NCBI GenBank assembly: GCA_026004795.1 | Contig: BPJV01000003.1 | Coordinates: forward strand, 434,001-498,000 | DNA length: 64,000 bases | Origin: Pirellulaceae bacterium | Lineage (GTDB): Bacteria; Planctomycetota; Planctomycetia; Pirellulales; Pirellulaceae | Reading direction: 5' to 3' | In this document: piece by piece, positions 1-64,000 of the stretch | Numbering within the stretch: the stretch's first letter is position 1 | Layout: every line of letters starts with the position of its first letter | Made by a program: the position numbers and the translations under genes | The notes under the pieces: generated by a model | Seen by the model: the letters and a program-made list of their open reading frames with translations, nothing else | The model's database searches: none | Told to the model about the DNA's origin: nothing

Positions 1-1
1 C

Positions 2-145
2 GCCTTTGCGAACGCCTTGCCCACCAAACGCGTCATCCCGCTCGTGGTCTGCTTCTTGCCCGGCCTATTCGTCTGGACGCTCGGCCCGGCCTTTGTGCAA
101 CTGTTCAAGATGGCCGAGACGTTCATCCAGGTGCGGAACTTCTAA
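2..145 (+). CDS. TadC-like type II secretion F-family protein (3' end only)
   Basis: Only the last 47 codons are in the window; the gene begins before position 1. The tail is a hydrophobic helix (VIPLVVCFLPGLFVWTLGP) followed by a short amphipathic end, which is how TadC/GspF inner-membrane platform proteins of Flp (Tad) pili finish. TadC anchors the pilus assembly machine in the cytoplasmic membrane. The stop codon TAA shares its last A with the ATG of the next gene (TAATG), so the two are probably translationally coupled. The secretin and TPR lipoprotein at 13858-17310 would fit the same pilus system. The call is an inference from a short C-terminal piece. Confidence 0.55.
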   Translation, partial: AFANALPTKRVIPLVVCFLPGLFVWTLGPAFVQLFKMAETFIQVRNF

Positions 146-540
146 TGATGAACGCTCGGTATCAACTGGTCGACGCCGAGACCGGCGAAGTGATCATCGC
201 AAAGCTGGAAGTTGCCGATACGTTTTTGCGGCGGTTCCGCGGCCTGCAATTGCGCCGCCCGCTCGCCCCCGATGAAGGACTGCTGCTGACACCTTGCCGC
301 TCCATCCATACTCACTGGATGCGGTTCTCGATCGACGCGGCGATGCTGGACCCGGAAGGATTGGTCTTGGCCGTCATCGCAGACGTTCGGCCGTGGCGGA
401 TCGTGCGCCGAGTCAAGGGGACTCAGGCTATTGTCGAGAGTGCCTCTGGCGTACTCGCTTCCATGATCCAGGTGGGGGCTCGTCTGCAAGTAGCGTCACA
501 CGATTACTTCGACGGTTCTAGGCCACCGTCGCGGCCATGA
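145..540 (+). CDS. DUF192 family protein
   Basis: 131 residues. The body matches the DUF192 fold: a GLQLRRPLAPDEGLLL segment, then HTHWMRFSIDAAML with the conserved aromatic/Met pattern, a VRPWRIVRRVKG strand and a VLASMIQVGARL ending. The function of DUF192 is not firmly known; members are small single-domain proteins, often exported, but no signal peptide is visible here. It starts on the A of the upstream TAA, so it is probably co-translated with the TadC-like gene, an arrangement that fits pilus loci. Its last 37 nt overlap the end of the convergent lipoprotein gene at 504-1013. Confidence 0.75.
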   Translation: MMNARYQLVDAETGEVIIAKLEVADTFLRRFRGLQLRRPLAPDEGLLLTPCRSIHTHWMRFSIDAAMLDPEGLVLAVIADVRPWRIVRRVKGTQAIVESASGVLASMIQVGARLQVASHDYFDGSRPPSRP

Positions 541-1013
541 TCGGCGTGCTCGTGCTTATGTGCGCTCCCAGAAAATGTCCCGGGCGCGAGCGGTTCTACT
601 TGGAGGTAGAATGCATTTCGATCCTGGCCCCTCACGTCCACGACGAGCTTAGAAGTAGCATACGAACCAAATTTCGGATGCACCACACCTTCGGTAGTAG
701 GCTGAAAACCGGCGTAGTCTTCCACCATTACCATCTGCACGACGACGCAGTCGTGTGTACCCGCAACGGCTCCGTCGCCAGGCTCATAGGTACTCAAGAC
801 GAAATGCCCTTCCCGATTGATTTCACCCCGCGCATGAATGCCATGTTCACGCGACTTCAGCTCCACCATCCCCATACGAACTGGTGATCCGTCAGCGAAG
901 ACAATTCGCCCCGTCACTGGGTACGTGGGGAGTCGGCCGTCGGAACAGCCAACCAGAGCGACAACCAGTGCGCCGCACACGATCGTTCCGTAGAATAACT
1001 GCCGATGAGACAT
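504..1013 (-). CDS. Lipoprotein with carboxypeptidase-regulatory-like (transthyretin-like) domain
   Basis: 169 residues from the ATG at 1013. I chose this start because it opens with MSHRQLFYGTIVCGALVVALVGCS, a classic lipoprotein signal with lipobox VGC; the longer frame adds 45 residues that do not look like protein. The mature part begins YPVTGRIVFADGSPV, the usual planctomycete small lipoprotein motif (a beta-sandwich related to carboxypeptidase regulatory domains), and ends in a His-rich tail (AHKHEHADHG) that could bind metal. It follows the DUF1559 gene by 13 nt and is probably its operon partner; DUF1559-lipoprotein pairs are common in planctomycetes. The function is unknown. Confidence 0.7.
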   Translation of the reverse strand: MSHRQLFYGTIVCGALVVALVGCSDGRLPTYPVTGRIVFADGSPVRMGMVELKSREHGIHARGEINREGHFVLSTYEPGDGAVAGTHDCVVVQMVMVEDYAGFQPTTEGVVHPKFGSYATSKLVVDVRGQDRNAFYLQVEPLAPGTFSGSAHKHEHADHGRDGGLEPSK

Positions 1014-1026
1014 CGCCTCCGTCCCG

Positions 1027-2046
1027 CTAATTGCTCCATTGTACGACTTGGCCGTCGTATCGATGGCACAAGCGGCCCAGTGTGTCGGTGTCGAGTGTCG
1101 TGGCAATGGCCCGCACGCTCCCGTCGGCCAGCGCAAAGTGACAGACACCAGGGTGCCAGCTTCCCCAGGCTACGAGGCTGTTGCCCGTCGAACGAATATC
1201 GGCCACGATCGGAACAGTAGGCCCACCGACGCGTGCACAATTGAACACGTGGTCTCCATTGTAAATAAAAGCATCTTCCGGTGATTGGCCAAGCTTACCA
1301 AGCGGAACATGCATCTCTCCCGCGAGAAATGTATTGCTCAGTCCGTCGATGACGTCCCTATGGGCAATCCGATCGACCCAGTCGCGCGGCATGTTGCTGA
1401 CACAGCGGGCCCGGCTGGAGATAATGATTCCCGTGCCGTTACCGCCAAAATAAAAATCCGTACGCAATCCAAATGCCCCGGGAGACAGATCGCCGTGGTT
1501 GCCGCCGTAATCGCCGACCGCTCCAGAAACGATTGTCGAACCAGTTGTGGTGACCGGTATCCTGCAACCACAGGGAAGCGTAACCCAAGTTGTCGTCGTC
1601 GCGGTTAACAGCCCTTTACCGACGGCGTTTGCAGCCGAACGGCGCGACGGGCAACAGTAAACAGCCAACGTTCCCTCTCGCACCTCCTGCGGATGATTCG
1701 CGTAGGGTTGCGAGTAATCCCAGCCGGCGGCAGCAGCAGACTGTTCCAGGAATGGCATGATCCGCACCAGCCAGGTCGTTTGCTCGCCACCGCAATCAAG
1801 CCTCGGCGGATCGCCCGGTCGAGGCTGATATCGAGCCGGCGGATAGGCACCGTAGGTTTCGTGAAACAACTCCGTCGCAAACGCAATTTGGCGAAGATGA
1901 TTCTTGCACTGAGCAGCTCGCGACGCTTCGCGGGCGGACTGCACTGCCGGTAACAGCACTCCGACCAGAATGCCGATGATGGCGATGACGACCAACAGTT
2001 CAACGAGCGTAAAGCCACTTGGGAAGATCGAAATCCGACCGCGCAT
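1027..2046 (-). CDS. DUF1559 family pseudopilin-like protein
   Basis: 339 residues. The N-terminus carries a type IV pilin/type II secretion methylation signal, GFTLVELLVVIAIIGILVG, with the prepilin peptidase site after Gly and Glu+5. This is followed by LLPAVQSAREASR and CKNHLRQIA, the hallmark start of the DUF1559 (SBP_bac_10-like) family that is greatly expanded in planctomycetes. The C-terminal HPGVCHFALADGSVRAI block is also family-typical (H-x-G-x...F-x-D-G-S-V). Members are thought to be exported pseudopilin-like envelope proteins; their role is not established. It sits between a permease gene and a lipoprotein gene on the same strand. Confidence 0.85.
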   Translation of the reverse strand: MRGRISIFPSGFTLVELLVVIAIIGILVGVLLPAVQSAREASRAAQCKNHLRQIAFATELFHETYGAYPPARYQPRPGDPPRLDCGGEQTTWLVRIMPFLEQSAAAAGWDYSQPYANHPQEVREGTLAVYCCPSRRSAANAVGKGLLTATTTTWVTLPCGCRIPVTTTGSTIVSGAVGDYGGNHGDLSPGAFGLRTDFYFGGNGTGIIISSRARCVSNMPRDWVDRIAHRDVIDGLSNTFLAGEMHVPLGKLGQSPEDAFIYNGDHVFNCARVGGPTVPIVADIRSTGNSLVAWGSWHPGVCHFALADGSVRAIATTLDTDTLGRLCHRYDGQVVQWSN

Positions 2047-2106
2047 GTTCGCGTTCTCTTTATGATTGAATGTGCAACGGTCCGACCTCCCTTCAATCTA
2101 CTTGCC

Positions 2107-2130
2107 CCAAACCTGCATGGCAACGTTTGG
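2107..2130 (-). terminator. Weak hairpin after the permease gene
   Basis: CCAAAC at 2107-2112 pairs with GTTTGG at 2125-2130 around a 12-nt loop, directly after the permease stop codon on the minus strand. There is no T-run, so this is at best a weak or Rho-assisted end, or a processing site between the permease and DUF1559 genes. Confidence 0.25.
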
Positions 2131-3654
2131 TTATTGCGAATAAGCGTCTCGCAAACGGCGGTAAGCCTGATTGACGGACATGCCGAGCGCCCGCGCCTGC
2201 TCCACCTCCTGGTCTTCCACCTCATGTTCCAGCAACTCCAGCTTGTCACGCAGGACGTTGGCTTTAGCCCGGCGATAAGGTGTCAGTTTCTCGCCCCGCA
2301 AGAACATGCTGACTTCCAACTTGCGCGTCCAATCGTCGTAGATGGGAATCCAATACAGGGCAGTGTCCCAGTCCTGTGACGAAGCGGCTGAGGCGACTTC
2401 CGTGTTGACGATTCGCATCTCTTCCAAGATCTCACTCGGCGGCGGGTAGTAGACGTAGCAACCAAAGACGCTCACACCGATCAAGCCGACCAGTGCAATC
2501 CCCCCCAGCACCGGGCCGGGCAACACGATGTCGCCGCGGGGCTGCTTCGCCGGATGCCGCTCGAGCCACTGCTCGAGGCGGCCGCCGCGGTCCCACTGAC
2601 GCAGCCCAAGGCCCACTGCCAAAAATCCCCCGGCCACAACCAAAGCGACGATTTCATGAGGCGCAATTTTCTCGCACAGCATGCGCCATGCCAACGAAAA
2701 CGCGTCGCTTGTGCCCGGCTGAAACGGGGCACAGTAGATATCGAACGCATGCGTATGGCCGGCCGGTTCGACGCCGTGCGGATACAGCGGCTTGTCGACG
2801 CCGTAGGCCAAGCCCACCACGACCGCGACCAGCAGTGCAAACCAAGCCGCGGAACGCCGCAGTCCGTAGATATGAACCATCCATGCGACCAAGCCGACGT
2901 TCGCGCCCGCACCGAGCGCCAACAAGGCGAACGCTGCGCCGACCGAATTGCCGTGCTGAAACATCGACGCGAGTTGCACCATCGCCGTCATCGGCGTGGC
3001 GTACGCGGGAATTGCTACGGCGGTCATGAACAGCGGAGCAAACGGGTCGTTGTGTTCGGCGGCGGTTTGCAAGTAACCGGCCGGGAGAATGAGACTGAGA
3101 GCCGCCACCCCCAGCAATCCGGCGGCGATATACAGGCTGCTCGGCCCGGCCAATTCCCGCGCGCCGAAGATGGCGACCGACAGCATGCGTTTTGCGCCGG
3201 GGGCTACCATCGATGGTTCCGGATCGGCGGCGACCGTGCCTGGAAACAACTTGTCCCAACCCATCCCGACCACGGTGACGATCACCAGCGAACAAAAGGA
3301 AAATGCAATGATCACCACCGGGTCCGCCAGCGTCAGCCCATACAGTACGGAGATCGGATTGAACAGCGGCGCGGTCAACCCGAACGCCAAAATCGCTCCA
3401 CCGGAAACCCCCGCCCGGCGCATCTGGCGCACGACGGGAATCACGCCCAGTGAGCAGACCGGGAGCAACATGCCGACCACCCACGCTTGTGGTAGCGATC
3501 GCCACGTGTTGTCGCCAAACAGCCGCCGAGTTCCGCTGTGTCCCAACAAGCGTCGGAACACTCCAGCGACGATCAATCCCACCAGAATCGTCGGCGTCGC
3601 CTGGACGAACGCCTGGACAAAGCGGAGCACCGCTCCCCAGTAAAGGCTTTCCAT
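2131..3654 (-). CDS. DUF318/ArsP-type membrane permease with C-terminal helical domain
   Basis: 507 residues from the ATG at 3654, which follows the sequence GAGGAAACAAAG formed by the stop codon of the upstream gene. About eight hydrophobic segments are visible (residues ~10-30, 55-75, 85-105, 110-130, 180-205, 215-235, 245-275, 345-365 and 385-405). Conserved family motifs are LLPVCSLGVIPV and GLTAPLFNPISVLYG in the first half and AIPAYATPMTAM in the second, the internal-repeat pattern of the DUF318/COG0701 permeases (ArsP, YraQ). Family members export organoarsenicals or are linked to metal handling. After the last membrane segment there are about 100 residues of charged helix, an unusual extension. 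The lipoprotein gene 10 nt upstream is probably its partner. Confidence 0.75.
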   Translation of the reverse strand: MESLYWGAVLRFVQAFVQATPTILVGLIVAGVFRRLLGHSGTRRLFGDNTWRSLPQAWVVGMLLPVCSLGVIPVVRQMRRAGVSGGAILAFGLTAPLFNPISVLYGLTLADPVVIIAFSFCSLVIVTVVGMGWDKLFPGTVAADPEPSMVAPGAKRMLSVAIFGARELAGPSSLYIAAGLLGVAALSLILPAGYLQTAAEHNDPFAPLFMTAVAIPAYATPMTAMVQLASMFQHGNSVGAAFALLALGAGANVGLVAWMVHIYGLRRSAAWFALLVAVVVGLAYGVDKPLYPHGVEPAGHTHAFDIYCAPFQPGTSDAFSLAWRMLCEKIAPHEIVALVVAGGFLAVGLGLRQWDRGGRLEQWLERHPAKQPRGDIVLPGPVLGGIALVGLIGVSVFGCYVYYPPPSEILEEMRIVNTEVASAASSQDWDTALYWIPIYDDWTRKLEVSMFLRGEKLTPYRRAKANVLRDKLELLEHEVEDQEVEQARALGMSVNQAYRRLRDAYSQ

Positions 3655-3664
3655 CTTTGTTTCC

Positions 3665-4123
3665 TCATGGCGTTTGATCAGCCGCCAACTCTGTAGCCGC
3701 CAGAAACAGTTGTTTGATCTCCAGCAAAGCATTGTATAGCTGATCGAATTCGGTTTCGTACGTCTGATACTCCTGGTACCGATCCGCATCGCGCCGGGAT
3801 TGCACCTCGTTCAAGATGGTCTCAAGCCGCTGGGACGTGGCGTAAACGCTGTTCCAAGGCTCCTCCCCCAGGTCGCTATCGGCGGCCAAGTCGGGCAGCC
3901 AGCGGACAATGTCGCTCGTTTCCGTGAACACATCGAGCGGATCGTTGGTGCGGAGATCGCCGTTGGTGATCTCTGCGTGCAGGGTCAGCAAGCGGTCTAC
4001 CGCTGCGGGAAAATCAGCCGGCTTGTGGGCCGGCGCGTGATGTTCGGCCTCCTCGACACGGCTGCCGTGGCAGCCGGCAAAGGCGGCCACTGCAACCATC
4101 AGCGGCAACAGGCTGTAGTTCAT
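3665..4123 (-). CDS. Small helical lipoprotein upstream of the permease
   Basis: 152 residues. MNYSLLPLMVAVAAFAGCHG is a lipoprotein signal with lipobox FAGC, so the mature protein should be membrane-anchored. The rest is His-containing near the N-terminus (EEAEHHAPAHKP) and then almost all charged helix, with no family I can name. A ribosome-binding site AAGGA precedes the ATG at 4123. The stop codon lies 10 nt before the permease start and is part of the permease's ribosome-binding site, so the two are surely one transcription unit. Both this protein and the permease's C-terminal tail are helical, EF/W-rich domains, so they may interact outside the membrane; that is an inference. Confidence 0.65.
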   Translation of the reverse strand: MNYSLLPLMVAVAAFAGCHGSRVEEAEHHAPAHKPADFPAAVDRLLTLHAEITNGDLRTNDPLDVFTETSDIVRWLPDLAADSDLGEEPWNSVYATSQRLETILNEVQSRRDADRYQEYQTYETEFDQLYNALLEIKQLFLAATELAADQTP

Positions 4124-4222
4124 TGCTAGTCCTTACCATTTCAAATTGATGTGGATTGAGCTGCCGATTTGCCAGCGGTTTACTTGCCCTTGTTGCCAGG
4201 CGGGTAGGCATGCCCCCGCCGG

Positions 4223-5209
4223 TTAACGAAAGACGGGCACGTCGACCGAAGCCAGGATTTCTTGAACAATCTTCTGCGCCGAGTCGAAGTCGCCGGCCAA
4301 ACGGACTTCCAGCACCGGACCAGCGACGTCTTGGATGTCATCCGGGGTGACGAAGTCGCGTCCACGGAGATGGGCGCGGGCTTGTGCCACCCGTTGCCAG
4401 GTGATCAGCCCCCGCGGGCTGAGCCCCAGCGTGACCTCCTTGTGTTCGCGGGTCGCTCGGCCCAGGTCGACCAGATATTCGCGAACCTTTTCCGTCACCG
4501 CGACTTTGGCGACATGCTCTTGCAACTGGCGGAGCTCCGTCGGCGTGATCACCGGCTGCGTTTCGCGCCGCACACCCTCCGCGACGCCGATGTTCGCGGC
4601 CAGCATCTCCAGTTCGCTGCGCCGGTCGGGATAGCCGATCCGCAATTTCATCGCGAAACGATCGAGTTGCGCTTCGGGCAACGGATAGGCGCCGTGGCTC
4701 TCGACCGGATTCTGTGTCGCGATGACGAAGAACGTTTGGCTCAAAAGATGCGTTTGTCCGTCGAGCGTCACCTGCCGTTCGGCCATCGCTTCGAACAGCG
4801 CACTCTGCGTCCGTGGCGTAGCGCGATTGATCTCGTCGGCCAGCAACACGTCCGAGAAGACCGGCCCGCGACGGAACTCGAACTCACGCGTTTTCTGGTT
4901 GAACATGTTGAACCCGGTAATGTCGGTCGGCAACAAATCGGGCGTGCATTGCACACGAGCGAAGTCGCCACCAACCGCGCCGGCCACTGCCTTGGCGAGC
5001 GTCGTTTTACCGAGGCCCGGCAAATCGTCGAACAGCAAGTGGCCCCGAGCCAACAGGCAAGCGAGCACCATTTCGACGATGTCGTTCTTGCCGATCAAGG
5101 CGGTCTGCAGCGATCGACGCAGGCCATCGATGGCGGCTTGATGTTGGCAAGACGACGTGCGAAGTTTTGCCGTGCTCTGATCGGATGGCGTTGCCGCTGG
5201 TAGACTCAT
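4223..5209 (-). CDS. MoxR family AAA+ ATPase
   Basis: 328 residues from the ATG at 5209, preceded by AGGGAAT. Motifs: Walker A as GLGKTTLAKA (the P-loop varies as DLPGLGKTT), Walker B VLLADEINRA, the RTQSALFEAMAERQVT sensor block and the IATQNPVE motif, all in the standard MoxR order, then a C-terminal lid with LSPRGL. MoxR ATPases act as chaperones that mature or regulate partner proteins, usually VWA or DUF58 proteins. The next genes upstream in the transcription unit are a transglutaminase-fold protein (13-nt gap) and a DUF58 protein, the classic MoxR-DUF58-transglutaminase set. The longest frame is 33 residues longer but has no sensible start. Confidence 0.9.
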   Translation of the reverse strand: MSLPAATPSDQSTAKLRTSSCQHQAAIDGLRRSLQTALIGKNDIVEMVLACLLARGHLLFDDLPGLGKTTLAKAVAGAVGGDFARVQCTPDLLPTDITGFNMFNQKTREFEFRRGPVFSDVLLADEINRATPRTQSALFEAMAERQVTLDGQTHLLSQTFFVIATQNPVESHGAYPLPEAQLDRFAMKLRIGYPDRRSELEMLAANIGVAEGVRRETQPVITPTELRQLQEHVAKVAVTEKVREYLVDLGRATREHKEVTLGLSPRGLITWQRVAQARAHLRGRDFVTPDDIQDVAGPVLEVRLAGDFDSAQKIVQEILASVDVPVFR

Positions 5210-5222
5210 AATTCCCTCATGA

Positions 5223-7637
5223 TCACTTGAAATGACACAGGTTTCTGGCGAGATGCTGACGAGTGCAAGCCGCGGCCACGAATCGACAAACCGACTTGAC
5301 GGTCGCATCCTCAGAAGGATCGATCCCGGTGGGAGCGTACAACAGTCGATCCGCCCAGCACAGGAAATGGTTCATTGAAAGCTGAAGGTCAGGCGGTGCA
5401 TTGTCTGCCAGCCGGCTGTACCAGGCAGCAATGGTATGCCTCCGGGGACGTGGACACCCCGCCAACCAGGCGCGCCATTCCAACAGTCGCATCGTCCACC
5501 GTAATCGGGCGCGACTGGATCGCAGACCCATCACTTCGCAAACTCCCACCGCTACGGCATCCAACCACACGCAGCGAGCAACGAACAGCAGGACGAACAG
5601 TACACTGACACCGACCAAGACAGCGAGGTGCTCGACAAACCAACGGCCGAAATCTCTCATGGCGATTGTCGCCCATTGTCGCCAGGTAAGCGATTCTCGC
5701 GGCGGCTCGTAGCCGGGCGTCGGTTCGATCGCCAGCCAGGTGTTTTCATCCACACCGACTTCCACCCACACGTGCACATCCTCAGGCAGCACGGTTGTCT
5801 GACCGGCGCGACGATCAAAGCGATCGCGGCGTGCATAAAAACCCGTAACCAAGCGTGTCTGATACCCCAGCTCACGCAACAACACGGCCGCCGTCGTCGC
5901 AAACAAGTAGTCGGGCCCGCGTTTGGCGTGCAAGAAATAAGCCACGACATCTGGACAATCTTCCGGTGCCGGGCAGTTCGGATCCAAGACGAATTCGGTG
6001 CGCAGCCATTCGACGACGGCCTCTACTTGTTGCCAGTTGCGGGACGAATTCTCCACTGGTGAACGTCGCCAGAGTGGCGGTTGGCGCTGCGAACCAAACG
6101 TTTTTATCGTGAAGCGATCTATATCCAGGTCGAATGCGCTTCCCACTTGCGTCGTCGTCTGCTCGCTGGCGGCAAGCGGAAAGCTCGCCCCACGTAGTGG
6201 CTGCAAGTTCACGCCCTGCGATCGCAGGTGGATGACGGTCAATTGCGGGATGTGATCGCGTACTGGCATGCAAGCGACGCCGTCGTCGGTCCAGCCGAAA
6301 AACTCGGGCTGATCGACCTTGTCCACATGGACTGCCGTCAATTGCGGCGGCGAAGGAAAACGATTGGTCTTCAGATTTATGATCTTCACCGCGTGCGATT
6401 CCATGCCGCGATGGATGAAGGAGGAGCCGACACTCATCAGGTAGGCCCAAGGCTTGTCGTGCTGTGTTTCGAGCCGGATTGTCGGCCGGTTTTCCGTTGC
6501 GCCCGCGTGTGTCCACACTCGCCCATCGAACGTGTCGAACCGTTCGAGCGCCAAATGCAACGGCACGCGGCCGACCACGTACAGCATCGCTGGTGCTTTG
6601 AGGTCGTCGAGCGTTTGTCGCCTGCGCTCGACATTCCGCCGCACAGCCGAAAACTCGCGGCCGTTCCGCTCGGTCTTAGCGATCTGCTGCTCGGTTTCTT
6701 TCACTTCGCTCGGCGCTAAGCCGATGTTGCGTTCCAGTTTCTTTTTCGGCTTCGGTGGTTCGCCGTACATGTCGTTGAACATGTCGTACAGCGTTGGCAT
6801 GTCGGAATCGAGAAACAGGTCGCTCTCCACCGGTCCGAAGCTCATCGCTTCGTCTTTTGCGGCGACCATCGCGTCCCCGTCTCCCACGCCGGAACGGGCG
6901 TGCGAATCATGCCACTGCGTGCCGCCGGAGGTCGGCATGAAACCGTGCAGGGACACCGCCGAAACCCCCGTCGTGCCGATCAGCGTCGCCAGCAGCAACA
7001 GGACGATTCCCGTACCGCCAATCACCGAAACCCGCACCGGTATCCGCCGCTCGACTTGGGAGGCCACCAGCGCTCCGGCCAACCGGTCCCAATACGCGCC
7101 CATAAGCCACCATAAACCCCACATGCCATAAACAGCGGTTAGCAGCAGCGCCAACCGGTCTTTGGTCATCGTCATGACAAACAAGGACAAGAAGCTGCTC
7201 AGCAACACTGCGGCGCCTCCCAGGCGCGGCACATGAGAGAACACAGCCAGCACAACGGCAGACAATTCCAAACCGGTCAGCATCAGCATCTCGAACGGTT
7301 CGCTCCCTTCCGCGAACGACCGCATCGCCAGATCAGCAGCCAGCGGATAAACGACGCTGGCCATGACGGCGATCGTCGCCAAGCATCGTGCCTGCGGAAG
7401 TGTTCTCGCGTGGCGACGCAAGACGAACGCGACGACCGTTGTGATCACCAATTCACAGAGGGCGTGCACCGCCGTCGATGCCGGATTCCACGCCGCGTTG
7501 ACCCGCACCACGGTCCATGTCGCACTGGCGATCAAGACGAGCAAAAGCGTATCGACGCGCGCCGTGGGGTAAGGCCCCTGCTCGCCGTTCGTGCTGTTGG
7601 GATTGCTTTCGCAAGCTGGAAGCTTACGCCACGTCAT
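5223..7637 (-). CDS. DUF3488/transglutaminase-fold membrane protein, catalytic residues altered
   Basis: 804 residues from the ATG at 7637. The N-terminal part (to about residue 200) has several membrane helices of the DUF3488 type, followed by a charged coiled region (~250-310). The transglutaminase core lies near residues 540-630, with a final membrane helix (VGVSVLFVLLFVARC) and a DUF4129-like C-terminal tail. In the core the usual GxCxxFA motif reads GPDYLFA, so the catalytic Cys is missing. HVWVEV keeps the His, and the usual Asp is Glu in AIEPTPGY. The protein therefore may be a non-enzymatic scaffold. The first codons come from a copy of the palindromic repeat (MTWRKLPAC), which overlaps the DUF58 stop by 14 nt. 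Confidence 0.8.
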   Translation of the reverse strand: MTWRKLPACESNPNSTNGEQGPYPTARVDTLLLVLIASATWTVVRVNAAWNPASTAVHALCELVITTVVAFVLRRHARTLPQARCLATIAVMASVVYPLAADLAMRSFAEGSEPFEMLMLTGLELSAVVLAVFSHVPRLGGAAVLLSSFLSLFVMTMTKDRLALLLTAVYGMWGLWWLMGAYWDRLAGALVASQVERRIPVRVSVIGGTGIVLLLLATLIGTTGVSAVSLHGFMPTSGGTQWHDSHARSGVGDGDAMVAAKDEAMSFGPVESDLFLDSDMPTLYDMFNDMYGEPPKPKKKLERNIGLAPSEVKETEQQIAKTERNGREFSAVRRNVERRRQTLDDLKAPAMLYVVGRVPLHLALERFDTFDGRVWTHAGATENRPTIRLETQHDKPWAYLMSVGSSFIHRGMESHAVKIINLKTNRFPSPPQLTAVHVDKVDQPEFFGWTDDGVACMPVRDHIPQLTVIHLRSQGVNLQPLRGASFPLAASEQTTTQVGSAFDLDIDRFTIKTFGSQRQPPLWRRSPVENSSRNWQQVEAVVEWLRTEFVLDPNCPAPEDCPDVVAYFLHAKRGPDYLFATTAAVLLRELGYQTRLVTGFYARRDRFDRRAGQTTVLPEDVHVWVEVGVDENTWLAIEPTPGYEPPRESLTWRQWATIAMRDFGRWFVEHLAVLVGVSVLFVLLFVARCVWLDAVAVGVCEVMGLRSSRARLRWTMRLLEWRAWLAGCPRPRRHTIAAWYSRLADNAPPDLQLSMNHFLCWADRLLYAPTGIDPSEDATVKSVCRFVAAACTRQHLARNLCHFK
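7611..7632 (-). repeat. Palindromic KLPAC/WKL repeat, copy A (DUF58/transglutaminase junction)
   Basis: Read on the minus strand this is GTGGCG then TAAGCTTCCAGCTTGC. The core GCAAGCT-TCC-AGCTTGC of the family is a 7-bp inverted repeat with a 3-nt loop; here the first base of the core is T. The copy supplies both the TAA that ends the DUF58 gene and codons 3-9 of the transglutaminase-fold gene (WRKLPAC), whose ATG lies 3 nt before it. Confidence 0.85.
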
Positions 7638-8955
7638 GACAAGCACGCTCCCATTGGTGACAAATTTGCATGGAACAATCGGAGTCGCCATCGAGTGCGA
7701 TCCAGACATGACGACCGCGGACGGACGTCGCCTCGTCTCCGCTCCCGATCAGCACTAGCCGAAGTGGACCTTTTGTCCCGGCCCCGCTTTCCCACTCCGG
7801 CCGGCGCTGGTGGGACGTCACGACTACGGTGAACGCTTGGCGGCCGAAGTTGCCCGGCTGCCGCGACGATTCGGGATCGGCTTGGAAGCGAGCCAAGGCG
7901 TCGAGCAGTTGATGCAGGCTCGCCGCGCCCGGTACCAACAGGAAATCGAGATTGCCCATGACGAATCGCACCTGAGCGTGATGGGCGTGAAGTTCCTGAG
8001 CGATGCTGGCCGCCACTCGGATCGCTGTTTCGAGCTCCCGTGGGGTAAGCTTCCAGCTTGCCGTCAAGTTCCGTGACAGATCTTGGCAAGCTGGAAGCTT
8101 GCCCCACGACGCAAACGCCGCGACGTCAACCTCGACCACCACCAATCGTCGCGCGGCCGCTTGCCGTTCGGTCACGACCAGTGCCTCGCGCCGCGCGGTT
8201 TGAGCCCAGTGGATGCTGCGCAGTCGGTCGCCTTCCCGAAATGGACGGACTCCAATGACGTCGCCTTCGTAGCCCGGCCGGTCCAACAGCATGCCGATCA
8301 GGTCGGCGATGTCCCCGCCCAGTGAGGGAATCGAAGTGAGCGGCGTCGTTCGCGGCCATACCAGGAGTTCCCGCTGGACGGAGATCCGTTTTGCTGCCCG
8401 CCAGATGCCGAATGGAAACCCCGTCGTCAGTTCGGGCACGCTACGAGGGTAAACACCGCGCGCGTCCGGGCGAAACTCAAAGACATACTCCGAACGGCTC
8501 CAGCCGGGGACTCGAGCCAACGCGGCGACCGGGCGCTCTCCCGTTTCGGTTGGTTCGAGAAAGAAGCCGTTTTCAACCGCCATCCCCCACAGCGGCCAAG
8601 GCCAACGGTTGTGCAGCGACAGCCGCACCTGCACACGTTCGCCTTCGCGGCAGCGTCGGCAGTCGAATGCGATCTCGGCCGACGTGCCGCGCATCGCCAC
8701 CCACGGCCACGCTACCCCCACCAGCATCACGGCCACGAGCGCCCCAAAGATGAGCCACACTTGTGGCTCCAGGAATACTGCGGTCAACGCCGCCGCGGCA
8801 GCTCCCACGATGAACCAGCCGATCGGCTGCTTTAGCCAATAGACGTAGCGATTCGCCCACGGACAGAAGTCTTGGTTCAGCAGGGCAAGCATCTTGCTTG
8901 CCGACGGCAGGGTACAGAATCGAGGCGCGCAACCTGGAAGCTTACGCCACTTCAT
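7624..8955 (-). CDS. DUF58 domain protein with an in-frame repeat insertion
   Basis: 443 residues if it starts at the ATG at 8955; an inner ATG at 8892 (MLALLNQDF, 422 residues) is possibly the ancestral start. Two membrane helices (residues ~40-85) precede the DUF58 signature GVRPFREGDRLRSIHWAQTA, where the conserved RxGD..R.IHW block is intact. Between VVEVDVAAF and ELETAIRVAA about 26 residues are encoded by two inverted copies of the palindromic repeat (SWGKLPAC...TASWKLTPR). DUF58 proteins partner MoxR ATPases. The start overlaps the stop of the MerC-like gene by 14 nt and the end overlaps the transglutaminase start by 14 nt, in both cases inside repeat copies. Confidence 0.85.
   Translation of the reverse strand: MKWRKLPGCAPRFCTLPSASKMLALLNQDFCPWANRYVYWLKQPIGWFIVGAAAAALTAVFLEPQVWLIFGALVAVMLVGVAWPWVAMRGTSAEIAFDCRRCREGERVQVRLSLHNRWPWPLWGMAVENGFFLEPTETGERPVAALARVPGWSRSEYVFEFRPDARGVYPRSVPELTTGFPFGIWRAAKRISVQRELLVWPRTTPLTSIPSLGGDIADLIGMLLDRPGYEGDVIGVRPFREGDRLRSIHWAQTARREALVVTERQAAARRLVVVEVDVAAFASWGKLPACQDLSRNLTASWKLTPRELETAIRVAASIAQELHAHHAQVRFVMGNLDFLLVPGAASLHQLLDALARFQADPESSRQPGNFGRQAFTVVVTSHQRRPEWESGAGTKGPLRLVLIGSGDEATSVRGRHVWIALDGDSDCSMQICHQWERACHDVA
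8040..8062 (+). repeat. Palindromic repeat, copy B (inside DUF58 gene)
   Basis: A 23-nt copy beginning GTGGGGTAAGCTTCC on the plus strand. It lies head to head with copy C at 8085-8107, 22 nt away, and differs from it by one base. On the coding (minus) strand it reads in frame as TASWKLTPR. Confidence 0.9.
8085..8107 (-). repeat. Palindromic repeat, copy C (inside DUF58 gene)
   Basis: A 23-nt copy beginning GTGGGGCAAGCTTCC on the minus strand, the most regular copy: GCAAGCT and AGCTTGC are perfect arms around TCC. On the coding strand it reads in frame as SWGKLPAC. Together with copy B it forms an inverted pair that could fold as a long hairpin in the mRNA. Confidence 0.9.
8884..8902. repeat. 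Second palindrome near the DUF58 start
   Basis: GGCAAGCA-TCT-TGCTTGCC, an 8-bp perfect inverted repeat with a 3-nt centre. It overlaps the inner candidate start codon of DUF58 (ATG at 8892) and lies 27 nt from repeat copy D. It is related to, but not the same as, the KLPAC-type repeat. Confidence 0.75.
8929..8950 (-). repeat. Palindromic repeat, copy D (MerC-like/DUF58 junction)
   Basis: Read on the minus strand it begins GTGGCGTAAGCTTCCAGG; one arm has a mismatch (GGTTGC for GCTTGC). It provides the TAA stop of the MerC-like gene and codons 3-9 of the DUF58 gene (WRKLPGC), exactly the arrangement seen for copy A one gene downstream. Confidence 0.8.
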
Positions 8956-9658
8956 GGACCACCTCCTGCTCCACACCCGTCCAAGCCGGTGGCGTGGTGG
9001 CCAGAGCAAAACCTTCACTTTCCCCAGGATTGGCTGACCGGCCCCTGCGCACGGCTAAAAATCGCTCCGAGTGGGGATTACGGCAGCAACGACATTGCTG
9101 GCGATTCCACAGATGAGCGGTCACCATGCCAATGCTGCCCGCCACCGTCATGACCTGCTCGCCGCGACCGCCGAGCAAGTGATGACCGAACAACAACGCT
9201 CCGCTCAGCAGCGACACTCCCAGCATTCCGAGAGCCAGCACTCCTATCCGCCGGTGTTGACGATACCCCGCGCTCCAGGCGACGATGCCTAACGGCGCGA
9301 CCGCAGCCAACAGGCCGACGTGAATCCAGAAGTCGGTCGTCGCCGAGCAACACGCTGCATACGCGTCGTCGCCCGCCACGGGCTGGACGGCTCCGTGCAC
9401 TGCGCAACAGGATGCGCAGTGTTCACCGCCAACGCTCGCGCTGGAACGCGAATCGGCGGGTGGCGACAACATCGCTCCAGCCGTTTCCGCATTGTTTGCG
9501 TTGGACATGCTCAACACCGGTATCGCCGCCAGCACAAGCGGGAACACCACACAATGAATCATGCACAGTGTCGATGCGCACATGCCGATCGCATCGAGAT
9601 GGATATGCACTGACTTCACGCGGAATGACCTTTCTGTCGCAGGTAGCGGGTTCGTCAT
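8942..9658 (-). CDS. MerC-like Cys-rich membrane protein
   Basis: 238 residues. Helix 1 carries GMCASTLCMIHCVVFPLVL, the paired-Cys membrane segment typical of MerC-domain proteins (mercury uptake in mer operons, and of unknown metal role elsewhere). A Cys/His-rich loop follows (GEHCASCCAVHGAV and AACCSATTDF), then helices near residues 110-130 and 140-160, with HHLLGGRGEQ, AHLWNRQQCRCC and another Cys cluster. The last about 60 residues (after RNPHSERF) look low-complexity and end in the repeat-derived HEVA, so the original C-terminus may have been shorter. Neighbours are a small lipoprotein gene 19 nt upstream and the DUF58 gene. A metal transport or sensing role is inferred. Confidence 0.65.
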   Translation of the reverse strand: MTNPLPATERSFRVKSVHIHLDAIGMCASTLCMIHCVVFPLVLAAIPVLSMSNANNAETAGAMLSPPADSRSSASVGGEHCASCCAVHGAVQPVAGDDAYAACCSATTDFWIHVGLLAAVAPLGIVAWSAGYRQHRRIGVLALGMLGVSLLSGALLFGHHLLGGRGEQVMTVAGSIGMVTAHLWNRQQCRCCRNPHSERFLAVRRGRSANPGESEGFALATTPPAWTGVEQEVVHEVA

Positions 9659-9677
9659 GCCTCACTCGGTTGCCCAA

Positions 9678-10076
9678 TTAGAAGGGCGTTCCCGAACCTT
9701 CAAGCTGGTTTCGATAACGCCCTCTCTTGTCAAACTCTAAGTACATCCACTGCGGCTCCGGTTGCACGGGGTAGACCCAATAGAACCGTCGATGGCCGCG
9801 CGCATCGACATACAAGGCGCGCGATCCTTCCAGCAACGGGTTGTCGACCATGCCCCGATGCGCGGCGAAGTAATGAGTGAGCAAGGCATCATCCGCTTCC
9901 GTAGCGGACATTCTGCGCCACGTTTGCCCGTCCGCGTCGATCGTATCGGGTAGACTGAGTGGCGGTGGCGAACTTGTCGCCGAGGATGGCGAGCACCCCA
10001 GCGCCAACGGAAGCATCAGACTCAAGGCGAACGCTGGGCAAACGAGATGAACATAACTCGTTGAATGGTTCGTCAT
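9678..10076 (-). CDS. Small lipoprotein, hypothetical
   Basis: 132 residues. The N-terminus has a hydrophobic segment ending in LALGCS, a lipobox, preceded by a Thr/Ser-rich start, so an exported lipoprotein is likely. The mature region (QTWRRMSATEADDALLTHYF ... RRFYWVYPVQPEPQWMYLEF) is compact and aromatic-rich; I do not recognise the family. It lies 31 nt after the beta-propeller gene and 19 nt before the MerC-like gene, on the same strand, so it is probably part of the same unit. Confidence 0.55.
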   Translation of the reverse strand: MTNHSTSYVHLVCPAFALSLMLPLALGCSPSSATSSPPPLSLPDTIDADGQTWRRMSATEADDALLTHYFAAHRGMVDNPLLEGSRALYVDARGHRRFYWVYPVQPEPQWMYLEFDKRGRYRNQLEGSGTPF

Positions 10077-10107
10077 GACGATGATCCTTATCTATGCCGA
10101 GTTACCA

Positions 10108-11676
10108 CTATTTGGTGGCCTCGTCAGTTTTGAGGTTGGTGATGCAATACAGCCGCGTCCCGGTGCGGACGTAGAACGCGTTGTCGGTGGCGGCCACCCC
10201 GTACACAATGGGGTCGCGACTCAGCATGCGCGAGTTTTCTCGCCGCTTGCGAAACTCTTCTCCCATAGCGCGAATCTCATCACCGTCCAAAACGGAATCG
10301 CCATTCTTGTCCCCGAAAGTCAACCAGTTACGCGATTCTTCGGGCAATTCCTCCACCACGAGCTTTCCATCTCCGTTGGCGTCGTTGCGTAGCATTCGTT
10401 CCGCGAATCCAGAGGGCGATTGGCTCGCTCCGCCGCGCGAGCTTGCGTCGCTGCCAGCGGGTCGCTCGCCGCCAGCCGGGGGGCCACTGACAGTCTCGAC
10501 ATACGTCTCGGGGACGGGTGGGCTCGATTCCTCCCACAGCCGGTTCACCGCCAACTGCTTCCACTGCGCACCGGAGCGTACCACGGCGGTCACGCCGTTC
10601 TTGCCAAAGAAATAGATTCGATCGTGTGCCACGATGGGTGTGGCCCAGCACGGACCGGGTAGCCGCTGGGCGTAGTGTTCGCTACCGGTAACCCGGTCTA
10701 GACAGTACAACACACCAACACGGTTCACGTAATAGACGCAGTTGCCCGCCACCACGGGGCTGGCATAATCGCACATCGCACGCTTGGCCCGCCATAGGAC
10801 ATCGAAGCCGCCGGCAGTATTCGGTTTTAGACATACGTTGGATCGCGCCGCATTGGTCGTTGATTCAAAGTCCGACAAGGAGGCCCCCAGAAACAACAGC
10901 TCACCATCGTAGGTTGGTGACGGGATGTTGTTTCCACTAATCCCACCCATCGTCCATAGTTCCTCGCCGGTGGAGGCATCATGCATCTCGACGCTGCCTC
11001 CAGCACTGACGACGACTACGGTCCGCTCTCCCTGCGATAACACGATGGGTGAACTCCACGATTTGCACGATTTGCGCGGCGTCCGCCATTTCGTTTCGCC
11101 GGTCCGTTTGTCGAGCGATATCAGGTACGACGGCCCGTCGTGCTGGATGTTGAGCACCAGCGACTCGGCGGTTTGTACGGGGGAAGCGCCCAACCCGTGG
11201 TGGTTGTCGAACTCGCCGTAATCGCGCACCAGCGATCGCTTCCAGAGAATGTGCCCGTCGTGGGAAACGGCAAGCACGTCACCGCCTTCAAAAAAGGCAT
11301 AGACCGCGCGGTCGTCGACAACTGGCGTTGGCGCCGCGCGGGCAACGGCGTAGTTCGATGGTGCCCCGCTGCTGGCTGGCGATTCCACGCGCCACAGCAC
11401 TTCGCCGTTGTTCGCGTTGATGGCCAGTAAGACGCACGTTTCCTTCTGCGGACCTACGACCGCCGTCACGTAGACACGGCCACCCCAAGTCACGGGGGAC
11501 GACTGACCGTATCCGGGCAACTCTCGTTGCCAAGCGATCCCCTCAGTGGGCGACCAGGTGAGCGGCAAGTCTGCGGCATTGATGGTCGATGAACCGCCAT
11601 TTCGAAAGCTGACCCAAGATGGCGAATCCACATCGGTACCGAAAATCATAGCCAAGTACATTGCAAGTGCAGTCAT
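10108..11676 (-). CDS. PQQ-type beta-propeller protein with EF-hand repeats
   Basis: 522 residues. Repeated blades of the quinoprotein type are visible (INANNGEVLWRVES, DKRTGETKWRTPR, DASTGEELWTMG, DRVTGSEHYAQR), each with the A/D-x-x-TGE-x-x-W pattern of PQQ-like beta-propellers. Near residues 430-475 there are two EF-hand-like calcium loops, NDANGDGKLVVEEL and DKNGDSVLDGDEI, and then a final blade (VYGVAATDNAFYVRTGTRLYCI). The N-terminus is short and hydrophobic (MTALAMYLAMIFG), so export is likely. AAGGAT precedes the ATG. Such proteins are common next to DUF1559 genes in planctomycetes; no enzyme activity can be read from the sequence. Confidence 0.75.
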   Translation of the reverse strand: MTALAMYLAMIFGTDVDSPSWVSFRNGGSSTINAADLPLTWSPTEGIAWQRELPGYGQSSPVTWGGRVYVTAVVGPQKETCVLLAINANNGEVLWRVESPASSGAPSNYAVARAAPTPVVDDRAVYAFFEGGDVLAVSHDGHILWKRSLVRDYGEFDNHHGLGASPVQTAESLVLNIQHDGPSYLISLDKRTGETKWRTPRKSCKSWSSPIVLSQGERTVVVVSAGGSVEMHDASTGEELWTMGGISGNNIPSPTYDGELLFLGASLSDFESTTNAARSNVCLKPNTAGGFDVLWRAKRAMCDYASPVVAGNCVYYVNRVGVLYCLDRVTGSEHYAQRLPGPCWATPIVAHDRIYFFGKNGVTAVVRSGAQWKQLAVNRLWEESSPPVPETYVETVSGPPAGGERPAGSDASSRGGASQSPSGFAERMLRNDANGDGKLVVEELPEESRNWLTFGDKNGDSVLDGDEIRAMGEEFRKRRENSRMLSRDPIVYGVAATDNAFYVRTGTRLYCITNLKTDEATK

Positions 11677-11779
11677 CGTCTTAAATCCTTTCCGCGAGAT
11701 GTTTCGTCTCGACTGTCTCAGTGCTTGTGAGGAACGTTTTCGTACCTATGAAAGAGCCTATATCGGTCGTGTGGCCGAG

Positions 11780-12748
11780 TTAAAAGTCGTCCAAAACCTG
11801 CCCGTCGTTCCGAGCGTGCAGGTTCCGCCACGTCACCAGGTTGATTGTTTCCGCGATAAAGCGAACGCTTCCGTCCGCCAGCGCAACGTTAACGCCCCCA
11901 GGGTGCAGGCTGCGCGCACCCATCAGAGCGTCGCCGTGATGCGAAACATCAGGTAGCGGCGAATTCGGGGGAAAGTAAGCGTTGATCAACGTCTGGTAAG
12001 TGAGATTCCGAATCCATTGCCCTGCCCGCCGGCCGGTGAACCGCGCCGCAGGACGTGCCGCGAGGTCATCCGCGTTGGCCGAGCATGGCGCGCCGCCGCT
12101 GACGATCTTCATTTGCGTTTGGGCATCTAGCAAAGTCGTGGTGTCCACTCCGCGCGATCCGAATCGCGTTTCGGCAAACAACACGGTGTTGCTCGTGCCG
12201 TCTGTGATGTCCCTGAACTTGGTCGTAGAACCTCGCCAGAACACTCCGTTGGCAAGCCCGCTGCTGCTGCAGTAATTCATTCCGGCGCCCGAGCCCATGT
12301 TGGCCATGTAGTTGCCGCCAGCCCACACATGGTTGTTTTGCGTGTACAACACTTCTCCAGAGTCGCTGGGACAGATCAAGACCGGAATTGGCTTGCCTAC
12401 GACTGGCGCCAAGGGAGGATTGACCGTTGGGTTCCACGGCACCCCAACCAATAATGGCTGGCGGAAGTCGATCAACGCCTGCAGATTTCCCTGTTCAATG
12501 AAAGGCAAAACTAACGCCTGAGCCGAGTATCCGTACAGGGAATCGGCCGCCGGCATCGGAAAGCTGGTGTGCGCGCCGTGATAGTTGTGAGTGGCCAGAG
12601 CAATTTGCTTCAAGTTGTTCGAACAACTCATCCGGCGCGCCGCCTCGCGTGCTGCCTGCACCGCGGGTAACAACAGGGAGACCAGAATGCCGATGATCGC
12701 AATGACAACTAGAAGCTCGACAAGGGTGAATGCGGTTCGCTGTCTCAT
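11780..12748 (-). CDS. DUF1559 family pseudopilin-like protein (second copy)
   Basis: 322 residues from the ATG at 12748, chosen because the protein then opens RQRTAFTLVELLVVIAIIG, the standard short prepilin leader. It continues with LLPAVQAAREAARRMSC and NNLKQIALATHNYH, the best-conserved part of DUF1559, and ends HPGGVNVALADGSVRFI. It is the typical form of the family and closer to consensus than the copy at 1027-2046. The beta-propeller gene follows 103 nt downstream. A truncated CobW-like GTPase frame ends 5 nt upstream of its start codon. Confidence 0.88.
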   Translation of the reverse strand: MRQRTAFTLVELLVVIAIIGILVSLLLPAVQAAREAARRMSCSNNLKQIALATHNYHGAHTSFPMPAADSLYGYSAQALVLPFIEQGNLQALIDFRQPLLVGVPWNPTVNPPLAPVVGKPIPVLICPSDSGEVLYTQNNHVWAGGNYMANMGSGAGMNYCSSSGLANGVFWRGSTTKFRDITDGTSNTVLFAETRFGSRGVDTTTLLDAQTQMKIVSGGAPCSANADDLAARPAARFTGRRAGQWIRNLTYQTLINAYFPPNSPLPDVSHHGDALMGARSLHPGGVNVALADGSVRFIAETINLVTWRNLHARNDGQVLDDF

Positions 12749-12752
12749 AGAT

Positions 12753-12872
12753 TCAACTTCTCTTGGGAAAGATTGGGACAGAAACATGGTCCAGCAGGCT
12801 CGTCTTGCCTGCTCCTAAGAAACCAGACAACACAGCGACGGAAATGGGTATATTCGTGTCCTTCATGGGCAT
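12753..12872 (-). pseudogene. N-terminal remnant of a CobW/COG0523 GTPase
   Basis: 39 codons reading IPISVAVLSGFLGAGKTSLL, then an abrupt change to SVPIFPKRS and a stop. The piece is a textbook CobW/YciC N-terminus: beta-strand plus Walker A GFLGAGKTSLL. The following family motifs (NDMSEVN-like, CxCC, NKxD) are all missing, and the stop lies 5 nt before the DUF1559 start, so the rest of an originally about 350-residue gene has been deleted. COG0523 GTPases are metallochaperones, many under zinc control, so the relic supports a metal theme for this cluster. The ~300 bases further upstream (12873-13169) show no gene I can support. Confidence 0.6.
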
Positions 12873-13169
12873 AGCATGGATCCTCGATGAAAGCAGATGA
12901 TTCGAATGAGCTGCCGCCAACCCTGGCGCACGGCGATCCTTCCGCCGCCACTTGAGATTTCTGGGGACGACGAGTCGGAAACGCGAGCGCGGAGTTTCCC
13001 CTGTCAGCCCGCCACGGTGCATGCACCACCTACACCTCAGGCGGTGGGGACAGAAAAAGCCCGGCACGTCGCCGATCGCTCCGCCATCGGACACCCCTGG
13101 CGTGAAGTGAGATGCACTACCACGAAAGAGGACGGGCCGGCGCAGCGGTCCATCACTGCGAGCATGAAC

Positions 13170-13604
13170 TCAAACCGAGCAACTAATCCCTTCCACGGGA
13201 GGGCCGCGTATCGGCACGAGCGTGATGACGCGGCTAACAACAAGAGGCTGAAACACGGCGACAAAATCGCGAACAAGCGTTTCAGCAATGGAGAATGCAA
13301 CCGGCGCTTCGATACGTTGCGGCAACGTCAGAAAGCGGCATACGGCGCAATTGTCCGGATCATGGTGCGGCGGAAGGTGCGGTGCCGATGTTGCGGGCTG
13401 GTCCTGATCAACAAGCTCTTGGTCGTGATCGTGATCGTGAGAACAACAACGATCCTCAGAGCCAGAATGCAACACACCGGACAGGCAATGCCCCTCGCCC
13501 ACATGCCAGTGCGAAAGGTCGTGCAGACCATGCTCAAAACACGCCAGTGCCGCCAGCAGGACGGCAAGAGTAGCGGCGGTATTTTTTTGAACAGCACAGT
13601 GCAT
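13170..13604 (-). CDS. Secreted His/Cys-rich protein
   Basis: 144 residues. The N-terminus has a hydrophobic stretch (TLAVLLAALACFEHGLHDL) suitable for export or anchoring. The middle is packed with metal ligands: HVGEGHCL, CCSHDHDHDQ and PPHHDPDNCAVCRFL. The last is a H-x-P-D-x-C-x-V-C pattern that I associate with DUF2946-like exported proteins found near copper and zinc genes. I see no strong ribosome-binding site. The composition and the CobW relic next door suggest metal binding or sequestration; the specific metal cannot be read from sequence. A longer plus-strand frame over the same region has no recognisable content. Confidence 0.55.
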   Translation of the reverse strand: MHCAVQKNTAATLAVLLAALACFEHGLHDLSHWHVGEGHCLSGVLHSGSEDRCCSHDHDHDQELVDQDQPATSAPHLPPHHDPDNCAVCRFLTLPQRIEAPVAFSIAETLVRDFVAVFQPLVVSRVITLVPIRGPPVEGISCSV

Positions 13605-13857
13605 GGTCGAACGCAGTTTGATGCAAGAAATTTGAATGCGGTCCGACCAGATCGCAGCATTATTGACGTCGCCGATAGGCTCGTCAACGGGATATACGCA
13701 ACTTGCCTGCAGGCGGTTCGGTTGGCTAAGAGAATTCGCAGAATCGGCTCAACCGACACCATCGCCGCAACCGATACAACTGTTACTGGTTGGACCTCGC
13801 ACGTGGGCGGTACGCAACGGCGTCGCCCTTCCCGCAATCTCGTGTGCGAGGGAGTCG

Positions 13858-15810
13858 ATGGAGGGAAACAGGCTAACACAAGGGCTTACACCGTTTAGCG
13901 TTGCGGCGGTGCTGGTAGCGCTGCTGTTGTCAGACGCAGGCAGCCGTCCCGCATTCTCTCAGTCACCACCCGCCGCCAGTAACAGCGCACCTCTGCGCGC
14001 CGAAACCTACGGTCGCTGGTCCCAGCCGCTACGCATCAGCCAGGGGGATTCGTTCCCCACCGTTTCGAACGAAGTGGCCTCCCCCTCAATTCAGCCGGTC
14101 CGTCCGTCGGGCCAGAATCCCGCACCGCCACCGCAGGACGACACGCGACTCCCCTACCAACATCGCCTTCCGGAAGAATTACAACCGCGCCCGGTCACGG
14201 TAGATGCCAGGCAACAACAGGATCGGTTTATCCCCAAGATCATCGATCCGGAACAGGAATTGAATCTCCTGGTCGGGCACCCGCGCATCCTGACGTTCGC
14301 CGAATGGGCTACCAAGCCACAAGTGCGGCTTTACCTCGCCGATGAGAACATTGTCCGCTGGGACATCATCTCCGACACGGAAGTCGCTGTTGTCGGATTA
14401 CAACCCGGGACCACGGTACTGACGATCTGGTTCAATGATCCGACGGCCGATTCCGGCAAACGCGTCCTCAGTTTTCGCGTGCGCGTGTTCGAAGATCCTC
14501 AGTTCCGCGCCACGATCGCCGACCTCGAGCGGCAAATCGCCGAGTTGTTCCCTGACAGCCACGTGCAGCTTTCGATCGTGCACAACCGATTGGTCGTGCG
14601 TGGCCAGGCGAAGGATGCTATCGAAGCGGCTCAGATTCTCAGCTTACTGGCGCAGACACGAGGAGGAGGGCAGTCGGCCCGTGATGGACAAGCCAGCATC
14701 ACGACCACCAACGTGTTCGTCGATCGCGACGTATTTGAAATGGAAGACCAGGCAGCCATCCGCCGCTCTCTGTTCGACTCGGCGGCCATCGCCCGCTCCG
14801 GCATCATCAACTTGCTGACCATTCCCGGTGAACAACAGGTGACGCTACATGTGACCCTGGCTGAAGTGAACCGTAGCGCCCTGCGTTCCATCGGCGCGAA
14901 CGTCGAGATTGGAGGCAGCGGCGACGTCAACTTCGTCTCTCTGCTGCTGCCCAACGGTTTCACGGCCGCTGGCGGCGGCAACCTGGCAATCGACTATCCC
15001 GACTTCCGCTTGGCCCTGAATGCTCTGCGTGATCTCGGCTTCGCGCGCACGCTGGCCGAGCCGAATCTGACCGCGATCAACGGCCAAGTCGCCTCCTTCC
15101 GGGCTGGCGATACCTTTCCCGTCCCCAACGCGCAGACGGCATTCGGCGGAGTCGGCCAAAGCGTAAGCCAGCAGTTTGTCGGCGTCGACGTACAGTTCGT
15201 TCCGTATATCGTCGACCGCGATCGCATCCGACTGCGAGTGCGTGGGCAAGTGAGTGTGAGGGACGACGAGGAAGGTGCCAACATCGCCGGCACCAATGTT
15301 CCCGGCACGCGCACGCGCGACTTTTTCACCACGGTCGAGCTGCGGGACGGACAAACGCTGGCCATGGCGGGGTTGATCCAAACTACCCTGGTTGGCGATT
15401 CCCGGCGCATCCCCTGGCTAGGCGACCTCCCGGTGGTAGGAAGCCTGTTCGGAAACAAGAACAACGTGGCCACCGAACAGGAGTTGGTCGTTCTGGTCAC
15501 CCCCGAGCTTACTCATCCTTTAGAGCAATGCGAGCGCCCGCCGCTGCCTGGATCCGACCTGTACGAACCGACCGATCACGAGTTCTATCTTGGCAACCGT
15601 ATGGAAAGCCGCCGGATGCAGGACTTCCGCAGTCCCGTTCGCACCGACATGTTGAGGATTCGGCAGTTCGAACAATGCTGCCATGACCACTACATCCTCG
15701 GGCCCAGCGGCTACAGCCAGGGTATTCCCGCCGCACCGAATGTTTCCCCGCTCCCGAACCATGCGGAAGTGATCTCCCTGCCGTCCCAAGAATACCGTTT
15801 CCAAGACTGA
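13858..15810 (+). CDS. Tad/Flp pilus secretin (CpaC/RcpA-like)
   Basis: 650 residues from the ATG at 13858 (GAGGGAG just upstream). A signal-like hydrophobic stretch (VAAVLVALLLSD) is followed by a Pro-rich region. The N-terminal pilus-secretin domain comes next (INLLVGHPRILTF, TVLTIWF, near residues 140-225), then a BON-like segment (DSHVQLSIVHNRLVVRGQA). The C-terminal secretin domain spans residues ~330-560, with VTLHVTLAEVNRSALRSIG, the LAEPNLTAINGQVASFRAG motif and ELRDGQTLAMAGLI, then PWLGDLPVVGSLF and ELVVLVTPEL. These are all hallmark CpaC motifs. It forms the outer-membrane pore for Flp pili. Two lipoprotein genes follow closely. The protein's last about 90 residues are extra. Confidence 0.9.
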   Translation: MEGNRLTQGLTPFSVAAVLVALLLSDAGSRPAFSQSPPAASNSAPLRAETYGRWSQPLRISQGDSFPTVSNEVASPSIQPVRPSGQNPAPPPQDDTRLPYQHRLPEELQPRPVTVDARQQQDRFIPKIIDPEQELNLLVGHPRILTFAEWATKPQVRLYLADENIVRWDIISDTEVAVVGLQPGTTVLTIWFNDPTADSGKRVLSFRVRVFEDPQFRATIADLERQIAELFPDSHVQLSIVHNRLVVRGQAKDAIEAAQILSLLAQTRGGGQSARDGQASITTTNVFVDRDVFEMEDQAAIRRSLFDSAAIARSGIINLLTIPGEQQVTLHVTLAEVNRSALRSIGANVEIGGSGDVNFVSLLLPNGFTAAGGGNLAIDYPDFRLALNALRDLGFARTLAEPNLTAINGQVASFRAGDTFPVPNAQTAFGGVGQSVSQQFVGVDVQFVPYIVDRDRIRLRVRGQVSVRDDEEGANIAGTNVPGTRTRDFFTTVELRDGQTLAMAGLIQTTLVGDSRRIPWLGDLPVVGSLFGNKNNVATEQELVVLVTPELTHPLEQCERPPLPGSDLYEPTDHEFYLGNRMESRRMQDFRSPVRTDMLRIRQFEQCCHDHYILGPSGYSQGIPAAPNVSPLPNHAEVISLPSQEYRFQD

Positions 15811-15823
15811 GGAAGACCAAGCC

Positions 15824-16429
15824 ATGAAACAGCATCGGCCATCACGACGGCAGCGGACTCGAGTCCCAGGCGCCACCTTTATGCTGATCCTCGTCGGTGG
15901 ATGCCAGCATTTCGGCCTTTGGTGCGACCACTGCGCCGATATTCCGCACGGTGCTGTCCCTGCCCCACCGGGAACTTACAACGCTCAGTGGCAGCAGGCA
16001 CAGGCCACGCGTGCGGACGAGGACCACCTTGTCTTCTACCAGTACGAATGGCTCGGCCACTCCAATCGGCTCAGCCCGTTTGGCGAGCGTCACCTCGAAC
16101 GGTTGCTGGACCGCTTCCCGCAAAACCCATCGCCGATCATCGTTGAAACAAGTGGAGATGACCGACGCGACCAACAGCGGATCGCTGCCCTCCGGGCCTA
16201 TCTGGCTGAGCAAGCTCCCGCCTGGGAAGACTACCCGATCGAGATCGGACGTTCGCAGGCCGAGCCTTTATACGGCGTCGAGTCTCCCCGAGTTACTAAT
16301 GGTTTCATCGGAGGTCGTGGGGCCGGTGGCCAAGTCGGTGGCTTCGGTGGTGGAGGTAGTGGATTCGGTGGAGGCGGCGTCAGTAGCGGTGGCGGTGGCT
16401 TTCGTACCGGCGGAGGAGGATTTTTTTGA
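15824..16429 (+). CDS. Pilus-locus lipoprotein with Gly-rich tail
   Basis: 201 residues. After a basic start, FMLILVGGCQH gives a lipobox (VGGC). The middle (DEDHLVFYQYEWLG ... RLSPFGERHLERLLDRFPQN ... IIVETSGDDRRDQQRIAALRAYL) resembles an OmpA-C/peptidoglycan-associated layout, with a conserved acid-rich loop and helix order, though I would not call it firmly. From residue ~165 it is a glycine-repeat tail (GGVSSGGGGFRTGGGGFF) ending in FF. It lies 13 nt after the secretin and its stop codon overlaps the next gene's ATG (TGATG), so the three genes are one operon. A role in anchoring or piloting the secretin is inferred. Confidence 0.65.
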   Translation: MKQHRPSRRQRTRVPGATFMLILVGGCQHFGLWCDHCADIPHGAVPAPPGTYNAQWQQAQATRADEDHLVFYQYEWLGHSNRLSPFGERHLERLLDRFPQNPSPIIVETSGDDRRDQQRIAALRAYLAEQAPAWEDYPIEIGRSQAEPLYGVESPRVTNGFIGGRGAGGQVGGFGGGGSGFGGGGVSSGGGGFRTGGGGFF

Positions 16430-17310
16430 TGTGGCTGCCACACGCTGGCCGCGGCGCCGGTAGAGCTAACCCCCTGCGCCGCCAAGCCAAGAGGAACATC
16501 CTGATGTTGATGGGGCTGCTTTCTTGGGCCGGCTGTGCGTCGTTGCAGTTGCCGGTTGCACGGCGCGGAAACGATTCCCCGGTTGCCGACAGCTCTACGC
16601 TGACGACCCGACGGGCAAAACTCTTGCTCCAGGCGGCCCAATCTTCTGACCGTCAAGGGAAGATCGACCAGGCCATCCGACTTTACGAACAAGCCCAGGC
16701 GGTGGATGCGCAGGCAGACGCAGTGACGCATCGCCTGGCCATGCTCTATGACCAACAAGGGGACGACGTGCGTGCCCAGGACGCTTACGAGCGGGCGGTG
16801 GCGCGCAACCCACAGGACCCCGATCTACACAACGATATGGGGATGTACCATCGGCGCCGCGGGCAATTCAAAGAGGCCGAAGCCTGCTTCCTCCAGGCAC
16901 TGCAACTGCAGCCGACGCACGCGCGTGCGCGAAACAATCTTGGCATCGTCCTGGCAATGCAGGGCAGGCTGTCGGAAAGCCTGGCTGCCTTTTCCCAAGT
17001 TTCCGGAGCTGCCGTGGCCCATTACAATCTCAGTGCTATTCTTCTGCAGCAGGGGCAAACCGACCTGGCTCGCCACCACCTGCACCGCTCGTTGCAGGAA
17101 GACCCCTCATTGGTTCAAGCCGCCACGCTTTTGGCGCAACTGGATGATCCGCCGTTTGAAAATGCTGCGGCATCGGAGCATTCATCCACCAGCCTACCTG
17201 GCACCAATCCCCACCACTCCACCTGCAGTATCCACCGCAGCGGAGAGAGCTCCCCGCCGCTGTCGCCGTCGACCGTCAGTTGCCAGCCCAACAGGCCACC
17301 GCGGCGTTGA
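16429..17310 (+). CDS. TPR-repeat lipoprotein (TadD-like)
   Basis: 293 residues from the ATG at 16429, which overlaps the previous stop. The N-terminus has LMLMGLLSWAGCASLQ with lipobox AGC. Residues ~60-235 hold about five tetratricopeptide repeats, e.g. GKIDQAIRLYEQAQAVDAQ, GDDVRAQDAYERAVARNPQD and GQFKEAEACFLQALQLQP. The last about 50 residues are Ser/Pro/His-rich and look unstructured. TadD in Flp systems is a TPR lipoprotein needed for secretin assembly, which matches the position behind the secretin gene. The next gene is convergent. Confidence 0.8.
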   Translation: MWLPHAGRGAGRANPLRRQAKRNILMLMGLLSWAGCASLQLPVARRGNDSPVADSSTLTTRRAKLLLQAAQSSDRQGKIDQAIRLYEQAQAVDAQADAVTHRLAMLYDQQGDDVRAQDAYERAVARNPQDPDLHNDMGMYHRRRGQFKEAEACFLQALQLQPTHARARNNLGIVLAMQGRLSESLAAFSQVSGAAVAHYNLSAILLQQGQTDLARHHLHRSLQEDPSLVQAATLLAQLDDPPFENAAASEHSSTSLPGTNPHHSTCSIHRSGESSPPLSPSTVSCQPNRPPRR

Positions 17311-17410
17311 GCCCGCCGGATTGATGAGCCGCATCCACCTTTCCATTCCTCAGCTTCCGCGGCCAAAGCTTGCGGGTCGACACTTCGCCTTATCAGCAAG
17401 ACAATCGCCG

Positions 17411-17875
17411 CTAACCGGAACGCTCCATCACCCATACGGCGACGCTCAACAGCCAGAGAGCGGCGAGGATGACCGCAGAAGCCAAGGTCAGTCGCACCCA
17501 CACTTTGGTGGAAAGCGCGTTCCACACTTGCCGGGCCGGCGGCTTGACAACCGACTGCAGGAAACGTTGGCGGTAATGAGGGTCCTGGACCACGATCGCT
17601 CGTTGTGGAGCCATCAGGCCATATTCGACTGTGAAATCCAGGGCACCATACATCTGCCGGTGACGTCCACCCAAGTCCACCCCCGAGGCTTCGAAGAACC
17701 AGACTTGCCTTCCGAACTCCAGCTCGGTTTCCTCCTCGATGTACACACAGCGGACGGATTCGAGCGCCGTGGAATCAGGCGATAGCTCTTTGCGCTGTAG
17801 CGCATACCATGCCTGATTCTGAACTACCTCCCAAACTTCACTAGGAAACTGGTAGTAACTGGCATCTGAAGTCAT
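17411..17875 (-). CDS. Hypothetical single-pass membrane protein
   Basis: 154 residues from the ATG at 17875, preceded by GTGAGG; a longer frame starts at 17920. The soluble N-terminal part (SYYQFPSEVWEVVQNQAWYAL ... YIEEETELEFGRQVWFFE ... DFTVEYGLMAPQRAIVVQDP) is rich in aromatic residues. A single C-terminal helix (VRLTLASAVILAALWLLSVAVWVM) would anchor it with the bulk in the cytoplasm. I do not recognise a family. It is transcribed toward the pilus block and in the same direction as the ABC ATPase gene, from which about 230 nt of gene-free DNA separates it. Confidence 0.55.
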   Translation of the reverse strand: MTSDASYYQFPSEVWEVVQNQAWYALQRKELSPDSTALESVRCVYIEEETELEFGRQVWFFEASGVDLGGRHRQMYGALDFTVEYGLMAPQRAIVVQDPHYRQRFLQSVVKPPARQVWNALSTKVWVRLTLASAVILAALWLLSVAVWVMERSG

Positions 17876-18102
17876 CCTCACATCCTTATGTTGGAAACAT
17901 CGCATGGACCTTCCCCGCACCGTCTCGCCCCACCGGCGCGCGACACCACCTCTGGCACAACAACACCCCCGAAAGAGCGAATCTCGCTATAAACTGACAG
18001 TTGCGCCGAGTCGTTATCTATAAGAATACGAAGTCCCGTAGGCAATCCCCACCATTTTAAGCACGAATTTCGTTATTGGTGGTGCGCACGCTTAAGGGCT
18101 TG

Positions 18103-19263
18103 TTAGTGTCGGTCGAACAGACTGGTGCGGATCTCAGTTTCAAACGAAGCCTGCTCCGCCATCGCTTTTTGGAATTGAGGTTTGCTGAGCGAATACAACA
18201 CGGTTGGTTCGAGTGTGACCACCGATGCGTTCCGTGGTTTATCCTCCAACAACGCGATTTCGCCAAAGAAATCTCCCTCGCCAAGCACCGCCACCTCGCG
18301 CTGTTCGGGACCGCGGCGCACCGACACCCGTCCCTGACGGATAAGGTAGAACTTGTCGCCGGGCTCTCCTTCCCGGATGACCGTTTCTCCCGCGGCATAG
18401 GTTTCGCATTGCAAGTGATCGGCCATCTCGGCCAGGCTTCGCGGGGTCAGATGTTTAAACAGCTCACATTTGCTGAGCATCTGGCTGACGATGGCGGCCT
18501 CTTGCACCAGAACATCACTGCGAATCCTTCCGTCAACCAAGTTCACGATCCGGTCTGCCACATCCAGAATGCGGTTGTCGTGAGTAACGATGACGATGGT
18601 CACTTGTTTTTCCTTGGCCATGCGTCGCAGCAACTCGACCACCGTGCGTCCACTCGCCTCATCGAGGGCAGCGGTCGGTTCGTCGGCCAGGACCAGACGC
18701 GGTTGGTGCACAAGTCCACGCGCGATTGCCACGCGCTGCTTCTGGCCACCGGACAATTGCTTGGGTTTATGGTGGACACGATTGCCGAGCCCTAATGCTT
18801 CGAGCATCTCCTTGGCGCGCCGATTGTGCTCCGCGCGGCTACCGCGTGGGTCCACCAACTCCAGCGCCATCCGCACATTCTGCAAAGCGGTCAAGGAATC
18901 GAAGAGGTTATGGGCCTGAAAGATGAATCCAATATGCCGCCGCAAATCGAGTATTTCGCGCTGCGTGGCTGCATGCAGCGGACGATCGAGGACGTTTAGC
19001 TCTCCTTCTTGCACGCGCCGCAAGGTGCCGATGAGCGTCAGCAGCGTCGTCTTTCCCGATCCACTGGGACCGGTCATGATGATGATTTCCCCAGGGTAGA
19101 TCTCCAAGGAATTATCGAACAGCACTTGCTTGCGTAGCTCTCCGGCGCCGTAGTGGTGCTGCAGCCGGTTGGCCGCGATGGCGGGAGTCTGCCCGGCAGC
19201 GATTCGTTTGCGCAGCATCGGGTCAAACCGCACCGCGGATCCTGAGGCTAAGACCTCTGCCAT
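18103..19263 (-). CDS. DevA-like ABC transporter ATPase fused to a cyclic-nucleotide-binding domain
   Basis: 386 residues from the ATG at 19263 (AAGGAAATAACGGC upstream). The ABC domain (residues ~30-250) has Walker A GPSGSGKTTLL, a Q-loop in GFIFQAHNLF, signature LSGGQKQRVAIARG and Walker B LVLADEPTAALD, the MacB/LolD/DevA class. Residues ~260-386 are a complete cNMP-binding domain: LFKHLTPRSLAEMADHL, GEPGDKFYLIRQGRVSV and the phosphate-binding cassette FGEIALLEDKPRNASV with Glu and Arg in place. Such an ATPase would drive an exporter whose activity depends on cAMP or cGMP. The adaptor and both permease genes lie divergently, 226 bp away. Confidence 0.88.
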   Translation of the reverse strand: MAEVLASGSAVRFDPMLRKRIAAGQTPAIAANRLQHHYGAGELRKQVLFDNSLEIYPGEIIIMTGPSGSGKTTLLTLIGTLRRVQEGELNVLDRPLHAATQREILDLRRHIGFIFQAHNLFDSLTALQNVRMALELVDPRGSRAEHNRRAKEMLEALGLGNRVHHKPKQLSGGQKQRVAIARGLVHQPRLVLADEPTAALDEASGRTVVELLRRMAKEKQVTIVIVTHDNRILDVADRIVNLVDGRIRSDVLVQEAAIVSQMLSKCELFKHLTPRSLAEMADHLQCETYAAGETVIREGEPGDKFYLIRQGRVSVRRGPEQREVAVLGEGDFFGEIALLEDKPRNASVVTLEPTVLYSLSKPQFQKAMAEQASFETEIRTSLFDRH

Positions 19264-19489
19264 GCCGTTATTTCCTTTATCATCATCCGGTTCAGCGGAG
19301 TGCCATCGTGGCAGAATCGTCACGATCGAAATCTCTGTTCCCCTTCGCCCCCCGACCATCCTGTCCCCGGCAGTACCATTTTTGGGGCGATGCGGAACGG
19401 TCTCCTGCGTCAACTATAATTCATTGTTCCTTATCGATTCACCGTTTTTATTTCCCAGGACTGGCGACCACCGTCAGCGGAGAACTGCG
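19264..19489. promoter_or_regulatory. Divergent intergenic region between exporter genes
   Basis: These 226 bp separate the ATPase start from the adaptor start and should hold promoters for both directions. On the plus strand a perfect TATAAT is at 19415-19420, 70 nt before the adaptor ATG, without a convincing -35 hexamer 17 nt upstream. I see no clear operator. Confidence 0.45.
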
Positions 19490-20695
19490 ATGACGTTTGC
19501 AATGGAGCCCCGGCGGCCAGGCCGTCGGCCTGCTCGAGGTGCCTGGACGGGTGCTATTCGATCGACTGTCCTGTTTCTCATCATCCTGTTGCTGAAAAAC
19601 AGCATTCCGATCGCGGCGCAAACGGTCGCCGAGAGGCAGTTGGCCGCGCCGCAAAGAACGGTGATCGCCCAGGGAAAGTTGTTGCCTGCAGGGGGCATTA
19701 TCGAGATCTCTCTTCCGCCTGGCGAGGTGGTCGAAGCCATCTTGGTAGCCCCGGGGGAGGCGATTACTGCAGGCCAGAAGCTGATCGCCTTGCGGGGGGA
19801 AGAAGCACGGCGGCTACAGTTGCAGGCGTTGGAGGAAGCGATCGGAGCGGCCGAGGAGGCGAGGCGGCAAGCCCAGATCACGGCGGCCAACCAGTTAACC
19901 GCAGCGCGGCTTGAGCTGCAGCGCCAGCAAGAGCTATTGGCCGGCCTCAGCGCGCGGGAGCAGCTAATCGCTCTCGGTCAACAGCGGTTGGACACGGCGC
20001 GGCGGGCCCTGGCCGAATTAAAAAAACTAACCGCCGATCCATCGCTGCGGGCATTCGTTGACCAATCGGAAATATTGCAGCAAGAGATGCTTGTTCAGCA
20101 AGCCGAGGCCGACGCGCTGAAAAGCCAGTTGGATTATGACGACGCGGTTAGGGCCGCCAAACTGGGTATCGCCGCGGCCACCGCCCAAGTCGAAGCGGCA
20201 GAACGAATGGTGGAATTGTCCGACTCCGAGGCAGCAATCCGTCGACTGAAAGCCGAACGGGATGCGGCGGAAGCTGCTTACCGAGCCGCTTTGGTCACCA
20301 GTCCCATCGACGGCACCGTCCTCGCTGTCGACGTGCAGGTGGGGGAAGCAGGCACGGGCGCCCCGGCCCTGGCGCTGGCCAACCTGGAGAACATGGTCTG
20401 CGAATTGGAGGTGAACACGATCGACGCAGCGGTGGTGCAGCCAGGCCAGACAGCCATCCTCCATAGCAATGCGTTGCGAGACCAACCACTACGCGGCACG
20501 GTCGTGACCAAGCTCCCCTTGGTCGGCGTGCCGTTGCTCAAGCCCTTCGACCCACGTGCACGTACCGACTTTCGCGCCGTCAAGACGATCGTAGAACTCG
20601 ATACAGAAAGCAGCCGACGGGCAGCCCAATGGTTACAGCTACAGGTCGAAGCGACCATCACCATCGAAGGAACTTCCACGCACTCCGCCCCTTGA
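19490..20695 (+). CDS. HlyD/DevB-like periplasmic adaptor of the ABC exporter
   Basis: 401 residues from the ATG at 19490 (GGAGAA six bases before). A membrane helix (STVLFLIILLLKNSIPIAAQ) leads into the lipoyl/biotinyl half motif ISLPPGEVVEAILVAPGEAI. A long alpha-helical hairpin follows (residues ~105-265, Ala/Glu/Gln/Arg-rich coiled coil), then the second lipoyl half ALVTSPIDGTVLAVDVQVGEA and a beta-barrel domain (VVQPGQTAILHSNAL). This is the layout of membrane-fusion proteins of DevB/HlyD type, which connect the inner-membrane permease with an outer-membrane TolC-like channel. The two permease genes follow on the same strand. Confidence 0.88.
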   Translation: MTFAMEPRRPGRRPARGAWTGAIRSTVLFLIILLLKNSIPIAAQTVAERQLAAPQRTVIAQGKLLPAGGIIEISLPPGEVVEAILVAPGEAITAGQKLIALRGEEARRLQLQALEEAIGAAEEARRQAQITAANQLTAARLELQRQQELLAGLSAREQLIALGQQRLDTARRALAELKKLTADPSLRAFVDQSEILQQEMLVQQAEADALKSQLDYDDAVRAAKLGIAAATAQVEAAERMVELSDSEAAIRRLKAERDAAEAAYRAALVTSPIDGTVLAVDVQVGEAGTGAPALALANLENMVCELEVNTIDAAVVQPGQTAILHSNALRDQPLRGTVVTKLPLVGVPLLKPFDPRARTDFRAVKTIVELDTESSRRAAQWLQLQVEATITIEGTSTHSAP

Positions 20696-20768
20696 AAGGC
20701 GAGCACGGATAGCAACGCTCCTGCTGCGTAGAAACTGTCAAGCAGCACCCCAAGCGCCTGCCGCGGTG

Positions 20769-22055
20769 ATGTCCACGATTACTGACTCTCTCTCCGGAAA
20801 CGATTTACGAATCTTGCCCATGCGCACTCCGCTTGCCATCCTCAATTTGATGCACCAGGGCCCTAAGGCGGCGGTGTCGATCGGCGGCGTGGTGTTTGCG
20901 CTCCTGCTCGTCTTCATGCAACTCGGTTTCATGGGGGCCGTCTCCTACACCGCGACCAACGTCTTGGAACACTTGCGCTTCGATGCCGTCATCCGAGCGC
21001 CGGATTACGCCCACCTCTACGAAGCCGGAGCAGTCGACAGGCACTGGCTACAGGTGGCTCGCAATGTCCCCGGTGTCGTGGAGGCGGTGCCGTTGTGGAT
21101 CACGGTGCAGAATTGGCGAAAGATGCCGACGGAGCAAGAAGCGAGAACCATGACTTTCGAGCCACAATACTTGCCCATCGCCATCATCGGCTTTGATGCC
21201 CATTCTTCTTGCCCGTTGGACCTGGAGGCCATCGAGGACCAGCAGCAACTACTTCGCTTGCCATCGAATCTGTTGATCGATACTTCGACGCACGACGATT
21301 ATGGGCCGTGGAATGGCAAAGTTTTTTCGCAACTCGATGTTCAGCAGCAACGAACTACCGAAGTAGGTTCCCAAGAGTTTCGGATTGCCGGTCTATTCCG
21401 GCTGGGAACCGGATTGGCAGCCAACGGATTGGCGGTGATGGGGCAAGAGGGATTCGCCCGTCTGTGGCCGCTACCAACGGACCAGCAATGCACCTTGGGG
21501 CTGCTGCGGTTCACCCACACCGACGCGCAGTCTACCGATCAGATGGTGCAACGCATTCGCGCGAAACTGCAGTCACCGACGTTCATTGCCAGCGTTCCCG
21601 ACGCCGAACTGCCGGTCGACATCCTCTCCCGAGAACGCATGCTTGCCAACGAGCGTCATCGGTGGCTGTGGGAAACGCCGATCGGGTTGATCTTCCAAAT
21701 GGGGGTCGCCTTGTCGCTGGTGGTGGGTGCGGCCATCGTGTACATGGTGCTGGCCACCGACGTGCAGAACCGCTTGCCGGAATACGCCACGCTGTTGGCC
21801 ATCGGCTACTCGCGTTTTTACCTGTGTCGAGTGGTGTTGATGCAAGCCATGGTCTTAGCGCTAGCCGGCTTTGCTGCTGCGTGGTTGGCAGCTGAATTCC
21901 TCTATCGCCTGGTAAGTTACCTGGCGGGCATTCCCTTGCATATGGAGCCGACGCGCATCGTGGCGGTCGCGGTGCTGGGTACGTTGATGTGCGCCGCGAG
22001 CGGAATCCTGGCATTGCGCAAATTGTGGAAAGCGGAACCGGCCAGCCTTTTCTAG
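20769..22055 (+). CDS. DevC-like FtsX-family ABC permease (first copy)
   Basis: 428 residues from the ATG at 20769; a GTG three bases earlier and an ATG at 20820 (MRTPLAILNLMH, the usual DevC opening) are alternatives. A helix near residues 35-65 (AAVSIGGVVFALLLVFMQLGFMG) is followed by about 230 residues of periplasmic domain. Three C-terminal helices follow (IGLIFQMGVALSLVVGAAIVY, LMQAMVLALAGFAAAW, IVAVAVLGTLMCAASGIL), the FtsX/MacB permease topology, with LPEYATLLAIGYSR before helix 3. It ends ALRKLWKAEPASLF, the DevC signature. It lies 73 nt after the adaptor. Confidence 0.88.
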   Translation: MSTITDSLSGNDLRILPMRTPLAILNLMHQGPKAAVSIGGVVFALLLVFMQLGFMGAVSYTATNVLEHLRFDAVIRAPDYAHLYEAGAVDRHWLQVARNVPGVVEAVPLWITVQNWRKMPTEQEARTMTFEPQYLPIAIIGFDAHSSCPLDLEAIEDQQQLLRLPSNLLIDTSTHDDYGPWNGKVFSQLDVQQQRTTEVGSQEFRIAGLFRLGTGLAANGLAVMGQEGFARLWPLPTDQQCTLGLLRFTHTDAQSTDQMVQRIRAKLQSPTFIASVPDAELPVDILSRERMLANERHRWLWETPIGLIFQMGVALSLVVGAAIVYMVLATDVQNRLPEYATLLAIGYSRFYLCRVVLMQAMVLALAGFAAAWLAAEFLYRLVSYLAGIPLHMEPTRIVAVAVLGTLMCAASGILALRKLWKAEPASLF

Positions 22056-22114
22056 CTGCAGTTAACCTCCTTATCCGAATTATCTACCCACGGTCAACGA
22101 CGAAACGAATTCCC

Positions 22115-23302
22115 ATGCCTCGGCAAACACCTCTCGCTTGGTACAACTTAACCAGCAGCTGGCGTAAATGCCTGCTATCGGCCAGCGGTGTGGCTTTTGC
22201 CGTCGTCCTCATGTTCATGCAAATCGGCTTCCGCGGTGCGCTGATCGACAACAACGTTCGCATCCTATCCCTATTCGACCTCGATTACGCGAACCTGGCC
22301 GTCATCAGCCGAGCCCGCTACAACCTGACTACCGAGCAGAGGTTTTCCCGGTACCTGCTGGAAGCCATTGCCGGACGCCCTACCATTACCGACGTAACCA
22401 TCGTGCAGTTGGAGCGGGGTACGGCCAAGGTAAAAGTGGCTGGTCATCGAGCAAAACCGATTCGCGTAATGGCGGTCGACATCGAGGCTCGGCGCATGTT
22501 CGCCGATGCATCGTTGTGGCAGCGCTTACAAGCAGCGCAACGACAAGGAGCGGCGCTGGTGGACCGTCGCAGCAAACCGTCCTACGGCTTTGCCGCCCGC
22601 GAGGAGCAACTGCTGGCCCAATCCGTCGAGCTCAACGGCCAGCAGCTTCCTCTGCTCGGCTTCTTCGAACTGGGGACGGATTTCAGCAGCGATGGTACGC
22701 TGTTGCTGACTCCCGATGTGTTCGCCGAGTACTTTCCGTGGCGCAATGGCGCCGGCTCCGCCAACGGCATCATCGACATCGGCTTGCTCCACGCCGATGT
22801 CGACCGCGCCGAGGAACTCTCGACCGTGGCTGCCGATTTGCAATCGCTTGCACCAGCACAGATCCAGGTGCTGCCAACGGCCGAGCTTATCGCCGCGGAG
22901 AAACGATTCTGGTTGCAAGCCACTCCCATCGGCAAGATATTCACCATCGGCACGCTGCTCGGATTCGTCGTGGGAGCCATCATCTGCTACCAACTGCTGT
23001 TTACCGACATCACCGAGCACCTTCCCGAATTCGCTACTCTCCAGGCGATGGGGTACAGCTCACGGTACTTCGTCAGTCTGGTGCTGTGGCAATCGCTCTA
23101 CCTGTCCTGCCTCGGCTTCCTCCCCGGTCTGCTCGTTTCCCTCGGGCTCTACCAAGTGCTGACCGCCACCAGCGGTTTGTACATGTCGATGCCGGTCAGC
23201 CGCGTAGCCCTCGTTTTCTTGCTGACCACCCTCATGTGCATCCTCAGCGGCCTGATCGCCATGCGCAAATTGTACCGTGCTGATCCAGCCAGTCTGTTTT
23301 GA
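22115..23302 (+). CDS. DevC-like FtsX-family ABC permease (second copy)
   Basis: 395 residues from the ATG at 22115 (TPLAWYNLTSSWRKCLLS, the expected DevC start; the longer frame is not). The topology and end match the first copy (LPEFATLQAMGYSSRYF ... MRKLYRADPASLF), but the sequences are quite different in the periplasmic domain. A MacB-type exporter uses a permease dimer, so two diverged DevC genes beside a single ATPase gene suggest a heterodimer rather than a recent duplication. The gap to the first copy is 59 nt. The convergent TolC-like gene ends 47 nt downstream. Confidence 0.88.
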   Translation: MPRQTPLAWYNLTSSWRKCLLSASGVAFAVVLMFMQIGFRGALIDNNVRILSLFDLDYANLAVISRARYNLTTEQRFSRYLLEAIAGRPTITDVTIVQLERGTAKVKVAGHRAKPIRVMAVDIEARRMFADASLWQRLQAAQRQGAALVDRRSKPSYGFAAREEQLLAQSVELNGQQLPLLGFFELGTDFSSDGTLLLTPDVFAEYFPWRNGAGSANGIIDIGLLHADVDRAEELSTVAADLQSLAPAQIQVLPTAELIAAEKRFWLQATPIGKIFTIGTLLGFVVGAIICYQLLFTDITEHLPEFATLQAMGYSSRYFVSLVLWQSLYLSCLGFLPGLLVSLGLYQVLTATSGLYMSMPVSRVALVFLLTTLMCILSGLIAMRKLYRADPASLF

Positions 23303-23349
23303 GCGGGAACACGACGGGCTACGGCGGTAACACCAAGCGTCGCCATCCA

Positions 23350-24714
23350 TCACGGTGTGCTACTCGACATCTTGGGGATGGCAACGAACCAAGCCGCTCC
23401 ATGGCGACAGCGATCGGCGAGACCACCCACCGACTCTGCCAAATCGATTTCCAAAACACGTGCTTCGAGCCGTCTAGTGATCCACGCGACGCGGGCCATC
23501 CGCAGTTCGGCATGTGCCTGAGCCAGTTCGGCGGGCCTGCCGCGACCATAGTTTTCCAGTTCCTCCAACTGGGCCACCTGCTGCTCCCAGCTCTCTTGCA
23601 TTCGCCGCGCCGTGTCCATGCGTTGCCAAGCGATTTTCAAGCGGCTGCATCGGTCGAGCACCTCGGTGCGCACCGCCTGCTCATGCATGTGCAACAGGTC
23701 TCGCAATTCACGACGTACGTTTTGGGCCAAGCAATCATCGGTGTGCCGCAACAGGCCACCCAGCAACATTCCCTTATCAGGAAGCACCACGCCGCCCAGT
23801 CCCGCGGTAGTCCCTAGCGAGGCGGCCACCAGCCGACTGGTCGCTTCATCGGTACAGCTCATCAACCTTCTCCAGCCGCGGAGGTCATGCCGCTGCATCA
23901 ACGCCTGATCGGCGAGTGCTTGACAATCCACATCAGTCGGTAGCACTTCCAGCACCTCCATGGCATCGGTTACCGGATCCAGTTGCAGGTTCGTCAGCCC
24001 CTGCAGCGCCATTTGGGCTTGGGCAAACCTCTGCTGCAACTCCAATCGATTATCCGCCAACCGCAACTCCCACCGATCCAGCTGGTGAGCCTCAACACCC
24101 ACCGCCACTCCGGAAGCGGCCAACGATTCGATTTGCTGCTGCCGCCGCCGCAGATCGGCTTGCGCTTCATCGAGAACGGCCATTTGTTCGGCCACGGCAA
24201 GTAGACCATAGAAAGCGCGTAGCGCATTGGCTGCGGCAAGATCTTCCTGATGGCGTGCCTGAGCGCACAAGAACTCGGCTAATACGCCCGCGGACCGCCG
24301 CTGGTCTTCGTGGTGGCGGTTGTACAACTGGCGCAACGTGGTCGCGCGATCGCGCAGCAGTTTGGCCGTAAGAGAGCGATCCGCCGCCAACGTTCCCACC
24401 AACAGCGCGTCGACAACCGCCCCATCCGACTCGGCATGCCCCTCGGTAGACCGCTGCAGCCACGCCGTCTCACCGGCCACCGGTCCTGCTCGCCCCAGCG
24501 ACCAAAGCATGGCGACGATCAATGCTAGCACGCAGGAACGGGCCCTGCGGTGGTTGAAGCGATGCAACGGGGCGCCCCCCCCCACAATGATGGCCCTGGA
24601 CCTGTTCGCGAATCTGCTGATCGAGCACCGGCTCCCCTCCTGGTCGGCATCGACGGCACGATCCGTAGACACCCGCCTCTCGTCATAGCACTTACCATAC
24701 TGATCATCGTACAT
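23350..24714 (-). CDS. TolC-like outer-membrane efflux protein
   Basis: 454 residues from the ATG at 24714 (GGGGGAG just upstream). The hydrophobic export segment (SCVLALIVAMLWSLGRAGPVAG) only appears about 60 residues in, so the true start may be further inside. The rest is long amphipathic helix in two similar halves. LAAANALRAFYGLL and ESLAASGVAVGVEAHQLDRWELRLADNRLELQQ are in the first. QALMQRHDLRGWRR, AWQRMDTARRM and ENYGRGRPAELAQAHAELRMARVAWITRR are in the second. This is the TolC pattern of paired helical hairpins. It lies convergent to the DevC genes and would complete the exporter as its outer-membrane channel. Confidence 0.68.
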   Translation of the reverse strand: MYDDQYGKCYDERRVSTDRAVDADQEGSRCSISRFANRSRAIIVGGGAPLHRFNHRRARSCVLALIVAMLWSLGRAGPVAGETAWLQRSTEGHAESDGAVVDALLVGTLAADRSLTAKLLRDRATTLRQLYNRHHEDQRRSAGVLAEFLCAQARHQEDLAAANALRAFYGLLAVAEQMAVLDEAQADLRRRQQQIESLAASGVAVGVEAHQLDRWELRLADNRLELQQRFAQAQMALQGLTNLQLDPVTDAMEVLEVLPTDVDCQALADQALMQRHDLRGWRRLMSCTDEATSRLVAASLGTTAGLGGVVLPDKGMLLGGLLRHTDDCLAQNVRRELRDLLHMHEQAVRTEVLDRCSRLKIAWQRMDTARRMQESWEQQVAQLEELENYGRGRPAELAQAHAELRMARVAWITRRLEARVLEIDLAESVGGLADRCRHGAAWFVAIPKMSSSTP

Positions 24715-24946
24715 TTCTCCCCCGCTAGATGATCCCGATCCCCAATCCTCCGCATCTTCGTCCCTGAAGGTTGTTCCTCCCTTGAGGATGGTAGCGATCG
24801 CGCTGCCCCTGCGTTGGGCAAGAACAAATGCTATTGGCCCGTGGCTGTTCGGTTTCCTATAACGCCAGACACGTAGACGGGACAAACGGACAGGTCGCCG
24901 GTGGCCGGTAGATCAATTCCGCATGCGGCTGAAGAGGAAAAGAACC
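24715..24946. promoter_or_regulatory. Divergent intergenic region (TolC-like gene / secreted protein gene)
   Basis: 232 bp between two outward-facing genes. It should carry both promoters, but I cannot point to convincing -35/-10 pairs or operators. A reading frame from the TolC-like gene extends through it to 24885 and is regarded as non-coding. Confidence 0.3.
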
Positions 24947-26140
24947 ATGCTGGAGAGCCCCTTTTTATCCCATCGCGTCGGCCGGCTATGCATGGCCTGG
25001 GCTGTTGCCTGCACGCTATGGGGAGCCCCGTCAGTCCTTTCTCAGGATAACGCGGCCCCCAGCCTCAATGCTGGCGGTTCGGGACTGCAGCCACGGCGAG
25101 GCGGCCCGCCACCGAATCTTCCTTCCGATGCCGGGCAATACTGGAAAACGTACGACCTGGCCCCCTACACTCGTGAGTTGAAGACCGTCGATCGTCCCCA
25201 GCAAGCGGTCGTGGATTGGATACTACGGGAAACCGGGACGGACGTTTGGTTTTCCGATCCCTTCGGCTTTCTCAATGCCGATCGCGACACTTTGCGCGTC
25301 TACCATACTGCGGCGATGCACGAGGCCGTTGAACAGGTCTACGAACGCTTCGTGAACGGTACCACCGTACCGCAGCTCTACGGATTACGAGTGATGGCCG
25401 TGGGCAGTCCCAATTGGCGTACTCGGGCACACTCGCTCATGCAAAGCGTTCCGGTACAGTCACCTGGGGTTCATGCCTATTTGATGCCCAAGGAAAACGC
25501 AGCCATCTTTTTGGCCATGCTCCGAGGCCGCACCGATTATCGGGAAATCAGTGCCGTGGATGTGGTGGTGCACAACGGGCAGAGCCAGACGTTGGAACAG
25601 TTGCGAGGGCGGAATTACATCGAAAACTACCAAGTAGCACCTAGCGCGTGGCCTCCGTACATGCCCGCCACGGGCCAGATCCAAGAAGGTTACCACCTGG
25701 AGATCAGTCCCTTGCTGAGCTTGGACAAGAAGTTGGTCGATTTGGTCATCAAGTGCAAGATCGATCAAGTCGAGAAACTCAACGACGTCCTCCTTGACCT
25801 TCCCTTGCAAAATGGTCAGCTCTACACGGCTCAGATTCAAGTCCCCCAGATTGTCAGCTGGCGACTCCATGAGCGATTTCGCTGGCCCGCCGACCAAGTG
25901 TTGTTGCTCAGCTGTGGGGTTGTCGCCTCTCCCGCTGGTAAACCGAATGAAACCTTACTGGGACTGGGCAGCAATGCGTTGGGCCTGGACCGCCTACTGG
26001 CCCCCGGCCGCGATCGCGCAGATGCCTTGCTAATGATTGAATATCGTGGTGATGCCCCCGGCCGCGTGCTGCCGACGGCAACCGGCCCCGCTCCTACGAC
26101 CCGATCAGCCGCCAATCCGCTCAGTCGCGGGCGCTATTGA
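24947..26140 (+). CDS. Secreted protein with weak secretin-like domain
   Basis: 397 residues from the ATG at 24947. The signal peptide is clear (LCMAWAVACTLWGAPSVLSQ). The N-terminal half (YWKTYDLAPYTRELKTVDRPQQAVVDWILRETGTDVWF) looks like the short N-terminal domains of secretins, and the C-terminal half contains EISPLLSLDKKLVDLVIKC and LYTAQIQVPQIVSWRLHERF, resembling the beta-strand core of the GspD/PilQ secretin domain but without its usual VPxLGxIP ending. I infer an exported protein related to secretins, not a full pore. It is transcribed divergently from the TolC-like gene. Confidence 0.5.
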   Translation: MLESPFLSHRVGRLCMAWAVACTLWGAPSVLSQDNAAPSLNAGGSGLQPRRGGPPPNLPSDAGQYWKTYDLAPYTRELKTVDRPQQAVVDWILRETGTDVWFSDPFGFLNADRDTLRVYHTAAMHEAVEQVYERFVNGTTVPQLYGLRVMAVGSPNWRTRAHSLMQSVPVQSPGVHAYLMPKENAAIFLAMLRGRTDYREISAVDVVVHNGQSQTLEQLRGRNYIENYQVAPSAWPPYMPATGQIQEGYHLEISPLLSLDKKLVDLVIKCKIDQVEKLNDVLLDLPLQNGQLYTAQIQVPQIVSWRLHERFRWPADQVLLLSCGVVASPAGKPNETLLGLGSNALGLDRLLAPGRDRADALLMIEYRGDAPGRVLPTATGPAPTTRSAANPLSRGRY

Positions 26141-26464
26141 ACGCGCAGGCTTTTCACGCCCATCATCCGCATGCAGGAATCATCGGCGCTTCCCTGCCCC
26201 GGCGGATGTTGCCCCCTCGGGCACCACCAGAACGGGAGCTTGATGGCGAAGCCCCTGCGGGGAACCGCTTCACGGGAGATTTCGGCCCCGTCGCTTACAT
26301 CTCACCTGCCCGAAGCCAGCCGGATGCTCTATATTCTGGTGGAATCGACTGCGGCGTTTTTGCGTCCTGGCGAAGCAATTCACCCTAGGTGAAAAAGGTG
26401 CGCGCCCGTACCTTGATGGCTGCACGGATTTTCCAGTTTCCTCGATAGTGAATACGGTGGGTAC
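26141..26464. other. Intergenic region with a short palindrome
   Basis: No gene that I can support. A 15-nt inverted repeat TTCACC-CTA-GGTGAA lies at 26379-26393, 72 nt before the ketosynthase-like start, and could be an operator; there is no adjoining T-run, so it is not a typical terminator. A weak frame from a TTG at 26137 has no recognisable content. Confidence 0.35.
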
Positions 26465-27766
26465 ATGTCGGGCCCAACGAAACGGGTAGTAATTACGGGT
26501 TTAGGGATCGTCAGCCCTATCGGTAACGACTTGGCCACGGTTTGGGAGCACCTCCAAGGCGGCAAGTCAGGTATCGGACCATGGCAGCAATTGCCTGCCG
26601 GTGCCCTGCCGGTAAGCTTCGGAGCGGAAGCGAGGGACTTCACGGGCCAGATCGATGATTACGGTGAGCTGGACAAGCCGCTGCAGCGAGCCATCAAAAA
26701 GAACATGAAGGTCATGTGCCGCGAAATCGAGATGGGAGTCGCGGCCTCACAAAAAGCCCTCCAGCACTCAGGATTGCAGGAAGTGGATCCCGATCGCGCC
26801 GGCTGTGTATTCGGCAGCGATTATATCTTGACGCGCCCAGAAGAATTCGCTGACGCCGTTCGCGCCTGCCGGGAAGCAGGCGGCGGGAAATTCGATGCCC
26901 GAGATTGGCCACAACACGGTTTGCCCAAAGTCGGCCCGCTGTGGCTGTTAAAGTATCTTCCCAACATGCCCAACAGCCACGTTTCGATCTACAACGACTT
27001 CCGGGGACCGAACAATGCCATCACGGTCCGCGAGGCCAGCATGCATTTGGCAGTGGCCGAAGCCGCCTCCATCATTCGCCGCGGTGCCGCAGATGTCATG
27101 GTAGTTGGCTGTACCGGCAGCCGCGTCCACCCCATGCGATCGGTCAACGAAATGAAAGCATTCCCCGTCGCCAGCGACCGTGATCCCCCCTCCGCCATGG
27201 CTCGTCCCTTTGATCAGCACGCGGCGGGGATCGTGTTGGGAGAAGCAGCCGCAGCGATTGTGTTGGAATCGGACGAGCACGCCCAACAACGGCAGGCACG
27301 GCAATGGGGTGAAGTGGTGGGAGCGGCCAGCCGCTTAGGCACGGGCAATCCCCCCCAAATCTACGACGCCATTGTTGGCTCTCTCCACGACGCGCTGCAC
27401 AGCGTTGGCCCGCGCTGGCCATCGACGTGGCACGTTTCAGCGCATGGGTGGAGTATTCCCGAGGTCGACCGCCAGGAAGCCGCAGCGATTGCTCACCTAT
27501 TGGCCACCCAGCGAGATGTCACCGTCGTCTGCCCCCAGAGTTTTTACGGCAACTTAGGCGCTGGAGGCGGGGGAGTCGCTCTAATTGCCAGCCTGCTGGC
27601 TCTCCACCACCGACAGCTGTTCCCCACGTTGAATCTCGATAACCCGATCCCTGAAGCCCGATGGACGGCTGCCTCGGGGGGCGAACCAGCAGGAGACGGC
27701 TTTTTGACCGTGGCTCACACACTGCACGGTCAAACCTGCGCCTTGGCGATTCTAAAGTCAGACTAG
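26465..27766 (+). CDS. Beta-ketoacyl synthase-like protein lacking the active-site Cys
   Basis: 433 residues. The fold markers of FabF-type ketosynthases are all present (RVVITGLGIVSPIGNDL at the start, GVAASQKAL, MARPFDQHAAGIVLGEAAAAIVLES, AHGWSIPEVDRQE). But where KAS enzymes have GPxxxISxAC the sequence is GPNNAITVREAS, so the catalytic Cys is Glu190. The first His (H327) is kept; the second, usually in GHxLGAAG, is Asn363 in FYGNLGAGG. Chain-length-factor (KS-beta) partners of type II ketosynthases also lack the Cys, so a non-condensing or decarboxylating partner role is possible. No acyl carrier protein or second ketosynthase is in the window. Confidence 0.78.
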   Translation: MSGPTKRVVITGLGIVSPIGNDLATVWEHLQGGKSGIGPWQQLPAGALPVSFGAEARDFTGQIDDYGELDKPLQRAIKKNMKVMCREIEMGVAASQKALQHSGLQEVDPDRAGCVFGSDYILTRPEEFADAVRACREAGGGKFDARDWPQHGLPKVGPLWLLKYLPNMPNSHVSIYNDFRGPNNAITVREASMHLAVAEAASIIRRGAADVMVVGCTGSRVHPMRSVNEMKAFPVASDRDPPSAMARPFDQHAAGIVLGEAAAAIVLESDEHAQQRQARQWGEVVGAASRLGTGNPPQIYDAIVGSLHDALHSVGPRWPSTWHVSAHGWSIPEVDRQEAAAIAHLLATQRDVTVVCPQSFYGNLGAGGGGVALIASLLALHHRQLFPTLNLDNPIPEARWTAASGGEPAGDGFLTVAHTLHGQTCALAILKSD

Positions 27767-27979
27767 TTGAGTGTGGGGAGAATGCATGCCTACTCCCCTG
27801 CCCTGCCCCAGTGCGTCGTGAATGGCCCTTATCCGGGAATTGTCGCTGACTGGATAATCGGAGAATCACGGCGCCAAGGAGTTTGGGATTGAGAGGGAGC
27901 GAATCTGGGAGTACGATTTCACGCTGCGCGGGGCTATGCAGATCCACTACCGTATTCGCCTTAGAAGAGAGATTGATCG

Positions 27980-28222
27980 ATGAAAGAAGGTATTCATCCC
28001 AACTACATGGAAACAACCGTCACGTGCGGTTGCGGTAACACATTCGTAACGCGTTCCACGAGACCCGAGTTGAAGGTGGACATCTGCAACATGTGCCACC
28101 CGTATTACACCGGCAAGTTGAAATTCGTGGATACCGCTGGGCGAATTGAAAAGTTCCAGACCAAGTTCAAGGCAGGTAGCTACGCCAGTTTGCAGCCCAA
28201 GAAAGGCAAGAAGAAGAAATAA
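27980..28222 (+). CDS. rpmE: 50S ribosomal protein L31
   Basis: 80 residues, normal length. [22 protein letters not shown] begins the protein exactly as in L31, and the four-Cys zinc form is kept (CGC, then CNMC). The conserved [20 protein letters not shown] block and the Lys-rich tail (KKGKKKK) follow. It sits in the large ribosomal subunit at the bridge to the small subunit. It starts a run rpmE-prfA-prmC on one strand, a common arrangement of translation genes. Confidence 0.96.
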
Positions 28223-28277
28223 TGAGGCTGCTCCCCGGCGAGCGTACCGTTAGGTGGCGCAGGACTGAGCCAAATCG

Positions 28278-29357
28278 ATGAACATTCGCGAAGAACTCGA
28301 AAAGAAGCTGCAGCGCTTTGAAGAGCTCGAAGCCCTGATGGGGGATCCTGCTGTCCAATCGGATTCCAACAAGATGGCTGCGTATGCTCGCGAGCATGGT
28401 TCGTTGGCGAAAGTCGCTACCAAGGTCCGCCACTATAAGAAGCTCACCGACGACATCCACGGCCTGCTGGAGATGGCCGAAAGCGAGGATCCGGAAGAGC
28501 GGGAGATGGCCGAAGAGGAACTGGAGAAGCTCAGAGCGGAACGCGAAGCGCTGTGGGACGAACTGCTGGAGCTGACGATCGGCGGAGAGGATGCCAACCG
28601 CACGCGTTGTGTGATGGAAATCCGGGCCGGCACCGGGGGCGAGGAGGCGGCACTCTTTGCCCGCGACTTGTACGACATGTACAAACGCTACGCAGAATCG
28701 AAGGGTTGGAAGACGGAGGTGATGGACTTGAGCCCGTCGGAACGTGGCGGTTTCAAAGAGATCGTCATCGCCTTCGAAGGGGATGGAGTCTATCGGGAGC
28801 TCCAATTCGAGAGTGGTGGCCACCGGGTCCAACGCGTCCCAGAAACCGAGACCCAAGGGCGCGTGCACACCTCCGCGGCGACGGTAGCCGTGATGGCAGA
28901 ACCCGAAGATGTCGAAGTTGAACTGAAGAAGGAAGACTACCGCATCGACAAATTCAGCGCCAGCGGCCCCGGCGGACAACATGTCAACAAAACGGAGTCC
29001 GCCATCCGCTTGACGCACTACGCCACCGGAATCGTCGTTCAGTGCCAGGACGAGAAGAGCCAGTTGAAGAACCTGGCTAAAGCGCTGCGTGTGTTGAAGA
29101 GCCGTATTTATGACCACATGCGCCAACAAGAACTGCAAAAGCGGGCCGATCAACGCCGTTCCCTGATCGGCTCCGGCGACCGCAGCCAACGCATCCGCAC
29201 CTACAACTTCCCCCAGAACCGGTTGACCGACCATCGCATCAATCTCACCCTGTACAAGCTGGACCAGATCATGGCCGGCGACCTGGAGCCGGTGATCGAG
29301 GCCTTGTTGGAATACGAACGCGATCAGTTGCGCGGAGACCCGGAGGCGGTCGCATGA
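28278..29357 (+). CDS. prfA: Peptide chain release factor 1
   Basis: 359 residues, normal length. An acidic N-terminal helical domain (residues 1-110) is followed by [21 protein letters not shown]. Domain 2 contains [17 protein letters not shown], whose PET is the tripeptide that reads UAA and UAG. The catalytic loop [19 protein letters not shown] carries the GGQ motif, with the Gln that PrmC methylates. [27 protein letters not shown] follows. The gene overlaps the prmC start by four bases, so the modifying enzyme is made together with its target. Confidence 0.97.
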
Positions 29358-30235
29358 GCCAGGAGTCCGAACCGTGGACGATCGGGCGACTGTTGACATG
29401 GACCACCGACTACTTGGCGCGCCACGGTTCCGGATCACCTCGTCTGGATGCAGAAGTCCTTCTGGCTCAGGCACTTCAATGCCAGCGCATCGATCTGTAC
29501 GCGCGCTACGACCAGGAACCGGCAGAGCAGCCACGAAGCACCTTTCGCGAGCTGGTCAAGCGTCGTGCGGCAGGCACACCGGTGGCCTACCTGGTTGGGC
29601 ACCGTGAGTTTTATTCGATAGACTTCGAAGTAACACCGGACGTTTTGATTCCCCGACCGGAAACCGAACACCTGGTGGTCGAGGCGATCGATCGCCTCAA
29701 AACGCTGGCCCCCCGGCGTCCAGCCCCCTGCCACGTGGCCGACATTGGTACCGGCAGCGGCTGCATTGCTATTGCCTTGGCGAAGTACGTGCCCCAGGTT
29801 CGCGTCACGGCCGTCGATGTGTCCGATAAGGCTCTAGAAGTCGCCCGCCGGAATGTGCTTCGCCATGACTTGCAGGCCCGTGTCGAATTGGTTCACAGCG
29901 ACCTGTTTACCGGTCTGCCCGCCAACCGACAGTTCGACATAATTGTCAGCAACCCACCGTACGTTTCCGCGGCCGAGTATGAGCAACTGGATCGTTCGGT
30001 GCGTGAGTTCGAACCACGCCTGGCATTGCTTGCCGACCACGACGGCTGGGGGGTGATCGAACGCCTACTGGACACAGCTTCAGAATACCTGGCACCCGAT
30101 GGGTTCTTGCTCGTGGAAGCCTCCCCGATGCTACTCGCACGGGCCGACCATCGGATAGGTGCCCCCTGGGCAATCGAAAAAATCACCGACGACCTGGCCG
30201 GATTGCCGCGCGTGTTGACGTTGCGGCTCGAATAG
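29354..30235 (+). CDS. prmC: Release factor glutamine N5-methyltransferase
   Basis: 293 residues. An N-terminal helical domain (to ~85) leads to [18 protein letters not shown] and [11 protein letters not shown]. Then come the SAM-binding motif [18 protein letters not shown], the acidic loop [16 protein letters not shown] and the catalytic [17 protein letters not shown], whose NPPY binds the Gln substrate. It methylates the Gln of the GGQ loop of RF1 and RF2. The ATG overlaps the prfA stop (ATGA), so the two are coupled. Confidence 0.96.
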
Positions 30236-30290
30236 CGGCCTGCAGCGGCACCCGGAACAAGACAACGATGCTTTCTAGTTTCTGAGAGGA

Positions 30291-31916
30291 ATGGCAACTG
30301 TGGCAGTGGAAATGGAAAAGCTGGTATCGCTATGCAAACGACGAGGGTTTCTGTTTCAGTCCAGCGAGATCTACGGCGGCCTGAACGGCTTCTGGGACTA
30401 CGGACCACTGGGCGTGGAATTGAAACGCAACGTCAAGGAGGCCTGGTGGCGAGATATGGTCACCACCCATGACGATCTCTCAGTGCTTCCCGGTGCCCCG
30501 TCAGCGTATGAAATGACCGGGCTCGATTCGACCATTATCATGCACCCGCAAGTGTGGAAGTGCTCGGGCCATTACGACCTGTTTCACGACTTCATGGTCG
30601 ACTGCCGCCAGACTCGCAAACGCTACCGTTACGATCAGGTGCGTGGGAGATGGGTCAAGTTGGGAGAACGCCGCATCTTCGTCACTACGGTGGCAGAGGC
30701 GAGTGACGAACAGGCGGAGGTGGAACGAAAAGCGTTGAAGTTCTTCAAACTGCGTCCCAAGCAGGCGGATGAATTGGTATGGGAATCCGACTTCATCGCG
30801 CTGCCAGAAGTCGACGACCTATCGCAAGTGCTCGCTCCCGATGCTACCGAATTGGGCACGCTGACCGAACCGCGCGAGTTCAACTTAATGTTCAAGACCT
30901 ACGTGGGAGCTCTCAGCGGCGAAGAAGGGGCCGCATTTCTCCGACCGGAAACGGCGCAAGGAATCTTTGTCAACTTCAAGAATGTCCTCGATAGCACTCG
31001 AGTGAAAATCCCATTCGGTATCGCGCAAATCGGCAAGAGCTTTCGCAACGAGATCACGCCGCGCTACTTTACCTTTCGCTCCCGCGAATTCGAACAGATG
31101 GAGATCGAATTCTTCTGCCACCCCAGTACCTCAAGCGATTGGTATCGCTACTGGCGAGATCGTCGCATGCAGTGGTACCAGCAGTTGGGGCTCGCCGGAG
31201 AGCGACTGCGACTGCGGGAACACGCTCCCGATGAACTCAGCCATTATTCCCGGGGTACTGCCGACATCGAATACGCGTTCCCCTTCCTGCCGGCGGGGGA
31301 ATTCGGTGAGCTGGAGGGAATCGCCCATCGTGGTGACTTCGACCTCCGCAGCCACATGGAAGGCAAACTCGACGAGAAATCCAATCCCCTGGTGGTGCAA
31401 TTGGATGAACACGGCAAGCCCAAGTACCGGGGTAGTGGCAAGGATTTAACTTATCGGGACGAAGCCACTGGTGAACGTTTCATTCCACACGTCATCGAAC
31501 CGTCGGCCGGTGCCGATCGGGCAACGCTCGCCTTCCTGTGCGAGGCTTACCGGGAGGACACCGCCCCTGACGATAAAGGGGTGATGCAGACGCGAACCGT
31601 CCTCTCGCTTCATCCCCGTCTGGCTCCGATCAAGGCCGCAGTCTTTCCCTTGGTGAAGAAGGATGGCATGCCGGAAGTCGCCAAGGACATCTATCGCGCG
31701 CTGAAGAAACGATACAACGTCTTCTACGATGAGAAAGGAGCCGTGGGACGCCGATATCGAAGACAGGATGAGGCAGGCACTCCCTACTGCATCACCGTCG
31801 ATGGCCAGACGTTGATCGACAACACCGTCACCATCCGTGATCGCGATTCTCTCGAGCAAGTGCGAGTGAAGGTAGACGATGTGGTCGAAGAGGTGGTCCA
31901 AAGAATCGAGCAGTAG
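30291..31916 (+). CDS. glyQS: Glycyl-tRNA synthetase, homodimeric type
   Basis: 541 residues. LVSLCKRRGFLFQSSEIYGGLNGFWDYGPLG is the standard beginning (given here in pieces), and the class II motifs are present: FRNEITPR with FTFRSREFEQMEIEFF, and FLRPETAQGIFVNF. The C-terminal anticodon-binding domain (LAPIKAAVFPLVKKDG ... VGRRYRRQDEAGTPYCITVD) is typical of the alpha2 type. GAGAGGA lies directly against the listed ATG, so translation may really begin at the GTG at 30300 or ATG at 30309. Confidence 0.96.
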   Translation: MATVAVEMEKLVSLCKRRGFLFQSSEIYGGLNGFWDYGPLGVELKRNVKEAWWRDMVTTHDDLSVLPGAPSAYEMTGLDSTIIMHPQVWKCSGHYDLFHDFMVDCRQTRKRYRYDQVRGRWVKLGERRIFVTTVAEASDEQAEVERKALKFFKLRPKQADELVWESDFIALPEVDDLSQVLAPDATELGTLTEPREFNLMFKTYVGALSGEEGAAFLRPETAQGIFVNFKNVLDSTRVKIPFGIAQIGKSFRNEITPRYFTFRSREFEQMEIEFFCHPSTSSDWYRYWRDRRMQWYQQLGLAGERLRLREHAPDELSHYSRGTADIEYAFPFLPAGEFGELEGIAHRGDFDLRSHMEGKLDEKSNPLVVQLDEHGKPKYRGSGKDLTYRDEATGERFIPHVIEPSAGADRATLAFLCEAYREDTAPDDKGVMQTRTVLSLHPRLAPIKAAVFPLVKKDGMPEVAKDIYRALKKRYNVFYDEKGAVGRRYRRQDEAGTPYCITVDGQTLIDNTVTIRDRDSLEQVRVKVDDVVEEVVQRIEQ

Positions 31917-32081
31917 CGAACTTGCCACGCGGTGTTCGCCTCCCGAGAGACGAAAGTGGGCGTTTTGGTTGCATCCTGCCTGTGGGAGGGGATAATAACT
32001 GAGGAGACCTACCTGGGGATGAATTCACGCTCCCGTCTCCCAGAACCTTAGCACTCGACCGCCTGGGCGGAGGTAAACCGT

Positions 32082-33263
32082 ATGTTGCGCCGCATTTTAC
32101 CCCTCAGACGACTGCTCCTACTGCTCGCCGTATCGATGCTTGCGAGCTTCGGGCCCGACGTCGGCAAGTGCATGGCCCAGCACGGCTTTCCCCCTAACGG
32201 AGCCTGGGTCTACGGAAGTAAACCCTACTTTGCTGCTGGTCGGCCAGCCGCTTTTGTCTCCCATCGGGTCATCCCCGTTCGCATTCATTACCATTTTTAC
32301 CACCGCTATCACCATTGGCATTATCCGCCCCACTATCACGTATGGTGGCCGACATTATGTCCCAGCGGGTGGGGCTATTACTACCGCGTGCGGTACTTTA
32401 CCACTTCACCTGTGGTCATTCCCGCTGCAGTGATTGTGCCACCGTTGGTAAATCGGTCTCCCGTGTCGGGTTTCGACCGGCATCAGCTTGTGCAAACCAA
32501 TGCAATACCGAATCCCCACACTCCCGTCGCCCAACAGGCTAGCAGCGGCCCCGACCTCGCAGGCATTTTGGCAGCCTACGAGCAGCAACGACGCACTAGC
32601 GACCGCGACGTATCGCCGCGCACTTTCCCCGTCGCACGCGTACAACAATCGGACGGCTCGTCTCGAACGGTTGCCAAAGCAATGGTTCCTGCAGATGTCG
32701 ACAGTGGAACCTTGTTATTGTCGCATGCTCGGGGCGAAAACAACCGCCGCGGGACGGACGTTGCCCGCCTTCTCTCAGACGACGAACCAGTGCGTGACGC
32801 CCCTCCTCGGACGAGTGAAGAACTGCCGCCTCCGATTCCTAGTTCCGTTCCCCCTGCACTGATTGAAGCAGCCGATAAGATATTTCAGGCTGGTGGCTAC
32901 CGAGAAGCGGCGAAAGCATACGCGGAGTTGACGGTGCGATACGGACACCACCGGGAACTGTTGGGGCGGCGTTTTGCCGCTCAAGTGGCCGCGGGAGACT
33001 TCCCATCGGCGGAAACGCTAGTAGCGTTGGCCCATGCCTTGGAAACCCCCATGGTCGAATTGGTGCGTGCCGACCCCCAGTTGGCGAAGATGGTTCGTCA
33101 CCTGGGTGACGGTTCTCGAATCGCTGAAGCCATGGCCCGTCGGGCTCTATCGAAAGCAGATGATGCTTTGACCTTGGAGAGCCTGGGCATCTGGCTACAC
33201 ATGACCGGCGATCCCCAGCGCGGCGACCTGTTCTTGCAACGCGCCGCGCAATTGATCGACTAA
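32082..33263 (+). CDS. Secreted protein with His/Tyr-rich segment and helical repeat end
   Basis: 393 residues, preceded by GGCGGAGGTAAACC. The N-terminus is an export signal (LLLLLAVSMLASFG). Residues 69-90 are nearly all His, Tyr, Trp and Pro, a likely metal-binding or envelope-attachment stretch. A Ser/Pro-rich linker follows, then from about residue 270 helical, TPR-like sequence (ALIEAADKIFQAGGYREAAKAYAELTVRYG). Proteins of this plan with a His/Tyr-rich head occur widely in planctomycetes without known function. It stands alone between glyQS and the cytochrome gene. Confidence 0.6.
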   Translation: MLRRILPLRRLLLLLAVSMLASFGPDVGKCMAQHGFPPNGAWVYGSKPYFAAGRPAAFVSHRVIPVRIHYHFYHRYHHWHYPPHYHVWWPTLCPSGWGYYYRVRYFTTSPVVIPAAVIVPPLVNRSPVSGFDRHQLVQTNAIPNPHTPVAQQASSGPDLAGILAAYEQQRRTSDRDVSPRTFPVARVQQSDGSSRTVAKAMVPADVDSGTLLLSHARGENNRRGTDVARLLSDDEPVRDAPPRTSEELPPPIPSSVPPALIEAADKIFQAGGYREAAKAYAELTVRYGHHRELLGRRFAAQVAAGDFPSAETLVALAHALETPMVELVRADPQLAKMVRHLGDGSRIAEAMARRALSKADDALTLESLGIWLHMTGDPQRGDLFLQRAAQLID

Positions 33264-33529
33264 CAGGACCGACGCCCCACCACCAGCGGTCACGGTGGCT
33301 TCCCGCCAGTACCCTCGTAGTGTTACCCACCTTTGTTCCCACCTCGCTGTCCCCCAAGCCCTGTGCTTGGCAATGCCTTAGCGAGCATTTCCCATCGAAT
33401 ATCCACTACATCGACGTCCTTGAATTGCCTGGCGATGAACGTCCCTTCGGTTTCCTGAGGATGCAGAAATAGGATACCCATTCGTTCATCAGGGCATGCA
33501 GTTACAACCAATAGCACGAGGAATGACCC

Positions 33530-34771
33530 ATGAAGCCGTATCGAGCTGTAATGCACGGGTTCGTTGTAGGCAGCGTCTGCGTGTCCGCACTGCTGAGCTT
33601 CCCCCAAACCGGGATGGCACAATCCGCAGCCGATTCTTCGCCTACGGGACTGGTCGATTTCGCCCGTGACGTGTTCCCCATTCTTCGGAGCAAGTGCCTG
33701 GCCTGCCATGGACCGGAGGAGGCCAAGAACGATTTTCGAGTGGATGACCCAGAGACTCTGCTCAGCTACGTTGAACCGGGAGATCTCGAAAGCTCATCGC
33801 TGTGGGCCGATTATCTAGTCACCGATGATCCCGATATGAAGATGCCTCCCCCTGGAGCAGCGGATGCGTCGCCATTGACTACTGTCGAACTGGCCGTTCT
33901 GCGCGTGTGGATTGAGGATGGAGCAGTCTGGCCTGAAGGCTTTGTGCCCACTAGCGACGACACCTCGGACGCTCCCATGGATAGTCCCCGCGACGCGTCA
34001 CCAACGACTCAGGACGATCCCACAGTCGATTCGCTGGTCGGGCGCGCCTGGCTGTTCTCCGGCTTGTTTCACCCGGCCGTAATCCACTTTCCCATCGCCC
34101 TACTGATCGTATCTGCCATGTTCGTGTTTTTTTCGTTTTTCAATGAGATGAGCGGCGAACCAGTGGCGTACCATTGTTTGTGGATCGCTACCGTGATGGC
34201 GATCGCCGCGTGCATCACCGGTTGGGCCTATGCGATCGACGAGGGTTATGGCACCAAAGTCTCTTTCGACTTGCAGGGCAGCGCTATCGACCGCCATCGC
34301 TGGCTGGGAATTGCCGTGGCGATCGGTGGTTTGCTTACCTTTCCGTTGGCGCGTCGCGTGCGGCGAACAAGGCGATTTGGCGACCGCCTTGCCTGGCTGG
34401 TTCTCAGCTGGGTATTAGCCGGTGGCGTCGCCATCGTAGGTTATCAAGGTGGAGAACTCGTCTACGGGGAAGATCATTACTGGAAAGCCTTCGACAAATG
34501 GTTTGGCGCGATCGGCGACGCGCCGACGCCAACTCCTGACGACTCGCTTTCCGAGGAAAACCAAGAACCAGCCGGGCGCCCAGAAGCCAGCAGTTCGTCT
34601 TCACCGCCTGCACCTGCAGACAATGCCTCACCACCCTCGCCATCGACGGCCTTGGAGGGGACCGCGCCCGCAGAGGAACAGCGATCGAACTCTGGCGAAT
34701 CTGCAGCGGCGGACGAGGACGCCCCAGTCACTTCCACCGCCGGTGAAGACGCGGCAGATGAGCGAAGTTAG
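33530..34771 (+). CDS. Planctomycete-type cytochrome c domain plus DUF2231 membrane protein
   Basis: 413 residues. After the signal peptide, DVFPILRSKCLACHGPEEAKNDFRVD contains the CxxCH heme-binding motif of planctomycete cytochrome C (PSCyt1), with the downstream DMKMPPPG Met ligand region. Residues ~180-320 form a membrane domain starting FHPAVIHFPIALLIVSAMFVFF, the DUF2231 motif with its two His, and three further helices, then an Asp/Glu/Ser/Pro-rich tail to the end. The pairing is a heme-bearing electron carrier fused to a membrane domain. The partner and substrate are unknown. Confidence 0.8.
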   Translation: MKPYRAVMHGFVVGSVCVSALLSFPQTGMAQSAADSSPTGLVDFARDVFPILRSKCLACHGPEEAKNDFRVDDPETLLSYVEPGDLESSSLWADYLVTDDPDMKMPPPGAADASPLTTVELAVLRVWIEDGAVWPEGFVPTSDDTSDAPMDSPRDASPTTQDDPTVDSLVGRAWLFSGLFHPAVIHFPIALLIVSAMFVFFSFFNEMSGEPVAYHCLWIATVMAIAACITGWAYAIDEGYGTKVSFDLQGSAIDRHRWLGIAVAIGGLLTFPLARRVRRTRRFGDRLAWLVLSWVLAGGVAIVGYQGGELVYGEDHYWKAFDKWFGAIGDAPTPTPDDSLSEENQEPAGRPEASSSSSPPAPADNASPPSPSTALEGTAPAEEQRSNSGESAAADEDAPVTSTAGEDAADERS

Positions 34772-34834
34772 CGGCTAGTGCCCTCAGTGGATCGGCGCGG
34801 ACCGCTGTTTTGCAGGAAACGGCCGACCAGCTCG

Positions 34835-35848
34835 TCAACCTTGCTTCTCGGCGTAGCTGGCCAAAGCCTCCTGCAAGGCCGCGCGGACTTCCGGGAGGAC
34901 CTGGTCCCGCACCTCATTGAGCGTACCATGCAAGAAAGCCCCGGCTGCTGCCTTATGGCCACCGCCGTTGAACTTGCTGGCCAACGCACTGCAGTCTACG
35001 CCACACCGGGAGCGAAAGCTGAGCTTAAATCCGCCTTTCAACTGCTCGACGAAGATGACGGCTACCAGCGTGCCAGCGATCGACAGCGTCAGATTGATCG
35101 CGTCCTCGGTGTCACTGGGCTGCGCCCCGGTCGCGGCAAAATCCTCTTTGAGCACATACGTGTAAACAAGCCTTCCCTCCATCTCCGCTTCCGTACGGGA
35201 AAGGATCAAACCGCGCAACTTCACGCGCCCGAGCGTATCGCGCTCGTAAAGATCCCCGTAGATCTCGGCCGGGACGGCCCCCTGCTCCACCAACTCCGCC
35301 GCCACACGGTAGGTTTCGGGAGTCGTCGAGCTGAATCGGAACCACCCCGTATCGGTAGCAATGGCAGCAAACAGGGCCGTGGCCATCCGCTTATCCAGCG
35401 AGACGCCTAAGTGGCGTCCCAACTTGGCCACCAGATGCCCTGTCGCCTCGGCACTGGTATCTTTGAAGAACTCTACTCCCAGATCATCTTCTCCAACATG
35501 ATGATCAAGGCATAGTTTGGTTCCCTGAAATTCACGCACCACTTCGGCCATGGGCCCCAATTGGGCCCAGGCACTAGTGTCCAGGATAATAATGGTATCA
35601 GCCACCAAGTCACTCTTGTCGATCGTTTGACCGATGACCTCGATCTCTTGGCTGGGATCAATGAACTGTAGATTGGGCGGCGTGGGATGTCCGTTGACGA
35701 TGCGCACCTCTTTACCCAGTTGGCGAAGGATTCCCGCCAATCCAATCTCACTTCCCAGCGCATCACAATCAGGGCGGATATGACTGCAGAGAACAAACCG
35801 TTGGCCCGCGCGCAGCCGCTCCTCCAACAAATTCCAATCGATCGTCAT
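34835..35848 (-). CDS. DHH-family phosphoesterase, NrnA-like
   Basis: 337 residues from the ATG at 35848 (MTIDWNLLEERL). The DHH motifs are intact: LCSHIRPDCDALGSEIGL (motif I, D-x-D), ILDTSAWAQL (motif II), LDHHVGED (the DHH motif) and the DHHA1 loop FNGGGHKAAAGAFL near the end. Such enzymes degrade nanoRNA or dephosphorylate pAp, with Mn as cofactor. ATG upstream sequence and domain start fit this position. The long 5' frame to 35914 adds no homologous residues. Its neighbour ribF is on the same strand, about 290 nt upstream. Confidence 0.88.
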   Translation of the reverse strand: MTIDWNLLEERLRAGQRFVLCSHIRPDCDALGSEIGLAGILRQLGKEVRIVNGHPTPPNLQFIDPSQEIEVIGQTIDKSDLVADTIIILDTSAWAQLGPMAEVVREFQGTKLCLDHHVGEDDLGVEFFKDTSAEATGHLVAKLGRHLGVSLDKRMATALFAAIATDTGWFRFSSTTPETYRVAAELVEQGAVPAEIYGDLYERDTLGRVKLRGLILSRTEAEMEGRLVYTYVLKEDFAATGAQPSDTEDAINLTLSIAGTLVAVIFVEQLKGGFKLSFRSRCGVDCSALASKFNGGGHKAAAGAFLHGTLNEVRDQVLPEVRAALQEALASYAEKQG

Positions 35849-36135
35849 AGTAATCCGTTCATTTCGCGAGGTCACTCGATCGATACGGTAGGCACCGACG
35901 GGCGAGCGATCCAATACTCATCACCACACAGAAAACGCACGATACAGCACGACAACAACTCGGGGTGCTGGTTCGCTAGAGAAGCTCTATGGTATCTCGG
36001 CGACAAGGCGATTGCCAAGCCGTCGGAGCAGGAAAGCACTCCGTGGCCCTCCGTTCCCTGCCGCGAGACCTGCCCATCCAGCATTACTGAACCGTTTCCT
36101 CTCGCTCCAGCCGGTGTGCGAATGAGAAACGACGC

Positions 36136-37083
36136 TCAGTTGCTTTGGCTCTCTGTGGCAACGATGCGGCGGACGGCAGCGATATCGTCCTGCAGTTGCG
36201 CACGCAGCGCGTCAATCGATGCGAATCGCTGCACGTCGCGCACCCGGTCCACAAAACCAACTCTTAGATCCGAACCATACAACGTGCCGTTCCAGTTCAG
36301 GATATGAACTTCGACCTTAGCCGCTTGTTCACCAAACGTAGGATTGGGCCCCACATGGATGGCGGCCGGCAGAATTCCCTCGTCTAGGCGTACCGCGCCA
36401 GCGTAGACGCCATGGGCGGGCAGCAAACACCGGATGCCTTCGAGATTGGCCGTGGGAAAACCGAGACGCTGCCCCCTTCCCGCCCCTGCGGCGACTATTC
36501 CCTGTAACTCATACGGACTGGTAAGCAGCCGGTTGGCTCGCGCTACCTCTCCCGCCTGAATCAATCGGCGAACCCGCGTGCTGGAGATCATCATCCCTTC
36601 ATCGTCAACGGTCGGTGGCACGATAGAACACCCGATACCGTGGGCACGACAGAACTTCCTCAGCAACTCGGTGTCCCCAGCGCGGTCTTTACCGAAACGG
36701 AAATTGGGGCCTTCCACGATCGCCTTGGCTCGCAACTTCCCTCGGATTATCTGATCGAAGAAGGCCTCGGCAGACAACGCAAGCAGCCGTCGGTCCGTTG
36801 GATAGGCCAGCATGGCATCGACGCCCAGCACTTCCAACAATTCGGCACGGCGCTCGATGGTCGTTAGCGGGGGCGTAACCGGTCGATGCGGGTCAAGAAG
36901 GGCTCTGGGGGGCGGATCAAACGTCATCACCAAGGCGGCACCGCCAACTTGCCGTGCTTGACTGACCAATTCCCGTGCCAGCGCAGCGTGCCCAAGATGG
37001 ACGCCATCAAAATTACCTACAGAGACAGCCCCCCCGAGCAAATCGGCGGGCAAATCTTCCCAACTGCGCAACACACGAATCAT
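36136..37083 (-). CDS. ribF: Bifunctional riboflavin kinase / FAD synthetase
   Basis: 315 residues from the ATG at 37083. The FAD synthetase half has the nucleotidyltransferase motif VGNFDGVHLGHAAL, then VMTFDPPPR, a FRFGKDRAGD segment and ISSTRVRRLIQAGEV. The riboflavin kinase half has GRGQRLGFPTANLEG, VYAGAVRL and VGPNPTFGEQAAKVEVHILNW, and ends FVDRVRDVQRFASIDALRAQL. It makes FMN and then FAD from riboflavin. Both halves have normal length and all key motifs. Confidence 0.95.
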   Translation of the reverse strand: MIRVLRSWEDLPADLLGGAVSVGNFDGVHLGHAALARELVSQARQVGGAALVMTFDPPPRALLDPHRPVTPPLTTIERRAELLEVLGVDAMLAYPTDRRLLALSAEAFFDQIIRGKLRAKAIVEGPNFRFGKDRAGDTELLRKFCRAHGIGCSIVPPTVDDEGMMISSTRVRRLIQAGEVARANRLLTSPYELQGIVAAGAGRGQRLGFPTANLEGIRCLLPAHGVYAGAVRLDEGILPAAIHVGPNPTFGEQAAKVEVHILNWNGTLYGSDLRVGFVDRVRDVQRFASIDALRAQLQDDIAAVRRIVATESQSN

Positions 37084-37274
37084 CAAACCAGAACCTGACG
37101 TGGCCTATCGAACGGATGGAGGAGCCCCAAGGTTCGCCAAAGTAAGACGATCGTGCAAGAGGTCCTGACCACCAAAAAGCGCAAGTCCGTGGGGAACTCA
37201 GCAGGGTGGCAGCAACCACACCAAGGCCAGTCAGCTCCTTGCCACCAACCGCCAGCCGCTAGACCGTAGCCGAT

Positions 37275-37304
37275 TGGCGAAGTGGGTAGCCCCCAGCTTC
37301 GCCA
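37275..37304 (-). terminator. Hairpin after the VWA gene
   Basis: TGGCGAAG at 37275-37282 pairs perfectly with CTTCGCCA at 37297-37304, and TGGG/CCCA continues the stem inside with one bulged base. It begins 3 nt after the VWA stop on the minus strand. There is no T-run after it, so termination may need Rho or the hairpin may protect the 3' end. Confidence 0.5.
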
Positions 37305-37307
37305 TTG

Positions 37308-39014
37308 CTACCCGAGAATCTCTCGCTTGCGATCGAGATAGTCCCAGACGACAAAGCGATCGAGATCCCGACCGGCCGTGAATATCACGCGCCCCTGCGT
37401 TGCTTCAGCCAGCCGGTAGGCGAATCTGATGTCCTCTGGCGACTGAGACCAACTCGGTACCAAGAACACATTGATGACGATCCCCTCACGGCGGCACAGC
37501 CGCCCTTCACGCAGCGTTGCTTCCTCGGTCCGCGGATCCGGCGGGTAGAGCAAGTACAACATCGATTCTTCAAAATGCGCCGTAGGCAACCCATCGGTAA
37601 TCAACACCACTTGCCGATTCGGGGTATCGACCGCCACCAGATTCTGCCTGGCCAACCGCAAGGCGTGTTGAATATTGGTAAAGTGAGGATGAATCTGCGA
37701 TTCGGTGATATCATCGCGACTCATGTCCACTCGCAACCGAACCCATGGGTCATGCAAAGTCACGGGCTTGGGCAACAAGTTGATAATCTCGCCGGGCGGG
37801 CACAATTTGCCGAATGTATACATTTCGATAAACCGAAGCACGTCCCCCGGATATTCAGTGGTAATCAAACCTTGCAACGCCAGTGCCATGCGTTTGACAT
37901 TGATATATTGAGCGTCGTATCGCATCGAACCGCTCATGTCCATAATCACAGCAGTAGCACATTTGGGAGTATTGCGTGTCCGATGCACTTCAATGTCATC
38001 GGGATGCAGCCGCCGCACGGTTGCTTTCGGTTGCCGGATCAAGTTGTTGACGATCGAACTGGAAAGATCCATGCTAGCCAACGAATCGCCAAACTGATAG
38101 GCACGCGTGGCCGGCAACTCGACACTTCCATCTCCCTCGATCCGTCCGTGGTGACGTCCCGTGCGCCCTGCCTGAAGGTTGCTAAAAATGCGCTGCAAGA
38201 GTTGCCCCTGAAAAATCTTGAACGCCTGCGGCGTCAACTGAAAGGTCCCGCGCGCGTCTTGTTGCAAACCTTGCCTCTCGGCAAGCTCGCGCAGCAGATT
38301 CTCTACTTGCTGCCGCACCTCTTCCAAACTGGCCATATCCTGCTCGGAGACAAATTCCGACAGCTTCTGCAGATCGATAATGCCGATCCGCGCCGTTTTG
38401 GCCGCCTCCTCCAATTGCCGCAATAATTCGTCGATCTGCTCCAGCTCTTCCTTCACCTCCAAGGCACGAGGAATCGTCAACGCCTCATGGCCGGTAAATT
38501 CATATCGCGCCGCTAGTTCGTCCATGGCATATTGATCGGCCAGTCGAGCAATGAGCGCGGTCAACTTGCCGGCTGCCGGTGAGGTGTCTTCCAGGCGAAA
38601 ATAAAGGCGCTCGAGCAGATAGATCTGCCGCTCCCGAACCGCTTGTCGAAAGAGCCGCCGCAACGGCTTAGGAACTCGAACCTGACCGGCGGCTTGGCGA
38701 ACCGCTTCATCGGCGCGACGCTGTACCGTATCGGACTCGTAGGTGGAAAGTATCTTCTGCTTCCGCTCCTCCAGCAGCTTTCGCAGGTGTTCGATACTAG
38801 GTCCTAAAGCGTCAATCTGGCTGGGATCCAGCTCGACAGCACGTGCCAGTTCCTCTTCGGTCAATTCCCGGTACCTTCCGAATGCCAGTGCGTGTTCGAA
38901 AGCTGGTGCCACCAGGTCCGGCGGCGGCTTGGTGGGAGAGGGGAACTGAGTAGGATCATATCTCTGATAGACGTGAACCACCCCTCCAATAGCTGGCGCT
39001 TTCTTTTGTGTCAT
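37308..39014 (-). CDS. VWA-domain protein paired with the AAA+ ATPase
   Basis: 568 residues. The first ~330 residues are helical and charged (ELTEEELARAVELDPSQIDAL, VKEELEQIDELLRQLEEAAKTAR). The von Willebrand A domain spans ~355-568 with the metal site TAVIMDMSGSMRYDAQYINVK (DxSxS), a second ligand at LITTEYPGD and VVLITDGLPTAHFEESM. The AAA+ gene lies 58 nt upstream on the same strand, so this is a MoxR-type chaperone/VWA pair, the second such set in the window after 4223-8955. The target of such pairs is usually a metal-dependent or membrane complex, not readable here. Confidence 0.88.
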   Translation of the reverse strand: MTQKKAPAIGGVVHVYQRYDPTQFPSPTKPPPDLVAPAFEHALAFGRYRELTEEELARAVELDPSQIDALGPSIEHLRKLLEERKQKILSTYESDTVQRRADEAVRQAAGQVRVPKPLRRLFRQAVRERQIYLLERLYFRLEDTSPAAGKLTALIARLADQYAMDELAARYEFTGHEALTIPRALEVKEELEQIDELLRQLEEAAKTARIGIIDLQKLSEFVSEQDMASLEEVRQQVENLLRELAERQGLQQDARGTFQLTPQAFKIFQGQLLQRIFSNLQAGRTGRHHGRIEGDGSVELPATRAYQFGDSLASMDLSSSIVNNLIRQPKATVRRLHPDDIEVHRTRNTPKCATAVIMDMSGSMRYDAQYINVKRMALALQGLITTEYPGDVLRFIEMYTFGKLCPPGEIINLLPKPVTLHDPWVRLRVDMSRDDITESQIHPHFTNIQHALRLARQNLVAVDTPNRQVVLITDGLPTAHFEESMLYLLYPPDPRTEEATLREGRLCRREGIVINVFLVPSWSQSPEDIRFAYRLAEATQGRVIFTAGRDLDRFVVWDYLDRKREILG

Positions 39015-39072
39015 GGTGCGTCACCTTTGATGCCATCGCTATCTATGACGGCAGCCCACATCCTCCCACGGC

Positions 39073-40491
39073 TTACGTCTCGTAAGTAATCTTTCCATGT
39101 CGCTGAGCGCGACTAATCTGGTCCAACGCATACAAACCGGCGAGGACGAACTCGACGCAGGAAGCACGCACGGGAGCGGATTGAGCAGCGTTGACTTCAA
39201 ACGCCTTTTCCCACAACGGAGGCACTGCCTTCAGCCTGTCGGCATATGCAGCACTGGGCAACATATCGCCGACCTCGATTCGCACCCCTTTACCAAAAAT
39301 CTCCGCGATTTCTTCCAAGCCGTAGGTGTCGACATACTGTTGAAAGACGACCTTGATGGCCTCCGCAATAAGCGCATCGAGGACCTGTCGCTCGGACATC
39401 TGGTGGCTTCCCATCAGATCCAACTCCAGTTTGCCCAGACTCGATGCGTATAGATGCCCTAGATCGCTGATGCGCGGCACGGCGGGCTTTTCCCCAAGCA
39501 CGATGGCTCGCTGCCGTGCACTGGCGATCATGGCGCGATAGTTGGCCAAACTGAACCTTGCCGACACTCCCGAAGCTTGGTCGATGTATTTGCTTCGCCG
39601 TGCCTGGGCAGTGATCTCCTCGATGATCTCAGCCATGAAATAGGGTACGACCACCGGGTAATCCCCATCGAGGTCAATGCCCGCTTCTTGCTGTAGAATC
39701 TCGATGCCGATACTGCGATCTTTTGGGTAATGCGTCTGGATGATCGACCCGATACGATCTTTCAATTGAGGGATGACCTTGCCGCTTCGATTGTAGGTGC
39801 TGGGATTGGCAGAAAACAAAATCACCACATCGAGATCGAAACGGATGGGATAACCGCGTATCTGAACATCCCGCTCTTCCAGAATATTGAACAGGCCCAC
39901 CTGAACCAATTCATCCAGCTCCGGTAATTCGTTCATGGCAAAGACGCCCCGGTGCATGCGAGGAATCAGGCCAAAATGGAGTGCTTCCTCAGCGCCCATA
40001 CTCGTCCCTCCCACCAACTTCGCCGGATCGATCTCACCGATGATGTCGGCAAACTTGGTACCGGGGCTCAGCCGTTCCGCGTAACGCTCCTCTCTCGACC
40101 ACCACGCGATGGGAACTTCTTCGGGGCGATGCTCCGCCAGGAATCTCTTGCCGGCTTGAGTGATCGGACGATAAGGATCTTCGTGGACCGGCAATCCTGG
40201 GATGTCCACGTAGGGAATGTACTCGTCGAGAAACCGAGTGAGCAACCGCATCAAGCGGCTCTTTGCTTGCCCCTTCTCTCCCAGAAACAACATGTCATGC
40301 CCAGCCAGGAGAGCGATATTGATTTCCGGAATAACGGTATCTTCGTACCCCACTATCCCGGGGAACAGCTCTTCGCCGTTGGCCAGCATGCGCACGACGT
40401 TATCGCGCATTTCCTGTTTGACCGTCTTCGATTCCCAACCGCTATCCTGCAGTTCGGCCAAAGTTCTTGGTAACGTGTCCACGGTTGCCAT
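39073..40491 (-). CDS. Magnesium-chelatase/MoxR-type AAA+ ATPase
   Basis: 472 residues from the ATG at 40491; an upstream start at 40557 is possible. The P-loop is [18 protein letters not shown], with K-S of Walker A. The Walker B region is [21 protein letters not shown] with Asn-Glu in place of Asp-Glu, followed by [27 protein letters not shown] (sensor and arginine-finger region). The order of motifs matches the ChlI/BchI-type AAA+ proteins used by VWA partners. The VWA gene is 58 nt downstream on the same strand. Whether this Walker B retains full ATPase activity cannot be judged. Confidence 0.82.
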
Positions 40492-40584
40492 GGCAGCCCA
40501 GTCGTACGTGGAAGAGAGATCGAGTCCTAGGAACGCTTTATTATACCGGCCTGTCAACCACCGCGTCCCTCCAGCCGCTGCTGC

Positions 40585-42660
40585 CTATCGGCTGCCGCTC
40601 TCCCGCACGAACACCACCACGGAGCGACTCGCCACCTCGTAGCTTGAACTGACCATTGGCGGTGGTGCTTCCAACTGGATGTCGTTGGGCGAGGGCAGGG
40701 ACGTGTCGACGACGCGATACCACGGGACAATCCCTTGTTCCTGCACTTGAAAGCGGACCGGAATGGCGCTGGCATTGATCATCACATAGAGATCGTCGTC
40801 TCGCTGCGATGCACCATGAAGACAATAGGCAAAACAATGCGATGACGCAGAGAAATCAACCTCGCCGACTGGACCGTACCACCGCACATCCTCCCGCCAG
40901 AATCCCCAACGCTGAATAGACGGATGCTGGACACGGAAAGCGATCATCTGTTGAAAAAAACGAAAGACATCTCGATGCCGATCCAACCGCTCCCAATTCA
41001 ACCAGGTAACTTCATTGTCTTGATTGTACGGATTGTTGTTGCCACCTTGGGTTTGCAAGAATTCGTCCCCCATCCGGAACATGGGAGTCCCAGCCGATAA
41101 CATCAACAAGCAACAAAAATTACGCGCCTGCCTCTTCCGTAACGCCATGACATCAGCCGGGACATGCACATCCCCCTCCCATCCGCAGTTCCAGCTGAAA
41201 TCATTATGCCCGTCGAGATTATTGTGACCATTGGCCCAGTTATTTTTGCAGTTATAAGCGCACAAATCGTAGAGGGTAAATCCATCATGGGAAGTGACGT
41301 AGTTGACACTTTGAAACGGATGATAGGCATGGAATCGATCGTCAGGAAACAGATCGCTGCTGCCATAGAGGCGACTCATCATTCTCCCGACCATGCCTTC
41401 ATCGCCGCGAACAAATCGTTGAATCGTATCGCGAAACTCGCCGTTCCATTGCATCCATTGGCGTCCCGGAAAATTTCGCCCCAACTGGTATGTTCCCAGA
41501 TCCCACGGTTCGGCGATTAAACGGGTGTTCGCCAGTTCTTCTTCCGCTGCGATCTGCCCGAAGATAGGTGGATCATCGATATTGATGGAACCGTCGGCGT
41601 TGCGCGTGAAGATCGAGGCCAGATCAAAACGAAATCCATCCACTCCTCCTTCCACGACCCAGTAACGCAGGCTCTCCAAGATCATGCGCCGCACGGCACG
41701 GTTGGCCGTATTGAGCGTATTGCCTGTCCCGCTGTAGTTGGCATAAGGATCATGCGGATTACCCGTCATCATGTAGTAGGTCGAGTTATCGATTCCCTTG
41801 TAGCAGTACGTCGGCCCGAGATGATTACCTTCGCAGGTGTGGTTATAGACGACATCAATAATCACCTCGATATCTGCCTCATGCAGGGCATCGACCATCT
41901 GGCGAAACTCTGCCAACTGGCAACACGGACTGCTGCCGGTGGCGTAGCGGTCATGCGGAGCGAAGAAGCTCATCGGCATGTATCCCCAGTAGTTTCCTTC
42001 CTGTGGATCGAACTGATGGATGGGCATCAACTCAACGGCCGTCACTCCGAGAGATTGCAGATAGGGAATCTTGTCGATGACTCCCAGGAATGTACCACGA
42101 CGCTCGTCAGCAACTCCGGAGTTCATGCGCTGCGTAAAGCCACGCACGTGCATCTCGTAAATCACCAAATCGGCATCATGTCGCCTCGCCTGTGCTGTAG
42201 AGATCGGATGAGTGTGCGGTGAAGCCAGCATCCCCAAGGGTGCCTTGCCGGCATTGGTACCCGGCTGGCTTGCCGCAGCACGAGAAAAGTCGGCGGGCAG
42301 ATAGACAGCATGAGCATGCGGGTCCAACAGGATCTTATCGCGATCGAACGCATGGTAATCATAGCCGGCCCCGCCACGCGGACCATCAATCTGATAGGCG
42401 TAATAGCGGGCATTGAAGGTGGCTTCCACCGGGATACGGCAGTGCCAAATGACTCCTGACTTGTTCTTCAGATAGTCCAGCGATGCGCGCAGCACCGGAT
42501 TGTATACGTCGTCGTCTCGGTATAGCAACAACGACACCTGCTCGGCATGCTTGGAGTAAATCGCGAAGTTGTAGGCTCGCTCTCCAGCCACCCAGGAAAC
42601 GCCCAGCGGATGGGGGCTTCCATACTGCGTCGCCCATTGCCCGACCGTCGCTTCACTCAT
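40585..42660 (-). CDS. glgX: Glycogen debranching enzyme (isoamylase type)
   Basis: 691 residues, normal for GlgX/TreX. The N-terminal CBM48 domain includes GVSWVAGERAYNFAIYS. The GH13 core includes VTAVELMPIHQF, DVVYNHTCEGNH (region I) and VDGFRFDLAS with the nucleophile Asp (region II). It continues with RLIAEPWDLG, whose Glu is the acid/base (region III), and NYVTSHDGFTL (region IV). LGPTYCYKGIDNSTYYMM and MFRMGDEFLQTQGGNNNPYNQDN are isoamylase-specific. It removes alpha-1,6 branches in glycogen. The stop is 93 nt before the AAA+ start region. No other glycogen gene is in the window. Confidence 0.93.
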   Translation of the reverse strand: MSEATVGQWATQYGSPHPLGVSWVAGERAYNFAIYSKHAEQVSLLLYRDDDVYNPVLRASLDYLKNKSGVIWHCRIPVEATFNARYYAYQIDGPRGGAGYDYHAFDRDKILLDPHAHAVYLPADFSRAAASQPGTNAGKAPLGMLASPHTHPISTAQARRHDADLVIYEMHVRGFTQRMNSGVADERRGTFLGVIDKIPYLQSLGVTAVELMPIHQFDPQEGNYWGYMPMSFFAPHDRYATGSSPCCQLAEFRQMVDALHEADIEVIIDVVYNHTCEGNHLGPTYCYKGIDNSTYYMMTGNPHDPYANYSGTGNTLNTANRAVRRMILESLRYWVVEGGVDGFRFDLASIFTRNADGSINIDDPPIFGQIAAEEELANTRLIAEPWDLGTYQLGRNFPGRQWMQWNGEFRDTIQRFVRGDEGMVGRMMSRLYGSSDLFPDDRFHAYHPFQSVNYVTSHDGFTLYDLCAYNCKNNWANGHNNLDGHNDFSWNCGWEGDVHVPADVMALRKRQARNFCCLLMLSAGTPMFRMGDEFLQTQGGNNNPYNQDNEVTWLNWERLDRHRDVFRFFQQMIAFRVQHPSIQRWGFWREDVRWYGPVGEVDFSASSHCFAYCLHGASQRDDDLYVMINASAIPVRFQVQEQGIVPWYRVVDTSLPSPNDIQLEAPPPMVSSSYEVASRSVVVFVRESGSR

Positions 42661-42811
42661 GCTCGCCGCCCCCCATCCTTCTCAAGAAACACTGCACCAG
42701 CGGCATGCCCCATGTCGCCGGTTCGCAGAGCAGGTGGCCCAAGGTATCCTCTCCGCGACGCCATGCGAAATCATTGACGCGTTCCTTTCCTCCCCCTGCC
42801 GATCGGTTTTC

Positions 42812-43765
42812 CTAACGAAACCATCCCGCACGAAAAAACCCTCCCAGCATCACCAAGGCCAACGCCACCATGGCCGCTAGAGTGATGAAGTAGCCGTATC
42901 GATACTCAAGCTCCGGCATGTAACGAAAATTCATCCCATAAATCCCTGCGATCAAGGTCAGCGGCATGAACACGGTGGAAATGATCGTCAGGACACGCAG
43001 CTGGTCATTGGTTTTGTCTTGAAGCTTGAGATGATGTCCTTGCTGAATCGCATTTAGGTGATGCTGCTGTCGGCGAATTGAACGAACTGCATGCTCGAGA
43101 TGAGTAATGGCGTCGCGAAAGTAGTCTCGTAAGCCATCAACGCGAAATGCTGCCGACTCGATCGTTTGCAATGCCTCCACACAGTACAACTGATCCTCAA
43201 AGGTAGCTCCGAGTCGGGACAACTGGCGCTTCAGGGGAACGGCTCGTGAGATTGCGGCATCATCGTCCTCGTCGAATAGATCGTCTAGATCGTCCAACTC
43301 GCAGCGGACGCGTCTGGTGAATTCGATGTCTTCATCGATCATGTGGTCAACGATCTGATACAACAAAGCGGACGTCCGCAACTGATGAAAGCGCATACCG
43401 TCGGCATACTGATCGATGATGTGCGTCAACACTGGGATTGGTTCGCGGTGCAACGTCACCAAAATCCCAGGCAAACAGATGAAAATCAGGTACGTACGAT
43501 CCTCCGGTGGCCACGCGGGATAGACTGGAAAGGGAACGACCAACGAGTTCCCATAGGCGACCAAGCGAGTGACCGGAGCGGCTTCCAGGCACGTTTCAAT
43601 CGCCAACGGATGAAGCTCTAGCCGCTCGAGAAAACCGTGCACTTCGTCGGACACATCATACTGGCAATCGATCCAACAAGGAGATGCATCCGTAGCATCA
43701 CGGAGGGCTGCTTCGACCGAACACGCACGCAGGACTCGGTTCTCTTCGATGCGGAATGCTTGCAG
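42812..43765 (-). CDS. corA: CorA magnesium/cobalt transporter, CTG start
   Basis: 317 residues if it starts at the CTG at 43765; E. coli CorA has 316. The first ATG/GTG/TTG candidate is a GTG at 43654, which would drop the first 37 residues. Those residues (LQAFRIEENRVLR ... CWIDCQYDVSDEVHGF) resemble the CorA start by eye, including the W-I-D at the first domain, and have no ATG, GTG or TTG back to an in-frame stop. A GGGGGG ribosome-binding site lies 5 nt before the CTG. The cytoplasmic funnel helices follow and the end is GIYGMNFRYMPE, the YGMNF selectivity motif, then two membrane helices. Confidence 0.8.
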   Translation of the reverse strand: MQAFRIEENRVLRACSVEAALRDATDASPCWIDCQYDVSDEVHGFLERLELHPLAIETCLEAAPVTRLVAYGNSLVVPFPVYPAWPPEDRTYLIFICLPGILVTLHREPIPVLTHIIDQYADGMRFHQLRTSALLYQIVDHMIDEDIEFTRRVRCELDDLDDLFDEDDDAAISRAVPLKRQLSRLGATFEDQLYCVEALQTIESAAFRVDGLRDYFRDAITHLEHAVRSIRRQQHHLNAIQQGHHLKLQDKTNDQLRVLTIISTVFMPLTLIAGIYGMNFRYMPELEYRYGYFITLAAMVALALVMLGGFFRAGWFR

Positions 43766-43770
43766 TGTTA

Positions 43771-43776
43771 CCCCCC
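43771..43776 (-). promoter_or_regulatory. Ribosome-binding site that decides the corA start
   Basis: GGGGGG (CCCCCC on the plus strand), five bases before the CTG at 43765 that opens the family-length CorA frame. No such site precedes the GTG at 43654. Confidence 0.5.
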
Positions 43777-44408
43777 ATTTGCTTCTGCCTCGCTGTACCT
43801 TGTGGCCCGCCGCGATTCACCGTACGCCTGCCCCCATCTGCCGTCGATCCTCGCCATCGACAGCAGCACCAGGCGATGTGATGGCGAGGGTAGTAATGCC
43901 GTGCGTCGCGCGACAAATTCGATGTCCTAGAAAAGAAGTATAGTGTCCTATCGGCGGATATCGAGCGAGGGGCAGTGCACAGGCCGCGCAGCAAAGAGCT
44001 CAACGGTTTGGTGGGACACTTCTGCTGCGTGCATCCACCATGTTCGGCCAACAGACCATCGTTCCCGCTTGGCACTGAAGCCGTTGTCGCCCAATCGTTA
44101 AGTGAATACGTCGCAAACGAATCCCACCCGACGCGTCTCGATCTGGTGAGCCTCAGGCAATCGACGCCCAGAATGCCATCCTTTGTCCAATGGTCGCGAA
44201 GAGTATGGAAGACGATCGCTGAATTGATGAAGTCTTGGCGGCGCGGTTCACCAGCGCGTTATCCTTCCAGGAAAAGCGCGCATGGGTCCGCCGCCTGATG
44301 GTGAAAACCGAACGAAGCTACGCGAAGTGGACGGTCGCCCTGCGGCATCAACTGCGCACACCACCTGCCAGGGGTCAATACGATAGGGCAGAGGGAGCGT
44401 GTTGAAAT
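43777..44408. other. Gene-poor stretch between corA and rsgA
   Basis: About 630 bases with no gene I can support. On the plus strand, one frame from about 44130 reads ASRSGEPQAIDAQNAIL and continues through 44395 with a TGA after MEDDR, then VLAARFTSALSFQEKRAW. It looks protein-like but has no start and I do not recognise it; it could be a decayed gene. Promoter signals for corA should lie near its right end. Confidence 0.3.
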
Positions 44409-44423
44409 GCCACCTTCGGTGGC
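44409..44423 (-). terminator. Hairpin after rsgA
   Basis: GCCACC at 44409-44414 and GGTGGC at 44418-44423 form a perfect 6-bp stem with a 3-nt loop, 4 nt past the rsgA stop on the minus strand. It is followed by ATTTC, a weak T-run, so it is probably a terminator. Confidence 0.6.
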
Positions 44424-44427
44424 CTTG

Positions 44428-45576
44428 TCATTCGCGCTGCTCGCAGAGGTCTTCGACCATGTGGGCGTAACTGTCGTAGCGGCGAGGATCAATCCTACCA
44501 TCGGCCACCGCCTCGCGCACGGCGCAGTCTACCTCCTGAAGATGAAGGCAATCTGGGAATCGACAATAATTGACGTAGGGGCGAATATCGCGAAACAGTC
44601 CAGCGATTTCCTCCCGCACGACATCCCACAATTCGAACTGCCGAATGCCGGGAGTATCGACCAGGTATCCGCCGAACTCCAACGGTATCAGCTCTGCTGT
44701 GGTGGTGGTGTGCTTTCCTTTCCAGTTGTCGGTGCTGACCGGCGCCACGCGAAGTTGCAGTCCAGGCTGCAAGGCATTTAGCAGGCTGCTTTTCCCTACA
44801 CCACTCTGCCCTGTCACCACGCTACGACGGTTTTTGACTTGCTCGCGCAACTCATCGATCGCCCAACCGCGTTCGGCGCTGGTCAGCAGCGTGCGGTAGC
44901 CTAGGGACGCATAGACGCCGATCACCGACAGCACCTGGCGAACATCGACCAGGTCCACCTTATTGATGATGATCAACGGCTCGAGCGATGTTTGTTCGGC
45001 AGAGACTAAAAAGCGATCGATGAGATGGGGTTTCAAATCCGGTTGCGCGGCGCTGGCAACGACAATGACCTGGTCGACATTGGCCACGATCACGTGACGC
45101 CGCCCTTTACTGGAGCGACTGAGCGACGAAGTCCGCGGCTCGACCGCCACGATCACTCCTTGGTGCTCGCCGACTCGACGGAAGGCAACACGATCACCAG
45201 CGACCACTACATTCCGTTGCTCGGTGGCTAGGGACTTGAGCAGCTGCCGAATGGCGCAGCGACAGTCGTCCCCACGATCGGCTCGCACCACCGATTCCAG
45301 CCCATGAACGCGTAAGACGGTACCATGTTCGATTTCCGGGTCATCAAGATCGAACTGGACCTGCAACCCGTCGGCATCTTCGTTAGCGATCTCACCCACG
45401 ATCGTCCGGCGGCGCGTCAGCTCTCCTTTGCCACTGATACGTTCCTCGCTGACGAAACTTCCGTCATCCAGTGCATCCGACTGGAATTCACGAGTTACAT
45501 CTTTGTGCCGTTTTCGCTCCTGGTGGCGCTTTTTGAAATCGGTACGAATCTTGCGACCGTGTTTTCTCTTAGCCAT
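44428..45576 (-). CDS. rsgA: Ribosome small subunit-dependent GTPase
   Basis: 382 residues from the ATG at 45576, which overlaps the ftsH stop by 8 nt. The circularly permuted GTPase order is seen: INKVDLVD (G4) comes before GQSGVGKSSLLNAL (G1) and VDTPGIRQFELWDV (G3). An OB-fold precedes it (GDRVAFRRVGEHQGVI). The C-terminal zinc knuckle CRFPDCLHLQEVDCAV is intact. It helps mature the 30S subunit. The first about 60 residues are a Lys/Arg-rich extension ([20 protein letters not shown]). Confidence 0.94.
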   Translation of the reverse strand: MAKRKHGRKIRTDFKKRHQERKRHKDVTREFQSDALDDGSFVSEERISGKGELTRRRTIVGEIANEDADGLQVQFDLDDPEIEHGTVLRVHGLESVVRADRGDDCRCAIRQLLKSLATEQRNVVVAGDRVAFRRVGEHQGVIVAVEPRTSSLSRSSKGRRHVIVANVDQVIVVASAAQPDLKPHLIDRFLVSAEQTSLEPLIIINKVDLVDVRQVLSVIGVYASLGYRTLLTSAERGWAIDELREQVKNRRSVVTGQSGVGKSSLLNALQPGLQLRVAPVSTDNWKGKHTTTTAELIPLEFGGYLVDTPGIRQFELWDVVREEIAGLFRDIRPYVNYCRFPDCLHLQEVDCAVREAVADGRIDPRRYDSYAHMVEDLCEQRE

Positions 45577-47725
45577 GGGAAGAGCCGTTTTGCTCGCTGG
45601 AAAGCCCGGCCTGCGAAGGGTCGGCAACTGTCGGTTCAGCCGATAGATTTCCCTCCGCTGGTCCCGCTTCACTGCCGTCTTGCTGGGAGACGCACGGCTC
45701 CCCCTGGTCCCCCCCAGGAAGCGGACCGGGAGCGGGAGGCGCTGCCGTGGAGCCTCCCGGTTTCTGCGCATCGGGACGCCAAGACTCGGCTGGGCCATGC
45801 ACGGATTCTCCAATCAGCCGCTCGATATCATGCTCATTAAGCTCTTCGTGCTCGAGCAATTCCTTGGTCAACACCTCGAGCTCTTGGCGTTTTTCGATCA
45901 ACAGCGCCATGGCCTGCTCACTGGCTTCATTCAGTATTCGCGCGACTTCCTCGTCAATGATCTCTTGAGTGTGTTCGCTGAAGTGTCGCTGTTGGTGAAT
46001 TTCCCTTCCCAGGAAAGGATCCTCTTCGGACGTTTTGTAGGACACGGGCCCCAGCTTGGGACTCATGCCCCAGTGTGCCACCATGCGTCGTGCCATACTC
46101 GTCGCTCGTTCCAAATCATTCTCCGCCCCCACCGTAGTCTCGTCGTATACCAGCTTCTCGGCGGCCCGGCCGGCCAACAACACGATCAATTCGTCACGCA
46201 ACTCATGCTCCGATGCGCTCACCCGGTCCTCGCTGGGGACGATCTGCGTACTGCCCAGAGATCGCCCCCGAGGAATGATCGTCACTTTGTGGACGCGTTG
46301 AGCTCCCTTCAGGAACCACGCGGCCAACGTGTGGCCCGCTTCGTGGTAGGCCGTCTTCTCTTTCTCATCGGGCTTGAGCACCTCTTCCCGCTTGGCCCCC
46401 ATGAGCACTTTGTCGCGGGCATAATCGAAATCGGCCATACTCACCCGCGTCTTGTTATTTCGCGCCGCCCACAATGCAGCTTCGTTCACCAAATTGCGGA
46501 TATCGGCGCCGGTGAGGCCGATGGTGACAGCCGCCAGCCGTTCCAAATCCACATCATCATCCAACGGAACATCGCGCGTGTGGACTTTGAAAATCTCCAA
46601 CCGCCCCTTGAACGTGGGACGTCCCACGGTGATGTGGCGATCGAAACGCCCGGGACGCAGCAGCGCCGGGTCGAGCACGTCCGGGCGGTTCGTGGCGGCG
46701 ATTACGATCACCGAATCGGTGCTGGAAAAACCGTCCATCTCGCTGAGGATTTGATTGAGCGTCTGCTCTCGCTCGTCATGACCTCCCCCCAATCCCGCAC
46801 CTCGCTGCCGCCCGACGGCATCGATCTCGTCGATGAAGATGATCGATGGGGCATTCTCTTTCGCCGTTTGAAACAGGTCGCGAACCCGGCTCGCCCCTAC
46901 GCCTACGAACATCTGGATGAATTCGCTTCCGTTCACCGAGAAGAACGGCACGCCTGCTTCACCGGCAATAGCGCGGGCGAGCAACGTCTTGCCGGTTCCC
47001 GGAGGGCCGTTCAGCAAGACACCCTTGGGAATTCTACCGCCGAGTCGTTGAAACTTCTCTGGATTCTTCAGAAACTCGACGATTTCCTGGAGATCCGCTT
47101 TGACGCTGTCCAAGCCAGCGACATCATTGAACGTCGTCTGCTGCTCGCTCGGTTCGTACCGCTTGGCCGTCGAGCGAGAAAAACTCGACAAGAATCCTCC
47201 CCCTCCCATCAATTGATCGCGGGTACGGCGAAACATTACCCACATGATCATCAGCAAGATCAGGGGCAAGCCAATGAGAAGGAACATCATCGTGTACTGC
47301 GCTGCATCGCCCGACCGATACTCGACCACCAGGTTCGGCTGCTCCTTGACTGCTTGGTCGATTATCTTGCGCGCGCTTTCCACATCCCCCAACGTCACGA
47401 CAAAACGCCGCGGCAGTTTGCTCGATTCCTCCGCCTTCGGTTCAATACGCTTCCCGTCTTCATCGAACTGGGGGGGACGATCGGGGGCAACCTTAAAAAT
47501 TCCATAGGCAGTGGACCCGCTAACCTCGATTTTCTGGATGTTCTGCGCCTCCAGTTGGCGCAGAAAGAAATCGTAGGTGATCTCCGCCCGCGGACCACTT
47601 GGCCAAAGTGATTGCAGCACGAGGAGAATCAAGAGGCCGATCAACAGTAGAGGCCAAAACGAGCCGCGACGCGGAGACTTCCCGTCACTCGGTTTGCCAG
47701 CCGAACGGCGCTGGTTATCTTCCAT
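45569..47725 (-). CDS. ftsH: ATP-dependent zinc metalloprotease FtsH
   Basis: 718 residues. Two membrane helices ([16 protein letters not shown] and [20 protein letters not shown]) enclose the periplasmic domain. The AAA domain has [31 protein letters not shown], the second region of homology RPGRFDRHI and a pore loop FVGVGASR. The protease domain has the zinc site [10 protein letters not shown] and later [17 protein letters not shown]. It degrades short-lived and misassembled membrane proteins. The last about 75 residues are a Pro/Ser/Gln-rich tail not seen in the core family. It is in one unit with rsgA. Confidence 0.97.
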
Positions 47726-47892
47726 TCAAGCCATCCAATTACTTGATCAGTGAATCTTTATACAGTTCTGCCACCTAGAGACTTCCCATCCATGGCATTG
47801 ATCGCGCTCATGACGGGAAGATGTAGTCGCTGTTGCACCAGGGCTACAAGGATCGGCTATTTTATCGCACATTGATTCCGGTTGTGCACCCC

Positions 47893-50598
47893 CTAGTGCA
47901 AGCCTGCTGCAAGGCGTCTTCGCAGCTCTCGAGCCACGCGCTGTTGTCCCGGGGTACTGTTTCCGCCACCGGCACCTCTCAACCATTTGGCATCGAGCCG
48001 CTTTCCGGCCTTGAGGGCCGCGCACAAGCTGTCGGCAACCTCCTCGTCGCTCATGCGTCGAATGACCTGCACCTGCTGCCAGTCGGCTCCTTGACGAAAA
48101 AGCATGAGGGTCCATACGAAGTCGGACACGCTTTGTGACCTACCTGGGCAATCCTTGGTGGCGTCCGTTTTGGGCGTCGACTCGGTAGCGGGGTCGCTCG
48201 CGGCCCCAACCTCGACGACGCGGCGGGAGTCAAGCGCGTCGGCTGGCGGCCGGGCGATCCTTTCCTCAGGGATGAGCCCCTGCGTGGCACGGGTGACCGC
48301 AGAATCGACGACATCGGTCGCGACCATCGGCTGTGCCTCGCCACGAGGCGTCGCATGCCGGCGAGCTTCCTGCTGGGCCTGCCGCACCTTCCTTGCCAGG
48401 GGCATCATCACTGCCCTGATTTCCTGTGGTAGCTTGACATGGCTGAGCAGTTCTCTTGCTTGTTGGCTATTCGCCATCGCCGCCGCCACTGCCACGGTAG
48501 GGCGATTTCGCGTCACTTCCTGCTGGACCAAAATACCGTGCTGGATGAGGATATCGACTACAGTGGCCGCATCGGCTTGCCTGAGGGAGTGCAGCATGCC
48601 GAATCCTGGCAACCGACTCAGTCCCATACGTTGCACCTTGGTGCTTTGCGAGCCGCACAGAAACTGGGCAATCAACCCCCGCCCTACCCTCCCATGGATC
48701 CGTCGAATCGCATCGATGATGGCTTCGAACAGTTCAACCATTCCTTCCAATTCGCCAGCAGTCTGCTCATCTTCAGTGGCCCTCAGCCCCTTTGCAGCAG
48801 GGGCCGGCGCATCTGCCGCACTCGATGTGGCAGTCAGCTCGACGTCTTTGGCGAACGTTGACAGAGGTGCAATCGTTGGCCATCCACGACGCCGCTGGCA
48901 ACGATCGCACACCCCACAGGGAGCGGCAGATGGATCTCCAAAGTACTCGAGAATCGCTTTTTGTCGACAAAGAGGTGATTGCGCGTAGGCGACAACTTGA
49001 TTGAGTCGCTCCAGCTCCATCTGCTTCATCTTCTGCAGACCTTCAAAATCGATCTCCAGTTGCGAGAACTCCACATCGCGTCGACGGAAGTGCGTAGCCC
49101 GGCCTCGAAAGGGTGGAACGTAATCCAACTGCTCCAGCTTGCTGAGCTCCCGCAGCGCCCGCGCCAATTGGCTGCGTCCCAGCCCTGTCTCCTGAAGAAG
49201 ATATTCTGGACGCACAAACACTTCTTCACCACGACGATCCCCGACGGCTCGTTCCAGGGCGTAGAGAACGCGACGCTGAACTTTTGCCTCCCTGGGCAAC
49301 AGGTCAACCAACGTGGGTAGCGTACTATCGATCCACACGCGGGCCATCCCCCGCCCTGCTTCCAATCGTTCCAATACGCGAGTGCGCGCCAGTATTTTCA
49401 AACAGCTGCCAATCGCTTCCGCTGAAACGCTCACTCCCAAGGCATCCTTGATTTCCTCTGCCGTCATCTCGATCGGATCTTCGTCAATGGCGCGCAAGTA
49501 ATCGTAAACCTGCTCGATCAGCGCTGGCGGCGGGTACCGATTGTCGATGAAGAACTCTTGGATGTAACGATCTTGGTAGGAATGGAGCAACACACACACC
49601 GAGTGTTTTCCATCGCGACCAGCGCGCCCTGCCTCTTGGTAATACGCCTCAAGAGAACCGGGGATATTGAAATGAATGACGAACCGCAAATCGGGCTTGT
49701 CGATCCCCATACCGAAAGCGTTGGTGGCGACGATGACACGCAAGTCATTGTTCATGAAGCGATCTTGAATGACACGCCGTTGCTCGGCCACCAAGCCGGC
49801 ATGATACACGCCGGCAGGAATATGCAACGAATCCCGCAAATGCTCCACCACCGCCTCACACCGCTTGCGGGTTGAGCAGTAGATGATGCCGGCACCTTCG
49901 TTCTTTTCTAAGAATTGCTCGATCTCGTCGAGCTTTTCGCGATCCGACTGCAACTGGCGGACACCGAAATGGAGATTCGGGCGCGCAAAACCGCTCATGA
50001 ACTGCTTCGTTTTTCTCAACCGCAACGTTTGGATGATGTCTTCACGCACCCGGGGCGTAGCAGTCGCCGTCAGCGCCACCGTTTGCACACCACCAAGCCA
50101 TTCGCGAAACTGCCCAATGCGTGCATAGTCGGGGCGAAAGTCATGCCCCCACTGACTTATGCAATGGGCTTCATCGACGGCCAATAGCTGAATCGGCGTA
50201 GCGCGAATGGCATCTAAAAACCGATTGTTGCGCAGACGTTCGGGCGCCACGTAGACCATGCGATACTTTCCTGCCGCCGCCGCCATCAACCTCTCCTGCT
50301 GCTCAGCAGGCGTCAATGAACTGTTGATCAACGTGGCGGGAATATCGCGTTGGCGCAAGGCATCGACCTGGTCTTTCATCAAGGCAATCAACGGGGACAC
50401 CACAATAGTCAACCCGTCCCGAACCATGCTCGGCAGTTGGTAGCACAAGCTCTTGCCGCCGCCGGTGGGCATGATGCACAAACAGTCATGACCGGCACAT
50501 ATGGCCTCGATCACCTCACGTTGGCCGGGACGAAACTCGTGCAAGCCGAATCGTCGCAGTGCCGCCGATAATTCATCGGCTTGATGGTCCGTTGGCAT
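47893..50598 (-). CDS. recQ: RecQ-type DNA helicase with long C-terminal extension
   Basis: 901 residues, about 300 more than E. coli RecQ. The helicase core is complete: motif 0 FRPGQREVI, motif I MPTGGGKSLCYQLP, DEAHCISQWGHDFRPDY and ATPRVREDI. Then come VATNAFGMGIDKPDLRFVIH, QEAGRAGRDG and the zinc knuckle with YFGDPSAAPCGVCDRC. An RQC winged-helix segment (VGRGLIAQFLCGS) is followed by a low-complexity linker. The last about 100 residues (DFVWTLMLFRQGADWQQVQVIRRMSDEEVADSL) resemble the helix-turn-helix tail found on some RecQ proteins. The window shows no obvious partner. Confidence 0.93.
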   Translation of the reverse strand: MPTDHQADELSAALRRFGLHEFRPGQREVIEAICAGHDCLCIMPTGGGKSLCYQLPSMVRDGLTIVVSPLIALMKDQVDALRQRDIPATLINSSLTPAEQQERLMAAAAGKYRMVYVAPERLRNNRFLDAIRATPIQLLAVDEAHCISQWGHDFRPDYARIGQFREWLGGVQTVALTATATPRVREDIIQTLRLRKTKQFMSGFARPNLHFGVRQLQSDREKLDEIEQFLEKNEGAGIIYCSTRKRCEAVVEHLRDSLHIPAGVYHAGLVAEQRRVIQDRFMNNDLRVIVATNAFGMGIDKPDLRFVIHFNIPGSLEAYYQEAGRAGRDGKHSVCVLLHSYQDRYIQEFFIDNRYPPPALIEQVYDYLRAIDEDPIEMTAEEIKDALGVSVSAEAIGSCLKILARTRVLERLEAGRGMARVWIDSTLPTLVDLLPREAKVQRRVLYALERAVGDRRGEEVFVRPEYLLQETGLGRSQLARALRELSKLEQLDYVPPFRGRATHFRRRDVEFSQLEIDFEGLQKMKQMELERLNQVVAYAQSPLCRQKAILEYFGDPSAAPCGVCDRCQRRRGWPTIAPLSTFAKDVELTATSSAADAPAPAAKGLRATEDEQTAGELEGMVELFEAIIDAIRRIHGRVGRGLIAQFLCGSQSTKVQRMGLSRLPGFGMLHSLRQADAATVVDILIQHGILVQQEVTRNRPTVAVAAAMANSQQARELLSHVKLPQEIRAVMMPLARKVRQAQQEARRHATPRGEAQPMVATDVVDSAVTRATQGLIPEERIARPPADALDSRRVVEVGAASDPATESTPKTDATKDCPGRSQSVSDFVWTLMLFRQGADWQQVQVIRRMSDEEVADSLCAALKAGKRLDAKWLRGAGGGNSTPGQQRVARELRRRLAAGLH

Positions 50599-50945
50599 GT
50601 TGGTTGTCCAGATTCAAGGCAGCGAGGATCGCTACGGGGTTGCGCAGAGCAAAGAAAATGCTCCAATACTGCCGCTCAAACCCCCAATTGTTGCTACCGA
50701 TTTTACGGCATCGCCTGACCGTTGCGAGGTGCACAGCAGGCATCCAGAAGGAGATTTCCCCAACGGTTGTCGCTCGGCCGACCAATGCGCGCCTTGACCA
50801 CTGCCACGCAGACGGAAAACGCTGTCCCCATCTCCAACGCGAGCCCGCAGAACAGCAAGAAGAAAAGTTGCGTGGTGGGGCCATCGCCGCCGCGCCACCA
50901 CCGAACCGCGTCAAGCCACCTAGTGATACGCCCCTGGCGTACAGA
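50599..50945. other. Region upstream of recQ, no supported gene
   Basis: Between the recQ start and the Rpn stop. On the minus strand one frame (50703-50945, 80 codons) runs from the Rpn stop with no ATG, GTG or TTG until deep inside. It contains a membrane-like stretch TQLFFLLFCGLALEMGTAFS. Without a start codon I treat it as chance or a remnant. The recQ promoter should lie here. Confidence 0.3.
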
Positions 50946-51890
50946 TCAGCGGTCCCGCAAACGCCGCTGCAAGGTCTCCAGCAACTGAGTCAACTCATCA
51001 GTTTCCATTGCCAGCAACTGGTCGCGCGCTATGGGTGCGTCTCCCACCAATTCCATCAGCACCTCTACCTTACCGATTAACTCCCCTTTCTCCAGACCTA
51101 GCATCAATCCCTGCTGATGCCCTTCCGCACGTCCTTCCGCACGTCCTTCCGCACGTCCTTCTTTGATGGCCTCTCTACGAGCGCTGGCAAGGATACTCTG
51201 AAAATCCCGCATGGCACGTTCTCGTCGATCATACATTTGCTTGTCCTCCGTTTTCGCAGCAATAATCTCGATCGTGTCAATGGCCTTCTCGAAATCGCTC
51301 CCCGGCAACAATCGGCGCAACTCATCTGCCGCAAAGTCCTGTGCACGCTTCAAGAAAAAGATCCATTGCTCCAGTTTGCCGGACCGACCAATCGGCTCAC
51401 CATCCAGATTGTACTTCGGCAACTCGACGGTGTGAATTTCTATACCATTATCCAAGCTATAGCCGGTAGATCGATCAACGAGTAAGAAATGATGATGTGC
51501 GACCGGGGTCTCTGCAAATAACACGCAGTCGAGAAAACAAACTGAAATCGCTGGGCTCAGCAAATCGTATTGGTCGCCTGCTTTCATTTGGTCGACGTAC
51601 ATGCTGCTCGCGTAGAACACCAACCGCTGCATCGTGCCTGCGTAGCCATACACTTGCATTTCGACGTTGAGCCACCTCCCTGTATCATCTCGACAGCGGA
51701 CATCGAGAATGATCTCCTTGGCATCCTCGAACTCTTTCAGATTGAATGGATTAAGAATCTGGACCTCAACAATGGGATGGGGCGGATCGAGGACCGCATT
51801 GAGAAGACTGATCAGCGCGTTTGCATTGACGGGCGAACCAAAGATCTTCTTGAATGCGAAATCGACGATGGGGCGAACTCCGAGGGACAT
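50946..51890 (-). CDS. Rpn-family recombination-promoting nuclease / putative transposase
   Basis: 314 residues from the ATG at 51890 (GVRPIVDFAFKKIFGSPVNANALISLLNAVL, the standard family start). EVQILNPFNLKEFEDAKEIILDVRCRD (given in part) holds the PD-(D/E)xK nuclease core: D-V then Q-V-Y-G. The C-terminal third has SFEK-like helices and a GRAEGRAEGRAEGHQQG run encoded by 12-bp tandem repeats. Rpn nucleases cut DNA and promote RecA-independent exchange; they are related to transposases and often lie in variable spots. It lies between recQ and the divergent comB. Confidence 0.85.
   Translation of the reverse strand: MSLGVRPIVDFAFKKIFGSPVNANALISLLNAVLDPPHPIVEVQILNPFNLKEFEDAKEIILDVRCRDDTGRWLNVEMQVYGYAGTMQRLVFYASSMYVDQMKAGDQYDLLSPAISVCFLDCVLFAETPVAHHHFLLVDRSTGYSLDNGIEIHTVELPKYNLDGEPIGRSGKLEQWIFFLKRAQDFAADELRRLLPGSDFEKAIDTIEIIAAKTEDKQMYDRRERAMRDFQSILASARREAIKEGRAEGRAEGRAEGHQQGLMLGLEKGELIGKVEVLMELVGDAPIARDQLLAMETDELTQLLETLQRRLRDR
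51121..51156 (-). repeat. 12-bp tandem repeat inside the Rpn gene
   Basis: Three perfect copies of CCTTCCGCACGT (plus strand) and a partial fourth at 51157-51161. They encode repeated GRAE units, so copy-number changes of one unit would keep the frame and change the length of the linker. Confidence 0.9.
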
Positions 51891-52302
51891 GAAGAACTCT
51901 CTCCGATTGGGCAGTTTCCTAAGACTGGTTATTGCATCCGACCTTGGCCTCGGCAGCCGCCAACGCCAAACCATGCTCCACACCAGCAACCTGGCTCTCA
52001 TCAAGTCACCATCATCCTAGCACACGTCGTCCATGAGCTTGACCTTCGTTTCCCCTGGTCCTGCGCCTGCCGTATGGCCCCAGCCGGTGAAAGCCTGCTG
52101 GAGCGTCGTGCACCGCATGGTGCTGAGCCTGATCGACCGCAGGCGGAATTGCAACGAAAAAGTAGTCCGCTATAGTTGCCCATGACGATGGGCGACTTGC
52201 GATAGACTTGGATGACGCGCATCGAAAACAGGGCTAGCGAGGAACGTTCCCTGCCCGATCAAGGCACCGCCAACGTGCGACGATGAATACCTGAGCTTTG
52301 TC
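51891..52302. other. Divergent intergenic region (Rpn nuclease / comB)
   Basis: About 410 bases that should hold promoters for both genes. No gene supported; several short overlapping frames lack any recognisable content. A stretch near 52030-52150 reads on the minus strand as RQAQDQGKRRSS, similar to a decayed dispersed repeat, which I could not confirm. Confidence 0.35.
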
Positions 52303-53088
52303 ATGAATGAACCAACCGCCTTGCAGATCAAGGTCGCACTGCTTCCCAGCCGATTGGAGTTGAATCAATACGTCCCGCAGGCGACGGCAGTGGTTATCGA
52401 TACCCTTCGATTCACCACCTGTGCCGCTTCCGCTCTCACTGCTGGCGCAACCTCCATTCATGTCGAACCGTCGATTGAGCGGGCCATCCAGCGGCGTGCT
52501 TCCGTCCCTCCCCCTGCCCTGTTATGTGGCGAACGTCACTGCCGTCCCATCCCCGGTTTCGACTTGGGAAACAGCCCTGCCGAGTACACGCCAGAGCGGG
52601 TTTCGGGTCACGCACTGATCTTCACTACCACCAATGGAACGCGCGCGGTCGAGGCAGTTGCCAATGCTCGCTGCATCTATCTGGCATGTTTAGGAAACCG
52701 TAGCGCAATCGCTGGGGCCTTGCTGAAGCATCACCATGCATCTGCACATCCCATCCTCATCATCTGCGCGGGGACGGAAGGGGAGGTTGCTGAAGAAGAC
52801 GTATTGGTCGCCGGAGCGATCTTGGACGCAATGAACAGAAGTCACGAATGCAACACCAATGATGCAGGCCAAGAGGCGGTGGAGCTGTGGCGAACAACGA
52901 CGCGGGGGCTAACCGACCAAGAAGTGATTCCTGAAATAGTGCGTCTGTTTCGAACAACACGCGGCGGCCGCAATCTGCTTCGTGCAGGATACGAAGACGA
53001 CCTCTGGCGTGCTGCCCAAATCGACACGCTGGAGACCACACCGGTGCGCAGCGGAGGCACCACCTTCTTCGTCAATGGTGAAGAATAA
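52303..53088 (+). CDS. comB: 2-phosphosulfolactate phosphatase
   Basis: 261 residues. Family motifs are clear: ATAVVIDTLRFTTCAASALTAGA at the start, CGERHCRPIPGFDLGNSPAEY, FTTTNGTRAVEAV and IICAGTEGEVAEEDVLVAGAI, with the Asp residues that bind Mg. The enzyme dephosphorylates 2-phosphosulfolactate to sulfolactate, known from the coenzyme M pathway and from some bacteria. No comA, comC or other sulfolactate genes are in the window, so its role here may be sulfonate metabolism rather than coenzyme M synthesis. The ATG at 52303 fits the domain start. Confidence 0.9.
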   Translation: MNEPTALQIKVALLPSRLELNQYVPQATAVVIDTLRFTTCAASALTAGATSIHVEPSIERAIQRRASVPPPALLCGERHCRPIPGFDLGNSPAEYTPERVSGHALIFTTTNGTRAVEAVANARCIYLACLGNRSAIAGALLKHHHASAHPILIICAGTEGEVAEEDVLVAGAILDAMNRSHECNTNDAGQEAVELWRTTTRGLTDQEVIPEIVRLFRTTRGGRNLLRAGYEDDLWRAAQIDTLETTPVRSGGTTFFVNGEE

Positions 53089-53171
53089 GAATCATGGTGT
53101 ATCACGACGCCCAACGGCAGCCTTCGTGAGACGGCAACCTCGGCTCATGCGTCGTCAGCCGAACTGGAGAA

Positions 53172-53969
53172 CTACTCCAGTGCAGCGATTAGCTCTCCGG
53201 CCAGCTGCCCGACCTTGGCGACCCCTTCCTCCGGCGTAGCCGACTCGGCCAACCGCCGCACAATCGCGGACCCCACGATCACCCCGTCAGCAACATCCCT
53301 TAACTGCCGCACGTGTTCCGGGCGGCTGATTCCGAATCCGACGCAGATTGGCACATCGGTTTGTTCTCGCAACCATTCCACCTGCTTCAGCAACTCCGCA
53401 GACAGCCCGTCTCGTTCTCCCGTGATGCCCGTCACGGAGACGAAGTACAAAAACCCGGTCGATGCCTGGGCAATTTGCAGCATTCGCTCACGCGGCGTCG
53501 TGGGAGTGACTAGATGGATCAAACTAAAGTCTCGTTGGCGACACTTTTCCCGCAGCTGGTTCCCCTCCTCCAGCAAGAGATCGGGAACAATGGCTCCCGA
53601 AAAACCGGCCTCAAGTGCCTGTTGTAAGAATTGATCGCTGCCCAGGCGTTGAATGATCGAATAACTGACCATCGAAACCAACGGCATTGCTCCCAATCGG
53701 CTCTGCACGCCAGCAATCATAGGCCACAACTGCTGGAGGCGGAACCCGCTGTCCAAGGCACGGGTATAGGACGCCTGAATGACCGGCCCATCGGCGATCG
53801 GATCACTATAGGGGATGCCAACCTCAGCAATGGCAGCACCGGCGCGTGCTAGCGTTTCCAGCACGGCAGCAGTAGCCTGCAACGAGGGGTCACCGGCAGT
53901 GACAAATGGAATAAACGCTTTTTTTCCTGCGTCGCGAAGTTCCCTAAAACGATCATCGATGGCTGACAT
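53172..53969 (-). CDS. trpA: Tryptophan synthase alpha chain
   Basis: 265 residues, normal. KAFIPFVTAGDPSLQATA, then AEVGIPYSDPIADGPVIQ with both catalytic residues (Glu and Asp), PLVSMVSYS, GAIVPDLLLEEG, FLYFVSVTGITGER and VCVGFGIS-like PICVGFGIS. It splits indole-3-glycerol phosphate and passes indole to TrpB. The trpB gene lies 68 nt upstream on the same strand, in the usual B-A order. No trpC, D, E or F follows, so the pathway is split across the genome. Confidence 0.97.
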   Translation of the reverse strand: MSAIDDRFRELRDAGKKAFIPFVTAGDPSLQATAAVLETLARAGAAIAEVGIPYSDPIADGPVIQASYTRALDSGFRLQQLWPMIAGVQSRLGAMPLVSMVSYSIIQRLGSDQFLQQALEAGFSGAIVPDLLLEEGNQLREKCRQRDFSLIHLVTPTTPRERMLQIAQASTGFLYFVSVTGITGERDGLSAELLKQVEWLREQTDVPICVGFGISRPEHVRQLRDVADGVIVGSAIVRRLAESATPEEGVAKVGQLAGELIAALE

Positions 53970-54037
53970 AAAAGGCCTTCAATCGAAGCTATGAATCGCA
54001 GATGCTGTCCGCAAACCGAAGGATCAATACTCTTGCC

Positions 54038-55264
54038 TCAATACTCTTCTCCGCGCAACCGAGCGATCTCGGCGGCGTCCTTGTCTCCGCGTCCGGACAA
54101 ACACACCATGACCACTTTTTCTTTCGGCAATGTGGCTGCTAACTCCATGGCCTTGGCAATGGCGTGCGAGGACTCCAGTGCAGGCAGGATCCCTTCAGTT
54201 TTGGCAACCAGATCAAAGGCGGATAAAGCTTTGTCGTCGGGACATTCGGTGTATTCAACGCGCCCCACGTCCCGCCAATAAGCATGTTCGGGCCCCACAC
54301 CTGGATAGTCGAGCCCTGCCGACACCGAATGCACCGGAGAGGTCTGCCCATCCTCATCCTGCATCACATAGCTGAAACTTCCATGCAGGACTCCCGGTTG
54401 CCCGTGGGTCAACGGGGAGGCATGTTCCCCAGGACGCGGTGAAAGCCCTCCCGCCTCCACCCCCACCAGCCGAACTTCATCGTCATCGATAAAGGGATAG
54501 AACATGCCCGCCGCATTGGAACCGCCACCAACACAGGCGACGACGACATCGGGTAGTCGTCCCCAAAGCTCAAGGCTCTGCTGCCGAGCTTCTTTCCCAA
54601 TCACTGACTGAAAATCTCGAACCATCATTGGAAATGGGTGAGGTCCGATGGCCGATCCGATGATGTAATGGGTCGTCTCTACCGAGGCCATCCAATCGCG
54701 CAGTGCCTCATTGACCGCATCCCGCAGGGTTTTCGAGCCGCTGTGTACCGGGCGCACCTCAGCTCCCAACAGTTTCATGCTAAACACGTTAGGACGCTGG
54801 CGGCGCACATCCTCGGCTCCCATATAAACGACGCACGGCAAGCCAAAGTGGGCACATGCCGTCGCCGTTGCTACACCATGCTGACCGGCGCCCGTCTCGG
54901 CGATCACGCGAGTTTTCCCCATGCGCAACGTCAGCAAGGCTTGGCCCAGCGTATTGTTAATCTTATGGGCGCCGGTGTGGTTGAGATCTTCTCGTTTAAA
55001 CCAGATCTGAGCTCCACCGGCTATCTCACTGAGCCGCCGTGCATAATAGATCGGTGAGGGACGACCGACGAAACTCGACAGCAACCCGTCCAGCTCCCGT
55101 TGGAATTGAGGATCACTGCGAGCTGCCGAATACTCCCGCTCCAATTCAACCAAGGCGCGCATCAACGTCTCGGGCACAAAACGGCCACCGTAGGGACCGA
55201 AACGGCCTCGAGCATCGGGAAGGGCGGAAAGGGGCTGGGCTGAGCTTGCAGATTGATGGGTCAT
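54038..55264 (-). CDS. trpB: Tryptophan synthase beta chain
   Basis: 408 residues from the ATG at 55264. The PLP lysine is in [14 protein letters not shown], with the flanking [12 protein letters not shown] block. [17 protein letters not shown], the phosphate-binding loop [17 protein letters not shown] and [17 protein letters not shown] follow. It condenses indole with serine. The start was chosen because the N-terminus then reads [21 protein letters not shown] in the right place; the longer frame adds 15 unrelated residues. Confidence 0.97.
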
Positions 55265-55392
55265 AAGGGCTCTGTCCAAACGGTGCTTGTAATACCCGCA
55301 GCGGCACACTGCCGTAGCGACCGCGCAACGTCGATTGTCACCACCTACACCGAGCGGTCAAGCCAGCCTGAAAATGCGGGCCCACCCAACAG

Positions 55393-56865
55393 CTACAATC
55401 GGAGCCATATCGCCTTGAGGTATTCTGTCTCCGGACAGTGGGCAGCCACGGGATGACATGCCGCCGCGCCCGACTCGCCAATCACTTGGACCGAGCGCGG
55501 AGTCGGGCGAGGATTCCAATCGGTTGGCTGCCACGCGGAGCGAGCAGCGGCATACACCAACCTCTTGAATGCGGCGTGAGAGAGCAACCCCGAACACGTG
55601 CAGGTCAGCAACACTCCACCGGGACGTACCAGTTGCATCGCCAGTCGATTGAGATCGAAATGCTTGCGCGTCCCCTGGTCCACCTCGGAGCGATTGCGAA
55701 TCAGCTTGGGAGGATCCAAGACGACGACATCGAATTGCTTGCCTCCGCGCAGCATGTCGCGCATGTACCCAAAGGCGTCGGCCTGCGTAAAGCGTACTTG
55801 CACGCGATTGATGGCCGCGTTGCGCCGCGCCAGCTCCAAGGGTGCGGCATCGAGATCGACTCCCACCACCGAACGGGCGCCCGCCTTGGCTGCCGCGATG
55901 GCGAACCCTCCCGTATAGGTGCACAGATCCAGCACGGTCTGGCCGGGGCAAAACTGTGTCAAACGACGCCGATTGTCCCGTTGATCACAAAAGAAACCGG
56001 TCTTGTGTCCCGCGGCGAAATCAACTTGAAAATGCAAGTCGTACTCGCGGATCGACACGCGCGGCGGCAGATCCGCAGACCGTTGCCAGCGAAAGTCGAC
56101 TCCTTCCTGACTGAGCAGATGCGGCGCCGGCTGTAGCAGCCAATGCCGAGTTCCCAACCGCTGCTGGAGACGCCTGAGGATCTCGGGCGCTCTCAAGCCG
56201 GCCGCCAAGCTGAATACTTCCCCGCTCAAACAATCGGCGTACCGATCGACCACCAGCCCGGGAATCCCATCTGCCTCCGCATGAAGGACACGGTAGCTGT
56301 CGGTGATTTCATCGAGTTTTAATAGGCCCGTCCGCAATTCGACTGCCCGATCCAGTAAACCATTCCAGAAGGCTTTGTCCGGCGGAGCATCGCTCCAACG
56401 GACTATACGCACGGCCAATTCGGACTTGGGATTGTACCAACCATAGGCGAACACCTTCAGCGCAGGGTCCTCGTGGGACTGGTCGCCGCCGGAAATCATC
56501 GGCCGCGGACGACGCGCGCTATTGGACATAGCCTGACCGGTGACCGCGGGCGACGAACGTTCGTCAGCAAATCGGTGTCCAGGAGTTGAACTCTGGGAGT
56601 CGGAATTCCCAGCACGCGCCTGTGCCGCCGACGATTGCTCGTCATCACCCGCGCTAGCCACGGCGACCCAATCCCCGGCTCGAGGATAACCATACACACG
56701 TTGGATGCGTCTACGAAACACGTTCGGATGCCCAACCGGACGCGAGAGAACCACCATGGGCAGCTCCCGGTCCGTCGGCACATCGAGACCATAACGCGGG
56801 TCGGCTACCTCCGGAAAGGCATGGGAATCCGGAGCTGTTGGCGGTACACGGCGGCGTCGAGACAT
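55393..56865 (-). CDS. RlmI-like class I rRNA methyltransferase with an interrupted PUA domain
   Basis: 490 residues. A PUA-like start (VVLSRPVGHPNVFRRRIQRVYGYPRAGDWVAV) is followed by about 65 residues of low-complexity Ser/Ala/Gln/Arg sequence, and the domain then resumes with FAYGWYNPKSELAVRIV. The EEHUD-like middle (LHAEADGIPGLVVDRYAD) and the SAM-binding part follow: DFAAGHKTGFFCDQRDNRR, VLDLCTYTGGFAIAAAKAGA, VVLDPPKLIRN with the catalytic DPPK, and TCTCSGLLS. RlmI methylates C5 of a cytosine in 23S rRNA. An ATG at 56757 could be the real start. The HNH gene is divergent, 84 bp away. Confidence 0.8.
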   Translation of the reverse strand: MSRRRRVPPTAPDSHAFPEVADPRYGLDVPTDRELPMVVLSRPVGHPNVFRRRIQRVYGYPRAGDWVAVASAGDDEQSSAAQARAGNSDSQSSTPGHRFADERSSPAVTGQAMSNSARRPRPMISGGDQSHEDPALKVFAYGWYNPKSELAVRIVRWSDAPPDKAFWNGLLDRAVELRTGLLKLDEITDSYRVLHAEADGIPGLVVDRYADCLSGEVFSLAAGLRAPEILRRLQQRLGTRHWLLQPAPHLLSQEGVDFRWQRSADLPPRVSIREYDLHFQVDFAAGHKTGFFCDQRDNRRRLTQFCPGQTVLDLCTYTGGFAIAAAKAGARSVVGVDLDAAPLELARRNAAINRVQVRFTQADAFGYMRDMLRGGKQFDVVVLDPPKLIRNRSEVDQGTRKHFDLNRLAMQLVRPGGVLLTCTCSGLLSHAAFKRLVYAAARSAWQPTDWNPRPTPRSVQVIGESGAAACHPVAAHCPETEYLKAIWLRL

Positions 56866-56949
56866 AATTGGTTTTGGTGGCCTCTGCTGCTGGAGGGCAG
56901 TACAATGAACATCTCACCCTAACTCTTCCCGAAGATTTCGGAGGCGAGC

Positions 56950-57573
56950 ATGAGCAATGGTTCGGCGCTGGATTGCAGTGTACTTGTACTCAATCGTTAT
57001 TTCATGGCAATCCGAATTATCAACGTGCGCCGAGCCATGACACTGCTCTATCGCGGATGCGCCGAAGTGATTGCCATCGAGGAAGGGAATTACGCCAGCT
57101 ACCACTTCGATGCGTGGTGCGAGCTGAGCCAACTCTTGGCATTGGAGAAGCAACCAGATGAAGACTACTTGCAAGCAGTGGGCTTTGAAATCCAGGTCCC
57201 CAGGATCGTTCGTCTAACCCGCTACGACCGACTTCCCAAGACGACCGTTCGCTTCAACCGCAAGAACCTTTTTGCCCGCGATAACCATCAGTGCCAGTAT
57301 TGCGGTCAAAAGCGGCCGCTGAGCCAGCTCAGTTTGGATCACGTCGTCCCGCGGTCGTTGGGCGGACGCACCACGTGGGAGAATATTGTCTGCTGCTGCA
57401 AGCAGTGTAATGCGCGGAAAGGTGGACGGACACCAGCCCAAGCTGGCATGCGCTTGCTCAGTACCCCGCGGCAGCCACGGGAAAACCCAGCCATCGCCAT
57501 CTCGATCACCGATCCTCGATACGCGTCGTGGCGTGCCTTCGTTCACGACACCACCCAATCAGCCACCGCCTGA
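56950..57573 (+). CDS. HNH endonuclease
   Basis: 207 residues, preceded by GGAGGCGAGC. The N-terminal part (CSVLVLNRYFMAIRIINVRRAMTLLYRGCAEVI, in pieces) is the conserved start of a common bacterial HNH family. The HNH core is FARDNHQCQYCGQKRPLSQLSLDHVVPRSLGG ... CKQCNARKGG: a CxxC zinc pair, His-Asn motif LDHVVPRS, and the second CxxC. The C-terminus (REN-PAIAISITDPRYASW) is family-typical. The biological target is not known; such genes stand alone in many genomes. Confidence 0.9.
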   Translation: MSNGSALDCSVLVLNRYFMAIRIINVRRAMTLLYRGCAEVIAIEEGNYASYHFDAWCELSQLLALEKQPDEDYLQAVGFEIQVPRIVRLTRYDRLPKTTVRFNRKNLFARDNHQCQYCGQKRPLSQLSLDHVVPRSLGGRTTWENIVCCCKQCNARKGGRTPAQAGMRLLSTPRQPRENPAIAISITDPRYASWRAFVHDTTQSATA

Positions 57574-57754
57574 CCGCCACTCAGGCGACATCGACCGCTG
57601 GCATCGATAGTGGCTTTTCATCGCCATCACGGTCATCGCACGGCTATTTTTAGTTGAAGCTGCGAAGGTTTTTTTCCTCTCCAAACGGTACTTTTCGTTA
57701 GTTCGTGAGTTTTAATAAAAGCCATCTCGTTTATGGGATGCTGTATCAAGAATG

Positions 57755-57783
57755 CCCTCGATGAGCACTAACCTCATCGAGGG
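57755..57783 (+). promoter_or_regulatory. Perfect hairpin upstream of the ECF sigma gene
   Basis: CCCTCGATGAG at 57755-57765 and CTCATCGAGGG at 57773-57783 are perfect arms (11 bp) around a 7-nt loop, ending 27 nt before the GTG start. There is no T-run behind it, so it is more likely an operator or a 5'-leader structure than a simple terminator. The A/T-rich DNA before it (57640-57730) could hold the promoter. Confidence 0.6.
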
Positions 57784-57810
57784 AAGATAGGTTTTCATGG
57801 ATCAAGAACC

Positions 57811-58500
57811 GTGACACCCTCCTCATCGCCTGTTACCGATGCTGCCAAAATGACGGACCGTTCTTCGGCCTGCCGGTCGAGCGAAGCCGTCGAGGAGGCG
57901 ACAGCGGGACGGTCCGCGGACATCGCGCTGGCAAAACGATTGATCGACAAAGAGCCGGAAGCCTGGACAGAGTTTATCAGCACTTATGCCTCGCTGATCC
58001 GTTGGCGCGTCGGGGTGGTGGCCAGATCGTTGGGCGTGATGGATCACTCGCCCCTGATCGACGACTTGACCGAGGACGTATTCACCGCATTGCTCGAGCG
58101 GGATTGTGCGTCGCTGCGCAGCTTCAAAGGCCGCAGTTCCCTGGCGACGTACGTCGGGGTGATCACATCCCGAGTGGCACTCCGCCGTCTAACCGCGTCG
58201 GCAAAGCAAATACCCAACGCTTCCGTAGAGGATCACTGCCAACACCTCACCAGCGATGACGGGCCGGAACAAAAGATTTGTCAACGGGAAGAGATAGAGC
58301 GATTATTGCGAGAAGTTGACCGACTGCCTCCCCGCGGACGTCAACTGGTAACTCTTTTTTATCTCGAAGGAAAAACCTACGAACAAATCCGTGTACTAAC
58401 CGGCATACCGATCGGGTCGATCGGTCCTACCATAACCCGTGCCTTGCAGCGATTGCGAAGTGAATTGAACCATTCAGCATCCGACCCCACACTGGAATGA
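57811..58500 (+). CDS. ECF-type RNA polymerase sigma factor
   Basis: 229 residues from a GTG at 57811; an ATG at 57850 is the alternative. Region 2 reads EAWTEFISTYASLIRWRVGVVA, then LIDDLTEDVFTALLERD (the conserved D-x-x-Q-x-x-F core varies) and LRSFKGRSSLATYVGVITSRVALRRL. Region 4 reads LREVDRLPPRGRQLVTLFYLEGKTYEQIRVLTGIPIGSIGPTITRALQRLRS, with the HTH near the end. It would steer RNA polymerase to a set of promoters, which is unknown. The stop overlaps the next gene's ATG (ATGA), so a membrane protein is made with it. Confidence 0.92.
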   Translation: MTPSSSPVTDAAKMTDRSSACRSSEAVEEATAGRSADIALAKRLIDKEPEAWTEFISTYASLIRWRVGVVARSLGVMDHSPLIDDLTEDVFTALLERDCASLRSFKGRSSLATYVGVITSRVALRRLTASAKQIPNASVEDHCQHLTSDDGPEQKICQREEIERLLREVDRLPPRGRQLVTLFYLEGKTYEQIRVLTGIPIGSIGPTITRALQRLRSELNHSASDPTLE

Positions 58501-60554
58501 CACACGAAAACCAACTGACTCGACAGACGATCGTAGGGGTGCTCCAACGAGCGGTGGTGCAAGCGGAGCGGACGGGCAACGTCACCGATGGGACGACACT
58601 CAACTCTCTCGTAGACCGGGTGCGGGCCGATTTGCGGCTGCCCCCACCATCGCTCGATCGCGTCCAGGACCAGCCCACCGACGAAGTCGTCGCTGCTTTC
58701 ATCGAAGGACGGGCGAATCGACACGAGGAGCATGCCATCATCGCGGCTCTTCCCCACGATCCGTTCTTATTGACCGTCCTGGTGACGGAATTCGTCGCTC
58801 AAAGGACCTCTCGGCCGACCACTGCTCTGGACCATGAACTGGTGCAGAGTTTGCAAGCGAAGGCCCCCGTCTGGCTCTCCACTTCACCTCGAACCGCACG
58901 GGCGGCGACACGTCCAGCTACGCGTTGGCGCCGCACCGCTCTCCACCAACTCCGCGTATGGCCACCCCAACGCCTACGACAATTTCTCGGTGTATTGGCT
59001 GCAGCCGCATGCCTCGTAATCGCCTGCTTGCCGTGGATTGCCCAGCGCCAGCAGCAACCGCCATGGCGCGTTCGAGACGCGCTTTCGCTGAACGACGACA
59101 GCCATACTTACGGAGAACCTAATGCCAGAAGAGCCACGGCAGGAAGCTCCGATTCTCGAACCTCCGCTGGAGTGGACGCCTCATCCTCCAATGCGCTGGC
59201 CCCATTCGTCGAGGTCGATCTCGAGCAGTCGGTGCAGGAGATTGAGCGCTTTTTGACCTCTACCAGCGGTGACTCGTCATCCGCCTCAGCAATTGCCGAG
59301 CTGCAGACCGAATCGATGCCGGGCAGTGAATCGACGAACCGAACCTCAGCAAGACATCGTCCGACGTGGCGCGACAAGTCACGACCCGATCACGGTTCGC
59401 CGGCTTGGCTACGATGGCGGCGCATCAACGGCATTTTGGCGCAATCCCATCGGGGGAGTGGCGTGGACCAGTGGCGTGCAGTACCTGACGGCGACGATCC
59501 GGCGGATTGGTCCCTCACCCCGATGGCGGACGCCGCCACCGAGTGGTTGACTTTGCCTGGAAGTTACGCGGAAGCCGAACTCGCCGGCGGGGGACGGTTG
59601 GTGTTGCGGGAGGCGACGAATCTGGGGCTCGAACTGCCGGATGCAGACGACGGGGAGTCGCCCGCACTGCAGCTCCGATTCGGCAGCGTGGCCATGCTCG
59701 ACATCCCCCAGACGCAACGGTTAGTTATCCAAGTCACTCCCGGCCGCCACAGTACCATCGAGGTCACCACTTCTTCGCAATGGTGGATGCAACGCACAAC
59801 CGATGGAATTCAAGTGCGAGTCGCCGACGGCAGATTACACGTCGATGGACAACCAGTCGAATCAGGTCAAGGCGTGGTGCTGGGAGCCGAGCCTACCTCG
59901 CCTGAGAAACTGGATGCCAGCTTGCCGCACTGGGCGGTTGCACTACCTGAAGGGACGGACATTCCCCGTCAGATCCTAGCGAACATCGACCTTCAACACG
60001 AGTTGCCGCGTGCGCTGGACCACCAGTTGGTACGGATGGGGCGGATGCTCGGTCGAGCCAATCCGCTGCTGGTGCAAGATTATCTGCGGCTGTGCGAGAT
60101 GCGCGCCCGATTAGCGGTGGAAAACCCCTGGCAGGCTGCCACTCATCCCTTGGCTGGTGTGCGTCAGATGGCCATCCATTCGCTGCTTACTCGCGACGAC
60201 GATCTAATCGCCGTGGGGGCGCGTCGCGAGCTGATGCAGCGGCTAGGGATCAGTCCACTGGAAGCGCGTGCATGGCGTGAATCGATCGTGGGGCATCGGC
60301 CCACCCCACCTCGCCTGGTACGACAATGGCTGGAAATGCTGGAAGCCCCCGATCCGGTCGTCGCCGCCATGGGGGACTTTTTCCTGCGTCAATGGCAGCG
60401 CGGGGGACCATTCTTCAATCCGTGTGCTCCGCCCGTCGCCCGGGCACGGATGAAGTTTCACTGGATGCAATTCTTGCGTGACCAACGATCCGCCCACCAT
60501 GCGGGTGAAAAACCAGTGCGGCCGCCTCCCCCGGCCGACGATGTCGCGCAATAG
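58497..60554 (+). CDS. FecR-like membrane protein, probable anti-sigma partner
   Basis: 685 residues, overlapping the sigma gene by four bases. The cytoplasmic start (LTRQTIVGVLQRAVVQAERTG ... VVAAFIEGRANRHEEHAIIAAL) has the helical zinc-less anti-sigma look. One membrane helix (FLGVLAAAACLVIACLPWI) lies near residues 163-182. The exported part contains a FecR-like sandwich: GGGRLVLREATNLGLELP, RFGSVAMLDIPQTQRLVIQVTPG and WMQRTTDGIQVRVADGRLHVDG. A C-terminal ~200-residue helical domain is extra. It would hold the sigma factor at the membrane and sense an envelope signal; this is an inference. Confidence 0.7.
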   Translation: MTHENQLTRQTIVGVLQRAVVQAERTGNVTDGTTLNSLVDRVRADLRLPPPSLDRVQDQPTDEVVAAFIEGRANRHEEHAIIAALPHDPFLLTVLVTEFVAQRTSRPTTALDHELVQSLQAKAPVWLSTSPRTARAATRPATRWRRTALHQLRVWPPQRLRQFLGVLAAAACLVIACLPWIAQRQQQPPWRVRDALSLNDDSHTYGEPNARRATAGSSDSRTSAGVDASSSNALAPFVEVDLEQSVQEIERFLTSTSGDSSSASAIAELQTESMPGSESTNRTSARHRPTWRDKSRPDHGSPAWLRWRRINGILAQSHRGSGVDQWRAVPDGDDPADWSLTPMADAATEWLTLPGSYAEAELAGGGRLVLREATNLGLELPDADDGESPALQLRFGSVAMLDIPQTQRLVIQVTPGRHSTIEVTTSSQWWMQRTTDGIQVRVADGRLHVDGQPVESGQGVVLGAEPTSPEKLDASLPHWAVALPEGTDIPRQILANIDLQHELPRALDHQLVRMGRMLGRANPLLVQDYLRLCEMRARLAVENPWQAATHPLAGVRQMAIHSLLTRDDDLIAVGARRELMQRLGISPLEARAWRESIVGHRPTPPRLVRQWLEMLEAPDPVVAAMGDFFLRQWQRGGPFFNPCAPPVARARMKFHWMQFLRDQRSAHHAGEKPVRPPPPADDVAQ

Positions 60555-60639
60555 CCCACCCACACGCCGATCTGGGTGCCTCAGCCTCCCAGCTGACGTC
60601 GGTGGGAGGGCAGCCCGAATTCGACACGCTTCATGTCGA

Positions 60640-62019
60640 TCAAGGACGCGCGATTCTCTCCCTCTCCACGGATTCCAGAATCGCTGACATGGCACTGGCT
60701 ACTTGAGGAAACTCCGCCACCACGTTCCGGGTTTCACCAAGATCTTCTTCGAGGTCATATAGTTCGAGAGACTTGTCCTTCCCGGGTACAACCGCTTTCC
60801 ATTTCCCGCGGCGGACCGCCCGCTTCGTTTCGTAGCTCCAATAGAGATAGGAATGTGATGGCTGAGGGCGCCCCAACAAAGCAGGAACCATCGAAATCCC
60901 ATCGATAGCGTCCGGAATAGAAACCCCCGCCAAGTCACATGCGGTCGGCAACCAATCGTAGTGCGCTAACGGTTCGTCCTCCACCGTGCCCGCTGGAATA
61001 TGCCCCGGCCACCAAGCAATCATGGGGACGCGAATTCCCCCTTCGTACAGGTCGCGTTTGTAACCCCGCAACGGACCATTGGAATTGAAGAACTCGTGGT
61101 CATGCCCGCCCTCGGCATGAGGCCCATTGTCCGAGGTAAACAGGACCAAGGTATGCTGGTCGATTTGCAACTCCTTGAGCAAACTGACCAGCCGCCCCAC
61201 GTCACCATCCATGCGTCGGAGCATCGCCGCAAAGCCCTTTTCAGGGTTCGGCCAGTCTTTTTGGGCATACTCGCCATAAGTAGGCACCTCCATCCCATCT
61301 CCCAATACACGCCCCGCTTCATTGTTGGCATGAGGAAGGGTCCAATGAACGTGCAATAAAAAGGGGCCATCGCGATGGCGCCGCACAAAATCCAGCATGC
61401 GTTGAGTGATCACGTCGTGGGAGTAAGTGACCCGCTGAACAGACACCCTTCCACGTCCCCCTTCGTAGTCTCCGATGACGTTTCCAGGCAGCGACACCTG
61501 CTCGGAGTTTTGCCATAAGTACGTGGGGTAGTAATTGTGGGCTTCGCTTTGATCGAGGTATCCCATCCAGTAATCGAACCCTTGGAGATTGGGATGCCCC
61601 GTAGTCCCCACACCTCCCAGTGACCACTTGCCCACCCCACCGGTCGCGTAGCCAGCATCCTGGAGAAGCTCGGCCACCGTCACATCCTGCGGTTGCAACA
61701 CGTAGGGAGCGTTGGAGTCGATGGGCGTGTGCCCCGTGTGCAACCCGGACCACAAGACAAGCCGACTGGGGCGACAAACGGTGCATCCGGCATAGTAGTT
61801 GGTAAAACGCATCCCCTCGGCTGCCAACCGGTCGATATGGGGAGTCGCTATCTCCTCTTGTCCGTAGCAACCCAGATCACCATAGCCCAGATCATCCGCC
61901 ATGATAAAAATCATGTTGGGCCGACGCGGCGCTTGGGCCTGCAGCGATGAAGCAAATCCTGGTAGGAAGAGTGACAGGACAAGCAGCCCCATCACCGAAC
62001 GAGTGTCTGTCCATTGCAT
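60640..62019 (-). CDS. Secreted sulfatase
   Basis: 459 residues from the ATG at 62019 (GGAGGACAAAGG upstream). The signal peptide (VMGLLVLSLFLPGFASSLQAQ) precedes PNMIFIMADDLGYGDLGCYG with the first metal Asp pair. The formylglycine site is CRPSR within AGCTVCRPSRLVLWSG, GKWSLGGVG and HWTLPHAN carry further ligands, and LFTSDNGPHAEGG completes the site. Sulfatases of this type cut sulfate esters from polysaccharides and are greatly expanded in planctomycetes. A matching sulfatase-maturing enzyme is not in the window. The MFS gene is divergent. Confidence 0.93.
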   Translation of the reverse strand: MQWTDTRSVMGLLVLSLFLPGFASSLQAQAPRRPNMIFIMADDLGYGDLGCYGQEEIATPHIDRLAAEGMRFTNYYAGCTVCRPSRLVLWSGLHTGHTPIDSNAPYVLQPQDVTVAELLQDAGYATGGVGKWSLGGVGTTGHPNLQGFDYWMGYLDQSEAHNYYPTYLWQNSEQVSLPGNVIGDYEGGRGRVSVQRVTYSHDVITQRMLDFVRRHRDGPFLLHVHWTLPHANNEAGRVLGDGMEVPTYGEYAQKDWPNPEKGFAAMLRRMDGDVGRLVSLLKELQIDQHTLVLFTSDNGPHAEGGHDHEFFNSNGPLRGYKRDLYEGGIRVPMIAWWPGHIPAGTVEDEPLAHYDWLPTACDLAGVSIPDAIDGISMVPALLGRPQPSHSYLYWSYETKRAVRRGKWKAVVPGKDKSLELYDLEEDLGETRNVVAEFPQVASAMSAILESVERERIARP

Positions 62020-62185
62020 CCTTTGTCCTCCACCTGCCGTTAGGGCCCACCATCGGTCGCCATTTCTCATTCGTACACCACATTTCGGCTCGACGCGAGC
62101 AGCGTTACGATGTTACCACGTTACGCGGGAGCGTTGGTGCTCTGAAGCCTGACGAAAGCCAGCATTTAACAGGCGGGAGAGATCC
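62020..62185. promoter_or_regulatory. Divergent intergenic region (sulfatase / MFS)
   Basis: 166 bp between two outward-facing genes that must hold both promoters. The MFS gene has GGGAGA five bases before its GTG. I see no convincing operator or -35/-10 pair. Confidence 0.3.
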
Positions 62186-63508
62186 GTGGAAGACTCATCT
62201 ACTATCGCCGCACCAGCGGGCCGGGCCCCGTCCCCGACTCTTTTCCGCGACCGATCGTTTTGGGGTTTGATGTGCACCCAATTCCTGGGGGCGTTCAATG
62301 ACAACCTCTATAAACAGATGATGCTGCTTCTGGCGATTCCTGCTGCAGCGGCGGCCGTAGGAACCGAGTCGGACGTGCAGGGATGGGCAACGATGGTCTT
62401 TTCCCTACCTTTCGTACTTTTCAGTGGCTTCGCCGGCTATCTCTCGGACCGGTACAGCAAGACACCGATCATCGTGGCCTGCAAGTTTGCCGAGATCGTC
62501 ATCATGTTCATGGGCCTCGTGGCGTTCTACTACTACGACGTCTTCGGAACGTGGGGAACGTGGACCGTTCTCTTTTTGATGGCCACGCAGAGTGCCTTTT
62601 TTGGTCCTGGCAAGTACGGCATTCTTCCCGAGTTGTTTGCCGAAAAGGACTTGCCCCGCGCCAACGGGTTGATGTTGATGACCACTTTCCTGGCCATCAT
62701 TTTTGGCATGGTCTTTGCCGGCGCGATGACGGCCGTCTTGCTGGGCGAAGAAGGAACCGCTCGCCATCTGGCCGGAGGCATGGTGGTGTGCATTCTTATC
62801 GCGATCGCCGGCACGCTGACAGCGTTGCTGATTCGCCGCGTTCCTCAAGCGCAACCAAATGCAAAACTGAGCTGGGATGCTCTATGGATTCCCCGCGATA
62901 TCCGTCGGCTGCTCCTGCAGGATCGGCCGCTATTGGGAGCCATCCTTGTTTCCAGCCTTTTTTGGCTCGTCAGCGGCATGGCGGCCCCCACCGTCAACCG
63001 CTTGGGGCTTGAGATGCTGGGTCAGAACGAACTGGGGGCTAGCGTACTTACCGCATTCATTGCCTTCGGAATTATGATCGGGGCCGTGTTCGCCGGTTGG
63101 CTATGCCGACGCGGCCTCAGCTCGCATTGCGTGTCGGGCGGTCTGGCCGGGATCTGCCTCTGCCTCTTCCTGCTCGGCATCTGGACACCAGGCCCAGAGC
63201 ATTGGCTCGGCTTTGCCGGGAGCCTCGCGGCCTTGTTGGTCCTGGGCATCGCCGCTGCCATCTTCTCCATCCCCGTGCAGGTATTCCTGCAGACACGCCC
63301 TCCGCGAACGTTGAAAGGACGCATGATCGCCACGATGAACCAGGCCAACTTTTTGGGCATCATGCTTTCCGGGCCACTGTATCAGATGTTTGAAGCATTG
63401 GCCGCTTGGCTGCAGTGGCCCATCTGTAGCGTCTTCTGGATGATCATGCTGCTGGTCCTACCGGCCGCCATCGGCTATCGGCTGCGAGAGGCCGAGCGTA
63501 GCGTTTGA
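62186..63508 (+). CDS. MFS transporter, LplT-like
   Basis: 440 residues from a GTG at 62186 (GGGAGA upstream). Twelve hydrophobic segments are visible; FLGAFNDNLYKQMMLLLAI is the conserved opening of the lysophospholipid transporter LplT group, and LSDRYSKTPIIVACK is the MFS A-like motif between helices 2 and 3. FFGPGKYGILPELFAEKDLPRANGL also fits. In LplT systems the transporter flips lysophospholipid into the cell for re-acylation; no acyltransferase is fused or adjacent here. The last 34 nt overlap the convergent gene at the window edge. Confidence 0.82.
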   Translation: MEDSSTIAAPAGRAPSPTLFRDRSFWGLMCTQFLGAFNDNLYKQMMLLLAIPAAAAAVGTESDVQGWATMVFSLPFVLFSGFAGYLSDRYSKTPIIVACKFAEIVIMFMGLVAFYYYDVFGTWGTWTVLFLMATQSAFFGPGKYGILPELFAEKDLPRANGLMLMTTFLAIIFGMVFAGAMTAVLLGEEGTARHLAGGMVVCILIAIAGTLTALLIRRVPQAQPNAKLSWDALWIPRDIRRLLLQDRPLLGAILVSSLFWLVSGMAAPTVNRLGLEMLGQNELGASVLTAFIAFGIMIGAVFAGWLCRRGLSSHCVSGGLAGICLCLFLLGIWTPGPEHWLGFAGSLAALLVLGIAAAIFSIPVQVFLQTRPPRTLKGRMIATMNQANFLGIMLSGPLYQMFEALAAWLQWPICSVFWMIMLLVLPAAIGYRLREAERSV

Positions 63509-64000
63509 GGTTGCAACTCCTCGACGAACTTGGCATCATAGCGCAACGAGGTGTTCGGCCCGCGAAAACTGACGACCTCCTCGTCCCATTCCAAGAGCTT
63601 GCTCAGAACTTGTCCACGGTCGATGTCGAATTTGATCGTTCCCTGACTCAACTGCTGCATCAATTGCGACTCGACCGCCGGAGAACGTACCGGAGTCAAA
63701 GGGTGGGAGTCCACGCTAATGGTAGCGATGCCGTGCGCTACCTTCTCCAACGTGTAGTGCTCGCGAATCTTGATCCGCTTGTAGGAACCGTCATCCAACT
63801 TCACCCGTACCTCTCGATGAACATCCCAACTATCTCCCACGGCGACTGGCTTATCGGGCAGCGGAACGGTAAATTCCCCCATGCCAAGGTTTTCAGAGTT
63901 GAACTGCTTGTCCCGTTCCAGGACACGACCGTGGCGATCGATGGTCACGCGTGCCAGGGGAGTGTCAACCGTGGCGGCAATCGCTTGAAACAACTCGGGC
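63475..64000 (-). CDS. Hypothetical secreted protein (3' part, DUF6263-like)
   Basis: The gene continues beyond the right edge; about 174 codons are visible. GMGEFTVPLPDKPVAVGDSWDVHREV, HYTLEKVAHGIATISVDSH and QLSQGTIKFDIDRGQVLSKLLEWDEEVVSF show an all-beta protein resembling DUF6263 proteins, which are exported and of unknown function. The resemblance is by eye and weak. No signal peptide is expected in this part. It overlaps the end of the MFS gene by 34 nt. Confidence 0.5.
   Translation of the reverse strand, partial: PELFQAIAATVDTPLARVTIDRHGRVLERDKQFNSENLGMGEFTVPLPDKPVAVGDSWDVHREVRVKLDDGSYKRIKIREHYTLEKVAHGIATISVDSHPLTPVRSPAVESQLMQQLSQGTIKFDIDRGQVLSKLLEWDEEVVSFRGPNTSLRYDAKFVEELQPQTLRSASRSR

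Follow-up and report, generated by a model that had tools for sequence, protein, structure and literature searches.

Among the described systems, the closest to the elements considered here are the REPs of the GTAG superfamily. As characterized in PMC3733652, these repeats carry a tag at one end and a stem of 5–13 bp, form inverted dimers and lie behind genes; one family, GTAG-20 of Opitutus terrae, bears GTGG, a variant of the tag, and several REP families are recorded in R. baltica. Intragenic REP dimers or groups also occur, the dimers encoding 20–30 residues, and REP termini may supply stop codons, in published GTAG REPs through the terminal TAG. In P. fluorescens, inverted doublets (REPINs) number in the hundreds, are mainly extragenic, and have a commonest GI spacing of 71 bp (PMC3116915, consulted in part). 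The Rickettsia palindromic elements, the first-described of which are about 150 bp long, are palindromic repeats found in frame in protein genes (passages of PMC10969869 and PMC3733652). Finally, ribosome stalling has been reported for E. coli REPs located ≤15 nt from a stop codon (Liang et al. 2015, cited after PMC12306157). Titles and abstract openings, within a partial coverage of the literature, yielded no further paper on the present stem family in planctomycetes.

The window analyzed here is a stretch of 64,000 nt from a Pirellulaceae bacterium (contig BPJV01000003.1, positions 434,001 to 498,000), in which MerC-like, DUF58, transglutaminase and MoxR genes follow one another in this order on the minus strand. 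Three REPINs, A, B/C and D, have been found there within 1.4 kb, each representing an inverted pair of a 22–23-nt GTGG-tagged palindrome with an overall length of 68–71 nt (Table 1). Very probably, they belong to a mobile family, were inserted into genes that already overlapped, and were kept where the proteins tolerate change. The preliminary description of this DNA had recognized a REP-like repeat family in coding DNA, which is supported; the aligned orthologues lack the element at both A and B/C. Its gene order, MoxR–DUF58–transglutaminase, has to be revised, since the gene upstream of D is MerC-like, while the MoxR gene lies downstream and contains no REP copy. The true start of the MoxR-type gene is probably located inside the tabulated frame.

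Table 1. Genes, junctions and REPINs of the cluster (window coordinates)
Feature	Position	Strand	Basis or remark
MerC-like gene, 238 aa	8942..9658	(-)	PF03203, E 1.3e-24
DUF58-family gene, 443 aa	7624..8955	(-)	PF01882, 22.8 bits, just below the 23.4-bit cut-off
Transglutaminase-like gene, 804 aa	5223..7637	(-)	PF01841, E 3.9e-15
MoxR-type AAA ATPase gene	4223..5308	(-)	PF07726, E 9.3e-61
Shine-Dalgarno-like AGGAGG, 6 nt before ATG 8955	8962..8967	(-)	sequence
Shine-Dalgarno-like GGGAG before ATG 7637, within DUF58 codons	7648..7652	(-)	sequence
MerC/DUF58 stop/start overlap, 14 nt	8942..8955	(-)	ATGAAGTGGCGTAA, read from 8955 to 8942
DUF58/transglutaminase stop/start overlap, 14 nt	7624..7637	(-)	older junction; ATGACGTGGCGTAA, read from 7637 to 7624
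REPIN D, 71 nt	8880..8950	(-)	arm D 8928-8950 and degenerate partner 8880-8902
REPIN B/C, 68 nt	8040..8107	(-)	near-perfect inverted pair inside the DUF58 gene
REPIN A, 69 nt	7564..7632	(-)	arm A 7610-7632 and degenerate inverted partner 7564-7586

All four copies of the palindrome that had been located from the letters alone, A, B, C and D, are present. Copies A and D indeed lie at the two junctions, but they are not the single copies they had been taken for: each is accompanied by a degenerate inverted partner with 4 (A) or 3 (D) mismatches, the D partner having partly lost its tag (GCAG). When the best inverted partner was scored at each of 3000 random starts in the window, it had at least 6 mismatches except in six cases, five of which fell on copies A and C and one on 6171-6193. 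The doublets are inverted and regularly spaced, with the GTGG tags pointing outward in all three. Every REPIN is situated where the coding frames are open. Which frame of the element is read does not vary among the three, the reading gene being the downstream one at A and D and the host gene at B/C. The TAA inside GTGGCGTAA is a stop in one frame, and the downstream frame is open (TGG CGT AAG CTT CCA GCT TGC), so that a single insertion can end the upstream gene and extend the downstream one while leaving both intact. In this way the stop of DUF58 (TAA 7626-7624) comes from REPIN A, which also contributes part of the transglutaminase N-terminus, and that of the MerC-like gene (TAA 8944-8942) comes from REPIN D, from which most of the N-terminal leader of DUF58 is likewise derived. 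The two 14-nt overlaps and the junction peptides, CHDVA-stop/MTWRKLPAC at A and VHEVA-stop/MKWRKLPGC at D, agree with the preliminary description. Rfam gave no match at gathering score in window positions 4000-13000.

Site 6171-6193 is a doubtful candidate for a fifth, decayed REP within the transglutaminase gene (3 mismatches). It corresponds to a deletion in G080, a genome of another genus, and in G076, and more distant orthologues are of similar length (alignment of 11 rows including that of the window; G061 left out).

The three REPINs thus resemble the GTAG-superfamily repeats, GTAG-20 above all, in the end tag, the stem, the inverted dimers and the location of family members behind genes, as well as in forming intragenic dimers or groups and in supplying stops. 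The window stem may belong to one of the families already published in PMC3733652. Copies A and D differ from the repeats described there in using an internal TAA and in sitting in stop/start overlaps. Their length of 68–71 nt agrees with the commonest spacing of the P. fluorescens doublets; unlike the latter, the family has few copies in the window's genome, coding frames contain three of these, and no RAYT linked to it was found among the Y1 loci examined. They can be likened by description to the Rickettsia elements in lying in frame in protein genes, while being shorter than those first described. As with the E. coli stop-codon REPs, a hairpin is found within 15 nt of the stop; unlike in that system, the stop is inside the element, and the downstream start precedes the element by 5 nt. 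The kind of element is already published, and the addition made here is its placement in stop/start overlaps together with the comparison of orthologous sites.

The DUF58/transglutaminase junction was compared with 11 orthologous loci, the best-scoring outside the window's genome among 98 genomes. Ten of them possess a stop/start overlap in which the position of the start is the same as here, and they are free of the REP; in the same number, G079 being the exception, DUF58 ends soon after C(H/N)(D/E) and the ATG-A of the transglutaminase gene lies inside that end. The REP is absent from all 11 junctions. The TGGGR stretch at the GGGAG site is likewise retained in all but G079. Since the REP-free overlap is so widespread, the coupling arrangement must be older than the repeat. 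The overlap measures 20 nt in G080, G076, G033 and G069 and 14 nt here, DUF58 being cut short by the TAA inside GTGGCGTAA; ahead of the shared RVD, the transglutaminase is 16 residues longer than that of G080. REPIN A therefore entered an old coupled junction, whose overlap it reduced from 20 nt (as in G080 and G076) to 14 nt by introducing a TAA of its own. For about 20–24 nt of the junction in G080 and G076 the window offers no clear equivalent, which means that A is not a simple clean insertion.

The preliminary description supposed that the palindrome had created, and now sets, the coupling between these consecutive genes. Identical 14-nt overlaps at two consecutive junctions speak for this proposal, and so do the ribosome stalling reported for E. 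coli REPs near stops and the predicted pairing downstream of the transglutaminase start, where positions +3 to +30 have a mean unpaired value of 0.29 here versus 0.48 in G080 and 0.46 in G076. At the DUF58/transglutaminase junction, however, the REP-free overlaps and starts of the orthologues rule out that the repeat made the overlap. Moreover, the start regions at A and D are predicted to fold no more stably than shuffled sequences (z 0.15 and -1.14), and the unpaired value from the Shine-Dalgarno-like site to the start at A (0.31) lies between those of G080 (0.17) and G076 (0.48). Creation and present control of coupling by the palindrome are therefore very unlikely. The pairing at +3 to +30 is the sole hint of a hairpin effect at a start, and a translational role of the hairpins, little supported by the folding predictions, is possible.

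At the MerC/DUF58 junction the insertion is older. The DUF58 gene of G080 also begins with a REPIN, now decayed (GTGGCGTGAGCTTCCGGATTGC and an inverted partner, with 3 and 4 mismatches, 66 nt). Its distance from the start codon exceeds that in the window by 5 nt, and the frame used is a different one (MKPRGVSFRIAN versus MKWRKLPGC here). The D elements of the window and of G080 are read as one old insertion, although an independent insertion or a replacement by a newer copy may also account for them. A rule of start-codon targeting, considered for A and D, was rejected in view of the different distance and frame in G080. G076 resembles G080 at this place, yet its REPIN is not significant, and it was not accepted as a third carrier. 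No orthologue with an intact MerC gene directly before DUF58 was found: in G080 there is only a MerC stretch matching residues 12-69, and in G069, whose MerC homologue has a C-terminal tail unlike that of the window, another gene separates MerC from DUF58.

Gene calls for the window's genome and G080 were made with a simple codon-usage caller written for this analysis, which put the DUF58 start of the window at 8892 and missed the MerC-like gene. The AGGAGG in front of ATG 8955 favors that start over the ATG at 8892. D may be mostly untranslated if the caller's start is the one used, and PMC3733652 warns that N-terminal REPs may lie before the true start. Translation covering all three elements is suggested by the open frames.

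REPIN B/C, whose frame reads WGKLPACQDLSRNLTASWKLTP, lies between the DUF58 motifs VDVAAFA and LETAI, which are separated by 25 residues in the window, 13 in G080 and G076, and 5 in G033; it enlarges a variable loop. An inverted pair inside the DUF58 body had been correctly noticed; the gain, put then at about 26 residues, amounts to 12 relative to the two nearest orthologues and 20 relative to G033, and 22 full codons fit within the 68 nt of the REPIN. Together with its flanks, the RNA hairpin is predicted to have an energy of -52.7 kcal/mol (z -7.7), and this stable fold and the near-perfect arms indicate that B/C is the least decayed of the three REPINs. Exact removal of the 68 nt would leave the frame broken, so that extra indels must be assumed. 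Both genes are open, and the changes specific to their own lineage are commonest at third codon positions (positions 1/2/3: 28/10/48 over 418 codons of DUF58, 50/33/80 over 755 codons of the transglutaminase); the pattern is less clear-cut C-terminal to B/C (12/6/14, 134 codons). The aligned DUF58 and transglutaminase orthologues, a comparison that had been proposed from the outset, are devoid of the element at A and B/C.

A search of the whole 5.59-Mb genome found the element elsewhere in it, and relatives have it as well. A 15-nt core with ≤1 mismatch gave 10 matches versus 0 for the reversed pattern, and a longer pattern with ≤3 mismatches gave 15 versus 3 for the controls. Ten of the 15 lie within one 10.8-kb stretch (binomial P about 2e-24), and copies are mostly clustered in this genome. 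The further copies are at tadA/tadB (a stem variant), at tadB/tadC, flanking a PIN-like gene of contig C10, and on contig C8, the last being a singlet behind a small gene; the names tadA–C and PIN come from reading the translations, without a family search. The other REPINs of this genome measure 64, 70 and 69 nt. One core match, C1:912201, has no tag and lies inside a long open frame, and it was counted as a chance match. On C10, the gene flanked by two REPINs (L005:5600-6614) resembles a toxin gene by its translation, and the small gene ahead of the C8 REP resembles the one beside the second C10 REPIN.

The family is dispersed more evidently in G080, where 49 matches were found against 4 for the controls. 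Forty-six of these overlap no called gene. They include the D copy, taken here to be translated, which was counted outside genes because the caller starts the G080 DUF58 gene behind it. Copies often lie close behind a stop codon, with the tag towards it: within 20 nt, the tag side faces a stop in 11 of the 49 copies and a start in 1, and the tail side a stop in 1 and a start in none; within 60 nt, the corresponding counts are 14, 4, 7 and 6. The three REPINs of the window are exceptions to this extragenic placement. The copies that overlap G080 genes are L193:2720-2749 (contig C21, at the very 3′ end), L192:2907-2928 (C17) and L188:2901-2922 (C46). Other doublet arrangements also exist in this genome, for example with the tags face to face.

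The repeat unit, GTGGSGYAAGCWTCCWGCTTGC, is a palindrome within the range of 20–40 nt with a GTAG-type tag at one end. It starts with GTGG in 34 of 48 distinct copies, the search pattern having included the tag and allowed ≤3 mismatches. Compensatory change is seen in the pair that closes the loop: the 48 distinct copies, their relatedness being ignored, have T-A in 17, A-T in 17, T-G in 9 and non-pairs in 5. This pair was left free by the search pattern, whereas the remaining stem pairs were partly fixed by it. At least one core match is present in 39 of 60 relatives, mostly one to three with similar control counts; clearly more were found in G002, G010, G012, G013 and G030, reaching 384 in G012 and 129 in G030. 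The repeat thus belongs to a mobile, GTGG-tagged REP family that is common to several related planctomycete-type genera and is probably non-autonomous. It might be argued that the window harbors ordinary conserved coding sequence which is palindromic by accident, as all three REPINs are in open frames. This is contradicted by the copies elsewhere in the genome and outside genes, by the orthologues compared, which have no element at A and B/C, and by the covariation of the loop-closing pair; the idea was rejected on the latter two grounds and is hardly credible.

As to how the family moves, a single-strand mechanism like that of RAYTs is suggested by the tag and by the way the REPINs are built. 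A RAYT gene, which the preliminary description expected to be worth looking for, was sought through Y1_Tnp matches, 36 of which occur in six genomes; 30 loci in five genomes were examined, the remaining 6 being all in G012. None of the 30 is flanked by this REP (≤4 mismatches, about 1.5 kb on each side or to the contig end). The nearest doublet seen is about 2.1 kb from a Y1 gene (G012, contig C24), and a RAYT next door was dismissed as a candidate. G010, an assembly of about 920 contigs, has 26 REP-core matches and no Y1_Tnp match. Two of four Y1 loci checked, one in the window's genome and one in G080, have clear GTAG-tagged hairpins nearby; those of the Y1 genes L148:1419-2032 and L150:1025-2470 (GTAGCCTGGGGC... 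and GTAGCATGGGGC...) represent a different REP class. The family would nevertheless presumably be moved by a transposase.

MITE-like features, that is, terminal repeats with a target-site duplication, are absent at A, B/C and D, which have no matching flanks, and are found solely in a derivative from G012. There (e.g., L059:1930-2100), the doublet is enclosed by the terminal repeats of an element of 122 bp with the ends CAATACCG/CGGTATTG, and 13 of 16 copies examined are bordered by 10-bp target-site repeats, which agree at 9 or 10 positions and usually have TA at their center. The copies examined come from 13 loci chosen among the listed matches of the 384, and most of these copies are part of the 122-bp element. 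Apparently, a REPIN has been captured by a MITE in G012.

The cluster belongs to a segment with an unusual affinity. TadC is 87% identical to its G080 counterpart, and the best of 14 same-genus genomes reaches 66%; the DUF58 protein is 76% identical to that of G080 and 72% to that of G076, with at most 39% among the same-genus rows listed. By comparison, glycyl-tRNA synthetase is 77% identical to that of G080 and 76–90% (best piece) in 12 of 13 same-genus genomes, G010 giving no match and G003 being left out. The tad–DUF58 segment (window 1-9700 plus C3:430900-434000, L003) is far closer to another genus than to its own, which suggests that it has been horizontally shared with a G080-like lineage. 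At tadB/tadC a REPIN lies directly behind the stop, with none in G080. At the end of tadA there is a stem-variant REPIN (L003:6190-6254, AGGCTTCCAGCCT), whose first G completes the tadA stop TAG; G080 has its own TAA. G080 carries no insertion at the tadA/tadB, tadB/tadC, A or B/C sites, and these four most likely arose after the segments separated. Further along the window, a short open frame at 12753-13094 resembles the N-terminal part of a GTPase, which G033 has in intact form next to its DUF58 gene and which is apparently truncated here.

With only 3 of 49 copies overlapping a called gene in G080, three translated REPINs in 1.4 kb are unusual, and chance, a quirk of the segment or a function could each explain them. 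A function acquired later is conceivable: insertions neutral at entry could have been kept as hairpins tuning the DUF58:transglutaminase ratio or as a useful DUF58 leader. The presence of D with an open frame in two genera, the two further REPINs between tad genes of the segment that already has three in adjacent genes, and the extreme stability of the B/C hairpin would fit such a role. The D leaders of G080 and the window are nevertheless read in different frames, with no conservation of the peptide sequence, and decay is evident in the arms that pair with A and D, so that a later function is considered unlikely. In a more specific form, REPINs in stop/start overlaps would serve as junction cassettes that combine a stop, an open leader and a hairpin opened by the ribosome, the D leader being kept across genera; this is a speculative, quite improbable reading. 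If it were true, repeated insertion would rewire the strength of coupling among the genes of an operon, and the hairpin would be opened only by a ribosome finishing the first gene.

The reading preferred here is survival by tolerance rather than by function. In G080 the family, as is usual for REPs, settles mostly outside genes and often just behind stops, with its tag towards the stop. Because the overlapping genes of this cluster leave almost no spacer, the surviving insertions would sit where the proteins tolerate change, namely in the codons shared by one C-terminus and the next N-terminus (A, D) and in a variable loop (B/C). The three REPINs have decayed to different degrees, B/C least, and D is found in another genus as well. 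The locus lends no support to the notion of a mobile element inventing translational coupling. What it shows, by comparison with orthologous sites, is that a REPIN entering a packed operon can replace the stop of one gene and lengthen the next protein while both frames stay open, and that the frame in which an element at one site is read can differ between genera. It is a concise example of how mobile repeats give rise to new protein ends.
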